Assembly (NCBI GenBank): GCA_029858565.1
Contig: JAOUEV010000018.1
Location: 1 to 54,185, forward strand
DNA from: Nitrospirota bacterium
Lineage (GTDB): Bacteria > Nitrospirota > UBA9217
Direction of reading: 5' to 3'
DNA: 54,185 bases
How positions within the stretch are numbered: position 1 is the first letter of the stretch; each line of letters opens with the position of its first letter. Shown piece after piece: positions 1-54,185 of this stretch. Position numbers and translations under genes: made by a program. A model generated the notes under the pieces. It saw only the letters and a program-made list of their open reading frames with translations, was not told where the DNA came from and did not search any database.

Positions 1-103
1 AGCAGCAAGCAGTAAGTAATAAGCGATAAGCAAAAAGACGATCGCTGAAAGCTAAAGAACTCTCTCCTCGGGGAGAGGGGGCAGAAAACCGCTTCCTCTC
101 CCT
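1..103. repeat. 103-bp repeat, copy 1
   Basis: These 103 bases recur without a mismatch at 36124-36226, where they begin at the last base of the acs stop codon. The unit contains short AGTAA and AAGC-like runs. It ends in a hairpin: 71-82 pairs with 91-102 with two G-T pairs, around an 8-base loop. An alternative small hairpin (62-67 with 72-77) overlaps the first. Here the hairpin is followed by GTTCTTTCC rather than a T-run. The window starts exactly at the repeat, so what lies to the left is unknown. It could be a second acs-like gene end or an assembly break at a repeat. Confidence 0.85.
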
Positions 104-129
104 GTTCTTTCCAACAGCAAGGGGATCCA

Positions 130-555
130 ATGGTCGGTTCAAAATATTACGAAAAAAGATCTCGGGTTTATCTGTTTCTCGCGCTGTACGGTGTTCTTGC
201 GGGAGCGGGGATCGTCCATGCTGTTTACACTGCCAGGCAGGGGAAGCCGGTCGCGGGCGGATCAGGCTTCATGATCGTCTTTGGCGCGGGCATGGCGGTC
301 AGGACCTTCCTGAAAAGCAGAAAACCCCTGGCGGTCCTTCATGAGGAGAGGCTCGAGCTCAATCAGACGAATAAAGCCGAGTATATCCGCTACAAGGACA
401 TTGTCGGCACGGAACAGCCTGATGAAAAACAGCTGGTAGTAAAAGCGCGCGATGGCCATGCGACCAGGAAGAACATCATTTGGCTCAGCCACTTTGAAAA
501 GACCGATTCTGAGCGTCTTGCTAAATTCCTGACGAAAAAGGGATGGAAACGCTGA
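130..555 (+). CDS. Small membrane protein with PH-like C-terminal half
   Basis: The product has 141 residues. The N-terminal half holds two probable membrane segments (about residues 12-33 and 43-60) separated by a short Gly/Lys loop. The C-terminal half is soluble, with alternating hydrophobic strands (LAVLHEERLEL, YIRYKDIVGTEQ, KQLVVKARDG). That arrangement, two helices followed by a bacterial PH-like domain, is common in small envelope proteins of unknown role. The start is supported by AAGGGGATCC just upstream. The gene stands alone after the repeat, with no evident operon partner. No specific function can be assigned, and the PH-like assignment is inference from the strand pattern only. 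Confidence 0.6.
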   Translation: MVGSKYYEKRSRVYLFLALYGVLAGAGIVHAVYTARQGKPVAGGSGFMIVFGAGMAVRTFLKSRKPLAVLHEERLELNQTNKAEYIRYKDIVGTEQPDEKQLVVKARDGHATRKNIIWLSHFEKTDSERLAKFLTKKGWKR

Positions 556-798
556 GATCGGGTTTGCTGAACGCTGAAACATATTTACACCTGTGCTCTT
601 TTGTGCTAATGTACTCTGTATATAAAACTGAATAAGCTCATAGCGGACGGACGCGCCCGGAGATGATGGATCCTAATGCTCCGGGAGAGAGGGCTGGTAA
701 TGGTGCTTTGCACGGTTGCCGGCCTTTTGTGTTTTTGGACGCCGCATTCAGGGGAGGCGGGCAAGGTCCTCCCTACATCTCTTTCAGGGGGTGCTGTG

Positions 799-1224
799 AT
801 GGGATTTTTCAGCAAGCTGTTCGGGAAGGGTGAGGAACTGCCGCAGCTCGACGCTTCGAGCCCGGCAAAAAAAATGCTTGAGAAGCACAAGGGGGAACTG
901 GAGCCTTTTGTTACAAAGATGCATGACCGGCTCGAGTTCCTGCCGACCGATGGGGTGGTCTACTGCTTCATTGGCAAGCCGCCGGCGATGTTCGGCATGG
1001 CCTGGTTCAGCGAGGGAGTAGAGCACAATATGAAGACCATGGCAGCCGCCAAAGGGCTCTCGCCGAAAAAACTACAGCATCTATCCATGAAACTGGGCGA
1101 GGTATATCAGAAATTCATGGCTGATCCGAAATATATGACGGAGATCGCGGGCAAACAGGTGATCGTCACTCCTGCGGAGGCGTTCGTCAAGGAAGTAGCG
1201 GACGTGCTGCACCCGGTAGAATAG
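799..1224 (+). CDS. Conserved-looking cytoplasmic protein of unknown function
   Basis: The chosen start gives 141 residues beginning MGFFSKLFGKGEE, with CAGGGGG about seven bases upstream. The frame is open further left to ATG 676. That longer form would add a hydrophobic stretch (VLCTVAGLLCFW), but it lacks a good ribosome site and the short form starts like a normal soluble protein. The protein is mixed alpha/beta with many Lys and Met residues and has no membrane segment in the short form. I do not recognise the family. A strong intrinsic terminator follows 20 bases after the stop, so it is probably a monocistronic unit. Confidence 0.6.
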   Translation: MGFFSKLFGKGEELPQLDASSPAKKMLEKHKGELEPFVTKMHDRLEFLPTDGVVYCFIGKPPAMFGMAWFSEGVEHNMKTMAAAKGLSPKKLQHLSMKLGEVYQKFMADPKYMTEIAGKQVIVTPAEAFVKEVADVLHPVE

Positions 1225-1243
1225 GAGCAAGGATAGCGGACGG

Positions 1244-1275
1244 AAAAGGCGGCCTCTGGCCGCCTTTCTTTTTGG
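1244..1275 (+). terminator. Intrinsic terminator after the 799-1224 gene
   Basis: GGCGGCC, a TCT loop and GGCCGCC are followed by TTTCTTTTT: a GC stem, a short loop and a U-rich tail. The A-run before the stem could let it act weakly for the convergent gene at 1285-1872 as well. Confidence 0.9.
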
Positions 1276-1284
1276 GCTGAGAAA

Positions 1285-1872
1285 CTATTCCGCGGCAGGT
1301 GTGAATCCAGCTGCTTTCCATATCTTTTTCATGCGGCCGAGGAGTTTCGACAGGTCATCGGCGTACCATACGATCCAGAAGGACCTCTCGTCGATTCGGC
1401 CGACATTCTCCGTCCCGAAGATCTGCTGTGCAACTGCTGCTCCAAACTCATCCTGGTGGCCGGAGATCTCGTCCCACTCATGTTTGTATACGCGGTACCG
1501 GGCTTCAAGCGCCTCGGTCCGTTTTTCCGCCGGATCGGGCGAACTGAATGAGCGGAAATAAATATCATGGACCGCAGAGAGCAGGACCTTCTTGCCGTTG
1601 AAGAGCTTCTTATCCATGAGCCAGAAGGTCATGGTCAGGATCTCGTGGAAAAAGGCCGCGCGGGAGACCCCCCGGAACGGTGATTCCGGTTTCCGGGTTT
1701 CCTCCTGAACAAAGATGCTTGCCTGCTCGACGCAGAGATCGTAGAGATATTTCGCGGTTTCCGCCCGCTGAAAGTCGCGGTCCCTTGCCAGAGCAAGAAG
1801 ACTCATGCATTTTGCGTGCTGCTCCCGCTCGGTCTTGCTGATCAGACGCCGGAGGACATCAATGAATGCCAT
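1285..1872 (-). CDS. Hypothetical soluble alpha-helical protein
   Basis: The product has 195 residues from the ATG at 1872, starting MAFIDVLRRLISKTEREQ. The frame is open upstream for another 64 residues, but that part looks like non-coding sequence and runs across the mrp promoter, so the inner start is preferred. AAGGA lies about 13 bases before it. The protein is predicted to be mostly helical and rich in charged residues and aromatics (SFWIVWYADDLSKLLGRM near the C-terminus). It has no signal peptide, membrane segment or metal motif. I do not recognise the family. It is convergent with the 799-1224 gene and divergent from the mrp operon. Confidence 0.6.
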   Translation of the reverse strand: MAFIDVLRRLISKTEREQHAKCMSLLALARDRDFQRAETAKYLYDLCVEQASIFVQEETRKPESPFRGVSRAAFFHEILTMTFWLMDKKLFNGKKVLLSAVHDIYFRSFSSPDPAEKRTEALEARYRVYKHEWDEISGHQDEFGAAVAQQIFGTENVGRIDERSFWIVWYADDLSKLLGRMKKIWKAAGFTPAAE

Positions 1873-1993
1873 GACTTGGAGAATTCCTTTCCCGTTGCAG
1901 GGTGAACGCATAGTACCACGACGGACAGCGTGATACAACACGGGGGATAACTTGTCGTAGCGGCTGTTACCCTCGTTTTTCGAAGCATTAGAG

Positions 1994-2022
1994 TTGACAT
2001 CGGTCCCCTGCGTTGCTACTAT
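1994..2022 (+). promoter_or_regulatory. Candidate sigma-70 promoter of the mrp operon
   Basis: A perfect TTGACA (1994-1999) is followed after 17 bases by TACTAT (2017-2022). Transcription would start near 2029 and leave a leader of about 44 bases before mrpE. It lies in the gap divergent from the minus-strand gene at 1285-1872. Confidence 0.55.
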
Positions 2023-2072
2023 GGCTTCTAGCTGTGCAACGCGGGAACATGCCGGTCTACGCAAAGGATGAA

Positions 2073-2552
2073 ATGATACGAGTCCTTGTCACATCTTTGG
2101 CGCTGTTCCCCGTCTGGCTGGTCTGGTCGGGGATGTTTGACGCCTTTCACCTGACGCTAGGCGTCATTGCCTGCGCTGTCGTGGCATGGCTGTCGCGAGA
2201 CCTGCTGATCACACGCACGGATTTCAGCCGGCTGCCCAGGGAGATGGTGCGGTTTTTTCTCTACCTTCCCTGGCTGCTGTACCAGGTTGTTCTGGCGAAT
2301 GTTCATGTGGCCTCTCTTGCGCTTCATCCCCGCCTGCCCATCGATCCTCAGCTCGTGAAGTTCCGGAGCGGGTTGAAAACCGATCTCTCCAAGGTAGTCT
2401 TTGCGAACTCCATCACCCTCACGCCGGGCACGATCACGGCGGATATCGTTGATGGAGAATACACGGTCCATGCCTTGAGCAAAAAAGCCGCAGACGATCT
2501 CCTAACCGGCGATATGGAAAAGCGTGTGGCCCGGATCTTCGGGGAGGACTAG
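2073..2552 (+). CDS. mrpE: Mrp antiporter subunit E
   Basis: This is the small membrane subunit E (MnhE) of a multisubunit Mrp-type Na+/H+ antiporter. The protein has about 159 residues. Two N-terminal hydrophobic segments (LVTSLALFPVWLVWSG and TLGVIACAVVAWL) are followed by the family core with SLALHPRL and the conserved SITLTPGTIT region. The start at 2073 is preferred because AAAGGA lies just upstream and the promoter at 1994-2022 makes the longest open frame (from 2013) implausible. An alternative ATG at 2049 would add eight residues. It is the first gene of a tightly packed operon, with mrpF starting at the next base after its stop. Confidence 0.9.
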   Translation: MIRVLVTSLALFPVWLVWSGMFDAFHLTLGVIACAVVAWLSRDLLITRTDFSRLPREMVRFFLYLPWLLYQVVLANVHVASLALHPRLPIDPQLVKFRSGLKTDLSKVVFANSITLTPGTITADIVDGEYTVHALSKKAADDLLTGDMEKRVARIFGED

Positions 2553-2861
2553 ATGGAAATGCTCTTTCTCACCATAGCCCTGGTGCTTGGCTTCCTGACC
2601 CTGCTGACGCTCTACCGGGCGATCGCGGGACCGACGATCGTTGATCGGATTATCGGCACGGGTGTTATCGGAACGAAAACAACGGTCATCCTGCTCCTGA
2701 TAGGATTCCTGTACCGCCGGGTGGACATGTTCGTTGACATTGCCATTGCCTACGGACTTCTGAGCTTCATCGCCACCCTGGCCGCATCGAAGTTCTTTCT
2801 CCACCGAAAAACCATAGTGCCCGGCGCCCGCCGCGGAAACGTACCGGAGGAGGGAGCATGA
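2553..2861 (+). CDS. mrpF: Mrp antiporter subunit F
   Basis: MnhF-type subunit of 102 residues with three membrane helices. It carries the typical central stretch RAIAGPTIVDRIIGT after helix 1 and VDIAIAYGLLSF in helix 3. MrpF is a small integral part of the Mrp complex and is homologous to small subunits of membrane-bound hydrogenases. It begins directly after the mrpE stop and its last codons overlap the start of mrpG by four bases, which indicates translational coupling. Confidence 0.93.
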   Translation: MEMLFLTIALVLGFLTLLTLYRAIAGPTIVDRIIGTGVIGTKTTVILLLIGFLYRRVDMFVDIAIAYGLLSFIATLAASKFFLHRKTIVPGARRGNVPEEGA

Positions 2862-3184
2862 GCACTGTCGCGATATTCTTGATGATAGCAGGGGTGTTCT
2901 TTTTTACCACGGCGACCATCGGGCTTTTGCGGTTTCCCGATTGCTATACCCGGATGCATGCTGCGGGAAAAGGCGACACCTTGGGGGCGCTGCTGCTGCT
3001 CCTGGGCCTGGCCCTGTACAACCTGAACGACGGCTTCTCCCTTGCCGCGCTGCTCGTGAGCCTGAAAATTCTCAGCATCGCTGTCTTCATCTTTGTGGCC
3101 AATCCAACAGCAAGCCACGCGATCGCCAAAGCGGCCATCGATGCCGGGGTCCGGCCCTGGACGCGTAAGGGGGGCAAGCCATGA
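2858..3184 (+). CDS. mrpG: Mrp antiporter subunit G
   Basis: MnhG-type subunit of 108 residues and three helices, recognisable from IGLLRFPDCYTRMHAAGKGDTLG-like sequence at about residues 27-49. This loop between helices 1 and 2 is the family hallmark. The start ATG overlaps the mrpF stop (ATGA) and the stop overlaps the next start in the same way. The short cytoplasmic tail is basic. With E and F it forms the first third of the antiporter operon. Confidence 0.93.
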   Translation: MSTVAIFLMIAGVFFFTTATIGLLRFPDCYTRMHAAGKGDTLGALLLLLGLALYNLNDGFSLAALLVSLKILSIAVFIFVANPTASHAIAKAAIDAGVRPWTRKGGKP

Positions 3185-3426
3185 TCTGGCAGCTCGACAT
3201 CGTGATCCTCGTTCTCGTGGTCATCTGCGCCATAGCCGCCATTTCGGTGAAGGACCTGCTGGGTTCCGCCGTGCTGTTGGGCGCCTACAGCTTCCTTATG
3301 TGTCTGCTCTGGACCGGGATGGGCGCTGTTGACGTCGCATTTACCGAGGCCGCCGTGGGCGCCGGCATCAGCACGGCGTTCTTCATTGCCGCGATCTATC
3401 AGACCACCCGGAGGACCAGGGATTGA
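3181..3426 (+). CDS. MbhD/DUF4040-type subunit (MrpA C-terminal domain as a separate protein)
   Basis: This 81-residue protein has three membrane segments and the signature VKDLLGSAVLLGAYSFLM plus DVAFTEAAVGAGISTAFF. In canonical Mrp systems this unit is the MbhD-like domain near the C-terminus of MrpA. In membrane-bound hydrogenases it is the separate subunit MbhD. Here it is free-standing, so MrpA is split. The start overlaps the mrpG stop (ATGA) and its own stop overlaps the next start (TTGA). The conserved Glu in FTEAAVGAG is the kind of buried carboxylate proposed to take part in ion transfer. Confidence 0.88.
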   Translation: MIWQLDIVILVLVVICAIAAISVKDLLGSAVLLGAYSFLMCLLWTGMGAVDVAFTEAAVGAGISTAFFIAAIYQTTRRTRD

Positions 3427-3698
3427 AGCTCTTCGCGTTCCTTGCCGTGGTTCTGACCGGAGCGGCGCTGATCTACAGCACCTTTGACATGCCCGATTGG
3501 GGCGATACAACGTCGCCGGCAAACGCCCATGTTTCTCCGCGCTACATCGAACAGACGCTGAACGAAACAGCCACGCCCAATGCCGTAACGTCGGTGCTTG
3601 CCGACTACCGGGGATTCGATACCCTGGGGGAGACCACCGTCATTTTCACCGCGGCCATCGTCTGCATCATGCTCCTGAGGACACGAACCGATGATTAA
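3423..3698 (+). CDS. MbhE-like subunit (second piece of a split MrpA)
   Basis: This 91-residue protein has two membrane helices (about residues 2-20 and 70-87) around a periplasmic loop ending in VLADYRGFDTLGETTV. That motif is typical of MbhE and of the last part of MrpA. The initiation codon is TTG, overlapping the previous stop as TTGA. The gene overlaps mrpB by eight bases at its 3' end. Together with the 3181-3426 gene it supplies the C-terminal domains that long MrpA proteins carry in one chain. Confidence 0.85.
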   Translation: MKLFAFLAVVLTGAALIYSTFDMPDWGDTTSPANAHVSPRYIEQTLNETATPNAVTSVLADYRGFDTLGETTVIFTAAIVCIMLLRTRTDD

Positions 3699-4149
3699 GC
3701 GGAACGAGGATATCATCATCCAGACGGTGACGAGGCTGCTGACTCCCTTTGTTCAGCTTTTTGCCCTTTACGTGATCGCCCACGGCCACTACAGTCCGGG
3801 CGGTGGATTCCAGGGGGGATGCATCCTTGCCGCGAGTTTCATCCTGATGGCAGTTGCCAATGACGTTGCGTTCGTCAAGCGCCGGCTGCCGGAGCGGCTG
3901 ACGACCGCCCTGATCAGCGCCGGCGTGCTGATCTATGCCGGGATCGGGCTTGCCTGCCTGATGCTGGGCGCAAACTTCCTGGATTACGGGATTCTGCACC
4001 GCGTCCTTCCGGTCGATGCAGTCAAGGCGCGGGCGCTTGCCACTCTCGGCGTGGAAATCGGTGTGGGCATCACGGTCATGGCGGTCATGGTCTCGATATT
4101 CCTGAATCTCCTGTCCGCGGGACGGCACGAGGAAGGGGCCGTCGAATGA
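3691..4149 (+). CDS. mrpB: Mrp antiporter subunit B
   Basis: MnhB-type subunit of 152 residues with four membrane helices. The hallmark loop HGHYSPGGGFQGGCILAAS lies at about residues 31-49. It is translated from an ATG inside the end of the upstream gene and its stop overlaps mrpC. The length and position (after the MbhE-like gene, before C) match other split-MrpA operons. The extramembrane C-terminus is short. Confidence 0.93.
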   Translation: MIKRNEDIIIQTVTRLLTPFVQLFALYVIAHGHYSPGGGFQGGCILAASFILMAVANDVAFVKRRLPERLTTALISAGVLIYAGIGLACLMLGANFLDYGILHRVLPVDAVKARALATLGVEIGVGITVMAVMVSIFLNLLSAGRHEEGAVE

Positions 4150-4529
4150 CGAATATGGAGTTTATCATCGGCAAGTACAATTACTGGATCTACATCGTTC
4201 TGATGATGATCGGTTTCTACGCCATGATCGCCAAGCGGAACCTGGTCAAGAAGATCGTGGGCATGAACATCTTTCAGACCGCGATCATCCTGTTCTTCGT
4301 CTCCATCGGATCGAAAAAAGGCGGCGCCACCATTCCGATCATCCGGGCCGGGGACGAGGCCGTGAACGCGGCGCAGTATATCAATCCGCTGCCTCATGTG
4401 CTCATGCTCACCGCCATCGTGGTCATGGTCAGCACCTTCGGGGTCGCCATGGCGCTGATCCTCATGATCTACCGGAAATACCGCACGCTGGAAGAGGACG
4501 AGATCCTGAAGCCCGGAGCCGAGACATGA
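4146..4529 (+). CDS. mrpC: Mrp antiporter subunit C (NuoK-like)
   Basis: MnhC subunit of 127 residues, homologous to NuoK of complex I, with three helices. It shows RNLVKKIVGMNIFQTAIILFF and, after the loop, NPLPHVLMLTAIVVMVSTFGVA. The NPLPHVLMLTAIVV block is diagnostic of the family. It overlaps mrpB and the next gene by four bases on each side. The subunit packs next to the MrpD-type antiporter subunit in solved Mrp structures. Confidence 0.93.
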   Translation: MTNMEFIIGKYNYWIYIVLMMIGFYAMIAKRNLVKKIVGMNIFQTAIILFFVSIGSKKGGATIPIIRAGDEAVNAAQYINPLPHVLMLTAIVVMVSTFGVAMALILMIYRKYRTLEEDEILKPGAET

Positions 4530-6013
4530 CGGAACACGCTCCGGTCCTGATCATCGTCATCCCGCTGATGGCGGCCTGTCTCAACATCCTCCTCGGTCTC
4601 TGGAAAAAAGAGTTGAGTTATCCCTGGGCAGTGCTGGTGACGGCGGTCGTTTTCGGTTTGTCGCTCCTGCTGATGCAGACCGTTCTGTCCGGCGGCACTG
4701 TTCACTACCGCCTGGGCGGATGGGCCCCTCCCTGGGGCATCGAGTATGTGATCGACCATCTGAACGCCTTTCTTGCGGTTATCGTGTCGTTCATCGGATG
4801 CATTGTCGCGGTCTACTCCAGGCGCAGCATCGAAAAGGAACTGCCGGGCAAGCAGGTCTATTTCTACTCCATCTACCTTCTCCTGATCACGGGATTGCTC
4901 GGCATTACCGTTACCGGAGACGTCTTCAATATCTATGTCTTTCTCGAAATATCCTCGCTGGCAGGCTACGCCCTGATCGCCGTGGGCGACGACCGCGCGC
5001 CCATGGCCAGCTTCAATTACGTGATCATGGGAACGATCGGCGCCTGCTTCTACCTTCTCGGCGTGGGATATCTCTATATGGTTACCGGCACCCTGAACAT
5101 GGGTGATCTTTCCCGCATTTTGCCCGGGCTCTCCCATTCCCGGGTGGTGTACACGGCCTTTGCTTTCTTCATGGTCGGCACGGCGATCAAGATGGCCTTT
5201 TTCCCGCTCCACATCTGGCTGCCTGCCGCCTATACCCATGCTCCGTCCGCGGTGAGCGCCATTGCCGCGTCCACCATGACCAAGGTGGGCGCCTACGTGA
5301 TGATCCGGATCATGTACACCGTATTCAAACCCGCATTTTCCCTGGAAGTCATACCGATGTCCGCGATCCTCGGCTGGGCGTCCGCCGCCGCGATGATTGC
5401 CGGCTCGGTCCTGGCGCTTGGTCAGAAGGACCTCAAGCGCATGTTCTCGTTCATGCTCGTTGCAGAGGTCGGGTACATTGTCATGGGCGTGAGCCGGGGA
5501 AACAGCACTGCATTTACCGGAGCAGTGCTCCATATTCTCAACGATGCCTTCATGATGGCCTGCCTGTTCCTGGTTGCCGGCGCTGTCCGGTACCGGAAGA
5601 ACGCGCGGAATATCACGGACCTCGCAGGACTGCACCAAGAAATGCCCTTGACCATGCTGGCGCTCTTCGCAGCCGCCTTGTCCATGGTGGGAGTGCCTCC
5701 CACAGCGGGTTTTTTCAGCAAATGGTACCTGATCCTCGGAACGATCAAGGCAGGGGAGTGGATCTTTGCAGCCGCGTTCCTGCTGAGCAGCCTGCTGAAT
5801 GCGGTCATGTTCTATCGCGTGCTGGAAACGGTGTACTACACAGGTGAGCCGACGCCAAAGCGCCAGGGGGGAAGCTCTGCCGCTGTGAACGAAGTTCCTC
5901 TGACCATGCTGGGACCCATTCTGGTCATGGCTGTTGGTGTTCTGGTCCTGGGCTTGTTCAGCGGCCGGATCATAGACACGGTGATCCGCTTCACCGTGCC
6001 CGAGGGATTTTAG
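4526..6013 (+). CDS. mrpD: Mrp antiporter subunit D (NuoL/M/N-like pump)
   Basis: This 495-residue polytopic protein has about 14 helices. Key features of a proton-pumping subunit are visible: the helix-5 Glu in FLEISSLAGYALIA, the helix-7 Lys in GTAIKMAFFPLHIWLP, the HAPSAVSAI stretch, and the helix-8 Lys in TMTKVGAYVMIRIM. It is the first of three antiporter-like subunits in the operon and the one that follows mrpC directly, as mrpD does in standard operons. It overlaps mrpC by four bases and is followed after two bases by the second pump subunit. Confidence 0.9.
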   Translation: MTEHAPVLIIVIPLMAACLNILLGLWKKELSYPWAVLVTAVVFGLSLLLMQTVLSGGTVHYRLGGWAPPWGIEYVIDHLNAFLAVIVSFIGCIVAVYSRRSIEKELPGKQVYFYSIYLLLITGLLGITVTGDVFNIYVFLEISSLAGYALIAVGDDRAPMASFNYVIMGTIGACFYLLGVGYLYMVTGTLNMGDLSRILPGLSHSRVVYTAFAFFMVGTAIKMAFFPLHIWLPAAYTHAPSAVSAIAASTMTKVGAYVMIRIMYTVFKPAFSLEVIPMSAILGWASAAAMIAGSVLALGQKDLKRMFSFMLVAEVGYIVMGVSRGNSTAFTGAVLHILNDAFMMACLFLVAGAVRYRKNARNITDLAGLHQEMPLTMLALFAAALSMVGVPPTAGFFSKWYLILGTIKAGEWIFAAAFLLSSLLNAVMFYRVLETVYYTGEPTPKRQGGSSAAVNEVPLTMLGPILVMAVGVLVLGLFSGRIIDTVIRFTVPEGF

Positions 6014-6015
6014 AC

Positions 6016-7512
6016 ATGGACACCGTGCATTCAATACAGCCTGTCCTTGTTCTGGCCACCTCTTTGGCTGCAGCAATCCTGATCATGGTCACCGGGGACC
6101 GGAACAGGAACCTGCGGGAAGCATGGACCCTTGTTGCTGCTCTTCTGAAATTCCTGATCGTGCTTTCCATGGTGCCCGCGGTCCTTGACAGAACCATTCT
6201 CGAATGCACGCTTGTTTCCATTGCTCCGGGCCTTACGCTCCAGTTCCGCGTTGATTCCCTGGGATTGTTTTTTGCCCTTGCTGCCTCATTTTTGTGGCTC
6301 GTCACCTCGTTCTATTCCATCGGCTATGTGCGGTCTCAGCAGGAACATGCCCAGACACGGTATTTCGCCTGTTTTGCAGGCGCCATGTCCGCGACCATGG
6401 GGGTTGCCTTTGCAGGCAACCTGTTCACCACCTTTTTGTTTTATGAAATCATCACTATCTGCACATTCCCGCTCGTCGCGCATAAGGAAACAGCAGATGC
6501 GATGGCCGGCGGCCGCAGATACCTTACCTATCTGCTCGGAACATCTGTTGCTTTCCAGCTCACGGCGATCGTGCTCACTTACAGCTTTGCGGGCACCCTT
6601 GAGTATGCTGATGCAGGAATTCTGGCAGGACGGGCGCCGGACAGTGTCCTCATGGTGATCTTCGTGCTCTTTATCGCGGGAATATCCAAAGCAGCGATGA
6701 TGCCGTTCCATTCCTGGCTTCCGGCCGCCATGGTTGCTCCCACGCCGGTCAGCGCGCTGCTCCATGCTGTTGCGGTCGTAAAAACAGGCGTCTTTGTCGT
6801 CCTCCGGGTGGTGCTCCATGTCTTTGGCGTTGATCTTCTCGGCGACCTCGGTCTGGGCACGGCCCTTGTCTATTTCGCATCGTTCACCATCATCACCGCA
6901 TCGGTCATTGCGCTGCGGCAGGACAACCTCAAGCGTCGGCTTGCCTATTCCACGGTGAGCCAGTTGTCCTACGTCATTCTTGGCGCAGCACTCCTGACGC
7001 CCTCGTCGATCACCGGCGGCATCATGCATATCGCCCTGCATGCCTTTGGCAAGATCACGCTCTTTTTTGCAGCGGGCGCGATCTATGTGGCTGCGCACAA
7101 AACCGAGATCAGCCAGCTCAACGGCATCGGAAAACAGATGCCCTTTACCATGGCCGCATTCACCCTCGGGTCGCTTTCCATGATCGGAATGCCGCCCCTG
7201 GGCGGTTTCCTGAGTAAATGGTGGATCGCCCTGGGCGCCATTGAAGCAAAGGAACTGTTGATCCTGATCGTCATTGCCACAAGCACCATCCTGAATGCCG
7301 CGTATTTTCTCCCGATCCTGTACGCGGTGTTTTTCAAGGAACCGCGGCTCGGGCAGCATGGATCAGCGGGAGAAGGGATTCACGAAGCCCCGCTGCTCAT
7401 GGTCGTGCCGTTGATGCTGACCGCACTGGGAGCCCTGGCGCTGTTCTTTGCGCCGTCGGTCTTCCTCGACCTTGCGCGAGGTGCCGTTTCCGCAGTAATG
7501 GGGGGGCAGTGA
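6016..7512 (+). CDS. Second antiporter-like subunit (MrpA/MrpD N-domain type)
   Basis: This 498-residue NuoL/M/N-family membrane protein keeps the pump residues: Glu in FLFYEIITICTFPLV, Lys in GISKAAMMPFHSWLP, PTPVSALLHAVAVVKTG with the second Lys, and the broken-helix region SQLSYVILGAAL. Canonical Mrp has one MrpA and one MrpD pump-type subunit. This one probably fills the MrpA N-terminal role, because the MrpA C-terminal domains are encoded separately at 3181-3698. It lies two bases after mrpD and just ahead of two microprotein genes. Confidence 0.88.
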   Translation: MDTVHSIQPVLVLATSLAAAILIMVTGDRNRNLREAWTLVAALLKFLIVLSMVPAVLDRTILECTLVSIAPGLTLQFRVDSLGLFFALAASFLWLVTSFYSIGYVRSQQEHAQTRYFACFAGAMSATMGVAFAGNLFTTFLFYEIITICTFPLVAHKETADAMAGGRRYLTYLLGTSVAFQLTAIVLTYSFAGTLEYADAGILAGRAPDSVLMVIFVLFIAGISKAAMMPFHSWLPAAMVAPTPVSALLHAVAVVKTGVFVVLRVVLHVFGVDLLGDLGLGTALVYFASFTIITASVIALRQDNLKRRLAYSTVSQLSYVILGAALLTPSSITGGIMHIALHAFGKITLFFAAGAIYVAAHKTEISQLNGIGKQMPFTMAAFTLGSLSMIGMPPLGGFLSKWWIALGAIEAKELLILIVIATSTILNAAYFLPILYAVFFKEPRLGQHGSAGEGIHEAPLLMVVPLMLTALGALALFFAPSVFLDLARGAVSAVMGGQ

Positions 7513-7513
7513 T

Positions 7514-7642
7514 ATGAATGAGGAACAGGAGAAACAGGAACTGAAGCACGAGCCAATGCCGGGATACCGGGCGGCTTTTACCGTTTTCTTCGCACTTGCT
7601 CTGTTCTACCTGTTGTTCATTGCTGTGAAAGCATTCTTGTAG
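7514..7642 (+). CDS. 42-residue single-helix microprotein in the mrp operon
   Basis: The gene is short but well placed. Its ATG lies one base after the previous stop, and its stop is 13 bases before the next gene. It encodes a charged N-terminus (MNEEQEKQELKHEPMPGYR) and then one membrane helix (FTVFFALALFYLLFIAV). The Glu/Lys-rich head followed by a single helix suggests an accessory subunit of the antiporter, or a relic like the small subunits of cytochrome oxidases. No family is recognised. Coding potential rests on operon spacing and on the clean head-plus-helix pattern. Confidence 0.7.
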   Translation: MNEEQEKQELKHEPMPGYRAAFTVFFALALFYLLFIAVKAFL

Positions 7643-7655
7643 CGAGGGGATCCAG

Positions 7656-7898
7656 ATGGAGAAAAAGCACATCTTCGACAAGCCGGAAAATGTCAAGCGA
7701 TTCCTGCTCGGCTTTTACCTGCTGCTCGGCATATCGCTTGCCGCCGAACTATTCGTCCATAAACACGCATATTTCTGGTGGGAACACTATCCGTTTTTTC
7801 ATGCCGCCTTCGGCCTGGTTGCATTCGTGGCGCTCATTCTCGCTGCCAAGCATTTTCTCGGTCCCCTGGTGAGGAAACGGGAGAATTATTATGATTAA
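7656..7898 (+). CDS. 80-residue two-helix membrane protein in the mrp operon
   Basis: The product is 80 residues with helices at about 16-33 and 46-67. A short loop with HKHAYFWWEHYPFFHAAFG lies between them. GAGGGGATCC precedes the ATG. The last eight bases overlap the start of the third pump subunit. Small proteins of this look often sit next to NuoL/MrpD-like genes in split-Mrp operons. Aromatic and His residues cluster on one side of the membrane. Function is unknown, and an accessory or assembly role is inference. Confidence 0.75.
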   Translation: MEKKHIFDKPENVKRFLLGFYLLLGISLAAELFVHKHAYFWWEHYPFFHAAFGLVAFVALILAAKHFLGPLVRKRENYYD

Positions 7899-9678
7899 TG
7901 CCTTTTCTCCCGCGCTCCTGTTCCTCCTGGGCGCGCTCTTCATCCCTTTGTTCAAGGGCAGGCTCAGGAATGCCTACCTGCTGCTCCTGCCGCTTGCGGG
8001 CTTCGCCTTGTTGCTCAGCATGCAGGAGGGAGCACAAGGGGTGCTGTCATTCCTTGAGTATCAGCTCGTGCTTGTCAAGGTCGACCGTTTGAGCAGGTTC
8101 TTCGGCTACATCTATCTCCTGATAACTGCTATCGCGCTTGTCTACGCATTTCATGTCAAAGAGAGCAGCCACCACATGGCTTCGCTTTTTTACGCCGGTT
8201 CCGCGCTCGGCGTCGTCTTTGCAGGCGATTTTTTGACGTTGTTCATTTTCTGGGAAACCATGGCCCTGAGCGCAGCCTTCCTGGTCTGGTCGGGAAAGAC
8301 CAAAAACTCAGCTGCTGCGGGCATCAGGTATCTCCTGGTCCATATTCTCGGAGGACTGTTCCTGCTCATGGGGATCATCCTCCATGTGCACGAGACCGGC
8401 TCCCTGGCATTCGGGTACCTGGGACTGAACGGGCTTTCTTCATGGCTGATACTGATCGGCTTCGGCGTTAACTGCGCGTTCCCGGGGCTCCATGCCTGGC
8501 TTCCGGATGCCTATCCGGAAACCTCTCCGGCCGGCGGCGTGTTCATGTGGACCTTTACCACGAAAACAGCGGTGTATGTCCTGGCGCGGGCCTTTCCCGG
8601 CGAGCACCTTCTTGTCTGGATCGGCGTGACCATGACCGTGTTTCCCATCTTCTTCGCGGTTCTGGAAAACAACCTAAGGCGGGTGCTCTCCTACAGCCTG
8701 ATCAATCAGCTCGGCTACATGGTGACGGGCATCGGCATCGGTACGCAGCTTTCGCTGAACGGCACCGTGGCCCATGTCTTCTGCCACATTCTCTACAAGG
8801 CGCTGCTCGTCATGTCCATGGGAGCGGTGATCTACCGCACCGGGAAGACGAACGCCACCGATCTCGGCGGGCTGTATAAAAGCATGCCGCTCACAACGCT
8901 GTTCTGCATCATCGGCGCAGCCTCGATATCGGCGTTTCCGCTCTTCAGCGGCTTCGTAAGTAAATCCATGGTCGTGGAAGCCGCTGCCCTGGGAGGAATG
9001 ACCATCGTGTCCCTCATGCTGCTCTTCGCATCGGTCGGCGTGCTGGAGCATGCGGGCATCAAGGTGCCTTTTCACGCCTTCTTTTCCCATGACGCGGGAA
9101 TCCGTACCAAAGAGGCGCCGCTCCATATGCTCGTTGCCATGGGCGCTGCCGCGGTTCTGTCCGTGCTCATCGGGGTGTATCCGGCGCCGCTCTACCGGCT
9201 GCTTCCTTATCCCGTGGAGTTCGCTCCCTATACGCCTTCCCATGTCCTGACCACGATGCAACTGCTCCTGTTCGGGGCTTTTGCCTATGTCCTGCTCATT
9301 CGTTCCGGCATCTTCCCGGCAGAAGTGCGCGCGACCAACCTGGACACGGACTGGTTCTATAGAAAAGGAACAGCCGTCTTTCTCCAGGTATTGAACGGAC
9401 CTGCCGCGCAAATGGGCGAAAAGATAAGGCGGACGGTTTTTGAGCGTATTCCGTCGGCTCTCTCCTGGTTCGGGAAGAATCCCCTTGCAGTGCTCAAAAT
9501 GGCGTCGGATAGGGCGCTCCTCGCATTCTCCGGTCCTGAGCAGAGGAATATCCTCATTGCGAGGCTGGAGAAGGAGAAAAATATCTATCCTGGTGATATC
9601 ATTAAGCATTGGCCGGTGGGCACCTCGGTGCTCTGGGCGACCCTGCTCTTGCTTGCCTATCTTCTGCTGCAGTATTGA
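7891..9678 (+). CDS. Third antiporter-like subunit, helix-7 Lys replaced by Asn
   Basis: This 595-residue NuoL/MrpD-family membrane protein has a long C-terminal extension after the helix bundle (about residues 480-595). The helix-5 Glu is kept (FWETMALSAAFLVW) and the helix-8 Lys is kept (TTKTAVYVLARAF). Aligned on HxWLP, the helix-7 Lys of the two other copies is Asn here (GVNCAFPGLHAWLP). This subunit may therefore not pump, or may handle another ion. The extension includes an amphipathic region and a final helix (TSVLWATLLLLAYLLLQY), reminiscent of the lateral arm of NuoL. It ends the operon. Confidence 0.85.
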   Translation: MINAFSPALLFLLGALFIPLFKGRLRNAYLLLLPLAGFALLLSMQEGAQGVLSFLEYQLVLVKVDRLSRFFGYIYLLITAIALVYAFHVKESSHHMASLFYAGSALGVVFAGDFLTLFIFWETMALSAAFLVWSGKTKNSAAAGIRYLLVHILGGLFLLMGIILHVHETGSLAFGYLGLNGLSSWLILIGFGVNCAFPGLHAWLPDAYPETSPAGGVFMWTFTTKTAVYVLARAFPGEHLLVWIGVTMTVFPIFFAVLENNLRRVLSYSLINQLGYMVTGIGIGTQLSLNGTVAHVFCHILYKALLVMSMGAVIYRTGKTNATDLGGLYKSMPLTTLFCIIGAASISAFPLFSGFVSKSMVVEAAALGGMTIVSLMLLFASVGVLEHAGIKVPFHAFFSHDAGIRTKEAPLHMLVAMGAAAVLSVLIGVYPAPLYRLLPYPVEFAPYTPSHVLTTMQLLLFGAFAYVLLIRSGIFPAEVRATNLDTDWFYRKGTAVFLQVLNGPAAQMGEKIRRTVFERIPSALSWFGKNPLAVLKMASDRALLAFSGPEQRNILIARLEKEKNIYPGDIIKHWPVGTSVLWATLLLLAYLLLQY

Positions 9679-9774
9679 CCGCCGGGCTGACGATGACCGG
9701 GGATTGCGGTTGAGCAGCCGCAGACGCAGGATTTTACCGGGAAACTGCCGGCAGAAACGAACAGGAGTACTCGT

Positions 9775-10788
9775 ATGATCTTGTTGTGGATTGAATTCCT
9801 CATCTGTTCAGCTGTCATCGTTTACTGTGGCGCGAACCTGTCGCGGTACGGCGACGTGATCGCCGAGAAGACCGGGCTCGGCAGGGCATGGATCGGGCTT
9901 ATCCTGATGTCCGGGGTCACGTCGCTTCCCGAACTTATCACCGGCATCAGTTCCGTGGCCTTTGCCGACGCTCCTGATATCGCCATGGGCGACGTGATGG
10001 GGAGCTGCGTGTTCAACCTGTCGCTCATCGCGCTCATGGACATGCTGCATGGCCCGCATCCCATATTTTCCAAGGCCGAGCACAGTCACATCCTGAGCGC
10101 GGGATTCGGCGCGATCCTCATGGGCATTGCCGTGCTGTCCATCGCTTCCGGAACAGCTCTGCCTGCAATCGGACACATCTCCATTGCGACGCCGGTCATT
10201 GTCGGATTCTATGCCCTCTCCATGCGGAGCGTGTTCCTGTTCCAGAAGCGGCAGGTTGCGGAACACATCGGCGAGATCGCGCCGGAGCTTCAATACGGCA
10301 GCATCACCACACGGGAAGCTGCGATCAAGTACGGTCTGAACGCCCTGGTGATCGTCATCGCCGCATCTTGGCTGCCTTTTATCGGCGACCGTCTTGCGGA
10401 AGTTACCGGTCTGGGCCGGAGCTTTGTGGGTTCCATCCTGATCGCCATGACCACGTCGCTGCCGGAACTGGTCGTGTCCATCACCGCGCTCAGGATCGGG
10501 GCGGCTGACATGGCGATAGCGAATCTCATGGGAAGCAACCTGTTCAACATGGTCATTCTCGGCATCGACGATATGGCCTATGCAAAGGGCGCGCTGTTCA
10601 GCGCGGTTTCGCAAAACCATGCCATCACCGGCACGATCGCCGTGATTATGACCGGGATCGTGATCGTCAGCCTCATGTACCGGCTGGAGAAAAAAACTGT
10701 CCTGCGCATCGGATGGGACGCCCTTGCTCTGGCGCTTGCCTATCTCGTGAATATAGCGCTTCTGTACAGCTTGCGCGGCAGGGGATAG
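9775..10788 (+). CDS. Sodium/calcium exchanger family protein (CaCA)
   Basis: This membrane protein of 337 residues has the internal two-fold repeat of the Ca2+/cation antiporter superfamily. The alpha-1 repeat reads SGVTSLPELITG with GDVMGSCVFNLS. The alpha-2 repeat reads MTTSLPELVVS with NLMGSNLFNMV. The acidic residue in each PEL motif is the ion ligand in characterised exchangers. ACAGGAG precedes the ATG. It lies 96 bases after the Mrp operon, and its substrate (Na+, K+ or H+ against Ca2+) cannot be read from sequence. The neighbourhood fits cation homeostasis. Confidence 0.9.
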   Translation: MILLWIEFLICSAVIVYCGANLSRYGDVIAEKTGLGRAWIGLILMSGVTSLPELITGISSVAFADAPDIAMGDVMGSCVFNLSLIALMDMLHGPHPIFSKAEHSHILSAGFGAILMGIAVLSIASGTALPAIGHISIATPVIVGFYALSMRSVFLFQKRQVAEHIGEIAPELQYGSITTREAAIKYGLNALVIVIAASWLPFIGDRLAEVTGLGRSFVGSILIAMTTSLPELVVSITALRIGAADMAIANLMGSNLFNMVILGIDDMAYAKGALFSAVSQNHAITGTIAVIMTGIVIVSLMYRLEKKTVLRIGWDALALALAYLVNIALLYSLRGRG

Positions 10789-10837
10789 CCGTTATTGCGC
10801 AGTATTATATTAGCAACTGTCGAGAGAGGAAATAGCC

Positions 10838-13522
10838 ATGCATAGTCGAAAAACCCGGTACATCGTTCTCGCAGGTGTCGTTCTGTTCCTGTTGTCGTTC
10901 CTGTCCTCTTTCTTCGGATTGGCGGTTGACTGGCTCTTTTTCAAAGAGACCGGTTATACCGCGGTCTTCACCAGGACCCTTTTCACCAAGATCGGGCTGG
11001 GCGTCTTTTTCGGCCTGGCGCTCGCAGCACTTGTCCTGGTCAACGCGCTCCTTGCCCGGAAGATCGCGTTCCCGCGCCGCCAGTTTTTCTTCGGGGAAGG
11101 GGTCCCGCCCTTTTCCACTGACCAGATCGATCGTCTTCTCCTTCCGCTTGTTCTGATTGGTACGGCGCTCATGGCGCTGATCGTCGGACAGTGGGGCGGC
11201 AATCAGTGGCAGGATCTTCTGCTCTTTACCCAGGGGAAACCGGTGGGGATCGTAGATCCGATACTGGGAAAGGATATCGGATTCTACTTTTTCACCCTGC
11301 CGTTCATCGAGACGCTGAAGGGTTTCGCCGGGTTTTCGCTGGTCCTTGCCGCTGCGGTCACGGCGCTGCTCTATTTCCTGCGGGGCGGCATCGTAGCGAG
11401 CGAGCGGGGCATTTCCGTGGCTCCGCAGACAAGGCGCCACCTGGCGGTTCTGGCCGGCCTGATCCTGGTGAATACGGGCTTGGGATTCTACCTGGACACC
11501 TATCACCTCCTGTACTCTGACGGTGGAGCGGTCTACGGAGCGGGGTACACCGATGTGCATGCCCGGCTGCCGGTGTTACGCGCGCTTGCGGTCATGTTCA
11601 TCGCAGCGGCGCCGCTCCTGGTGGCGGGCGCGTGGAAAGGATCATGGCGTCTGGCGCTCCTGCCGCTTGCAATCACCGCGGCGCTGTATCTTGTCGGCAA
11701 CAAGCTCTATCCTTCGGGACTGCAGCAGTTCAAGGTCGCTCCCAACGAATTGGCGCTGGAGACCCCGTATCTCGCCCACAACATACGATTTACCCGCATG
11801 GGTTTCGATCTGGACAAGATCGAGGTGAGCCCCTTTGACGTTGACTATAATCTGACGGCCCGGGATATCGAGAAGAACGACGCAACCATCAGGAACGTCA
11901 GGCTCTGGGACCATGTGCCGCTGCTCCGGACGTACAGCCAGCTCCAGCAGATCCGCACGTACTATAAGTTCTTCGACGTGGACAACGACCGCTACACCGT
12001 GAACGGCGAATATTCGCAGATCATGCTCTCTCCGCGGGAGCTTTCCTACGGTGACCTGCCGAGCCGCAACTGGATCAATGAACGGCTGATCTTCACCCAC
12101 GGAAACGGATTCGCCATGGGACCGGTCAGCAGGATCAGCAGGGAAGGCCTGCCCGAGTTCACGGTAAAGGACATCCCGCCGGCGAGTTCGGCCCCGGAGG
12201 TCCGCATCACCCGGCCCGAGATCTATTACGGCGAACTGTCCAACGACTACGTGATCGTGAATACCCGGGTGCCCGAGTTCAGCTATCCCACCACCGACGA
12301 GAACATCTACACCACCTATAAGGGCAGCGGCGGCGTGGGCATCGGATCCCTGCCGCTGAGGGCGCTCTTTGCCGCCAGGTTCAGGACCGAGAAGATCCTC
12401 CTCTCGTCGGACATCCAGCGGTCGAGCAGGATCCTGTACAACCGGAACATCGGCGAACGAGTGAAAGCAGTGGCTCCGTTCCTGGTGTTCGATCAGGACC
12501 CCTATATGGTGGTTCAGGACGACGGCAAGCTCGTCTGGATCGTCGATGCCTACACCGTTTCCGGGAGGCTGCCCTATTCCCGGCCCTCGGCGCGGGTGAA
12601 CTACATCCGCAACTCGGTCAAGGTGGTGGTGGATGCCTACGACGGATCGCTGGACTTCTACATCAACGATCCCGACGATGTGCTGGTGCAGGCCTACAGC
12701 AGGATTTTCCCGACGCTGTTCAAACCCCTGTCCTTGATGCCCGAAGACCTGCGGAAGCATATCCGCTATCCCCACCGGTTCCTGCAGGTCCAGGCCTCGC
12801 TCTTCGCGGCCTATCACATGACCGACCCCCAGGTGTTCTACAACAAGGAGAACCTCTGGGAAGTGCCTCAGCACGAGGGCAAGGTCATGGAGCCTTACTA
12901 CACGGTCATGAAACTGCCGGGAGAGAAGAAGGAGGAGTACATCCTGCTGCTGCCGTTCACCCCGGCAAAGCGCGACAACCTGGCCGCCTGGATCACGGCG
13001 CGGTGCGACGGACAGAACTACGGCAAGATCATCGCGTACACCTTTCCCCGCGACCGGCTCATCTACGGACCGAAGCAGATCGACGCCCGCATCAACCAGG
13101 ATTCCGCCATCTCCCAGCAGCTCACGCTCTGGAGCCAGCGCGGCTCCCAGGTCATCCGCGGCAGCCTGCTGGTCATCCCCATGGAGCGTTCGCTTCTGTA
13201 TGTGCAGCCCCTGTACCTTGCTTCAGCTGACAAGGGCAGCCTTCCCGAACTGCGCCGGGTGATCGTGGCGTACGAGAACGAAGTGGTGATGGAAGAGAAC
13301 CTGGAACTGGCTCTGTACAAGCTCTTCGGCGGCAAGAGGCCGGAACAGGCGGCATCCGGCAGAGCGGCGGCGACGACGACGACCCTTGGCCCGGCCGAAC
13401 TGGCCAAACAGGCGCTCAAGGCATACGAGCGGGCGCTGGAACTGCAGCGTCAGGGCAATTGGGCGGGATACGGCGAGCAGCTGAGGAGCCTGGAAGAGGT
13501 CCTGAGGAAGCTGGCAAAATGA
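10838..13522 (+). CDS. UPF0182 family large membrane protein
   Basis: This 894-residue protein has seven or so membrane helices in the first 300 residues. A long extracytoplasmic domain rich in Tyr, Asp and Asn follows (LARNIRFTRM-like start of the domain, YSRPSARVNYIRNSVKVVVDAYDG-like core). The helix AFxxWLFFKETGYTAVF and the overall architecture match UPF0182, a family of unknown function found in actinobacteria, cyanobacteria and some Gram-negatives. GAGAGAGGAAATAGCC precedes the ATG. The C-terminal 80 residues form a helical, Ala/Glu-rich tail. The stop overlaps the next gene (ATGA). Confidence 0.88.
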   Translation: MHSRKTRYIVLAGVVLFLLSFLSSFFGLAVDWLFFKETGYTAVFTRTLFTKIGLGVFFGLALAALVLVNALLARKIAFPRRQFFFGEGVPPFSTDQIDRLLLPLVLIGTALMALIVGQWGGNQWQDLLLFTQGKPVGIVDPILGKDIGFYFFTLPFIETLKGFAGFSLVLAAAVTALLYFLRGGIVASERGISVAPQTRRHLAVLAGLILVNTGLGFYLDTYHLLYSDGGAVYGAGYTDVHARLPVLRALAVMFIAAAPLLVAGAWKGSWRLALLPLAITAALYLVGNKLYPSGLQQFKVAPNELALETPYLAHNIRFTRMGFDLDKIEVSPFDVDYNLTARDIEKNDATIRNVRLWDHVPLLRTYSQLQQIRTYYKFFDVDNDRYTVNGEYSQIMLSPRELSYGDLPSRNWINERLIFTHGNGFAMGPVSRISREGLPEFTVKDIPPASSAPEVRITRPEIYYGELSNDYVIVNTRVPEFSYPTTDENIYTTYKGSGGVGIGSLPLRALFAARFRTEKILLSSDIQRSSRILYNRNIGERVKAVAPFLVFDQDPYMVVQDDGKLVWIVDAYTVSGRLPYSRPSARVNYIRNSVKVVVDAYDGSLDFYINDPDDVLVQAYSRIFPTLFKPLSLMPEDLRKHIRYPHRFLQVQASLFAAYHMTDPQVFYNKENLWEVPQHEGKVMEPYYTVMKLPGEKKEEYILLLPFTPAKRDNLAAWITARCDGQNYGKIIAYTFPRDRLIYGPKQIDARINQDSAISQQLTLWSQRGSQVIRGSLLVIPMERSLLYVQPLYLASADKGSLPELRRVIVAYENEVVMEENLELALYKLFGGKRPEQAASGRAAATTTTLGPAELAKQALKAYERALELQRQGNWAGYGEQLRSLEEVLRKLAK

Positions 13523-14340
13523 CGATGAGCAGGGATGCAGCGGGATCAAGGCTTGTCATCTTCACTGACCTTGACGGGACGCTGCTCGATGGATCCACCT
13601 ATTCCTTTGAAAAAGCGCTGCCGGCGCTGGAGATGGTCCGACAGCGAAGGGTCCCTCTCGTCTTTGTTTCGAGCAAGACCCGGGCGGAGTTGGAGGTCTG
13701 GCGTGAACGTTTGCAGAACGCGCACCCCTTCATCTCGGAGAATGGCGGTGGGATATTTCTTCCCGAGGGATATTTTCCTTTTCCTCTGGACGCCGTTCCC
13801 TGGGAGGGGTACCGGCTGATTACGCTTGGCATGCCCTATGAAGCGGTCCGGAGACGGTTCATCGCCATGCGTGAACGACTGAATATCAAGGCGCGCGGTT
13901 TCGGGGATATGACGGACCGGGAAGTGGCCGACCTGACCGCACTCCCGCTGGCTGATGCCCGGCTGGCAAAGCAGCGGGATTTCGAAGAACCCTTTGTGTT
14001 CGAGGGCAGTCCTGATGATCGATTGATGCAGGAGATCGAGCGGGAAGGCTTGCGCTGGACCCAGGGAGAATTCTTCCATATCATGGGCGATCATCACAAG
14101 GGAAGAGCTGTCGAGATGCTGACAAGGTTGTATGTTCAGCAGCACGGGCCGGTCACCGCATTCGGGATCGGCGACAGTCTGAACGACCTACCATTCCTTC
14201 TTGCCGTAGATCGTCCGGTATTGGTCAGGAAAATGAACGGCAGGCATGACGATCGCATCAATATCCCCGGTTTGATCCGGACAAATGGTATCGGACCAGA
14301 GGGATGGAACGAGGCGATCCTGTCCTTGTTGTCGTCCTGA
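13519..14340 (+). CDS. mpgP: Mannosyl/glucosyl-3-phosphoglycerate phosphatase (HAD IIB)
   Basis: This 273-residue HAD-superfamily phosphatase of the MPGP type removes phosphate from mannosyl- or glucosyl-3-phosphoglycerate to give the compatible solute. Motif I is FTDLDGTLLDG (Asp17/Asp19), motif II lies around FVSSKTRAE, and motif IV is GIGDSLNDLPFL. ENGGGIFLPEGYF is typical of the MPGP cap region. The start overlaps the previous stop (ATGA), and a second ATG lies two codons later. The synthase that would supply its substrate, a GpgS-like enzyme, is at 30988-32196. The glucosyl form is therefore the likelier substrate, but the two cannot be told apart by eye. Confidence 0.85.
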   Translation: MTMSRDAAGSRLVIFTDLDGTLLDGSTYSFEKALPALEMVRQRRVPLVFVSSKTRAELEVWRERLQNAHPFISENGGGIFLPEGYFPFPLDAVPWEGYRLITLGMPYEAVRRRFIAMRERLNIKARGFGDMTDREVADLTALPLADARLAKQRDFEEPFVFEGSPDDRLMQEIEREGLRWTQGEFFHIMGDHHKGRAVEMLTRLYVQQHGPVTAFGIGDSLNDLPFLLAVDRPVLVRKMNGRHDDRINIPGLIRTNGIGPEGWNEAILSLLSS

Positions 14341-14807
14341 AGAAGTCAGTTTTATGTTCCTGCGCTTGAGCTGATAAGCACAACTATCCCCATCCAGTGC
14401 TCAGACACTGTCGTCATAAAAATCCCTTACTAGGAATGGTACCGCGCCGGGTTTTGATGTTGATGTGTCATACTTTCAACTGCCCTGATCATCCTTCTAC
14501 AGGATATATCCTCTTGTAGCCTGCGCTTAGGTCCTTTCTGCATGAAATACTACAGTAATAAGAGCATATGGATGATTCAACCTGATTGTTGTTCTGTCTT
14601 AATCTTGAACTCCATTGATAATACAAGAGTAAACCTTCCCACTGACCTGGCATGGCCTATGCAATATAAAGGTCAATAGGAGTGATAAAGAACACTTGTA
14701 TAAATGATCATGAAAGGCGGTGATGCGGGAATATCGGTAAAAAATTGAATGTGTAATTTCGGGAAATCTGTGCTGCACTGACGTTAAAAAAGAAAGAGGT
14801 GGCTAAG
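14341..14807. other. AT-rich 467-bp intergenic region
   Basis: No convincing gene. It contains an imperfect palindrome at about 14497-14519 (CTACA and TGTAG flanking GGATATATCC) that may bind a regulator. It also contains the sigma-54 promoter listed separately and a leader of about 130 bases before the next gene. A 14-codon ATG frame at 14704 lies inside the leader but has no other support. Base composition is clearly more AT-rich than the flanking genes. Confidence 0.6.
14648..14663 (+). promoter_or_regulatory. Candidate sigma-54 promoter
   Basis: TGGCATGGCCTATGCA places GG (14649-14650) and GC (14661-14662) exactly ten bases apart. It differs from the consensus TGGCACG-N4-TTGCA at only two positions. 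Transcription would start near 14674 and read into the small secreted-protein gene at 14808. Confidence 0.6.
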
Positions 14808-15158
14808 ATGAAGAAAACTATATTCATAATGACATTAGCGATGTTTACCTTCGCGTTTGGCACGGCGTTCGCCTGGAATGACGACGCGCCGTTCATGATC
14901 AACGAGAACGCGTATTACGCCCCGGTTTTCAGCTCGCAGGACTTCGGTTCGACCGGGCCCAGGATCGCGGAATACACCAACGACGACGTACCTGTCTACT
15001 ATGAAAAACGTATGCGTGGTGAGACCATTCTCACGGAGAGAGCGGTCAGAGGTACGGCTGCCGGCGGAGTAAGTTCCGAAGCCGGTGACAAGGCCTGGGA
15101 TTCCTTTGCAAAGACAATCAGTCCTGACCGGGCATCGGATCAGCTCCCGGTGTTGTAG
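14808..15158 (+). CDS. Small secreted protein of unknown function
   Basis: The product has 116 residues. A clean Sec signal peptide is visible (MKKTIFIMTLAMFTFAFGTAFA, cleavage about residue 22). A mature part of about 94 residues follows, rich in Asp, Tyr and Ser, with no Cys. AGAGGTGG six bases upstream supports the ATG at 14808 over the GTG at 14799. It is preceded by a candidate sigma-54 promoter and followed by two very small genes. I do not recognise it. Tyr/Asn/Asp-rich stretches suggest a periplasmic or surface role. Confidence 0.75.
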   Translation: MKKTIFIMTLAMFTFAFGTAFAWNDDAPFMINENAYYAPVFSSQDFGSTGPRIAEYTNDDVPVYYEKRMRGETILTERAVRGTAAGGVSSEAGDKAWDSFAKTISPDRASDQLPVL

Positions 15159-15197
15159 CATAATCGTTCGATCGACAGCACATGCAGGAGGCTATCG

Positions 15198-15299
15198 ATG
15201 AAACAGATCCATCAACTGCATATAAAGCCAGCGCCCATTTCCCGATGGCACATTGAAAAGACCGGTTCCCGCATCCTGATGGCAGGAGAAGACAGATAG
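15198..15299 (+). CDS. 33-residue small ORF with strong ribosome site
   Basis: AGGAGG stands six bases before the ATG, the best ribosome site in this stretch. The peptide starts MKQIHQLHIKPAPISRW and ends GEDR. It is basic, rich in His and has no membrane segment. It lies between a secreted-protein gene and a CxxC domain gene in the same orientation. It may be a genuine microprotein or a leader peptide that couples translation to the next gene. There is no homology evidence. Confidence 0.45.
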   Translation: MKQIHQLHIKPAPISRWHIEKTGSRILMAGEDR

Positions 15300-15365
15300 C
15301 CTGATCGTACAGGATCAAAGTAATGGCGACGCGATACTTAAGCGCTGCGGAGGAGGTGATAGATC

Positions 15366-15584
15366 ATGAAGGTGGCACTGTTCAATGTGGATAAAAGTCT
15401 TTGCGCGGAGTGCTCTCTTGCGCTCAGGCGTTTCATCGGCGGGATCGATGGTGTTGAATCCGTTGATGCTGAGCAGGGGAAGATCGCCGTCAAATTCGAT
15501 GAGGCGGTCATTGACAATGACAGCGTGCAAAAGATAACCAAAGACAGTATCGATCGGCTGGGATACAAGCTGTATGATAGCTGA
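15366..15584 (+). CDS. HMA-like small protein with CxxC
   Basis: The product has 72 residues with the beta-alpha-beta-beta-alpha-beta pattern of heavy-metal-associated domains. It has MKVALFNVDKSLCAECS at the start, VESVDAEQGKIAVKFDEA in the middle, and IDRLGYKLYDS at the end. The loop motif is CAEC, spaced as in copper chaperones (CxxC), although the usual MxCxxC methionine is absent. GGAGGAGGTGAT precedes the ATG. It could be a soluble metal carrier or a thiol-redox relative. No P-type ATPase is nearby. Confidence 0.75.
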   Translation: MKVALFNVDKSLCAECSLALRRFIGGIDGVESVDAEQGKIAVKFDEAVIDNDSVQKITKDSIDRLGYKLYDS

Positions 15585-15684
15585 TCTGAAATGATCGATC
15601 AGCCACGCGAAGAATGAAGTAAATTGATTGGCACACAAATAATATGTGTTGAAATTGATTGTCAAATATGATAGTCTATGGTCA

Positions 15685-16131
15685 ATGAGCAAAGTGATAA
15701 CAAATATCAGCAGGCTTCTTCTTCTTTTTTACGCTGTGTACGCGTTTTCGCCTATTTATGCATCGTTGTCCGGAAGCGACGATATGCATACGAAGGAAGC
15801 TCATGGGTCGACGCCTTACTCTGTCGGGATCCTGTGGCTCGGCATTATGCTGGATGAGGTCCTGAACAACGGCGGGGCCGAGGGAACGCAGGAACTTTCC
15901 GCGTCTGGCGAGGACGATGATCTCGTCTTTATCAAGAAAAAGAGAACGATCACCCGCAAGCGTCCTCTGCTGAAGCCCATCGTGCAGGTTGTGGGGCTGG
16001 CTGTTACCCCGGAGCCTGATTCGGAAGTCAATCAGCATCCCTATGATGTCCCCTGTGACCTGCTTCACAACCAGCAGGACAGATATTATTCACGCAGTAC
16101 CGGACTTTCCCCTCCGTCTCTTCTCTCATAG
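15685..16131 (+). CDS. Hypothetical exported protein
   Basis: From the ATG at 15685 the product has 148 residues. It starts with a hydrophobic segment (ISRLLLLFYAVYAFSPIYA, about residues 7-25) that looks like a signal peptide or anchor. The rest is hydrophilic with an acidic patch, then a basic patch (KKKRTITRKRPLLK) and a Cys near the C-terminus. The ribosome site is weak, and the frame is open 13 codons upstream. No family is recognised. It sits between the CxxC protein and the sorted surface protein, and may simply belong to the same envelope-related segment. Confidence 0.5.
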   Translation: MSKVITNISRLLLLFYAVYAFSPIYASLSGSDDMHTKEAHGSTPYSVGILWLGIMLDEVLNNGGAEGTQELSASGEDDDLVFIKKKRTITRKRPLLKPIVQVVGLAVTPEPDSEVNQHPYDVPCDLLHNQQDRYYSRSTGLSPPSLLS

Positions 16132-16345
16132 CTGCATCTGTAGTGAACCCCATTAAAGGAATCAAGACGACCCGCTTCCCGAGGTAGACCGTCCACGCTT
16201 GGAGCTGTCAGCATGCTCGACAGCGTGCGCACTGTTCCACGACCGTTCGGCATGATCGGGCTTGTCACCTGTCCGCGCGTTCATCTGCTTCTGCATCGAA
16301 GAAGCACCGCTGCATGTTTGCGGGCACTTGCGAGAGGAGAAAACC

Positions 16346-17632
16346 ATGTTTATGAATACTGGAATCAGTCGGCTGGGCACCCAACAGCCTTGTAAACGCA
16401 CGGTCAGAAGGGAACTGACCCGTGGCATAAAGCTCGGGAAACTTATGCTGGCTATTGCCGTTGCTGCGGTCGTTATGATCACCGGAGCACCGGCGGCGGA
16501 TGCCGCTGTCACCATGATCGATGCATTTCCTGCCACGCCCCAGATCAACGATGCCACCACATCACCTGCTACCGCGGCCTACACCCCCTCAGCGGGGACG
16601 AACAGGCTGATCGTCGTTGAGGTGACGAACATCCCGAACAACACCACGGTAACGACGATATCCGTTACCTATGGCTCCAATAATGTTCCGGCAACGTATG
16701 TTATAGACTCGGCGAACAATCAGCGGCGGCAGGCATGGTTGTTCTATCTCACCGAGGCGGACATCGCCGCTGCTTCGGGGAACACGATCACCGTGACGAA
16801 CGATAATGCGGTGAACTTCTCGGTGAACATCGCCGCATTCGCGGGTGTTGATCAGATAACGCCGGTAACTGCTTTCGATGGCCAATACATCAACAATACG
16901 GCGGCGATCCTCAATTATACCGCTCCGCTCAGCGTGAATGCCGGAGGGTACGGCATCATTGCCGCAGGCTCCAATACCACAGGGGGCACCATCGGAGAAT
17001 CCTACGTTGATCATGGCGAGACAGCGGTAGGGACGGGCTTTTCGCGGCTGGGGTCCCTTGCCTTTGCAGCCGGGGGCACGACGGATCCAGGCATCGACTA
17101 TGGAGGGACTACTGTGAGGGCCGGCGTGGTGGGAATGACCCTCAATCCTGCTCCAGTAGCCGGCCCCGGTACCCTGAGCCTTGTGTCCGCAACTTACACA
17201 GTGGGGGAGAACGCCGGGACCGTCGTGCTGGAGGTTGCCCGGACCGGGGGCGTGACGGGCGCGGTCGGTGTGGCTTATGCCACGGCCAATGGAACGGCAA
17301 TAAGCGGGAGCGATTATACGGCTGCATCGGGCTCACTGTCATGGGCTGGTGGCGACTCGGCGAACAAAACGATCACCATATCGATCATAAACGACACAAC
17401 TGTCGAGACCAGCGAGGACTTCAACGTGACCCTCAGCAGTCCGACCGGAGGCGCCGTGCTGGGGACGCCCTTTACCAGCACAGTTACCATCACTGATGAC
17501 GACGGCGCGCCGGCAGCGCAGGTGCCGGCGGGTAATCTGCTGCTCTTTGCGTCACTTGCCGGAGGGATGCTGATCTATGGCGGCAGGCTGCTTCGGAAGA
17601 AGAGTGACCGCGGTGATCACGATCAACAGTGA
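16346..17632 (+). CDS. Calx-beta surface protein with C-terminal exosortase-type sorting signal
   Basis: The product has 428 residues. It has a signal peptide with a long basic n-region (residues 1-53, cleavage after AADA), then a beta-rich Thr/Asn-rich domain (about 54-270). One Calx-beta domain follows (about 275-386: VGENAGTVVLEVARTGG, GSDYTAASGSLSWAGGDS, TITDDD). The last 36 residues form a tripartite sorting signal: VPAGN, a 19-residue hydrophobic helix (LLLFASLAGGMLIYGGRLL) and RKK with a short tail. The signal resembles PEP-CTERM or IPTL-CTERM logic, but with a different box. The start has GAGAGGAGA upstream. The probable processing enzyme is the next gene. Confidence 0.8.
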   Translation: MFMNTGISRLGTQQPCKRTVRRELTRGIKLGKLMLAIAVAAVVMITGAPAADAAVTMIDAFPATPQINDATTSPATAAYTPSAGTNRLIVVEVTNIPNNTTVTTISVTYGSNNVPATYVIDSANNQRRQAWLFYLTEADIAAASGNTITVTNDNAVNFSVNIAAFAGVDQITPVTAFDGQYINNTAAILNYTAPLSVNAGGYGIIAAGSNTTGGTIGESYVDHGETAVGTGFSRLGSLAFAAGGTTDPGIDYGGTTVRAGVVGMTLNPAPVAGPGTLSLVSATYTVGENAGTVVLEVARTGGVTGAVGVAYATANGTAISGSDYTAASGSLSWAGGDSANKTITISIINDTTVETSEDFNVTLSSPTGGAVLGTPFTSTVTITDDDGAPAAQVPAGNLLLFASLAGGMLIYGGRLLRKKSDRGDHDQQ

Positions 17633-17652
17633 CCCGTTTTGTTCTTTTGTAA

Positions 17653-17701
17653 GGGGGCCGGTCCGGACAGCGAGCCGGCCCCCCGATTCCTGGCATTTTT
17701 T
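17653..17701 (+). terminator. Probable terminator between substrate gene and exosortase
   Basis: GGGGGCCGG (17653-17661) pairs with CCGGCCCCC (17675-17683) around a 13-base loop, and a T-run follows about 12 bases later. The gap before the T-run makes it imperfect. It may attenuate rather than stop transcription into the exosortase gene. Confidence 0.5.
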
Positions 17702-17766
17702 ACTGTTCTGGCAGCAGATGTGAGAACGCAGGCAAAAGAGTTGAACACTCGCCGGAAGGAGCTGTT

Positions 17767-18750
17767 GTGGACCGGAAATTCATCATCCGTCTGAGCATCT
17801 ATCTCACGGCATTCCTGCTGCTGGAGCAGATCCCGCTGTCCTTTCTCCAGGGTCTGAAGGTATTCACCGCGGATTCTGTGACAGCATTCTGGGGGATCTT
17901 TTCACCCGTGAGTTCAGCGGAAACGTCCATTGATTTCATCGGATTCCCCATGGTCGTGACCCTTGAGTGCACGGCTATCCACTATATGACCATCTATGCA
18001 AGCGGTGTCCTGGCTTACACAGAGCACTCATTACGCTACCGGGCGACCGGTTTATTCATGGGATGCATGGCGATCTACCTGTTGAACATCCTGCGGATCG
18101 GGGTCGTGGGCTATGTGGGATATTCGCAGAGGGAATATTTCGATTTTGTCCATGCCTATCTCTGGCAGGGATCGTTCGCGCTCGTCGTTTTCATGTTCTG
18201 GGCGTTCTGGATCAAAGGGGCGGCAACAGCAAAGGCAGTGTTTTCCCGTCAGGCAGCGATATATCTGGGCAGCGCACTGGCTGCCGCGGCGGTTCTGGTG
18301 CTCCTCATGCAACCTTATGCCGCCATTCTCTCATGGGCTGCTGATGTCATTTTCAGCATCGTCCCGGGACTGCCGCATCTCCAGGTAGTGGCGCACGGGG
18401 CTGATGTAGGCTATGTACTTCCAGAAGGGATCCAGTACAACAGGATCTCAAAGGATGTCATGAGCGCAGTCATATTCTTTTCGATCGCGGCGGGGACCTT
18501 CGCAAGAGGTCAAAGCAGGATGCTGGTCAAGCGTCTTGGAGCGGGATCAATGCTTTTGGTGATGGAACATCTCTTCTTTGTGCTCTTTTATGGGGCGCTT
18601 CTTTCGATGGATCTCTCGGGAGACCTCTTGAGCATTGTCTTGTACTCTGCCGCGGGAATTTCCCTGGCCGCTCCGATATTGATCTGGCTCGTGGTCTCGG
18701 AGTGGTTCTCTGATACTTCGGCAAACGTGCTGGTAGAGGATCCTGATTGA
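17767..18750 (+). CDS. Exosortase/archaeosortase family transpeptidase
   Basis: This 327-residue integral membrane protein has about nine helices. The catalytic triad of the family is visible: Cys68 in VTLECTAIHYM, Arg110 in LLNILRIGVVGY and His129 in FDFVHAYLWQ, with the expected spacing. Exosortases cleave C-terminal sorting signals in the inner membrane and pass the protein on for surface attachment. The start is GTG at 17767 with AAGGAG five bases upstream. The C-terminal third (three further helices) extends beyond the core. It lies directly behind the only protein in the window with a matching sorting signal, which suggests a one-enzyme, one-substrate system. Confidence 0.88.
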   Translation: MDRKFIIRLSIYLTAFLLLEQIPLSFLQGLKVFTADSVTAFWGIFSPVSSAETSIDFIGFPMVVTLECTAIHYMTIYASGVLAYTEHSLRYRATGLFMGCMAIYLLNILRIGVVGYVGYSQREYFDFVHAYLWQGSFALVVFMFWAFWIKGAATAKAVFSRQAAIYLGSALAAAAVLVLLMQPYAAILSWAADVIFSIVPGLPHLQVVAHGADVGYVLPEGIQYNRISKDVMSAVIFFSIAAGTFARGQSRMLVKRLGAGSMLLVMEHLFFVLFYGALLSMDLSGDLLSIVLYSAAGISLAAPILIWLVVSEWFSDTSANVLVEDPD

Positions 18751-18785
18751 AGTTTCATGGAAGGATGAGCGATCCTGCTGAGGGC

Positions 18786-19271
18786 TCATTCAGGCGTGTT
18801 GATCTCCGGCGACCGCATAAGTTTCGGCGGAATTTCCTGTACCCCCAGGATATCCACCAGATAACGCAGGCCTTCGCCGATCACCTTCCGTTTTTCCCGG
18901 GAGAGCTTTTCCAGTCCCGCGACCAGCAGACCCTGCGCTACCTCAGGCGCGCGCCTCACCAGTTCCTTTCCCTTCTCGCTGAGGTCGATCGTGACGACTC
19001 TTCGGTCTGTGGAGGATCGTGTCCTGGTCACGAGCTCTCGTGCCTCGAGCCGGTCGAGGATCCCCACAACCGTGGCAGGGTGCAGGTACATCTGATGCGC
19101 CAGGTCCGAAACGCGTATGGGGGCCTTTTCAGATATTGTTTTTATGGCCCAGAGTTGCGGTCCAGTGATGCCGGATGACTTTTCGGCCTTTTTCGAGTGC
19201 TCATTTACAACCTGAAAAACGCGACGTAAATTGTCAATGATATCTGCGAGTTCTCTATTTTCCGGTTCCAT
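18786..19271 (-). CDS. MarR family transcriptional regulator
   Basis: This 161-residue winged-helix regulator has the MarR layout: N-terminal dimerisation helix, ITGPQLWAIKTI, recognition region VSDLAHQMYLHPATVVGILDRLEARELV, and wing TRSSTDRRVVTIDLSEKG. It is transcribed away from the Pal-like gene at 19446. A perfect palindrome in the shared gap (19317-19335) is its likely operator. The protein probably represses the divergent lipoprotein gene and perhaps itself. The ligand is unknown. There is no Cys pair suggesting direct redox sensing. Confidence 0.9.
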   Translation of the reverse strand: MEPENRELADIIDNLRRVFQVVNEHSKKAEKSSGITGPQLWAIKTISEKAPIRVSDLAHQMYLHPATVVGILDRLEARELVTRTRSSTDRRVVTIDLSEKGKELVRRAPEVAQGLLVAGLEKLSREKRKVIGEGLRYLVDILGVQEIPPKLMRSPEINTPE

Positions 19272-19298
19272 AATTGATATTTCACCTCGAAAAAACAG

Positions 19299-19327
19299 TT
19301 GACAACAAAACGGTTATATGCTAATAA
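19299..19327 (+). promoter_or_regulatory. Sigma-70 promoter of the Pal-like gene
   Basis: TTGACA (19299-19304), 17 bases, then TAATAA (19322-19327): a near-consensus promoter facing the lipoprotein gene at 19446. The -10 hexamer lies inside the palindrome at 19317-19335. Confidence 0.75.
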
Positions 19328-19335
19328 TTAGCATA
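19317..19335. promoter_or_regulatory. Palindromic operator, probable MarR site
   Basis: TATGCTAAT, one central A and ATTAGCATA form a perfect 9-1-9 inverted repeat covering the -10 box. Size, symmetry and AT-richness fit MarR-family operators. Binding would block RNA polymerase directly. Confidence 0.75.
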
Positions 19336-19445
19336 CAAATCATTTAAGCACAAATGAATAGTAATTGAGAATTCGGAAAATGTCAACAAGGAAAAGCTGG
19401 GATTTACTGAACAACCGTTACCATTCAAAAGGGGAGGAGTAAAAC

Positions 19446-20024
19446 ATGGAACGAAGAAAAGGCGGCATGTTAGTACTATTCACTGTGGTGATGACAGCAT
19501 CGCTCGTGCTGTGGGGTTGTCCGAAAAAAGCAGAGGTTGCGTCGTCGCAGGAGGCCCAGGCGAACGGGCAGGCAGGTACCATCGCGCAGGCGGAAGCGGT
19601 GAAGCAGGCCGAGGAGCAGCAGGCTGCCGAACATGCGAAGCAGGCGGAAGAGGAACAGGCGCGTGAGCGTGCCGCAAAAGAGGCGGATGGACTCAAACCC
19701 GTCCACTTTGATTTCGACCGTGCGATCATCCGTGATGACGCCAGGATCATATTAAAGGCGAACGCGGAATGGCTCCGCTCGCATCCGCAAGCGGTGATAC
19801 GTATCGAGGGGAATTGCGATGAACGGGGCACGATCGAATATAATCAGGCACTGGGGCAGCGCAGGGCTCTGAGCGCAAAGAAATACCTCGTTGATATGGG
19901 CGTGGCGGCGAAACGCATATCTCTCCTGAGCTATGGCAAGGAAAAGCCGATATGCACCGAAAGTATCGAAGACTGCTGGCAGAATAACCGTCGTGGAGAT
20001 TTTGTCGTGACCGCCGGGCAGTAA
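19446..20024 (+). CDS. pal: Pal/OmpA-like peptidoglycan-associated lipoprotein
   Basis: The product has 192 residues. It has a lipoprotein signal with lipobox VLWGC (Cys25). An Ala/Gln/Glu-rich coiled-coil linker spans about residues 33-80 (KQAEEQQAAEHAKQAEEEQ). The OmpA C-terminal peptidoglycan-binding domain follows, with VHFDFDRAIIRDDA, EGNCDERGTIEYNQALGQRRA and AAKRISLLSYGKEKP. The binding Asp and Arg of that domain (CDERG, QRRA) are present. GGGGAGGAG precedes the ATG. Tol genes are not adjacent, and the gene is instead divergent from a MarR regulator. It may therefore be a stress-regulated paralogue rather than the core Pal. Confidence 0.88.
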   Translation: MERRKGGMLVLFTVVMTASLVLWGCPKKAEVASSQEAQANGQAGTIAQAEAVKQAEEQQAAEHAKQAEEEQARERAAKEADGLKPVHFDFDRAIIRDDARIILKANAEWLRSHPQAVIRIEGNCDERGTIEYNQALGQRRALSAKKYLVDMGVAAKRISLLSYGKEKPICTESIEDCWQNNRRGDFVVTAGQ

Positions 20025-20037
20025 TCCCTCCCTCCAC

Positions 20038-20092
20038 GGGAACGGAGCGCATGCGGTCATCTGAAAGCTGCTTCGCGCTCCGTTCCCTTTTA
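20038..20092 (+). terminator. Intrinsic terminator after the Pal-like gene
   Basis: A 13-bp perfect stem (GGGAACGGAGCGC with GCGCTCCGTTCCC) encloses a 24-base loop and is followed by TTTTA. Confidence 0.85.
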
Positions 20093-20157
20093 CTCCCCGT
20101 CATATGTCCGCATCCTGCATGTGCTATATTAAATCATTATGAAAGGAGGATTCAGCC

Positions 20158-20523
20158 ATGGGACCGATCAACTGGGAAGGGATAAAAAAGGATATCCGGA
20201 AAGGCATCAAAGAAGGCTACATTGCGATGAAAGAAGGCGCACTGGTGGCCAGCAAGAAAGCCGGAGAGCTTACGGAGGAGGGGAAGAAGCAGTATAAGAT
20301 CCTCGAACTGAAGACAAAGATCCACAAGATCATGCATGACCTTGGCGGCAGGGTGTACGAGCTCATGGGATCGTCCAGCCGGGTAAAAAGTCCGGTCAGC
20401 GACAGGGTGGTGAAGGAAATGGTCGCGCAGATACGGGGCTATGAAGCACAGATCGCCGCACTTGAACAGCAGGGCGCGAAGAAGACCGGCAAAGCATCGG
20501 TGCGGAAGAACAGAAGACCCTGA
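20158..20523 (+). CDS. Small Lys-rich protein of unknown function
   Basis: The product is 121 residues, very basic and predicted almost wholly helical. It contains KKDIRKGIKEGYIAMKEGALVAS-like amphipathic sequence at the start and a coiled-coil-like stretch near the end (VAQIRGYEAQIAALEQQ). A conserved-looking GGRVYEL lies in the middle. AAAGGAGGATTCAGCC precedes the ATG. There is no signal peptide or membrane helix. Small proteins of this type with KTKIHKIMHDLGGRVYEL-like cores occur as uncharacterised genes in many anaerobes. No function is claimed. Confidence 0.7.
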   Translation: MGPINWEGIKKDIRKGIKEGYIAMKEGALVASKKAGELTEEGKKQYKILELKTKIHKIMHDLGGRVYELMGSSSRVKSPVSDRVVKEMVAQIRGYEAQIAALEQQGAKKTGKASVRKNRRP

Positions 20524-20682
20524 CCCTGCGCTCCGGAAAAACAACTATGTGATATACAGTCGCAGGCGTCCTGATCGTGTACCGGCCCCGCAAGCAGATG
20601 CGGGAAAAGGACCAGGATCCGCCGGTTGTGAAAAGGGATCGTGGATCCTGACCCGGACGATGGAAAGGATCGGTGAACGATA

Positions 20683-21711
20683 GTGGATAAACTGGCTGTC
20701 CCGACAGGAATGGTCCTGCTGTGCATCGCTGTGATGCTCATCGTCAGAGCGGCGCTTCTCAGGTTTCTTCAGGCGTGGGCGCGAAAGACAGAAACAAAGA
20801 TCGACGATATTTTCATTTCGTCGCTGCGGTTCCCCTCGCTCTTCTGGGCTGTCGCTCTCGCCATTACTATCGGGATCGCCCTTTCCGATCTGCCGGAAAA
20901 ATACTCACTTACCATAACAAGGACGATCCAGTTGCTGGTCGTCCTGTCCGTAACGATCGCCGCCGCAAATCTTGCGGGGAGGCTTTTCAGCAATTACATC
21001 CATAGCCGGCATCTGCCCTTTCCCACCACCGGGCTCGCGTACGGCATCATCAAGGGGGTCATCTACCTCATTGGTTTTCTGATCATGCTCACGACGCTGG
21101 GCATTTCCATTGCGCCGCTGCTCACGGCACTCGGCGTCGGCGGTCTGGCCGTGGCCCTGGCTCTCCAGGACACGCTGACGAACCTGTTCGCGGGAATCCA
21201 TATACTGGTGGAAAAGTCCGTCCGGGTCGGCGACTTCGTGCGGCTGGAGACCGGACAGGAAGGCTATGTGGAAGACATTACCTGGAGGACCACACGGGTG
21301 CGGATGCTGCCGAACAATATGGTAGTCATTCCGAACAGCAAACTATCGCAGAGCACTGTTACGAACTATTACCTTCCGGAGAAACGGATGTCGCTGCTCA
21401 TCCCCATATCGGTTGCCTATGGTTCGGACCCGGACAGGATCGAACGCGTTCTCATCGAGGAAGCAAAGGATGGAGCAGCGAACACCCCCGGACTGCTCGC
21501 CGATCCTGAACCCTTTGTACGCTTTATCCCCGGATTCGGTGAAAGTTCCCTGGATTTCACGCTCATTTGTCAGGTGGCCGAGTTCACGGACCAGTACCTG
21601 GCGCAGCATATATTGCGAAAGCGGATCTACCAAAGGTTCCTGGCGGAAGGCATTGAGATACCCTTCCCGCAGCGCACCGTGCACCTGCGCGAGGAAAGGA
21701 GCGCCGGATAA
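20683..21711 (+). CDS. mscS: MscS family mechanosensitive channel
   Basis: This 342-residue protein has about five membrane helices followed by the MscS beta-domain and C-terminal domain. The pore helix reads LLTALGVGGLAVALALQDTLTNLFAGI, with the Gly/Ala packing and conserved QDTL. Next come VRVGDFVRLETGQEGYVEDI and the VIPNSKLSQSTVTNY stretch that define the beta-domain. Initiation is at GTG. Such channels release solutes on hypo-osmotic shock. The stop TAA overlaps the ATG of the DUF5752 gene, placing it in the trehalose-synthesis operon. Confidence 0.92.
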   Translation: MDKLAVPTGMVLLCIAVMLIVRAALLRFLQAWARKTETKIDDIFISSLRFPSLFWAVALAITIGIALSDLPEKYSLTITRTIQLLVVLSVTIAAANLAGRLFSNYIHSRHLPFPTTGLAYGIIKGVIYLIGFLIMLTTLGISIAPLLTALGVGGLAVALALQDTLTNLFAGIHILVEKSVRVGDFVRLETGQEGYVEDITWRTTRVRMLPNNMVVIPNSKLSQSTVTNYYLPEKRMSLLIPISVAYGSDPDRIERVLIEEAKDGAANTPGLLADPEPFVRFIPGFGESSLDFTLICQVAEFTDQYLAQHILRKRIYQRFLAEGIEIPFPQRTVHLREERSAG

Positions 21712-22379
21712 TGGCGAAGATCTTCGAATTCAAACAGTGCGTCATCATTCTCAAGTCCACCGGGAAAAAGGCGAAGAACCTGCGCGAACTGAAGGATGTC
21801 CTTTCCAGCGTGAGCGAGGGCGCTATCACGCATCATACCTACCAATATTTCCTCAAGGGGCATGTTCTGGAATACACCAATGACTTTGCGCACTGGGCCG
21901 GAGAAGGCATCGAGGAACGGGCCCTGGCTGAACGGCTGTCGAACATCGATCCCTATGACTACCCGTCGATCCAGGAACTTCGCAGCGATCTGATCAGCGC
22001 CATCGACGACCATCTGGCGACGTTTCCCGAACCCCGTGACGCAATGCGCGGAGATGAGTTTCACTTCAATGAGACCGTTGCCCTGGTGTTCCCCGCGGGC
22101 GTCCGGGCCAGGAACCTCGCGGAATTTCTCATGGCAATGAAGTATCTGGAGGGAAGTTCCCTGTACTATCACTTCTATGACGCCCGCGTGCGTCTCGGCA
22201 ACAAGGCCGACGACTTTTCGCAGTGGCTGGAAGAAGGCATGGAAAAACCGGAGGTCGCTCGAAAGGTACGGTCAATAGATCCATTCATGCACAACCTGGA
22301 GTCGATACGGGAGCGCATCGTCGAGGCGGTGGAGGAAGAAGTAAAACGGGATATGGAGAGCGCGGGGGTGGCGCAATGA
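21711..22379 (+). CDS. DUF5752 family protein
   Basis: This 222-residue soluble protein is built from two similar halves. Each has a segment of the form HHTYQYFLKGH / YYHFYDARVRLG followed by DFAHWAGEGIEE / DFSQWLEEGMEK. The repeat indicates an internal duplication. The family is typically found upstream of TreT-like glycosyltransferases, as here. Its role is not established, and a regulatory or accessory function in sugar synthesis is inference. The start overlaps the mscS stop, and the stop overlaps the next start (ATGA). Confidence 0.8.
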   Translation: MAKIFEFKQCVIILKSTGKKAKNLRELKDVLSSVSEGAITHHTYQYFLKGHVLEYTNDFAHWAGEGIEERALAERLSNIDPYDYPSIQELRSDLISAIDDHLATFPEPRDAMRGDEFHFNETVALVFPAGVRARNLAEFLMAMKYLEGSSLYYHFYDARVRLGNKADDFSQWLEEGMEKPEVARKVRSIDPFMHNLESIRERIVEAVEEEVKRDMESAGVAQ

Positions 22380-23587
22380 TCGAGGCTTATAGGAATATTG
22401 CGCCCAAGGGCGACCTGATGCTTCTGGCGAAGCTCGGAGAAGCGCTCCGCGGAAGATCGTTCCTGCATGTCAACTCCACGCGCGAGGGCGGAGGGGTCGC
22501 GGAGATCCTGCACCGCATGATCCCGATCCTTCAGGAACTGGGCATCAACACCCGGTGGGAGGTCATTGAGGGCGACGCGCGCTTCTTCGATATCACCAAA
22601 AAGATCCATAACGCCCTGCAGGGGAACGAAGAGACGATCACCGAACAGATGTGGGCGTACCACAGCGAGGTGAACCAGCGGAACGCCGACAAACTGGACC
22701 TGGAGGCGGACGCGGTCCTGATCCACGACCCCCAGCCCGCGGCGCTGATCAATTACAGAAAAGGCGGCATCTGGATGTGGCGGTGCCATATCGATGCGTC
22801 CGGTCCCCAGATGGCCGTGTGGAACGCGCTGAAGCGGCACTGCGAGAAGTACGATGCCGCGGTGTTCTCGGTGGCCAAGTTCGCCCGCGCCATGCCGGTC
22901 GAGGAATTCATCATCCCGCCGTCCATCGATCCGGTGAGCGACAAAAACCGCGATCTCACTCCCGCCGAGATAGATGACGCGGCGAGCAGGTTCGGGATCC
23001 CCCGTGACCGTCCGATGCTGCTTCAGGTGTCCCGTTTCGACCGGTTCAAGGATCCCATAGGCGTGATCAAGGCCTACCGCATGGTGAAAAAGTATAACGA
23101 CTGCGTTCTCGTGCTTGCCGGAAGTCCCGCATCCGACGATCCCGAAGGCGAAGCGGTCCTGAACGAAGTGAAGGAATATGCGAGCGGGGACAAGGACATC
23201 ATTATCCTGCTCCTGCCGGCTTTCAGCGACCGGGACATCAACGCGCTTCAGCGAATGGCCACAGTGGTGCTCCAGAAGTCCCTCAAGGAAGGGTTCGGGT
23301 TGACCGTTTCCGAAGCCATGTGGAAGGAAAAGCCCGTACTCGGCGGCGCCGTGGGAGGCATCCCGCTCCAGATCGTGCACGGAGTGAACGGTTTTCTGGT
23401 CCATGCTACCGAGGGAGCGGCCTTCCGCATCCGGCAGCTGCTCACGAATCCCGCGATGGCAAAGCGGATGGGTGAACGGGGCAAGGAGTATGTTCGCACG
23501 AATTTCCTCATCACGCGCCAGGCGCGGGACTATCTTTCCATCTGGTACGCTCTGGAACACAATGGGAAGAAGGTGCTGGAACTATGA
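22376..23587 (+). CDS. treT: Trehalose synthase TreT-like glycosyltransferase (GT4)
   Basis: This 403-residue GT-B enzyme is related to trehalose glycosyltransferring synthase, which joins a nucleotide-glucose to glucose. The N-terminal domain has HVNSTREGGGVAEILHRM, typical of TreT. The C-terminal domain carries LLQVSRFDRFKDP, KEGFGLTVSEAMW and PVLGGAVGGIPLQI, the donor-site motifs of GT4. The ATG at 22376 overlaps the upstream stop. Longer open sequence to the left is the DUF5752 gene in another frame. It overlaps the trehalose-6-phosphate synthase gene by four bases. Donor preference (UDP or ADP) cannot be seen. Confidence 0.88.
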   Translation: MIEAYRNIAPKGDLMLLAKLGEALRGRSFLHVNSTREGGGVAEILHRMIPILQELGINTRWEVIEGDARFFDITKKIHNALQGNEETITEQMWAYHSEVNQRNADKLDLEADAVLIHDPQPAALINYRKGGIWMWRCHIDASGPQMAVWNALKRHCEKYDAAVFSVAKFARAMPVEEFIIPPSIDPVSDKNRDLTPAEIDDAASRFGIPRDRPMLLQVSRFDRFKDPIGVIKAYRMVKKYNDCVLVLAGSPASDDPEGEAVLNEVKEYASGDKDIIILLLPAFSDRDINALQRMATVVLQKSLKEGFGLTVSEAMWKEKPVLGGAVGGIPLQIVHGVNGFLVHATEGAAFRIRQLLTNPAMAKRMGERGKEYVRTNFLITRQARDYLSIWYALEHNGKKVLEL

Positions 23588-25884
23588 GCGGACCGGAAGG
23601 GCCGATTCCCAGGGACGACGGCTCAAAGAGGATGCGGATCATCGTTGTTTCGAACCGGGAACCCTATGTTCACCGCAAGATCGCCCAGAGTGTGAAGGTA
23701 GATCGGCCCGTGGGCGGGCTTACCGCGGCCCTGGATGATGTTCTGCGCGCAGCGGGCGGGACCTGGATCGCCTGGGGCAGCGGCAGCGCTGACCGGACTG
23801 TTGTGGACGATCGGAGCCGGGTGGCGGTGCCGCCGGAGCAGCCGGCCTACCAGCTGAAGCGCCTTTGGCTTTCCAGCCACGAGGTCGAGCATTATTACCA
23901 CGGATATTCCAATCAGGTGCTCTGGCCGCTCTGCCACATCACGCTTGACCGCATTTCGTACCGTAAAAAGCACTGGGACGACTATTGTCGGGTGAACCGG
24001 GCCTTTGCCGACGCAGTGATCGAGGAGACCGATGGTTCGTCCCTGGTGTGGTTCCAGGACTATCATTTGTGTCTTGCCCCCCGCATGGTGCGTGAGCGTG
24101 ACCCGCGGGTCACCATGGCGCACTTCTGGCACATCCCCTGGCCGGACTGGAGCGTGTTCCGCATCTGTCCCCAGGCCAGGGAGCTGCTGGAATCGCTCCT
24201 GGCGAACGATCTCGTTGGGTTCCAGACCCCGCTCTTCGCCCGCAACTTTATGGATTGCGTGCGCGAGAGCCTTGACGCTGACATCGATCCCGGACGCAAG
24301 ACCGTTACTTACCAGGGGCGGACAACGCATATTCGCTCTTTTCCGATCAGCGTCGACTACCGAAAGTTCGATGCCATGGCATCATCGCAGCGCGCGAGCC
24401 GGATGGTCCGGACGCTCCGGGAGCGGTACGGGCTCAAGGATGTTCTCGTGGGGATCGGCGTGGACCGGCTGGAATACACCAAAGCGCTTGTCAAGCGTTT
24501 TGAGGCGATAGGACTGTTCTTCGAACGCTCTGCCCGGTATCGCGGCAAGTTCACCTTTATCCAGATCGCGGTACCCACGAGGATGAAGGAACCCTACCTG
24601 AGCTATAAGAAGATCGTGGAGGCGATGATCCGGAAGATCAACAGGAAGTACGGACATGGCGCGTGGAAACCGGTCATTTATATTTCCACCAAGATGGACC
24701 ATGAGGACCTGGCGGCCTATTACCGTCTGGCCGACCTTGCGATCATCAGTTCTGTGAATGACGGAATGAACCTCGTGGCGAAGGAGTATGTGGCGTCGCA
24801 GACAGACGGGAACGGCGTGCTTCTGCTGAGCGAGCTCGCCGGCGCAGCAGAGGAACTGGAGGGCAGTCTCCTGGTCAATCCCTATAATATCGAAGCCTTT
24901 TCCGACAGCATCCGCGAGGCCCTTGCCATGCCGTTGGATGAGAAAGAAGCACGGATGAAGTCGCTCCGTAAACAGGTGGGTGAGCACGATATCCACGCGT
25001 GGGTCACCAGCGTGCTCGACGCCGCCCGGTCGCTCGATGACATCAAACGACGCGAGAGCCGTCCGTTGTTCGAGTTCGCCGATGAGGTGCAGATGCGTCT
25101 GGGGAACAGGGAGCTGTTCCTCTTTCTTGACTTTGACGGCACCCTTGCGCCGATCGCCGACTCTCCGGACCGGGTCGTTTTTTCTTCGCCCATGCGTTCT
25201 TCCCTGGAACGGGTGCTGGGTTCGGCGCAGCTTGCCGTGGTGAGCGGCCGCGCGCTCGATGACCTCCGGCATCGGATCGGGATCGAAGGCATCGTGTACG
25301 CGGGGAATCACGGCTCCGAGGTCCTGCTGGACGGGTCGGTCCTTCGTGCGGAAGGCGTGGACCGCTCGGCCGGCATGCTGCGGGTGCTTCTGGCCGGTCT
25401 GCGGGACGCGCTCTCGACGGTCCCGGGCGTGCTGATCGAGGACAAGGGCATCACCGCCAGCGTCCATTTCCGCCTGGTCGATCCGTCGCTTGTCGGCGAG
25501 GTGCTCAGGATATTCTGGGACCTTGCGAGGGGATACGAATCATCATTTCGCATCACCACCGGCAAGAAGGTGCTGGAGATCAGGCCGCGCGCTGCGTGGG
25601 ACAAGGGGCAGGCGGTCGGCCGCATCATGGAATTGAAAGGCCGTTCATTGATGCCGATCTATGTGGGCGACGACACCACCGATGAGGACGCCTTTCGCGC
25701 GATCCGGGGCTGCGGGATATCGATCTCGATCGGACCGAATGCGGAGGCTGACTATTTCCTGCGCGATCAGGAGGAGGTGGGCCGGTTCCTGGATTGGCTT
25801 GCACAGGTACTATCGCTTCGACAGGGACAGGGTCAGGCTCCGGTCGCGGCCGATCCCTTGGCACGGGATGTCGTTGATGCCTGA
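23584..25884 (+). CDS. otsAB: Fused trehalose-6-phosphate synthase/phosphatase (OtsA-OtsB)
   Basis: This 766-residue protein carries a GT20 synthase domain (about residues 18-485). It includes VSNREPY, VWFQDYHLCLAP, AHFWHIPWPDW, GVDRLEYTKAL (the Arg and Lys that hold the donor phosphate) and SVNDGMNLVAKEYVASQ. A HAD phosphatase domain (about 500-750) has FLDFDGTLAPIADSPD, VSGRALDDLRHR, YAGNHGSEV and GDDTTDEDAF. The fused enzyme would make trehalose from UDP-glucose and glucose-6-phosphate in two steps. A glucosylglycerol-phosphate synthase role for the GT20 part is a less likely alternative. It is coupled to treT by an ATGA overlap. Confidence 0.9.
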   Translation: MSGPEGPIPRDDGSKRMRIIVVSNREPYVHRKIAQSVKVDRPVGGLTAALDDVLRAAGGTWIAWGSGSADRTVVDDRSRVAVPPEQPAYQLKRLWLSSHEVEHYYHGYSNQVLWPLCHITLDRISYRKKHWDDYCRVNRAFADAVIEETDGSSLVWFQDYHLCLAPRMVRERDPRVTMAHFWHIPWPDWSVFRICPQARELLESLLANDLVGFQTPLFARNFMDCVRESLDADIDPGRKTVTYQGRTTHIRSFPISVDYRKFDAMASSQRASRMVRTLRERYGLKDVLVGIGVDRLEYTKALVKRFEAIGLFFERSARYRGKFTFIQIAVPTRMKEPYLSYKKIVEAMIRKINRKYGHGAWKPVIYISTKMDHEDLAAYYRLADLAIISSVNDGMNLVAKEYVASQTDGNGVLLLSELAGAAEELEGSLLVNPYNIEAFSDSIREALAMPLDEKEARMKSLRKQVGEHDIHAWVTSVLDAARSLDDIKRRESRPLFEFADEVQMRLGNRELFLFLDFDGTLAPIADSPDRVVFSSPMRSSLERVLGSAQLAVVSGRALDDLRHRIGIEGIVYAGNHGSEVLLDGSVLRAEGVDRSAGMLRVLLAGLRDALSTVPGVLIEDKGITASVHFRLVDPSLVGEVLRIFWDLARGYESSFRITTGKKVLEIRPRAAWDKGQAVGRIMELKGRSLMPIYVGDDTTDEDAFRAIRGCGISISIGPNAEADYFLRDQEEVGRFLDWLAQVLSLRQGQGQAPVAADPLARDVVDA

Positions 25885-26038
25885 TCGCATTTCGTCATCA
25901 GTCGAGGTGTTCGGATGCCGGACCATGAGCGCGTGAAGATTGAAGTGAGCAGTTCCGGGGAGATTCATTCCGCTATGATCGTCATCGTATGCTTGGCCGT
26001 CCTCGCGGCGGATTATGTCATGGCGACAAGGGTAGGGT

Positions 26039-27538
26039 ATGCATTATTTCAGATCTGCAGCCATGCTTATGGTGTTCCTGGCGTTTCTTCCAGCGATTAC
26101 CGTTGCCCAAAGCAGCTACGCGCCGCGCGGGCTTTACGATGTCGAGCGGATCAGGCTTGACAACGGGTTTCAGGTATTGCTGAAGAAGCGCAGCGAGACG
26201 CGCAATATGGCGTTCCGTCTTGTTGTAGGCGTGGGAACAAGACATTTTGACTGCAGCCGCCGGGAGACGCCGCATCTGCTCGAACACCTGCTGTTCAGCG
26301 GGACCACGGCACACACAGAGGCGGAACTTGAGCACCTGGTCGCGGACCTGGGGGGCTCCTGGAACGCGGTCACGGGAACGGAGCACACGACCTATCTGCT
26401 CGATATCTTCGACCAATACGCATTGCAGGGGCTCGATGTGCTCCATGAGATCGTGACGGACACTGTCATCACCCCGGAAAAGATCAGCCAGTCGAAGGGC
26501 ATCGTTTACCGCGAAGAAGGAGGGAGGCCAGGTCGCTTCCGCCGCCTGCTCTACGACCTCGGTGTCAGCAAGGGCGCCTGGAGCAAGGCGAACGAGTGGC
26601 TTCTGCCCGGGGACGGAGCGATCTGCGCCGGGCTCGTGAACATGGAGTCCATAGCCGAAGACGATATCCTGAACACCTATCATACGGCGTATGTGCCGGA
26701 AAACATGACGCTGATAGCGGTGGGTAATTTCAACAGGCGCAAGCTGCTTGAGCGGATCAACGCGACCTTCGGCAGCCTTGCTCTTCGGGAGAAACCGTCC
26801 CCGAGCGTGGCTACTCCGCCGCAGCCTTCGGCATATCCAGCAGAGGTTTCGAGCACCCTTTCGCCCTTCCTTGGCAGCAACGGCAGCATGAGCATCGCTT
26901 TCCGGACAGAAGGCCGATATCATCCCGATGCCGCAGCGCTGATCGTGCTGAGCACCTATTTGAGCGCGAAGTTCTACGAACAGGTTCGCGTCAATGCCGG
27001 CCTGTCCTATGCACCCGAGGCGGTGATGTTCTTCCAGCCTGATTACGGGATACTCTATGCGACCGCCGATGTCAGCGCACGGAACAGTGCTCGGGTGCAA
27101 GAGCTCATGCTTGCCATCGTCGAAAGGATCCGGCGTGAGAAGATCTCCCCGGACGAGGTGGAGCGGACCAAGAGAAAGATCCTGCTTCAGTGGGCGCAGG
27201 CCTATGAGACGAACGCGGGCATGGCGTCGCTCTACTCCGAGATGCTCGCCCGGGCCGGCCATGGGGATGGATTGCGCAAAGGTGACCGGTCGGATCGTCT
27301 GCACCTCTACGAGAACGAGATCGAATCAGTTTCCGCCGCAGACCTTGACCGCGTCATCTCACGGTACCTTTTGCCGGAGCGCCGCATCGATATACGAAGC
27401 ATGCCGACCATGAGCTACAGCGAGTTCTTTACATTCATCGGCGGCATCTCCCTTCTCATCGCGCTGTTCGCCGCCTATCGGTGGCGAAAGGCGGGTAAAC
27501 GAAGAAAAAGCATGCTGCCGGTCTATCTCAGGAAATGA
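26039..27538 (+). CDS. Membrane-anchored M16 family zinc peptidase
   Basis: The product has 499 residues. A signal segment (AAMLMVFLAFLPAITVA) is followed by an M16 peptidase pair of domains. The inverted zinc motif HLLEH lies in TPHLLEHLLFSG, and the downstream Glu is probably in IVYREEGG. A single helix near the C-terminus (FFTFIGGISLLIALFAAYRW) is followed by a basic tail. Most M16 proteins in bacteria are soluble or lack the anchor. This one would be held on the periplasmic face at both ends of processing. GGTAGGGT precedes the ATG. It sits between the trehalose and glycerate genes without obvious pathway relation. Confidence 0.85.
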   Translation: MHYFRSAAMLMVFLAFLPAITVAQSSYAPRGLYDVERIRLDNGFQVLLKKRSETRNMAFRLVVGVGTRHFDCSRRETPHLLEHLLFSGTTAHTEAELEHLVADLGGSWNAVTGTEHTTYLLDIFDQYALQGLDVLHEIVTDTVITPEKISQSKGIVYREEGGRPGRFRRLLYDLGVSKGAWSKANEWLLPGDGAICAGLVNMESIAEDDILNTYHTAYVPENMTLIAVGNFNRRKLLERINATFGSLALREKPSPSVATPPQPSAYPAEVSSTLSPFLGSNGSMSIAFRTEGRYHPDAAALIVLSTYLSAKFYEQVRVNAGLSYAPEAVMFFQPDYGILYATADVSARNSARVQELMLAIVERIRREKISPDEVERTKRKILLQWAQAYETNAGMASLYSEMLARAGHGDGLRKGDRSDRLHLYENEIESVSAADLDRVISRYLLPERRIDIRSMPTMSYSEFFTFIGGISLLIALFAAYRWRKAGKRRKSMLPVYLRK

Positions 27539-27598
27539 TGGTGCCTGCGCGGTGCTTTTGCATGAGAACAGGAAAGAAGTGTTCCGAATGGAGACATT

Positions 27599-28942
27599 GT
27601 GAGCGACCGGACAAGCAGTTTGTTGACAGCTTCGTATCGAGCAGCTCTGCAGGCAGTGGAGCCCGCAGATGCTGTACGGCGATCACTGCGGCGGACGGGT
27701 TCCCGGATCGACTGCGGAGGGCGTGAGTTCGATCTCGATGCCTATGACCGCGTCATGGTCATCGGAGCGGGAAAAGCATCATCAGCAATGGGCAGAGCTG
27801 TTGAAGAAATGCTTGATGATCATATTACGAATGGTATCCTGATCATCAAGGATGGCGGCGCAGAGGTCCTGCGGAAGCTTGTTCAGCATGAAGCGGCTCA
27901 TCCGGTCCCTGATGCACGGGGTCAGGCAGCCACGGCTGAGATTCTCGAACTTCTGCGTCAGGCCGACAGCCGGACCCTGGTCCTTTGTCTGCTGTCGGGC
28001 GGCGGATCAGCCCTCCTTGTCGCGCCGGCGGCGGGGATAACGCTTGGTGATAAACAAGTCGTTACGGACCAACTGCTTCGCGCCGGAGCGGATATCGGTG
28101 AGCTGAACGCGGTGCGAAAGCATCTGTCCGCTGTCAAGGGCGGCGGACTCGCACAGGTCGCCTGCGCATCGACCATGCTGACGCTCCTTGTTTCCGATGT
28201 GCTTGGCGACCGTCTTGATGTGATCGCTTCCGGCCCGACGGTCCCTGACGGTTCCACATACGGCTACGCATGGGAAGTCCTGGAGAAATACGGATTGAAC
28301 GGTGTTATCCCCGGCCGGGTGAGGAACCATCTGCTGCGGGGCAAAGCAGGTCTTGTGCCGGAGACGCTGAAGCCCGGAGACCCCTGCCTGGAGAACAAAC
28401 GGTCGGTCGTCATTGCGGGGCTCGGCCAGGCGATCGCGGCCGCAAAGAGCAGTGCGGAAGGGCTTGGGTGCGCCGCCGAGGTCGTGACCGCGGAACTAAG
28501 GGGCGAAGCGCGCGTTGCCGCGTGTTTTCTCGCTCAACGCGCCCTGCAGGTGAAGAGAACCCTCCGGCCGGGCGAAAGACGGTGTCTCCTCTCGGGCGGA
28601 GAGACCACCGTGACGGTCACAGGGCAGGGAAAAGGCGGCAGGAATCAGGAACTGGCCCTGGCTTTTGCTCTGGAGATCGCTGGAACGGCAGGGGTCACGC
28701 TCCTGTCCGCAGGGACCGATGGAACAGACGGCCCGACCGACGCGACCGGCGCCATCGTCGACGGAACTACCGTGCCGCTGGCAAGCGCGCGGGAGATCGA
28801 TGCCAGAGCGTATCTTGAACGGAACGACTCGTACAGATTCTTTGAGCGCTATGATTCTTTTGGCCGGGGAAGCACGCATATCAAGACCGGACCGACAGGC
28901 ACAAATGTCATGGATGTCCAGATCATGCTTGTTGAAGGATGA
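27599..28942 (+). CDS. Glycerate 2-kinase (GckA/MOFRL type)
   Basis: This 447-residue protein has the DUF4147 N-terminal domain and the MOFRL C-terminal domain. Visible motifs are MVIGAGKASSAMG, LLSGGGSALLVAP, VRKHLSAVKGGGLA, VLGDRLDVIASGPT, LLSGGETTVTVTG and the C-terminal LLSAGTDGTDGPTDATGA. The enzyme phosphorylates glycerate, usually to 2-phosphoglycerate. Initiation is at GTG. In this context it may recycle glycerate from glucosylglycerate breakdown or balance phosphoglycerate supply to the GpgS-like enzyme. That link is inference from the neighbourhood. Confidence 0.9.
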   Translation: MSDRTSSLLTASYRAALQAVEPADAVRRSLRRTGSRIDCGGREFDLDAYDRVMVIGAGKASSAMGRAVEEMLDDHITNGILIIKDGGAEVLRKLVQHEAAHPVPDARGQAATAEILELLRQADSRTLVLCLLSGGGSALLVAPAAGITLGDKQVVTDQLLRAGADIGELNAVRKHLSAVKGGGLAQVACASTMLTLLVSDVLGDRLDVIASGPTVPDGSTYGYAWEVLEKYGLNGVIPGRVRNHLLRGKAGLVPETLKPGDPCLENKRSVVIAGLGQAIAAAKSSAEGLGCAAEVVTAELRGEARVAACFLAQRALQVKRTLRPGERRCLLSGGETTVTVTGQGKGGRNQELALAFALEIAGTAGVTLLSAGTDGTDGPTDATGAIVDGTTVPLASAREIDARAYLERNDSYRFFERYDSFGRGSTHIKTGPTGTNVMDVQIMLVEG

Positions 28943-29006
28943 AAGAACGGTTTGGCGCGACGGACCGGCGAAATTACGCTATAGTTAAGCAGGGAACCCA
29001 TTGCCT

Positions 29007-30266
29007 ATGAACTCAATCATCTCTCGTCAGGAGGTCCGGGACTCCATCGGCCGGATCGGCTCCGCGGACATCGTGGTCGGCATCCCGAGCTACAACAACG
29101 CCCGGACGATCGGCCATGTGGTCCGGGCCATCCAGGCGGGGCTGGCCAAGTATTTCCCCGACCGGAAGTGCGTACTCGTGAACTCGGACGGAGGGTCCCG
29201 CGACGGGACCATGGACGTGGTCCGGAGCACCCGCATCGAGGACCAGGCCGCGATCCTGGTGCATCACCGGACCGACTCGGTACCCGTCATAGCGACTGCC
29301 TACGAGGGGATCCCCGGAAAAGGAAGCGCCTTCAGAACGATCTTCCAGATCGCTGATGCGCTGGATGCAAAGGCCTGCGCGGTGGTCGATTCGGACCTGC
29401 GGAGCATAACGCCGGAGTGGGTGGAACTTCTCATAAAACCGGTGATCCGGGATGAGGCGGAATTCGTCGCACCTCTGTACCATCGCCACAAGTTCGACGG
29501 TACAATAACGAACAGCATCGTCTACCCCCTGACCCGGGCGCTTTACGGCAAGAGCGTGCGCCAGCCTATCGGCGGAGATTTCGGTTTTTCCGGAAAACTC
29601 GCGCGGTTCTATCTCTCGAAGGACGTATGGGAGACCGACGTGGCGCGGTTCGGCGTCGATATCTGGATGACCACCACCGCCGTCGCCAACGGGTTCAACG
29701 TCAGCCAGTCATTCCTCGGAGCCAAGATCCACGATACCAAGGACCCGGGAGCGGATCTTTCGGCCATGCTCTATCAGGTGGTGAGCGCCACCTTCGGTCT
29801 GATGGAGGACTACGCGGCAGTCTGGAAACAGGTGAAAAGCACCGAACCGGTGCGGACCTACGGCTTTCAATATGCCGTGGGCCTAGAACAGGTGAATGTG
29901 AACGTGGAGCGAATGCTCGGGATCTTCCGCGAAGGCCTCAGGAACCTTCGCGAGATATGGATCGCGGTGGTCGGCCAGGGAGATTTCGGGGAGATCGAAT
30001 TGCTCGGACGGGCGGGGAACGATGTGTTCCGATTTCCGAGAAACCTCTGGTCCAGGATCATCTATGATTACGCACTCGCCTTTCATCACAAGAAGCTGCC
30101 GGCCGAGCACCTGATCAAGTCCCTGACCCCGCTCTACCTGGGCCGTACCGCTTCGTTCGTGCTGGAGATGCGCGATGCGGACCAGGCAGGCGCGGAAGCG
30201 GAGATCGAGCGGCTGTGCGAGGAGTTCGAAAAGAACAAGGTCCATCTGCAGAACAACTGGAAGTGA
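29007..30266 (+). CDS. GT-A glycosyltransferase, GT81/GT2-like
   Basis: This 419-residue soluble GT-A fold enzyme has a nucleotide-sugar region DIVVGIPSYNNARTIG and LVNSDGGSRDGTMDVV. The metal-binding DSD is at residues 128-130. An acceptor-side region contains YPLTRALYGKSVRQPIGGDFGF and VDIWMTTTAVANGF. It resembles enzymes that glycosylate glycerate-type acceptors. The ATG at 29007 is preferred, although a TTG six bases earlier also has an AGGGAA site. With a GpgS-like gene two positions downstream, it could add a second sugar or use another acceptor. The acceptor is not established. Confidence 0.75.
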   Translation: MNSIISRQEVRDSIGRIGSADIVVGIPSYNNARTIGHVVRAIQAGLAKYFPDRKCVLVNSDGGSRDGTMDVVRSTRIEDQAAILVHHRTDSVPVIATAYEGIPGKGSAFRTIFQIADALDAKACAVVDSDLRSITPEWVELLIKPVIRDEAEFVAPLYHRHKFDGTITNSIVYPLTRALYGKSVRQPIGGDFGFSGKLARFYLSKDVWETDVARFGVDIWMTTTAVANGFNVSQSFLGAKIHDTKDPGADLSAMLYQVVSATFGLMEDYAAVWKQVKSTEPVRTYGFQYAVGLEQVNVNVERMLGIFREGLRNLREIWIAVVGQGDFGEIELLGRAGNDVFRFPRNLWSRIIYDYALAFHHKKLPAEHLIKSLTPLYLGRTASFVLEMRDADQAGAEAEIERLCEEFEKNKVHLQNNWK

Positions 30267-30279
30267 AGGAGGTGCGATC

Positions 30280-30978
30280 ATGCAGGATTTTCTGATGCTG
30301 GTGCTGGAACCGTTCCACGAGGTGTTTGCGGGATTCAAGCGATTCGCCCCGAACATTTTGGCGATGCTCACGATCCTGATCGGAGGCCTGATCACGGCAC
30401 GCGTCGTCCGGCTGCTGCTCCGCAAGACGCTGACGGCGCTGAACTTTGACGCCTGGAGCGACCGAATGGGCTTTACGGTCATGATGCGCAAGAGCGATGT
30501 CTGGACGAAACCCACGGAAGCCGTTACCCGCTCCGTGTTCTGGTTCCTGGTCATTTTCACCATCATGATCGGTTTGAGCGCGCTCAAGGTGCAGGCCGTT
30601 GACAACCTTGTGGCGCAGTTCTTCCTTTACCTGCCGCGTGTTTTTTCAGCAGTCCTCATTCTGGTCATCGGCTATGTGGCAGCCGGCTTTATAAGCAGAA
30701 CGGTCCTGATCTCACTGGTGAACAGGGGATATCACTACGCTAAATTGCTGGCCGAGGCGGTCCGGCTGCTGCTGGTCGTGTTGATCCTCGCCATGGCCCT
30801 GGAGCAGCTTGCCGTGGCGCCGAACATCGTGGTCGCTGCGTTCTCGATCATCTTCGGAGGCATTGTCATCGCTCTTGCCATCGCTTTCGGCGTGGGGGGC
30901 ATCGACGCTGCCCGCAGGGTCATTGAGAAGGGCGCTTCAGAAAAAGTCGAGCAGAAAGATGAAATCCAGCATCTCTAA
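30280..30978 (+). CDS. Conserved TM-helix (MscS-like) membrane protein
   Basis: This 232-residue protein has four to five helices. It shows the conserved TM_helix pattern twice: APNILAMLTILIGGLITARVVRLLLRK and LPRVFSAVLILVIGYVAAGFISR. A Gly-rich helix follows (FSIIFGGIVIALAIAFGVGG) that resembles the MscS pore. The soluble beta-domain of MscS is missing. AAGGAGGTGCGATC precedes the ATG, 13 bases after the upstream glycosyltransferase. It may be a minimal channel or a partner of the osmolyte pathway. Confidence 0.8.
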   Translation: MQDFLMLVLEPFHEVFAGFKRFAPNILAMLTILIGGLITARVVRLLLRKTLTALNFDAWSDRMGFTVMMRKSDVWTKPTEAVTRSVFWFLVIFTIMIGLSALKVQAVDNLVAQFFLYLPRVFSAVLILVIGYVAAGFISRTVLISLVNRGYHYAKLLAEAVRLLLVVLILAMALEQLAVAPNIVVAAFSIIFGGIVIALAIAFGVGGIDAARRVIEKGASEKVEQKDEIQHL

Positions 30979-30987
30979 GGAGCTTCC

Positions 30988-32196
30988 ATGTCCGACTTCT
31001 ATCAGACCGGGATCATAACAACGCTGCACAACCTGGGGAAGCCGTCCCTTGAACGGATCGAGGGAGAACTGGAACAGTTCGGGAAAACACGGCCGGTCGC
31101 ACTGGTGCTGCCGTCGCTGTACTCGGAGTTCGAAGGGCCGGCCATGCCCCGTATCGTGGAAGAGCTGGCGAAAGTGAAGTACCTTTGCGAAGTGGTGCTG
31201 GTGCTGGACAAGGCAACGGAGCGGGAGTTTCGCAAGGTCCGTGAGTTCCTTGCACCCATCAAGTCAGGTGTCAGCGTCATCCATAACGATGGAAAGCGCG
31301 TTCAGGAGATCTATGACACCTTGAAACGCAACGAACTCGACGCCGGACAGCGGGGAAAAGGCAGGTCGGCATGGCTCGCCTACGGATACATCCTGGCGAG
31401 CGGCAAGTGCGATGTGATCGCGCTGCACGACTGCGATATCGTGACCTATAGCAGGGAAATGCTTGCGCGGCTGTGCTACCCGGTGGTGAACCCTAACCTT
31501 GACTATGTGTTCTGCAAAGGGTACTACAGCCGGGTGACGAACAAAATGCATGGACGGGTGACAAGGCTCCTGATCACTCCGCTGGTCCGCTCCCTGGAAA
31601 TGCTGACCGGCCAGCACCGCTTCCTTCGGTTCCTGGACAGCTTCCGCTATCCTTTGGCAGGCGAGTTCGCCATGTCCACTGATCTCGCGCGGGTGAACCG
31701 CATTCCCTGGGACTGGGGCCTTGAGGTCGGGTCGCTTGCCGAAGTGTACCGCAACTATTCTCCCCGGCGTGTCTGCCAGGTGGACATCGCGGCGAACTAC
31801 GAGCACAAGCATCAAGCGCTGTCAGCCGGGGATGCGGAGCAGGGATTGATGAAGATGACCGTGGATATCTGCAAGTCGATCTTTCGCACGCTCGCGTCAG
31901 AGGGCGTGATCTTCTCGGACGGTCTGTTCAAGTCGCTTTCCGTGGCCTATCTCCGCATGGCCGAGGACACGATCATGAAGTACGAGGCGGACGCGGCGAT
32001 CAACGGCCTCGAATTCGACCGTCATGAGGAAGCGAACGCGGTCGAGGCCTTTACCAAGGCAATTCGACTGGCCGCGCAGGTCTATATGGAAACCCCCATG
32101 GGAACGCCGCTCATCCCCAATTGGAACCGTGTCACCTCCGCTATTCCGGGCATCCTGGAAATGCTCAAGACCGCGGTGGACAGGGACAATCAATAG
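30988..32196 (+). CDS. gpgS: Glucosyl-3-phosphoglycerate synthase-like enzyme (GT81)
   Basis: This 402-residue GT-A enzyme is expected to join a nucleotide-glucose to 3-phosphoglycerate, the first step to glucosylglycerate. Visible are VALVLPSLYSEFEGP, a GKGRSAWLAYGYILASG stretch before the metal-binding DCD (residues 148-150), GRVTRLLITPLVRSL, and the family-typical PWDWGLEVGSLAEVYRN with INxNYEHKHQ-like sequence near 270. GGAGCTTCC precedes the ATG. The matching phosphatase candidate is the HAD protein at 13519-14340. It is nine bases after the small channel-like gene and 21 before the ClC gene, which indicates one operon. Confidence 0.85.
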   Translation: MSDFYQTGIITTLHNLGKPSLERIEGELEQFGKTRPVALVLPSLYSEFEGPAMPRIVEELAKVKYLCEVVLVLDKATEREFRKVREFLAPIKSGVSVIHNDGKRVQEIYDTLKRNELDAGQRGKGRSAWLAYGYILASGKCDVIALHDCDIVTYSREMLARLCYPVVNPNLDYVFCKGYYSRVTNKMHGRVTRLLITPLVRSLEMLTGQHRFLRFLDSFRYPLAGEFAMSTDLARVNRIPWDWGLEVGSLAEVYRNYSPRRVCQVDIAANYEHKHQALSAGDAEQGLMKMTVDICKSIFRTLASEGVIFSDGLFKSLSVAYLRMAEDTIMKYEADAAINGLEFDRHEEANAVEAFTKAIRLAAQVYMETPMGTPLIPNWNRVTSAIPGILEMLKTAVDRDNQ

Positions 32197-32217
32197 CGCT
32201 CGAGTGACACGAAACCG

Positions 32218-33975
32218 ATGATCTCATTACTCAAACGGATACAACAGAGCGAAAGTACGTTCCTGATATTCGCCGCTGTTCTGATCGGACTTCTGGCGGG
32301 TAGCGCGAACATCCTTTTTCGCACGACCATGCAGTTCGTGCACCGGTTCATCTTCGTAGGCGGTTCGCAGCTTCTGCATATCGCCGACGGGGGGTGGCAC
32401 CGGTTGTTTATGCCGCTGCTGCCTGTGGCGGGCGCGCTGCTGCTGCTTCCATTCATCCGGCGGTTCCCGGGAGAGGCCGGGGGATACGGTTTTCCCCGGT
32501 TCATCGAGACCGTCAATGTGAAGGGCGGGTATCTGCGCATCAGGAATATCATGCTCAAGACGATCGGACCGGCGCTCACCATCGGTTCCGGCGGGTCCGC
32601 GGGCGTGGAAGGCCCCATCGCGATAATAGGCGGGACCATCGGTTCCTCCATCGCGCGATCCTTCAAGGTGTCAGGCGGCAGGATCAAATTGCTGATCGCC
32701 GCGGGAGCCGCGGGCGGGGTGGCGGCAACCTTCAACGCGCCAATCGCCGGGGTCATGTTCGCCAGCGAGATCGTGCTTCTCGGCGACTACGAGATATCCT
32801 CCTTCGCAGCCATTGTCATTTCCTCAGGCATCGCAACGGTGATGTCCCGCTGGTACTACGGCGCGACGCCGGCCTTCACCGTGCCGCAGTACGATCTCCG
32901 GAGCGTTGCTGAACTGCCGCTCTATCTCCTGCTGGGCATCATCATCGGGCTTACCGCGGTCCTCACGATCCGCATGTTCTACGGGATCAAGGACCGCATC
33001 GACGCGTCGGGATTCCATCCGCTGCTCAAACCGGTGGCCGGCGCATTCATTGTCGGCTGCATCGGCATCGTCCTTCCCCAGGTGATGGGCAACGGGTACG
33101 AGTTCATCGATGAAGCGCTTCACGAGCGGCCCGCTTTCTTCCTGCTGGCCGCCCTTGTGCTGTTCAAGATCATCGCAACGTCGGTCACTCTCGGTTCAGG
33201 CGGCGCCGGCGGCATGTTCGCTCCGTCGCTCTTCATCGGCGCCATGACCGGCGGCAGTTTCGGTGTGCTTGTCCACGGGCTTTTCCCGTCCTTTACCGCC
33301 ACGCCGGGCGCCTATGCGACCGTGGGTATCGGAGCGTTCCTGGCTGCCGTGACCCACGCTCCTCTCACCGGCATCTTCCTGCTCTTCGAAATGACCGGGA
33401 ACTACCAGATCATCGTACCGCTGATGATCACCGCGATCATCGGAACGGTCGTGGCAAAAGGCCTGCAGAAGGATTCCATCGATACTGTGGAGTTGACACG
33501 CAAAGGCGTCCATATCCATGAAGGCCGCGAGGTATCGGTCATGAGCAGGCTCCATGTCGCTGATGTCATGGTCCCGGGAGCTCTGTCGGTACCCAGGTCC
33601 ACGACACTGAAGGAGTTGATAGACATCATGATCGAGCGCGACAGGTTCTATCTTCCCGTGGTCGATGAGCAGGGACGCTTGAGCGGGATCGTGTCCATAC
33701 AGGATGTGCGTCCGGTGCTGCTCGATGACCGCGTGGTCCGGATCGTGAACGCCGGGGACATAGCGACCGAATCGGTGATCACGGTCACGCCCCGGGATGA
33801 TCTGAATAGTGCCATGGGAAAATTCTCGATCAAGGACATTGACGAGATCCCTGTGGTTGACCACACTGACGGACTCCGGGTAATCGGCATGCTCAAACGG
33901 CGTGACGTCATTGCTGCTTACAATAGAGCAGTGCTCACCCGTGAGAGCGGCAGGGATGCCTGGGACAAACGCTGA
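32218..33975 (+). CDS. ClC family chloride channel/transporter with CBS pair
   Basis: The product has 585 residues. The ClC core has GSGGSAGVEGP (residues 123-133, with the gating Glu present), GSGGAGGMFAPSLFIGAM and the helix with FLLFEMTGNYQI. The Glu in GVEGP and the prokaryotic setting leave both channel and H+/Cl- exchanger open. Two CBS domains follow at about 445-585 (VADVMVPGALSVPR and IATESVITVTPRDD). These usually sense adenine nucleotides or ionic strength. Anion flux would complement the osmolyte genes upstream. It is the last gene of the island. Confidence 0.92.
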   Translation: MISLLKRIQQSESTFLIFAAVLIGLLAGSANILFRTTMQFVHRFIFVGGSQLLHIADGGWHRLFMPLLPVAGALLLLPFIRRFPGEAGGYGFPRFIETVNVKGGYLRIRNIMLKTIGPALTIGSGGSAGVEGPIAIIGGTIGSSIARSFKVSGGRIKLLIAAGAAGGVAATFNAPIAGVMFASEIVLLGDYEISSFAAIVISSGIATVMSRWYYGATPAFTVPQYDLRSVAELPLYLLLGIIIGLTAVLTIRMFYGIKDRIDASGFHPLLKPVAGAFIVGCIGIVLPQVMGNGYEFIDEALHERPAFFLLAALVLFKIIATSVTLGSGGAGGMFAPSLFIGAMTGGSFGVLVHGLFPSFTATPGAYATVGIGAFLAAVTHAPLTGIFLLFEMTGNYQIIVPLMITAIIGTVVAKGLQKDSIDTVELTRKGVHIHEGREVSVMSRLHVADVMVPGALSVPRSTTLKELIDIMIERDRFYLPVVDEQGRLSGIVSIQDVRPVLLDDRVVRIVNAGDIATESVITVTPRDDLNSAMGKFSIKDIDEIPVVDHTDGLRVIGMLKRRDVIAAYNRAVLTRESGRDAWDKR

Positions 33976-34177
33976 GCAGAGAGCAGATTCATCTTTCTTC
34001 CCCAAAAGACCCCTTCCGCAAATACATCCTCTTACTTCTCACGTTTTTTTATAATTCAGGCCATCGCATTTTCCACAAAAGTTAATGATAATGGAAACTA
34101 TTTTTCATAAAAAGAGCAATTTAGCCGTATAGTGTTACTGTTGGTAGGGATGCATTTATCCATTATATGGTTAACTA

Positions 34178-34230
34178 ATTGAATTTAATAGTAAAAACAC
34201 GTGACACTTGATTTGCTATTAAAATTCAAT
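34178..34230. repeat. AT-rich inverted repeat upstream of acs
   Basis: ATTGAATTTAATAG (34178-34191) is mirrored by CTATTAAAATTCAAT (34216-34230) with one base gap, around 24 bases containing CACGTG. It lies in a 280-bp AT-rich gap (33976-34255) that otherwise shows no gene. It could be an operator pair or a scar of a rearrangement. Confidence 0.6.
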
Positions 34231-34255
34231 GGTTAGAGGTTGTATGAAATGATCG

Positions 34256-36124
34256 ATGTACAAGGCGTCGGTGGAGAACCCCGATAAGTTCTGGGGCGAG
34301 CAGGCGGAGAAGAACCTCACGTGGTTCAAGAAGTGGGACAAGGTCCTGGATTACGATTTTCACAAACCCTACATCAAGTGGTTCCAGGGCGGCAAGCTGA
34401 ACGCCTCGGTCCAATGCCTGGACCGGTTCGTGAACACGCCGACCCGGAACAAAGCAGCCATCATCTGGGAGGCCGACGGCGGGACCTACCGCACCTTCAC
34501 GTACCAGCAGCTGTACATGGAAGTGAACCGCTTCGCCAACGTGCTGAAGAAAAAAGGCGTGAAAAAAGGCGATCGGGTGGTGATCTACCTTCCCATGATC
34601 CCGGAGCTGGCCATTTCCATGCTTGCCTGCGCCCGGATCGGCGCGATCCACTGCATCGTGTTCGGCGGATTCAGCGCCAAGGCCCTGATGGACCGGATCC
34701 AGGACGCCCAGGCATCGATGCTGATCACGGCCGACGAAGGCGTGCGCGGCGGCAGGTTCGTGCCCTTGAAGGCCAATGCCGACGAGGCCCTGAACGAGTG
34801 CCCCACGATCAAGAACGCTGTTATCGTCCGCCGCGCAGGGACCGGCAAGGTCAACATGGAGCCCGGCCGCGACACCTGGTGGGACGAGGAAATGAACGCA
34901 GGAGACATCTCGAACTTCTGCGAGCCCGAGAAGATGGACGCCGAGGACCCGCTCTTCATCCTCTATACGTCCGGATCGACCGGCAAGCCCAAGGGCGTGC
35001 TGCATACCACCGCGGGGTACATGCTCTACACCAGCATGACCTTCAAGTACATCTTCGACTACCATGACGAAGACATCCACTTTTGCACCGCCGACATCGG
35101 CTGGGTCACGGGCCACAGCTACATCGTCTACGGCCCCCTTGCCACCGGCGCCACGAGCCTCATGTTCGAAGGCATCCCGAGCTACCCCAACCCGGGCCGG
35201 TTCTGGGACATTGTGGACAAGCACAAGGTGAACATCTTCTACACCGCGCCGACCGCCATCCGCGCGCTGATGAAGGAAGGGGAGAAGTGGGTCACCAACC
35301 ACGACCTCTCAAGCCTCAAGGTCCTGGGCTCTGTTGGCGAGCCCATCAACCCCGAAGCCTGGATGTGGTACCACAAGAACGTGGGCCGCGAGAAGCTCCC
35401 GATCGTTGACACCTGGTGGCAGACCGAGACCGGCGGGATACTCATCACCCCGCTGCCCGGCGCCATGACCACCAAGCCCGGCTCGGCAACAAGGCCCTTC
35501 TTCGGAGTTGTCCCGAAAGTGCTCAAGGACGACGGCACCCCTGCCGGCGTGAACGAAGGCGGCAAACTCGTGATCGAGAAGCCCTGGCCCGGCATGCTGC
35601 GCGGCACCTACGGGGACCCCGAGAACAAGCGCATCAAGGAAGTTTACTTCTCCACCTACGCAGGCAAGTACTTCACCGGCGACGGCGCCCGGGTCGACGA
35701 GGACGGGGACTACTGGCTCATGGGTCGTGTGGACGACGTGATCAACGTCTCCGGCCACCGGCTCGGCACTGCCGAGGTCGAATCCGCCCTGGTCTCCCAT
35801 CCCGCAGTGGCCGAAGCCGCGGTCGTGGGCTATCCCCATGACATCAAGGGCGAAGGCATCTACGTGTACGTCACGCTCAAAGAGGGCCAGACCCCGAGCG
35901 ACGACATGAAGAAGATCCTGACCGGCCATGTGCGGAGCGTGATCGGCCCGATCGCGACCCCGGACAAGCTCCAGTTCGCGCCGGGACTGCCGAAGACCCG
36001 GAGCGGCAAGATCATGCGCCGCATCCTGCGGAAGATCGCCCACAACGAGCTCGACGCCCTGGGTGACACCTCGACCCTTGCTGATCCGTCAGTGGTGGAC
36101 TCGCTGGTCAAGGGCAAGCTATAA
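34256..36124 (+). CDS. acs: Acetyl-CoA synthetase, shortened N-terminus
   Basis: This AMP-forming ligase has 622 residues. ATP motif [29 protein letters not shown]-type [13 protein letters not shown] and the C-terminal [13 protein letters not shown] with the acetylatable Lys are all present. The protein begins [16 protein letters not shown], which aligns to about residue 26 of typical Acs, so the first helix region is missing. A TGA stands two codons upstream in frame. An ATG four codons upstream in the same frame is cut off by it. The best ribosome-site match, AGAGG, is too far from 34256. The gene ends in the 103-bp repeat with a terminator-like hairpin. Confidence 0.88.
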
Positions 36125-36226
36125 GCAGCAAGCAGTAAGTAATAAGCGATAAGCAAAAAGACGATCGCTGAAAGCTAAAGAACTCTCTCCTCGGGGAGAG
36201 GGGGCAGAAAACCGCTTCCTCTCCCT
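36124..36226. repeat. 103-bp repeat, copy 2
   Basis: Identical to 1-103. It starts with the final base of the acs stop codon, so the repeat may have spread together with an acs 3' end. Confidence 0.85.
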
Positions 36227-36238
36227 ATTTTTAATTTT
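36194..36238 (+). terminator. Intrinsic terminator behind acs
   Basis: The repeat hairpin (12-bp stem with two G-T pairs, loop AGAAAACC) is followed here by ATTTTTAATTTTAA. Only this copy has the T-run. The 257 bases after it (to 36495) are AT-rich and hold no gene that I can support. Confidence 0.7.
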
Positions 36239-36495
36239 AATAAAGCCATAAAAAAAACTTGCAAGACCAATCCGTTTTAGGTATAGTTACTTTTGGTAAT
36301 GTTTTGTGGGGATTGCAATATACCTGTGCATCCCATCTCCGGCCGTTCTTTCCATTATTATGAGGTCAATGTGGTCCACATCGCTCTTCATAATCTTCTG
36401 GTATACTTGGTCTCATTCGTTGGATTTTTTCCTCCTGCTTTCACAAAACATTCCAGCTTCCATATAATAAAATCCAGTCGCATAAGGAGGGTACC

Positions 36496-39400
36496 ATGGG
36501 GGTATCAAGGAGAGATTTTCTAAAGATCTCCGGAAGTACCTTGCTCCTGGGACCGCTTGCCGCGCCCGCGAAAGCTGACGCGCAAACGCCCGAGAGCAAG
36601 ACCAAGGGGGCAACGGAAACACGCACCATCTGTCCCTATTGTTCTGTAGGCTGCGGTATCATCGTTCACACCAAGGACGGCAAGGTGGTGAACACCGAGG
36701 GCGATCCCGAGCATCCGATCAACGAGGGAACGCTCTGCCCCAAGGGCGCATCGATCATGCAGCTGGTGCAGAACGACACCCGCGTCCTGAAGCCCATGTA
36801 TCGGGCCCCGGGCGCGGACAGCTTCAAGGAAGTGGAGTGGGAGTGGGCCCTGGACAAGATCGCGAAGAACGTGAAGGAGTCCCGCGACAAGTCCTTCAAG
36901 CTCACTTCGAAATCAAAGGTCAAGGAAAAACAGCCTGACGGCACGGACAAAGAGGTCGAGAAAGAATTCACGGTCAACAGGACCGACGCCATTGCCCATG
37001 TGGGCAGTGCGGCCCTGGACAACGAGGAGTGCTATCTGCTCCAGAAGATGCTCCGGTCCTGGGGACTGGTATATATAGAACACCAGGCGCGCATTTGACA
37101 CTCCGCAACTGTAGCGGCTCTGGGAGAGTCGTTCGGGCGCGGTGCAATGACGAATCACTGGATCGATTTCAAGAATGCCGACGTTATCCTCGTCATGGGC
37201 GCCAATCCGGCGTCGAACCACCCCATTTCCATGAAATGGGTGATGCGTGCAAAGGAGAAGGGCGCGAAGCTCATCGTGGTGGACCCCCGGTTCACCCAGA
37301 CCGCTTCCAAGGCGGACCTGTACGCGCCCATGCGCTCGGGAACGGACATTGCCTTCCTGGGCGGGATGGTCAAGTACATAACGGACAACAACCTCTACTT
37401 CAAAGACTACGTCGTCAACTACACGAATGCCGCGTTCCTCGTGAACCCGGATTTCAAGGGCCCCGGCGATCTGAACGGCCTGTTCTCGGGGTATGACGAA
37501 AAGACGCGGAAGTACGACAAGAAGACCTGGGGCTACCAGATGGGCGAGGACGGGATCCCGAAAAAGGACCCGTCGCTGAAAAGCCCGAACTGCGTGTTCC
37601 AGCTTCTGAAAAAGCACTATGCCCGCTACACCCTGGACAAGGTTTCGTCCATCACGGGAACGCCCAAGGACAAGCTTGAAGCAGTTTACAAGCTTTATGG
37701 TTCCACGGGCAGACCGAACAAGGCCGGCACCGAGCTCTACGCCATGGGATGGACCCAGCACACCGTCGGCACCCAGAACATCCGGACCATGGCGATCATC
37801 CAGCTCCTGCTCGGCAATATCGGCATTGCCGGCGGCGGGATCAACGCCTTGCGCGGGGAATCGAACGTTCAGGGGTCCACGGACCACGGGATCCTGTTCC
37901 ATCTCCTGCCGGGGTACAACGCGACGCCGTCTGCGGCGCTCGCGGACCTGAACGCCTACATCGAGAAGTTCACGCCAAAGACCAAGGACCCGCGCAGCGT
38001 GAACTGGTGGTCCAACAGGAACAAGTACATTACGAGCTATCTGAAGGCCATCTACGGCAAGGCCGCCACCAAGGAGAACGATTTCGGGTACGCCTGGCTG
38101 CCGAAGCTCGATGAAGGCCAGAACGCCTCCTGGCTCATGCTCTTCGACAAGATGAGCAAAGGCCAGTTCGACGGCTTCTTTGCATGGGGTCAGAACCCGG
38201 CCTGTTCCGGCGCGAATGCGAACAAGGTCCGGAAAGCCATGTCCAAGCTTAAGTGGATGGTGAACGTCAATCTTTTCGACAACGAGACGGCGTCCTTCTG
38301 GAAGGGACCGGGCATGAATCCCAAGGAGATCCAGACCGAGGTGTTCATGCTGCCCTGCGTCTCGTCGATCGAGAAGGAAGGCAGCATCACCAACTCGGGC
38401 CGGCTCGCCCAGTGGCGGTACAAGGCCATCGAGCCGCTCGGCCAGTCCAAGCCCGATGCGGAGATCATGAACGAGCTGTTCCTGAGGGTGCGGGAGATCT
38501 ACCGGAAGGAAGGCGGCAAGTTCCCGGCGCCGATCCTGAACACGACCTGGAACTACGGCAAGAAGATCAATATCCACGACGTTGCCAAGGAGATCAACGG
38601 ATACTACCTCGAGGATGTGTACGACAAGAAGGCGAACCCGCCGAAGCTGCTTGGTAAGAAAGGCGAACTCTGCGCCTCCTTTGTCCATCTTCAGGCAGAC
38701 GGCACCACATCCTCCGGCAACTGGCTTTTCAGCCAGAGCTACACGCAGAAAGAAGGCAAGGTCATCAATATGATGGCACGCCGCGGCAAGGATGATCCGA
38801 CAGGTCTGGGTCTCTATTCCGGCTGGGCATGGGCATGGCCGGTGAACCGGCGCATTATCTACAACCGTGCGTCGGTTGATCTGAAGGGCAATCCCTGGGA
38901 CCCGAAACGCGCGGTCGTCAAATGGGACCCGGTCAAGGAAGACCCTGCGACCAAGAAGCCCGGCGTCTGGGTCGGGGATGTGCCGGACGGTCCCGCGCCG
39001 CCCATGGGAGATGCGGGCAAATATCCTTTCATCATGAAGAACGACGGTGTTGCATCGATCTACGGCCCGGGACTGAACGACGGGCCCTTCCCGGAACATT
39101 ACGAGGCGCTCGAGTGTCCTCTCGAGGAGAACATCCTTTCCAAGCAGCGGATCAACCCGACGATCAAGATGTTCAACGACAAGGATGACGCGTTCTTCTC
39201 CTGCGACACGCGCTATCCCTTTGTCGCCACGACCTACCGCGTGACCGAGCACTGGCAGACCGGTGTGATGACCCGCCATACTCCCTGGCTCCTGGAGATG
39301 CAGCCGCAGCAATTCGTGGAAATGAGCAGGGAACTGGCCGCGGAGAAGAGCATCAGGAGCGGCGACCGGGTGAAGATCAGGTCCGGACGCGGAGAGATCT

Positions 39401-39612
39401 CGGCCGTTGCCGTGGTCACCTCGCGGTTCAAGCCCTTCAAGATCGGCGGCCAGACCGTGCACCAGGTCGGCATGCCCTGGTGTTTCGGATGGCAGTATCC
39501 GGGCGACGCGAAGTCCGGGGACAGCGCGAACCTGCTGACACCCACCATCGGGGACGCGAACACCATGATCCCCGAATCCAAGGCGTTCATGGTGAACGTC
39601 GAGAAAGCATAG
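36496..39612 (+). CDS. fdnG: Formate dehydrogenase catalytic subunit, selenocysteine, Tat-exported
   Basis: The product has 1038 residues if TGA 37096-37098 is read as selenocysteine (Sec201). It starts with the twin-arginine signal SRRDFLK. Then comes the [4Fe-4S] motif CPYCSVGC...CPKG (Cys46, 49, 53, 81). The active-site context HQARI-U-HSATVAALGESFGRG matches the FdnG/FdoG type. Molybdopterin domains follow, with VMGANPASNHP, GMVKYITDNN and the C-terminal RSGDRVKIRSGRG. AAGGAGG precedes the ATG. The enzyme oxidises formate in the periplasm and passes electrons to the FeS subunit downstream. Without Sec reading, the gene would be two fragments broken exactly at the catalytic residue. Confidence 0.95.
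37099..37130 (+). promoter_or_regulatory. Candidate bSECIS of fdnG
   Basis: Just after the TGA, CCGC (37103-37106) pairs with GCGG (37114-37117) around a seven-base loop. An alternative CTCC/GGAG pairing (37101-37104 with 37123-37126) encloses it. Position fits a bacterial selenocysteine insertion element. The fold was judged by eye only. Confidence 0.5.
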
Positions 39613-39621
39613 GAGGCGCGT

Positions 39622-40431
39622 ATGGCGACGAACAACGATAAAGCAAAAGGCGTGCTGGTCGACCTGACGCGCTGCATCGGATGCCGCGGATGCCAGGTGG
39701 CCTGCAAGTCATGGAACGAGCGGAAGACCGGAAAGACCACGCTCGAAGGGGAGTTCACGAACCCCAAACAGCTCAATTCGGATACCTTCACACGGATCGC
39801 TTTTGTGGAGCAGGACAAGGGCGACCAGCCGGTCTGGAGTTTTGTAAAGGACCAGTGCATGCATTGCCAGGACCCGGCATGCCTCTCCGCCTGTCCCGTC
39901 GGCGCCTTCACCCGAACGCCGGAAGGCGCGGTGAACTACACTTTCGAGAAATGCATAGGCTGCAGGTACTGCATGGTGGCATGCCCCTTCAACATTCCCA
40001 AATACGAATGGGAGTCCACGAGTCCCTGGATCAGGAAGTGCACTTTCTGTTCCGACCGGATCGCCGACGGCAAGGTCCCGGCGTGCATCAAGGTTTGCCC
40101 CACGAACGTCATGTTCTTCGGCAACCGCGATGATGTCCTGAAGGAAGCGGAAAAGCGGATCAAGGAGAGCCCGGGCAAGTATGTGGACCACGTCTTCGGC
40201 AAGGAGGAGGCAGGCGGGACGTCGTGGGTCTATCTTTCGGCAATCCCCTTTGAACAGCTCGGATTCAACACCAGCATCCCGGCAGTGAAGCTGCCGAACC
40301 TCACCTGGAACATGCTGGGAGGGATCCCGGCAAAGGTTGGAGCGCTGGTGGTAGGCCTCTCTCTTATCGCCGCGTTCCGCAACCGCGGATCATCACGGTC
40401 GGACGAATCTACGGAAGGAAAGGAGAAATAG
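39622..40431 (+). CDS. fdnH: Formate dehydrogenase iron-sulfur subunit
   Basis: This 269-residue electron-transfer subunit has four [4Fe-4S] cysteine clusters: CIGCRGCQVAC, CMHCQDPACLSACP, CIGCRYCMVACPF and CTFCSDR...CIKVCP. A single C-terminal helix (PAKVGALVVGLSLIAAF) anchors it in the membrane, facing the periplasm together with FdnG. There is no own Tat signal, so it is probably carried out as a complex with FdnG. It starts nine bases after fdnG with GGAGGCG upstream and is followed after two bases by the quinone subunit. Confidence 0.92.
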   Translation: MATNNDKAKGVLVDLTRCIGCRGCQVACKSWNERKTGKTTLEGEFTNPKQLNSDTFTRIAFVEQDKGDQPVWSFVKDQCMHCQDPACLSACPVGAFTRTPEGAVNYTFEKCIGCRYCMVACPFNIPKYEWESTSPWIRKCTFCSDRIADGKVPACIKVCPTNVMFFGNRDDVLKEAEKRIKESPGKYVDHVFGKEEAGGTSWVYLSAIPFEQLGFNTSIPAVKLPNLTWNMLGGIPAKVGALVVGLSLIAAFRNRGSSRSDESTEGKEK

Positions 40432-40433
40432 CC

Positions 40434-41570
40434 ATGGCAGCGCATTCAACATCTTCAGCCATGCCGGCGCCCGCTGCCGGCTTTAAAGCGCTTATCGCGC
40501 TTGTCGCGATCGGTTTTCTCGCGGCCTTCTACCGTTTCGCCGTCGGCCTCGGCGCATCCACCAATCTGAGCGACGCAGTTCCCTGGGGACTCTGGATCGC
40601 CGTGGACGTGCTCTCGGGCGTGGCCCTGGCCGCTGGCGGATTCAGCATTACCGCCGCGGTGTATATCTTCAATATGAAGAAGTACAAGCCCATCGCCCGA
40701 CCGGCGATCCTGACCGCCTGGATCGGGTATACCGTGGTCGTCATGGGGCTCGCGGTGGACATCGGGAAGCCGCTCAGCTTCTGGCATCCCCTGGTCATGT
40801 GGAATACCCACTCGGTCATGTTCGAGATCGTGTGGTGCATTATTTTGTACTCGACGGTGCTGGCGCTGGAATTCGCGCCGGCATTCCTCGAACGGTTCAA
40901 ACTCACGGGTTTGCTCAAGGTCCTGAAGCTCTTCACCTTCCCGCTGGTCATCGCGGGGATCGTGCTGTCGTTCCTGCACCAGTCTTCGCTGGGGGGACTG
41001 TTCCTGATCATGCCGCACAAGCTCCCTGCGCTCTGGTACACGCCGAACCTGCCCTATCTGTTCTTCCTGTCGGCCATCGCGCTGGGACTGGCCATGGTGT
41101 CTTTTGAGTCCATTGTGAGCGCCCGGGTCTTCAAACATGAGCCGGAGATGGACATCCTGGAGGGGCTCGGCAGAGGAACGATGATCGCTTTGGGTGTCTA
41201 CCTTGCCGCAAAATTCGGAGACCTGGCCGTCCGGGGAAATATTCCCGCCATATTTTCGAGCGGCAAGGCGAGCTTGTTCTTCCTTCTTGAGGTCCTTGTG
41301 GGCGCGGTCGTCCCGATCGCATTGTATGTCCAAAAATCGGTTCGGCGGTCCGCAGGCGGTCTGCTGCTCGCTTCCTCCTGCGTCATTGCCGGGACAATAT
41401 TGAACCGGTTCAACGTGAATTTCTTCGCGCAAGCGGGACCGAACGCGCATTATTTCCCGTCGATCATCGAGATGCTGATCACGGTTGGTCTCGTGTCTCT
41501 CATGATACTGCTGTACCGCCTGGCGGTCACCTATCTGCCGGTGTTCCACGACCAGCAAAAGATGCATTGA
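40434..41570 (+). CDS. NrfD/HybB-type quinone-interacting membrane subunit
   Basis: The product has 378 residues and about ten helices. Recognisable stretches are VPWGLWIAVDVLSGVALAAGGF, IGYTVVVMGLAVDIGKPLSFWHP and VWCIILYSTVLALEFAP, all of the HybB/NrfD type. This family passes electrons between an FeS subunit and quinone without heme. Canonical FdnGHI uses the cytochrome b FdnI, so this formate dehydrogenase has the heme-free membrane module instead. GAAATAGCC precedes the ATG. It ends the three-gene operon, and an intrinsic terminator follows 16 bases after the stop. Confidence 0.9.
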   Translation: MAAHSTSSAMPAPAAGFKALIALVAIGFLAAFYRFAVGLGASTNLSDAVPWGLWIAVDVLSGVALAAGGFSITAAVYIFNMKKYKPIARPAILTAWIGYTVVVMGLAVDIGKPLSFWHPLVMWNTHSVMFEIVWCIILYSTVLALEFAPAFLERFKLTGLLKVLKLFTFPLVIAGIVLSFLHQSSLGGLFLIMPHKLPALWYTPNLPYLFFLSAIALGLAMVSFESIVSARVFKHEPEMDILEGLGRGTMIALGVYLAAKFGDLAVRGNIPAIFSSGKASLFFLLEVLVGAVVPIALYVQKSVRRSAGGLLLASSCVIAGTILNRFNVNFFAQAGPNAHYFPSIIEMLITVGLVSLMILLYRLAVTYLPVFHDQQKMH

Positions 41571-41586
41571 TCCGGCTCTTTTCTCG

Positions 41587-41623
41587 GGGAGGCGGGGCGA
41601 ATTGCACCCGTCTCCCTTTTTTT
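41587..41623 (+). terminator. Intrinsic terminator of the formate dehydrogenase operon
   Basis: GGGAGGCGGG pairs with CCCGTCTCCC (one G-T) around ten bases, followed by TTTTTTT. Confidence 0.92.
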
Positions 41624-41728
41624 ATTTCAAGCAGGAAAACGCGGATCGAACACGGAGGTATCGGGATCACGCAGGAAATCCTCGCTGTCTTGCCATGTGA
41701 GCAGTTCCGATTTACCCGGGAGGTCATC

Positions 41729-42313
41729 ATGAGAACTGTATTCTTGCCCGTTCTGCTTATTCTGCTGCTTTGCACGATCCCTGTCCATGCAGGCCAGCGC
41801 GTCAATATTCCCCCTGAGAACTCTCCTACGCTCGGCCCTGATAATGCCCCGGTCACTATATTCGAATTCATTGATTTCCAATGACCGCACTGCGTGGCGG
41901 CCGGTCCGACCGTCAAGAAGATCATGGAAATCTATAAGGGGAAGGTGCGGCTGGTGATCAAGAACTATCCCTACAAGTACCGGGACTATTCCCGAGGCGC
42001 GGCGGAAGCGTCGCTGGCCGCCCGGGAGCAGGGAAAGTACTGGGAAATGCATGATCTGCTGATCAAACGATCGCCCAAGCTCGAGCGAGCAAGTCTCCTG
42101 GCATACGCGAAGGAATTGGGGCTGGATGTTCAAAAGTTCACGGCATCCATCGACGGACAGAAGTTCAAGGCCGAGATCGACCGGGACCTCAAACTTGCCG
42201 AGTCCCTTGATCTGTACAACACCCCGACCTTTTATATCAACGGCAGGCAGGTGATCGGAGAGCGGCCGTTCGAGTATTTCAGGAAGATCATTGACGAAGA
42301 GCTGAAAAAATAA
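41729..42313 (+). CDS. Selenocysteine DsbA-like thiol oxidoreductase, exported
   Basis: The product has 194 residues when TGA 41882-41884 is read as selenocysteine. It has a signal peptide MRTVFLPVLLILLLCTIPVHA, then the thioredoxin-fold start APVTIFEFIDFQ. The active site is U52-P-H-C55, where DsbA relatives have CPxC. The helical insertion follows (AAREQGKYWEMHDLL), then the cis-Pro loop LYNTPTFYINGRQV. The reading frame and similarity continue without a break past the TGA. GGAGGTC precedes the ATG. The protein should act on periplasmic dithiols. It lies behind the formate dehydrogenase terminator and before a di-heme peroxidase. Confidence 0.9.
41896..41911 (+). promoter_or_regulatory. Weak candidate bSECIS of the DsbA-like gene
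   Basis: GGCGG (41896-41900) pairs with CCGACC (41906-41911, one bulged A) around CCGGT, with the loop about 17 bases after the TGA. A rival hairpin (41902-41905 with 41909-41912) overlaps. Evidence is modest. Confidence 0.4.
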
Positions 42314-42349
42314 TTTCGGATTGCGGATTGGAAAAAAGAGGATACAGCG

Positions 42350-43402
42350 ATGAATGGATCGATTGCATTGATGATATGCATGTTTCTTTTCGCAGGCACC
42401 GCATTTGCCGGGAAGCTGGAGCCGGTCGGGCCGGTGCCGGTCCCTTCGGCCAATCCCCAGACCCCCGAAAAGATCGAACTGGGCAAGAAGCTGTTCTTCG
42501 ACCGCAGGCTCTCCGGGGACGGTACCATGAGCTGTTCCACCTGCCATGACCCCGCGCAAGGGTATTCCGACGGCCTGGCGATCTCTCTCAGTTACCCCAC
42601 GACCCGGAACTGGCGGAACTCGCCGACACTTGTCAACGTCGGTTTTCAGAAGTTCCTGTTCCATGACGGCCGTGCTCATACGCTGGAGGAACAGGCGCTC
42701 TTTCCCATGATGTCGGCCTTTGAGATGAACCAGAACCTCGATTTTGCTGAAGAAGAGATCCGATCTGTGCCGGAATATGTGGAGTCCTTCCGAAAGGTCT
42801 TTGGCGGCGAGGTGACCCGTGAGCGAATGGCCATGGCCATCTCAGCGTTCCAGCGCACGCTGGTGTCGGTTGATTCTCCGCTCGACCGTTTTCTGCAAGG
42901 GGAGAAAAAGGCCCTGACAGCGGAAGCGCGGAAGGGCTATGACATCTTCATGGGCAAGGGAAAATGCTCGGAGTGCCATGACGGGGTCAACCTGGCGGAT
43001 GACAGGTTCTACGCGCTCAATGTTCCTGAGAACGCGGAACAGGAGAAGGACCCGAGGGTTGCGGCAACGCGGCGGTTCGTGGCAAAGGTGTCCCATTACG
43101 AGGACTACCAGAACCTTGCCGAGGACCCGGGAAGATTTCTGGTGACCAGGGACAGGACGGACTGGAAGGCCTTCCGGACGCCTACGCTCCGGGAGATCGC
43201 GAAAACCGGCCCCTATATGCACAACGGTATTTTCGAGACGCTGGAACAGGTCATTGATTTCTTTGATCAGGGCGGGGGCAAGGGGAACAGCGTGCTCAAG
43301 CCGCTCAAGCTTTCGGCGGCCGAAAAGAAAGCTCTCGTGACCTTTATGATCGAGGCGCTGTCCGGGAAGGAAGTCCCGTTCCGGTATCCCAAGCTGCCGT
43401 GA
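42350..43402 (+). CDS. Di-heme cytochrome c peroxidase (MauG/CcpA type)
   Basis: This 350-residue periplasmic protein has a signal peptide (about residues 1-20). Two heme c sites are CSTCH (Cys62, Cys65, His66) and CSECH (Cys206, Cys209, His210). Family motifs include ELGKKLFFDRRLSGDGTMSC-like sequence before the first heme, SPTLVNVGFQKFLFHDGR, and TPTLREIAKTGPYMHNG near the end. The enzyme reduces hydrogen peroxide with electrons from small c-type cytochromes. It follows the DsbA-like gene by 36 bases. A strong terminator lies 38 bases after the stop. Confidence 0.92.
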   Translation: MNGSIALMICMFLFAGTAFAGKLEPVGPVPVPSANPQTPEKIELGKKLFFDRRLSGDGTMSCSTCHDPAQGYSDGLAISLSYPTTRNWRNSPTLVNVGFQKFLFHDGRAHTLEEQALFPMMSAFEMNQNLDFAEEEIRSVPEYVESFRKVFGGEVTRERMAMAISAFQRTLVSVDSPLDRFLQGEKKALTAEARKGYDIFMGKGKCSECHDGVNLADDRFYALNVPENAEQEKDPRVAATRRFVAKVSHYEDYQNLAEDPGRFLVTRDRTDWKAFRTPTLREIAKTGPYMHNGIFETLEQVIDFFDQGGGKGNSVLKPLKLSAAEKKALVTFMIEALSGKEVPFRYPKLP

Positions 43403-43440
43403 TTCTCATCTTCCCTCTTCAGACCTATCGGATTCCCAGC

Positions 43441-43476
43441 GGCCCGCTTCCTTCCGGAGGCGGGCCATGAGTTTTT
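43441..43476 (+). terminator. Intrinsic terminator after the peroxidase gene
   Basis: An 11-bp stem (GGCCCGCTTCC with GGAGGCGGGCC, one G-T) with a TTCC loop is followed by ATGAGTTTTTC. Confidence 0.8.
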
Positions 43477-43568
43477 CAACAGAAACACTGCGTTCCAAGA
43501 ATCTCCTTGCGAAGCCCTGCTCAGTGTGTTATTTTCCGACATTCCAAACAACCGGAGGCGGATGAAGA

Positions 43569-44102
43569 ATGAGGATCGTACCTGTTCTTTTGCTCTGTGC
43601 GGCAGGAGTTCTCGGTTTCGCTTTTACGGCTCAGGCCGAGTTCTATAAATGGACCGACCGCGACGGCAGGGAGTTCTATACCAATGAGCGGGAGAAGATC
43701 CCCGCCGAGTATCGCCATGCGGCGCGGTCCGTGGAAGTGCATGATGAGCGGGTGAGCGTCGGCGGTAAGCCGGCAGCTGAGGTTTCCCGTACCGCGCCGA
43801 TGCCTGAGCATCGGGACAAGAATGGCAGAGGCGAGGCATACTGGCGAAAACGCGCCGAGAACCTGCGCAGGCAGATCCGGGAACAGGAAGCCGAGCTCGA
43901 GCTGCTCAACCGTCAGGACCGGGAAGATCAGGCAAACGCAAAAAGAACGAGTGCCAAGGCCAGGAAAAAAGCCGGATCAGCAAGGGACAAGAAACGCGCC
44001 AAGATAGAGAAGAAGATCGCCTTGCTCAGGCACGACCTTGATGTAGAACTTCCCGAAGAGGCACGCAAGGCTGATGCCTATCCCGGATGGCTGCGGGATT
44101 GA
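43569..44102 (+). CDS. DUF4124 domain exported protein
   Basis: The product has 177 residues. It has a signal peptide (cleavage about residue 23, TAQA), then a DUF4124 unit with FYKWTDRDGREFYTNE. A long helical, Lys/Arg/Glu-rich region follows (about residues 85-160) that may form a coiled coil. GGAGGCGGATGAAG precedes the start, and an ATG seven bases earlier is out of frame. DUF4124 proteins are common periplasmic proteins of unknown role, often with a basic coiled-coil tail. It is separated from the next gene by 52 bases. Confidence 0.85.
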   Translation: MRIVPVLLLCAAGVLGFAFTAQAEFYKWTDRDGREFYTNEREKIPAEYRHAARSVEVHDERVSVGGKPAAEVSRTAPMPEHRDKNGRGEAYWRKRAENLRRQIREQEAELELLNRQDREDQANAKRTSAKARKKAGSARDKKRAKIEKKIALLRHDLDVELPEEARKADAYPGWLRD

Positions 44103-44154
44103 CCGTGGTCCGCCGGGGACAAACACTGCAAAAGGCCGGACCGAACCGGAGACC

Positions 44155-44829
44155 ATGAAAAAGATCATCATCGCAGAGAACATCCTGAAAGTGGTGGGCA
44201 GCGCCAACTCCATGTTCCGGCGGGGCGGTATCGAGGTGCATCCCGCGAAGACGTCGGAAGAACTGCTGGCCCTCCACCGACAGCATAAAGCCGACATCAT
44301 TATCACCGATTTTGCCCTGCCGGTCATGGGCGGGGCGCGGCTCTGCGCCGAAATTCGCGGAGACGATTCGTTGAAAAACGTTTCCATCATCCTTGCCTGC
44401 GAAAAAATGCATGTGAGTCCGGCGCTCTGCGGCAACGCCGGCGCAAACGCCATGATCGAGAAGCCGGTCGATCCGGTCGAACTGTTCATTAAGGTCTCCG
44501 AACTGATCGCGGTGCCGCCGCGCCGGGATATGCGCGTGATGCTTCGCGTTGCCGTCTCCGGCGGCGCGGCCGGCTCCCCCTCCTTTGCCACGTCCCAGAA
44601 CATCAGCATCTCCGGGATGCTGCTGGAGTCGGCCGTCGAACTCAAACCGGGCGACCAGATGGACTTCGCCTTTACTATCGGACACACGGAGATCAAGGTG
44701 ACCGCAAAGGTCATGCGGGTCGAGGCGACGTCGTCGGGAAGGTATCAGTGCGGGGTGAAGTTCGTGAACCTCGACACGAAGTCGCTGATCGTGATCGAGC
44801 AGTATGTCAAATCGCGCAGCAAGTCGTGA
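44155..44829 (+). CDS. Receiver-PilZ protein (c-di-GMP effector)
   Basis: The product has 224 residues. An N-terminal response-regulator receiver (about 1-120) has the phospho-acceptor Asp in [14 protein letters not shown] and the Lys in [10 protein letters not shown]-terminal PilZ domain has [10 protein letters not shown] and [11 protein letters not shown], which supply the RxxxR and (D/N)xSxxG binding motifs for cyclic di-GMP. The ATG at 44155 has GGAG upstream. Longer open sequence to the left is not used. There is no DNA-binding domain, so output is probably through protein contact. No sensor kinase is adjacent. Confidence 0.88.
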
Positions 44830-44860
44830 TCAAGAGCAAGAACGTTTCGGAGGACCAGCA

Positions 44861-47332
44861 GTGGAAGAACGATATGACGCAAAAGCGGTCGAGCAGCGCT
44901 GGCAGCGCGAGTGGGCCGGCCGCAAGACCTTCTCGGTAACCGAGGACCCCTCGAAGCCGAAGTACTACTGTCTCGAAATGTTCCCCTATCCCTCGGGCAG
45001 GATCCACATGGGCCACGTGCGCAATTACTCCATAGGCGACGTGGTGGCCCGGTACAAGCGGATGCGGGGCTTCAACGTTCTCCATCCCATGGGCTGGGAT
45101 TCCTTCGGCCTTCCGGCGGAGAACGCCGCCATCAAGAACAATATCCCTCCGGCGAAATGGACCATCGAGAACATAGCGTTCATGCGCGACAAGCAGCTTA
45201 CGCGCATGGGTCTTTCCTACGACTGGGACCGGGAGGTCACCACCTGCCTGCCCGAGTACTATCGCTGGAACCAGTGGCTCTTTCTCAAGATGTATGAGAA
45301 AGGCCTTGCGTACAAGAAGCTTTCCTATGTCAACTGGTGTCCTTCCTGCTCGACGGTGCTTGCCAATGAGCAGGTGGAGCAGGGGCTCTGCTGGCGCTGC
45401 AGTTCCGTGGTGAGCCACCGCGAGCTGGAGCAGTGGTTCTTCAAGATCACCGCCTACGCGGAGGAGCTCCTGTCGTCGTGCGACACCCTGACCGGCTGGC
45501 CCGAGCGGGTCCTGACCATGCAGCGGAACTGGATCGGCAAGTCCGTCGGCGTTGAAGTGGATTTCACGGTCGAAGGTTCCGGTGAAAAGCTGGCGATCTT
45601 CACCACCCGGCCGGACACGCTCTTTGGCGTCACTTTCATGAGTGTGGCCCCGGAACATCCGCTGGTCGAAAAACTGATCGCCGGACGGCCGCAGGCAGAT
45701 GAGGTGCGGGCTTTTTGCCAGCGCGTCATGCGGCTGGACAAGGCGGCCAGGACCGATGAAAGCCAGGAAAAGGAAGGCGTCTTTACCGGCGCGTATGCGA
45801 TCAATCCGCTGAACAACGACCGGGTGCCGGTATGGGTGGGGAACTTCGTGCTGATGGAGTACGGCACCGGCGCGATCATGTCCGTGCCTGCTCATGATCA
45901 GCGCGATTTCGAATTCGCGAAAAAATACGGCATTCCCGTGCGCGTGGTGATCCAGAACGCCAAGAACGATCTTGATCCCGCGACGATGAAGGAAGCATAC
46001 ATCGTTGAAGGTGCCATGGCAAACTCCGGCGCCTTCGACGGAACGCCGAGCGGTCAGGGCAAGGAGAAGGTCGCGGACTTCGTGGAGCAGAAACAGATCG
46101 GCAAGCGGACCGTGAACTGGCGGCTCCGGGACTGGGGCGTTTCACGCCAGCGGTACTGGGGCACGCCGATCCCGATGATCTACTGTGATGCCTGCGGCAC
46201 GGTCCCGGTTCCCGAGAAAGACCTGCCGGTGCTGCTGCCTGAGGATGTCCAGCTCACGGGCATGGGATCGTCGCCGCTCGCCGAATCACCGTCCTTTCGC
46301 GAGACGGCCTGCCCGAAATGCGGGGGAAAGGCGAGGCGCGAGACGGACACCATGGACACATTCGTGGACTCGTCGTGGTACTTCCTTCGCTACTGTTCGC
46401 CGAGGTCGTCAGGCGCTCCCTTTGACAAGGATGCGGCTTCCTACTGGATGAACGTGGACCAGTATATCGGCGGGATCGAGCACGCGGTGCTGCACCTGCT
46501 GTATGCGCGCTTTTTCACCAAGGTCATCCGCGACCTGGGGCTCTACAACGGGGATGAACCCTTCAAGAACCTGCTTACCCAGGGCATGGTGATCAAGGAC
46601 GGCGCCAAGATGAGCAAATCCAAGGGCAACGTGGTGGACCCGGACTCGATCATCAACAAGTACGGGGCCGATACCGCGCGGCTCTTTTCACTCTTTGCCG
46701 CGCCGCCGGAAAAGGACCTCGAGTGGAACGACCAGGGCGTTGAAGGTTCCCACCGGTTCCTTCACCGGATCTGGACCGTGGTGCATCGCTTCGGTCCCCG
46801 GGTCGCGAAGCTCAATGCCGCGGGCGCGGAAGCGCGGGGAGACCGGCTGTTCCGGAAGACCCATCAGACGATCAGGAAAGTGACCGAGGACATCGAACGC
46901 CAGTTCCAGTTCAATACCGCGATCGCGGCAATGATGGAGCTGGTGAACGAGATCTACGATTACACGTCCAAGGACGTCCAGGATGATAAACTGGCGGTGA
47001 TAAAGGCCTCGCTGGAGGCCCTGACCTTATTGCTTGCGCCGTTCGCGCCGCACTTTGCCGAGGAACTGTGGGAAGGGCTCGGACATCAGCCGAGCGTCGC
47101 TTCAGCGGGATGGCCTGTCCATGATCCCGAGGCCATCAAGGAATCGGAGATCATCGTCGTCGTCCAGGTCAACGGCAAGGTGCGGAGCAAGCTCACGCTG
47201 CCTGCCGGCACAGCTGCCAAGGATATCGAGGCCGCAGCGCTGTCCGATCCCAAGACAGCGGAGCACCTGGCAGGGAAGACGCCGAAAAAGGTGATCGTGG
47301 TGCAGGGCAAGCTGGTTAATATTGTGGTGTAG
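44861..47332 (+). CDS. leuS: Leucyl-tRNA synthetase
   Basis: This 823-residue class I synthetase charges tRNA-Leu. HIGH-type motif [13 protein letters not shown], editing domain with [19 protein letters not shown] and [15 protein letters not shown], and [13 protein letters not shown] are all present. The C-terminal region ends with [15 protein letters not shown]. The GTG at 44861 has GGAGG eight bases upstream, so it is preferred over the in-frame ATG at 44804 inside the previous gene. A single chain of this length is the usual bacterial form. Confidence 0.96.
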
Positions 47333-47334
47333 CT

Positions 47335-47395
47335 AAAATCCGGAATTTAAAATCCGGAATTTGGAATGCGGAATGCGGAATGCGGAATGCGGAAT
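47335..47395. repeat. Tandem 14-mers and heptamer array at the lptE start
   Basis: Two adjacent copies of AAAATCCGGAATTT (47335-47348 and 47349-47362) run into four copies of GGAATGC (47363-47390) plus a partial fifth. The heptamers create ATGs at 47366, 47373, 47380 and 47387, that is in frames 0, 1, 2, 0 relative to lptE. Confidence 0.9.
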
Positions 47396-47914
47396 AAAAT
47401 AAGAACAATACTCCTGCTTCTTCTAGTCATGACCCTGATCTCCTGCGGATACAGTATGTCCGGCAGGGGGCTGCTGGCGCCGGAGAGCGCGAAAACCATC
47501 GGCATTCCGTCATTTCTGAACAACACGAACGAGCCCTACATCGATGTGGAGATCACCAAGGCCGTGGTCAACGAGTTCATTGCCGACGGGAGGCTCCGTG
47601 TCGTTGATGTGGACGCCGCCGATCTCGCCCTCCGGGGTACGGTCACCCACTTCAGCGTCACCGCGCTGTCCTATACCCCTGATGCGTATGTGCAGCAGTA
47701 CAACATCAGGCTCGTCGTGGATGCAAGGCTGGACGAACGCGCAACGGGCAAGACCCTCTGGCAGGAGCGGGGCATCGAAGCGATCTTCATTGCCGACTAT
47801 CCCGTGACCATCGGCGAGATCCGGGTGACCAAGGTCGCCAAGGACGCAGCGCTCAAGAAAGCGAGTCAGGACGTTGCGTGGACGCTTCGGAGCAGGGTGC
47901 TGGAAGGATTCTGA
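47387..47914 (+). CDS. lptE: LPS-assembly lipoprotein LptE
   Basis: The product has 175 residues from the fourth heptamer ATG. A basic n-region and hydrophobic core (MRNKIRTILLLLLVMTLIS) are followed by lipobox LISC, then CGYSMSGRG typical of LptE. The beta-rich body (TIGIPSFLNNTNEPYIDVEI, LRGTVTHFSVTALSYTPDAYV) fits the family. LptE plugs LptD in the outer membrane and helps LPS export. The first ATG at 47366 is in the same frame and would add seven residues. No clear Shine-Dalgarno stands before either. It is followed after three bases by holA, a common order. Confidence 0.88.
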   Translation: MRNKIRTILLLLLVMTLISCGYSMSGRGLLAPESAKTIGIPSFLNNTNEPYIDVEITKAVVNEFIADGRLRVVDVDAADLALRGTVTHFSVTALSYTPDAYVQQYNIRLVVDARLDERATGKTLWQERGIEAIFIADYPVTIGEIRVTKVAKDAALKKASQDVAWTLRSRVLEGF

Positions 47915-47917
47915 CGC

Positions 47918-48916
47918 ATGACCAAATATGACGATCTCATGCGGGGACTGCGGCAGGGCAAGATCCTGCCGGTCTATCTCTTCTTCGGGGACGAGGAGTT
48001 CCTGATCCAGGAGGCTGTCTCCCTGATCCTGGCAAAGACCGTGGACCCGGCGTCGCAGGATTTCAACTTCAACACGGTCTACTGCAAGGGGACGTCGGGC
48101 TCAGAGATCGTGAACCTCGCCCAAACTCTGCCATTCATGTCCGAACGACGGACGGTCATTGCCAAGGAGGTCGAGGCGCTCAAGGCAGCGGACCTTGAGG
48201 AGCTCGTCGCCTATCTGAAGGACCCTTCGCCCAGCACCTGTCTTATCCTGCTCGTGAACCAGCCGCGCTTTGAGAAAAAATCCGTGATCAACGCAGTGGA
48301 GTCCCAGGGCGCAGTGACGAGGTTCTTCGCGCTCCTGGACCGGGAGATCATCCCGTGGATCAGCGGATGGGCGAAGGCAAAGGGCCTTACGATCCAGAAT
48401 GACGCGGCGCAGTATGTGTGGCAGACCCTTGGCAACGATCTGCAGGCGATCAACAACGAGCTTGAGAAGACCGCGGTCTCCCTGAAGGACCGGAAATCGA
48501 TCACCCTTGACGATGTGAAGTCCGTGGTAGGGGATTTCCGCGATTTTACCTCATTTGACCTCGCGGAGGCGGTTGGCAGAAAGAACCGTGAGCGGGCCTT
48601 CCTGGTCCTCGGACGCCTGATCCAGGAGGGAGAACAGCCGGTGGGGCTGCTCGGATCCATCGCGTGGAACTACCGGCGTATCATGCGGGCGAAGTCCCTT
48701 GAGGCCGCCGGCGTCGGTTACGATGAGATCAAAAGGAAACTGAACATCATATTTCACCAGTCCGCGGCGTTCCAGGACCAGATGCGGCGCAATGACCTGC
48801 AGGAGCTGCAGGGCGCTTTCGGGGCGCTGCTGGACGCGGACCGGGCGCTGAAATCCGGTTCCTTGAACGGACGGCTGGTGCTGGAACGGCTGGTCCTGCG
48901 GCTCTGCGGGATATGA
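47918..48916 (+). CDS. holA: DNA polymerase III delta subunit
   Basis: This 332-residue clamp-loader subunit opens the beta clamp during replication. It has VYLFFGDEEFLIQEAV at the start, MSERRTVIAKEVEAL, SPSTCLILLVNQPRF and the C-terminal helical domain with AFQDQMRRNDLQELQGAF. It lies three bases after lptE, as in many bacteria, and is convergent with rpsT. The length is normal for HolA. Confidence 0.93.
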   Translation: MTKYDDLMRGLRQGKILPVYLFFGDEEFLIQEAVSLILAKTVDPASQDFNFNTVYCKGTSGSEIVNLAQTLPFMSERRTVIAKEVEALKAADLEELVAYLKDPSPSTCLILLVNQPRFEKKSVINAVESQGAVTRFFALLDREIIPWISGWAKAKGLTIQNDAAQYVWQTLGNDLQAINNELEKTAVSLKDRKSITLDDVKSVVGDFRDFTSFDLAEAVGRKNRERAFLVLGRLIQEGEQPVGLLGSIAWNYRRIMRAKSLEAAGVGYDEIKRKLNIIFHQSAAFQDQMRRNDLQELQGAFGALLDADRALKSGSLNGRLVLERLVLRLCGI

Positions 48917-48924
48917 AGGAACAA

Positions 48925-48962
48925 TAAAAAAGCGCCGACCCCTATACAGGGGAGGCGCTCAG
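48925..48962 (-). terminator. Intrinsic terminator of rpsT
   Basis: Read on the minus strand: GAGCGCCTCCCC, loop TGTATA, GGGGTCGGCGC, then TTTTTTATT. It may also slow plus-strand transcription leaving holA. Confidence 0.85.
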
Positions 48963-48997
48963 GTTCCTGGTACTGATTCCGGACTTCTCGGCTTCGC

Positions 48998-49303
48998 TTA
49001 GGCGGTTGCCGCTTTTCCGATGGCGCTGACCTTGCGGGACAGCCGGGAGACCTTCCGTGCGGCAGTTGACTTATGGATCACGCCTTTGGACGCAGCCTTG
49101 TCCAGTGCTTTCATGGCCGCGACCAGCGCGTTCTTCGCCGTATCGCCGCTCTTGGCTTCGATCGCTTCCTCGACCTTCCGGGCAAGGGTCTTGAGCATGG
49201 ATTTCACGGACTTGTTGCGATCATGCAGTTTAACTGCCTGGCGCTTTCTTTTGATACCCGATTTGTTTCTCTTTGATTTTGATTTTGCAGGTGCTGTGGC
49301 CAC
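48998..49303 (-). CDS. rpsT: 30S ribosomal protein S20
   Basis: The product has 101 residues, highly basic, starting MATAPAKSKSKRNKSG. It has the S20 core NKSVKSMLKTLARKVEEAI, KALDKAASKGVIHKSTAARKVSRL. The initiation codon is GTG at 49303, preceded on the minus strand by AAGGAGG. It is monocistronic, divergent from murJ, and ends in a clear terminator. The Ala-rich C-terminus is ordinary for this family. Confidence 0.95.
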   Translation of the reverse strand: MATAPAKSKSKRNKSGIKRKRQAVKLHDRNKSVKSMLKTLARKVEEAIEAKSGDTAKNALVAAMKALDKAASKGVIHKSTAARKVSRLSRKVSAIGKAATA

Positions 49304-49520
49304 AGAGAGCCTCCTTCACGAATTCTGAAACAGGCCATTTTTTTAACATGAAACAGCCATTGCTGTCAAGGGAAAAGAATCAATGTGAGGCGCATTTATC
49401 CCTTTGCAGATCCGCTGTTTTTTGCTAGAGTGAGCAACCCCGCCTCCGGTCCGCAGCAGCCGGCCGGGCTCAAGACCGCTTCGGAGCGAGCGGTCATCGT
49501 TATTCCGGAGATGTGAACGC

Positions 49521-51098
49521 ATGTCAGAACAGGTGAAAGTGGCGAAAGCCGCGGGGATCGTCGGCGCGGCAACGCTGGCCTCGCGGATCATGGGGTATAT
49601 CCGGGACATGGTCATGTCCTGGGCCTTCGGGACCTCGGCAGCGGCAGATGCCTTCTATGTCGCCTATCGCATTCCCAACCTGCTCCGGGAACTGCTCGCC
49701 GAGGGGTCCATGTCCGCGGCCTTTATCCCGGTGTTCACCGAGACCCTCACCAGGGACGGCAGGGAGAAAGCACATCAGCTCGCGAACGCGGTCTTTGCCC
49801 GCCTGATGGTCATCCTGGCGGTGCTGACCGTGCTCGGCATCATCTTCGCGCCCCAGATCATCAGAACGATCGCCTGGGGCTGGAAGGCCGGGGCGCATCA
49901 GGACGCATTCCAGAGCGCGGTGCTGCTGACCCGGGTGATGTTCCCCTATCTGCTGTTCATCGGCCTGGCCGCCCTTGCCATGGGCATGCTGAACTCCCTC
50001 CGGTCCTTTCTCATGCCCGCGCTCTCGCCGGTGATGCTGAACATCTTCACCATCAGCGGCGTGGTATTCCTGGCTCCGCACATGCCCTCGCCGATCCAGG
50101 GAGCGGCTGTGGGAGTGGTGCTGGGAGGATTGTTCCAGTTCCTGATCCAGGTGCCGGGCCTGCGGAAAGAAGGGATGATGCTGCGGCCGGTCTTTTCTCC
50201 GAGCCATCCCGGCGTGGCCACGGTCGGCAGGCTTGCGGCGCCGATCTTTCTCAGCTCCTCGGTCACCCAGATCAATATCTTCATCGGCACGGTCCTGGCG
50301 TCCTTCCTCGCCACCGGGAGCATCACCTACCTTTTCTACGGCATGCGGTTCATCCATTTCCCGCTCGGCATCTTCGGTGTTGCTGTTGCAACGGCCATTC
50401 TTCCGACCCTTTCGACCCATGCGGCAAAGCAGGAAATGGAGGAGTTCCGGGATACGCTTTCCCTGGGCCTCAGGCTCGTGTTCTTCATCATGTTCCCGGC
50501 CATGGCAGGCCTCATCACGCTGGCGGTGCCGATCGTGAACCTGCTGCTGGAGCGCGGCGAGTTCAACCGCATGTCCACCCTGGGAACCGCATCGGCGCTG
50601 CTCTATTACGCCGTGGGACTCTGGGCCTTCGCCGGCGTCAGGATCGTGGCGCAGGCATTCTATTCGCTCCAGGACACCAGGACGCCGGTAAAGGTCGCGG
50701 TGCTGGCGCTCTTCACGAACATCGCGCTCAGCACGGTCTTCATCCTCTGGACCCCCCTTCAGCACGGAGGGCTGGCGCTCGCGACGTCGATCGCCGCGAT
50801 GGTGAACGTGGGGCTCTTGACCGTGGCGCTCCGGGAAAAGATCGGCCGCATGGACGGCAGGCGCATTTTCCTGTCCCTGGCGAAGATCGTTCCGGCTTCC
50901 GTTGCCATGGGCGTCATCGGCTGGCGGATCAGCCGGATGCCGATGTGGGAATCGCCGGGGAACAACCTGGTGAAGACGGAGCTGCTCGTTGGCGGGATAG
51001 CAGCGAGCGTGATCTTCTATCTCGGTGCGATGTGGCTTTTGAAGAGCGAAGAACTGGCATTCCTGTGGGGGATCGTGAAGAGACGAAGGAAGAAATAA
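49521..51098 (+). CDS. murJ: Lipid II flippase MurJ
   Basis: The product has 525 residues and 14 helices. The MurJ/MviN start AATLASRIMGYIRDMVMSWAFG and DAFYVAYRIPNLLRELLAEG is followed by SMSAAFIPVFTE. The central cavity arginines of the family are plausible in RDM and RRxx positions. It flips lipid II across the inner membrane for peptidoglycan synthesis. rpsT and murJ side by side and divergent is a frequent bacterial arrangement. The ATG at 49521 follows GGAGATGTGAACGC. Confidence 0.94.
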   Translation: MSEQVKVAKAAGIVGAATLASRIMGYIRDMVMSWAFGTSAAADAFYVAYRIPNLLRELLAEGSMSAAFIPVFTETLTRDGREKAHQLANAVFARLMVILAVLTVLGIIFAPQIIRTIAWGWKAGAHQDAFQSAVLLTRVMFPYLLFIGLAALAMGMLNSLRSFLMPALSPVMLNIFTISGVVFLAPHMPSPIQGAAVGVVLGGLFQFLIQVPGLRKEGMMLRPVFSPSHPGVATVGRLAAPIFLSSSVTQINIFIGTVLASFLATGSITYLFYGMRFIHFPLGIFGVAVATAILPTLSTHAAKQEMEEFRDTLSLGLRLVFFIMFPAMAGLITLAVPIVNLLLERGEFNRMSTLGTASALLYYAVGLWAFAGVRIVAQAFYSLQDTRTPVKVAVLALFTNIALSTVFILWTPLQHGGLALATSIAAMVNVGLLTVALREKIGRMDGRRIFLSLAKIVPASVAMGVIGWRISRMPMWESPGNNLVKTELLVGGIAASVIFYLGAMWLLKSEELAFLWGIVKRRRKK

Positions 51099-51102
51099 AG
51101 GA

Positions 51103-51130
51103 GTGCGAAGTGCGAAGTGCGGAGTGCGGA
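51103..51130. repeat. Heptamer array before the alkyltransferase
   Basis: GTGCGAA twice, then GTGCGGA twice, directly after the murJ stop. The unit is related to the GGAATGC array at 47363-47390, and both stand just ahead of a start codon. Confidence 0.9.
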
Positions 51131-51145
51131 GCAAGGACCAAGATC

Positions 51146-51649
51146 ATGCATACACCGTTCGGCTGGGCCGGGGCGGCAGCGTCGGACAAAGGCGTTGTCG
51201 CGATCATCCTTCCGAGGAAGTCCAAAGCCGCGGTCGCGCGTGAACTGGAGAACGCTACATGCCGGCCCGAAGCTGGTGGTGCTGTTGCTGAAAGGCTGCT
51301 CGCGAAAGTCGTGAAGCAGCTGGAGCGTTATTTCAAGGATCGTTCGATGACCGGTGATCTCCCGCTCGATCTTCATGGACATACGCCGTTTCAGCAGGCT
51401 GTTTGGAAGGCCGCTGCCGAGATACCTTGTGGTGAAACGCGGTCCTATGCGTGGATCGCGAAGCGCATCAAAAGACCGAAAGCGGCGCGGGCTGTTGGAC
51501 AGGCAATGGGAGCCAATCCCGTGCCGTTGCTCATACCCTGACACCGGGTCATCAGCTCAGCCGGGTCGCTGGGCGGGTTCGCGGGGGGATTGGAATTGAA
51601 GAAGAAGCTGCTGGAATGGGAAGGGATAAAAGTTATTCATTGCGGCTAA
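51146..51649 (+). CDS. ogt: Selenocysteine O6-alkylguanine-DNA alkyltransferase
   Basis: The product has 167 residues when TGA 51539-51541 is read as selenocysteine (Sec132). The N-terminal domain is short. The C-terminal DNA-binding domain has TPFQQAVWKAAAEIPCGETRSYAWIA, the helix-turn-helix ARAVGQAMGANPVP, and then LLIP-U-HRV where all active alkyltransferases have PCHR. The nucleophilic Cys is therefore exactly the TGA position. After it, SSAGSLGGFAGGLELKKKLL and EWEG continue the family sequence perfectly to a TAA. AAGGA lies nine bases before the ATG. A bSECIS-like hairpin follows the TGA. The alternative, an inactivated gene, needs a stop by chance at the catalytic codon and nowhere else. 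Confidence 0.88.
51555..51574 (+). promoter_or_regulatory. Candidate bSECIS of the alkyltransferase
   Basis: GCTCAGC (51555-51561) pairs with GCTGGGC (51568-51574, one G-T) around loop CGGGTC. The loop begins about 20 bases after the TGA and has G at its second position. Both fit the bacterial selenocysteine insertion element. Confidence 0.7.
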
Positions 51650-51694
51650 TAATTGGCAGTTCTCAGTAAAAGCTGATATCCCTTCTGAATGTTT

Positions 51695-51957
51695 GTCACC
51701 TTTCTTGCGTGCCCAAGAAAGGTGACCCAAATCCCTGGCGACATATGATCCCGGCAAAGCCGGGTTAAGGTCAGTCGCCGGGAGGTCGCGTTATAAGGAG
51801 CCCGCGGCTCTTGCTGACGGTCCTCCTCGAAGGGCACCCGGCGAAAATCCTTTACGGCAGACTCGGTCGTCCTCGGTACATTTCGGAAACTCGCCCTGCG
51901 GGCTCAGACATCCGAAATGTTTAACCCTCGTCCTCGGTCGTCTGCCTGGATTTTCGC
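51695..51957. repeat. Highly structured extragenic element
   Basis: This lies inside a 499-bp gap without genes (51650-52148). A perfect 13-bp hairpin (51695-51707 with 51714-51726) is followed by small hairpins at 51737-51779 (GGCGAC/GTCGCC around CCCGGC-AAA-GCCGGG). Next is a 117-base nested hairpin (51841-51957): GCGAAAATCC/GGATTTTCGC outside, GGCAGAC/GTCTGCC, ACATTTCGGA/TCCGAAATGT and GCCC/GGGC inside. It looks like a multi-copy extragenic element or structured RNA. Further right, GTCTTTGC is doubled at 52021-52036. Confidence 0.75.
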
Positions 51958-52148
51958 ATGGGATAATAAACAGTCAAAAACAAAATCAGGCAGGAAAGTA
52001 TTGCCTGTCGCTTACTCTGCGTCTTTGCGTCTTTGCGCGAGACAAAGTTTGCTTTTTAACGGGCGGGAGTGCAATGTTTAAGAGAACGATCTGCATCTTC
52101 GCGCTTGTTATTTTGATCCCAAACTGTACACGAACAGGAAAGATTACC

Positions 52149-52784
52149 ATGCAATTAATGAGAATCGTTGTGGGCCCCCTGCAGGTGAACTGCTACATCG
52201 TTTTCGACGAGAAGACAAAGGAGGCGGTAGTGATCGATCCGGGCGACGACGGGCCGAAGATCCTTTATGCGGTCAAGGACAAGGGGCTCAAGGTCAAGTA
52301 CATCGTCAACACCCATGCCCATTTCGACCATGTAGGCGCGAACCAGGAGATCAAGGACGCAACCGGCGCGGAGCTGGTCATCCACCAGGAGGACGACAAA
52401 CTGCTGGGGAATACGGCGGGCCAGGCGCGGATGTTCGGCATGACCGCGAACTCGTCTCCCAAGGCGGACCGGTATGTGAAGCACGGGGACATCCTGACAG
52501 CCGGCAGCGTCAAGCTCAAGGTCCTGCATACGCCGGGCCACTCGTCCGGCGGGATCTCTCTTGCCGGCGACGGCGTGGTGTTCACCGGCGATGCGCTCTT
52601 TGCCGGTTCCATCGGCAGGACAGACCTCTTCGGCGGCGATATGACGACGCTCATCACCGCGATCCGGGAGCATCTCATGACCCTGCCGGACGAGACCATC
52701 GTCCTTTCCGGCCATGGTCCGGACTCGACCATCGGCGAGGAACGGGCCGAAAATCCCTACCTGAACAGCAGGTCGGGGTTCTGA
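52149..52784 (+). CDS. Metallo-beta-lactamase fold hydrolase (glyoxalase II-like)
   Basis: The product has 211 residues from the ATG at 52149. The start MQLMRIVVGPLQVNCYIVFDE is typical of this branch. The zinc motif HAHFDH lies in NTHAHFDHVGANQ, followed by LHTPGHSSGG, FTGDALFAGSIGRTD and the final LSGHGPDSTIGEE His. The family includes hydroxyacylglutathione hydrolases and related thioester hydrolases. The frame is open to 52074, where it would add a lipoprotein-like leader (LIPNC). Family starts and AGGAAAG upstream favour 52149, but the longer form is not excluded. Confidence 0.88.
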   Translation: MQLMRIVVGPLQVNCYIVFDEKTKEAVVIDPGDDGPKILYAVKDKGLKVKYIVNTHAHFDHVGANQEIKDATGAELVIHQEDDKLLGNTAGQARMFGMTANSSPKADRYVKHGDILTAGSVKLKVLHTPGHSSGGISLAGDGVVFTGDALFAGSIGRTDLFGGDMTTLITAIREHLMTLPDETIVLSGHGPDSTIGEERAENPYLNSRSGF

Positions 52785-52888
52785 GGATGATGGTCTGTTG
52801 CCGCTAGCCCCGCCCTGATGTCCCTATTGCTGTCGGTACTTGTTGTCTCACTCCCCATGTCCGTCGTTCTATTCCTGCAATATCTTGC

Positions 52889-52917
52889 TTGACAAAAATA
52901 ATCGGTTAAAGCATAAT
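52889..52917 (+). promoter_or_regulatory. Candidate sigma-70 promoter of the DUF2339 gene
   Basis: TTGACA (52889-52894), 17 bases, then CATAAT (52912-52917). It stands in the 309-bp gap (52785-53093), which otherwise shows no gene. Confidence 0.6.
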
Positions 52918-53093
52918 CGTGCCGTACTCTCGCCGATGCGCAGAAACTCCATCTTTAATTACGAGAAGCAGACAATATAGCTGAACATACTCACAGAATA
53001 TCCTTCGGGATAAGCCGGTTGAGGCGGTTAATCTTACTTTATCATCCGTACTTCTCAATTCAATTTTGATAGGGACCGTCCGAGGAGGCGATT

Positions 53094-54185
53094 GTGCATC
53101 ACGAATGGTGTCTATTCTTTCTGGTCGTCGGTGTCATCGTCCTGTTCATTCGCTCTATCAACATACGACGCGATCTGGAACGTCACGTCGAGGAGCTCAA
53201 ACGGGAGATCTCGGAGCTGAGGATGGCCGTTGCCGCACCGCGGCGGGAAAGCGCGGCGGAGCGGGTCGAGGCGATGAAGAGACCGACCGTCGCACCGGTC
53301 CCGCGCGTTGACCAGGCGCCTCCGCCTCCTGCGGTCCCGCCCGCATCTCCAATACCTCCCGCGACTCCCGTTCCTCCGGCGCAGGCCATGCCTCCAGCGC
53401 CGCCCGAACCGCCCAGGGAAACGATACCTCAGAAGCCGGTCACCCTGCCGCCCTCGCGCGCTCCGTTGCAGACGCCTGTCCCCGCGTCAGCGGCGGACAC
53501 GGTCCGTGCGACGGTTCCCGCGGCGCCGGCGCCCGCGGCTCCCTCCGGTCCGAGCCTGTTGGACCGCTGGGAGCAGTTCAAGGCGAACGTGGACTGGGAG
53601 CTGTTCACGGGCGTCAAGCTCTTCGCCTGGCTGGGCGCGCTGGCCCTGTTTATCGGCGCAGGCTTCTTTGTCAAGTATTCCATAGACCGTAACCTCATAC
53701 CGCCCGCGCTCCGGCTGGCCGTGAGCGCCGTGATCGGCCTGGCGCTTATTATCGGTTCGAGCCGCATCAATCGCGAACGGTTCACGGTGCTGCGCCACAC
53801 CCTGGGAGCCGGCGGCATCGGCGTACTCTACAGCGTCGTGTTCGCGGCCACGCTCTACTATCATTACCTGTCCAATCCCGTAGGCTTCGGCCTGCTGACA
53901 GTCGTATCCGCGACCGCCTTTGTGCTGGCCGTCTATCTCCGCGGCATCCCCATCTCAATGCTCGGCGCGCTCGGCGCATATCTCACGCCCATCCTGGTAA
54001 GTACCGGCCAGGGCAGCCTCATGGGTCTCTTCGTCTACCTCGCTGTGGTGAATGTCGGACTGTTCCAGGTAGTGCGGCGTCTCAGTTCGGCGCTCCTCTT
54101 GTTCATCGCCACCGTGGGAACGCTCGCCACGCTCTTCCTCGCAGCCTTCTCCGGCCGCATCCATCCCGAGAGCATCGTGATCGCC
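53094..54185 (+). CDS. DUF2339 large membrane protein, cut by the window end
   Basis: Open for 364 codons with no stop at the right edge. It starts GTG with AGGAGG five bases upstream. An N-terminal helix (residues 5-20) and a coiled-coil stretch (ERHVEELKREISELRMAV) are followed by a Pro/Ala-rich linker (about residues 65-150). The DUF2339 membrane core starts with LFTGVKLFAWLGALALFIGAGFF-like sequence and continues with IDRNLIPPALRLAVSAVIGL, RHTLGAGGIGVLYSVVFAA and SMLGALGAYLTPILV. The family consists of very long polytopic proteins of unknown role. The rest lies outside the window. Confidence 0.88.
   Translation, partial: MHHEWCLFFLVVGVIVLFIRSINIRRDLERHVEELKREISELRMAVAAPRRESAAERVEAMKRPTVAPVPRVDQAPPPPAVPPASPIPPATPVPPAQAMPPAPPEPPRETIPQKPVTLPPSRAPLQTPVPASAADTVRATVPAAPAPAAPSGPSLLDRWEQFKANVDWELFTGVKLFAWLGALALFIGAGFFVKYSIDRNLIPPALRLAVSAVIGLALIIGSSRINRERFTVLRHTLGAGGIGVLYSVVFAATLYYHYLSNPVGFGLLTVVSATAFVLAVYLRGIPISMLGALGAYLTPILVSTGQGSLMGLFVYLAVVNVGLFQVVRRLSSALLLFIATVGTLATLFLAAFSGRIHPESIVIA

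Follow-up and report, generated by a model that had tools for sequence, protein, structure and literature searches.

The reading frame at positions 51146-51649 of contig JAOUEV010000018.1 from a Nitrospirota bacterium very probably encodes a selenoprotein, an Ogt in which selenocysteine (Sec), inserted via SelB at the UGA codon at 51539, takes the place of the catalytic cysteine and which performs an ordinary one-shot alkyl transfer. The window, that is the whole stretch of DNA that was analyzed, comprises 54,185 nucleotides, and the features under discussion are collected in Table 1. That Sec is actually incorporated, that the protein acts as an alkyltransferase and that each molecule reacts once are all inferred. 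Replacement of the catalytic Cys by Sec had been proposed in an earlier reading of the window made from the DNA letters (hereafter the sequence-only reading) and is now supported by the sel machinery of the genome, the conservation of the TGA codon, the coding constraint downstream of it and the pattern in which a hairpin occurs among relatives.

Table 1. Window coordinates of the features discussed; Sec assignments are predictions.
Feature	Position	Strand	Basis or remark
Predicted Sec-containing O6-alkylguanine-DNA alkyltransferase (Ogt/MGMT type), 167 residues including Sec132	51146..51649	+	PF01035, TIGR00589, AlphaFold model
UGA codon for predicted Sec132, position of the catalytic Cys (PCHR)	51539..51541	+	alignments to PDB AGTs and Cys orthologues
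PF01035 DNA-binding/catalytic domain, spans the UGA	51386..51628	+	profile match
SECIS-like hairpin	51551..51578	+	folding; conserved in Sec forms
Hairpin lower stem	51551-51553/51576-51578	+	
Hairpin upper stem	51555-51561/51568-51574	+	
Hairpin loop CGGGUC, six bases	51562-51567	+	starts 20 nt after the UGA
murJ (lipid II flippase), upstream neighbor kept in Sec and Cys relatives	49521..51098	+	PF03023 426 bits; synteny
MBL-fold hydrolase, conserved downstream neighbor	52074..52784	+	PF00753 130 bits; synteny
FdnG-type formate dehydrogenase alpha subunit, UGA 37096-37098 (RIUHSATV)	36496..39612	+	TIGR01553 1404 bits
DsbA-like thioredoxin-fold protein, UGA 41882-41884 (FQUPHC; predicted Sec in UPHC motif)	41729..42313	+	PF13462 106.5 bits

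The ogt frame contains a lone in-frame TGA, codon 132, and closes with a TAA stop at 51647-51649 (translation MHTPFGW...NPVPLLIPUHRVISSAGSLGGFAGG...LEWEG...). Among its 167 sense codons, TGA is thus found solely at the nucleophile. With the TGA read as Cys, the product matches PF01035 with 121 bits (cut-off 27) over positions 1-81 of the 81 in the profile and TIGR00589 with 116 bits, and the PF01035 match continues through the TGA. Alignment with solved O6-alkylguanine-DNA alkyltransferases (AGTs) and with Cys-form homologues places this codon on the catalytic Cys of PCHR in an otherwise complete protein, exactly where the sequence-only reading had put it; that reading was also right about the frame, the coordinates and the normal stop, as well as the family sequence that resumes beyond the TGA (HRV, GGFAGG, LEWEG). 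The family's catalytic Cys itself is absent, since codon 132 is TGA and Sec is expected there. No disabling change other than the TGA was found in the frame.

Across an alignment of 26 homologous sequences, Y101, R115, N124, P131, H133, R134 and E159 are invariant, as is position 132, at which Sec was entered as C. We take Y101, R115, N124, the PxHR motif and E159 to act as AGT active-site residues. The AlphaFold model (mean pLDDT 90.2) has the two-domain AGT fold; AGT/ATL proteins account for all 42 of its PDB matches at E <= 0.001, and E. coli Ada (1SFE) superimposes with a TM score of 0.80. In fold, PxHR motif and active-site surroundings, the protein therefore resembles the Cys-containing Ogt, Ada C-terminal domain and MGMT proteins (1SFE; M. 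tuberculosis Ogt, 4BHB; human MGMT, 1EH6), from which it would differ in having Sec as nucleophile. It carries GGF where human MGMT has Tyr158, and GGF also occurs in many bacterial Cys forms.

In the reading that we favor, SelB, Sec-tRNA(UCA) and the hairpin just past the codon would direct insertion of Sec at UGA 51539. The resulting Sec-Ogt would flip the damaged base out and take the alkyl group once onto its own selenolate, ending as an inactive protein with Se-alkyl-selenocysteine. A likely benefit is that the low pKa of a selenol would make the nucleophile lean less on active-site deprotonation. A single-use protein made with an expensive residue is biologically odd, and this counts against what is otherwise the best explanation. 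If the selenol instead produced a functionally different alkyltransferase, one from which the Se-alkyl group can be removed to allow turnover, or which has other substrates or is redox-gated, that would account for whole lineages holding on to Sec in a protein supposed to be used only once; we consider this quite unlikely. As to going beyond one shot by regeneration (multiple turnover) or by redox sensitivity or gating, selenols are generally known to be more nucleophilic and to be reversibly oxidized, the fact that many lineages retain Sec points to some benefit, and most known selenoproteins are oxidoreductases (PMC2398784). Against this, no Cys or Sec that could act as a resolving residue is conserved around the active site (Cys166 at the C-terminus of Ogt has no counterpart in its relatives), every canonical AGT residue is retained, and Sec and Cys forms exchange at a single locus; as a matter of general chemistry, moreover, removing an alkyl group from a dialkyl selenide is not easy. 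Regeneration, which the sequence-only reading had raised, is on these grounds very unlikely, the other active-site residues being those of a one-shot enzyme.

The assignment of Sec is supported by the relatives of ogt. Within its own Nitrospirota family, codon 132 is TGA in nine of 12 orthologues (this genome counted), so that a Cys codon (TGC in one, TGT in two) is present in the other three. murJ lies upstream of ogt in 12/12 of these orthologues and the MBL hydrolase gene downstream in 11/12, for Sec and Cys forms alike, the locus lacking the latter (L115) being on a contig fragment of G011. Because the murJ-ogt-MBL locus is common to both, the Sec and Cys forms of the family are true orthologues, and two genomes of the same genus, G006 (Sec) and G005 (Cys), hold both forms at one locus. 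In a phylum sample of 396 genomes, no TGA form was present outside the family among the matches listed. TGA forms recur in the order containing the Desulfobacteraceae record HyVt-17, where 31 of 46 homologues have one TGA and where the TGA occupies the same codon as in ogt in 22 of the 25 loci aligned. With TGA confined to the nucleophile codon in ogt, this recurrence goes beyond chance. A test on a tree of 93 homologues does not reject one clade that unites the Sec forms of Nitrospirota with those of the Desulfobacteraceae type (p 0.589); monophyly of the Sec forms within the Nitrospirota family is not strictly rejected either (p 0.093). Separately, three genomes (G013, G003 and G001) encode a distant Cys-type PF01035 protein (L116, L118 and L119, respectively) that has no counterpart in the genome carrying ogt.

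The sequence after the TGA also behaves as coding sequence. When Sec orthologues are compared, the 28 codons that follow the TGA show 148/82/286 differences at codon positions 1/2/3 and the 28 that precede it 146/79/391, against 129/124/135 past the end of the gene. Third positions thus vary most on both sides of the TGA, unlike beyond the gene, indicating that the part after the TGA is translated. These data bear on the possibility that the TGA is a recent nonsense mutation and ogt a pseudogene whose product is truncated just before the nucleophile. TGA is indeed one step from TGT or TGC, and it is general knowledge that such a truncated product would be inactive; a pseudogene is nevertheless highly improbable given the same-codon TGA in most family orthologues, the single TGA in most homologues of the other order, the coding constraint that goes on past it, the absence of further disabling changes and the presence of sel genes.

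The genome, which spans 3.9 Mb and is rated 100% complete, has what Sec decoding requires: selB adjoins selA on contig C101, a tRNA-Sec with anticodon UCA was found, and there are two selD genes with one in-frame TGA each. The two selD genes are divergent, L019 (G000:C3:2376-3290) having the motif GUACK and L020 (G000:C14:90529-91446) the motif GUAAK. The prediction from the sequence-only reading that the organism decodes Sec is thereby confirmed at the level of gene content, and the two further in-frame TGAs that it had noticed at catalytic positions in the window belong to the formate dehydrogenase and DsbA-like genes of Table 1. The UGA of the former constitutes independent evidence of Sec decoding, that of the latter further evidence. 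The same reading had named two situations that would speak against it, a genome devoid of Sec machinery and a damaged copy among relatives that all have Cys; what was found is the machinery, and an undamaged frame among relatives of which most have TGA. Since ogt is the sole PF01035 gene of a genome rated complete, no Cys copy covers for the putative Sec-Ogt.

Sel genes are likewise present in the other family genomes with a Sec form, apart from gaps in three of them: selA and selB were not detected in G001 and selA was not detected in G009, both of which have tRNA-Sec, and tRNA-Sec was not detected in G004, which has selA and selB. Missing contigs are the simplest reason for these gaps; as selA and selB adjoin elsewhere, one missing contig could explain the gap in G001. 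G012, whose own Ogt uses Cys, nonetheless carries two selA-selB loci, on contigs C42 and C71 (one selB match being partial).

Reading of the UGA as Trp or Cys, through a changed code or general suppression, would equally leave the ogt frame open, as it is under other codes. However, the nearby genes lptE, holA and that of the MBL hydrolase use TGA as an ordinary stop, and in the relatives L107 and L109 one TGA is used as Sec and a second TGA as stop within the same gene; UGA is therefore not reassigned genome-wide. Together with the UCA anticodon of the tRNA-Sec, this leaves such a reading with only a slim chance, and Sec remains the preferred assignment.

Downstream of the codon, a SECIS-like hairpin can be folded. 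A stable hairpin at 51555-51574 had been part of the sequence-only reading; its position holds, its stability does not, as single-sequence folding revealed no excess stability over shuffled sequence (z -0.20), and the support for a SECIS comes from comparison. The same structure was obtained in 8/8 family Sec forms folded, with GG at loop positions 2-3 (NGG...) in all forms aligned, and is lost in two of three family Cys orthologues (G002 and G012) while being kept in G005. Among the eight Sec forms, wobble positions within the stem are either invariant (alignment columns 15, 18, 30, 33 and 36) or limited to changes from A-U to G-U or from U-G to U-A (columns 21 and 39), and those in the loop or outside the hairpin are variable (columns 6, 9, 12, 24, 27 and 42). 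Measured against synonymous reshuffling, folding energy gave a mean z of -2.05 in the eight Sec forms and of 0.02 in nine other Cys forms from Nitrospirota; support is weaker in the Desulfobacteraceae-type order, where z for the Sec forms averages -1.31 and scatters widely. Covariation counting yielded no compensatory double changes in the stem, and the region has no Rfam match. Since neither the single-sequence fold nor covariation gave support, the case for the hairpin rests on its conservation and on the contrast between Sec and Cys forms.

As judged from these alignments, presence of the hairpin appears largely to track TGA rather than Cys. Its retention in the Cys form of G005 is what a recent Sec-to-Cys change would leave, this genome sharing its genus with the Sec-bearing G006. 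In the Desulfobacteraceae-type order, L181 (G454) has Cys (TGC) followed by a very stable hairpin and is the tree neighbor of the Sec form L182; it is possibly another recent Sec-to-Cys change. That ogt is really a Cys gene with a sequencing or assembly error, for which a single wrong base in the multi-contig source assembly would suffice, has next to no probability, as many genomes assembled independently of one another have TGA at this codon, together with a hairpin that Cys forms mostly lack.

The idea of a Sec alkyltransferase is not new. Sec-containing methylated-DNA-protein-cysteine methyltransferase is listed as a predicted bacterial selenoprotein family (PMC2398784, PMC9312934, PMC13188914), which bears out the vague memory of survey reports voiced in the sequence-only reading. 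In the GOS selenoproteome the family counts as already known and is represented by one sequence (PMC2398784), ABB14497.1 serves as the example in reviews of 2022 and 2026 (PMC9312934, PMC13188914), and the latter review credits the family to Zhang and Gladyshev 2007, a study of a deltaproteobacterial symbiont of an Olavius worm (PMC13188914). Such an origin fits the abundance of Sec forms in the Desulfobacteraceae-type order. The protein described here resembles the published family in being bacterial, in belonging to PF01035/COG0350 and in having predicted Sec at a Cys position, and is likened to it by these features; by sequence it would belong with this known Sec variant of the AGT family and not with the Cys form. 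In contrast to the single sequence of the GOS entry, the Sec form is here the majority both in a Nitrospirota family and in one other order. What is added is a predicted Sec form as the sole AGT of a Nitrospirota genome, the breadth of its distribution and the exchange of Sec and Cys at a fixed locus.

No biochemical study of a natural Sec alkyltransferase was found in the literature searched. A human AGT engineered to carry Sec145 is active in DNA repair in E. coli, shields the bacterium from MNNG and no longer needs Asn137 (PMC4150793). It has Sec at the nucleophile, as predicted for Ogt, and differs in having been made by an artificial UAG/EF-Tu route rather than by the natural SECIS/SelB pathway. 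The Asn that this human enzyme can do without (N124 in Ogt) is retained in the natural Sec forms.

Most bacterial selenoproteins are redox enzymes, and a selenoprotein consumed in one reaction would be an exception to the usual selenium economy. Gene calling with the standard code truncates ogt, a gene for a DNA-repair protein of the type that strips methyl groups from guanine, just before its active site. The Nitrospirota ogt family offers an unusually good natural comparison of Sec and Cys: because ogt is the sole AGT gene of its genome and has Cys orthologues at the same locus, both the benefit of Sec and the route of Sec/Cys exchange are directly testable.
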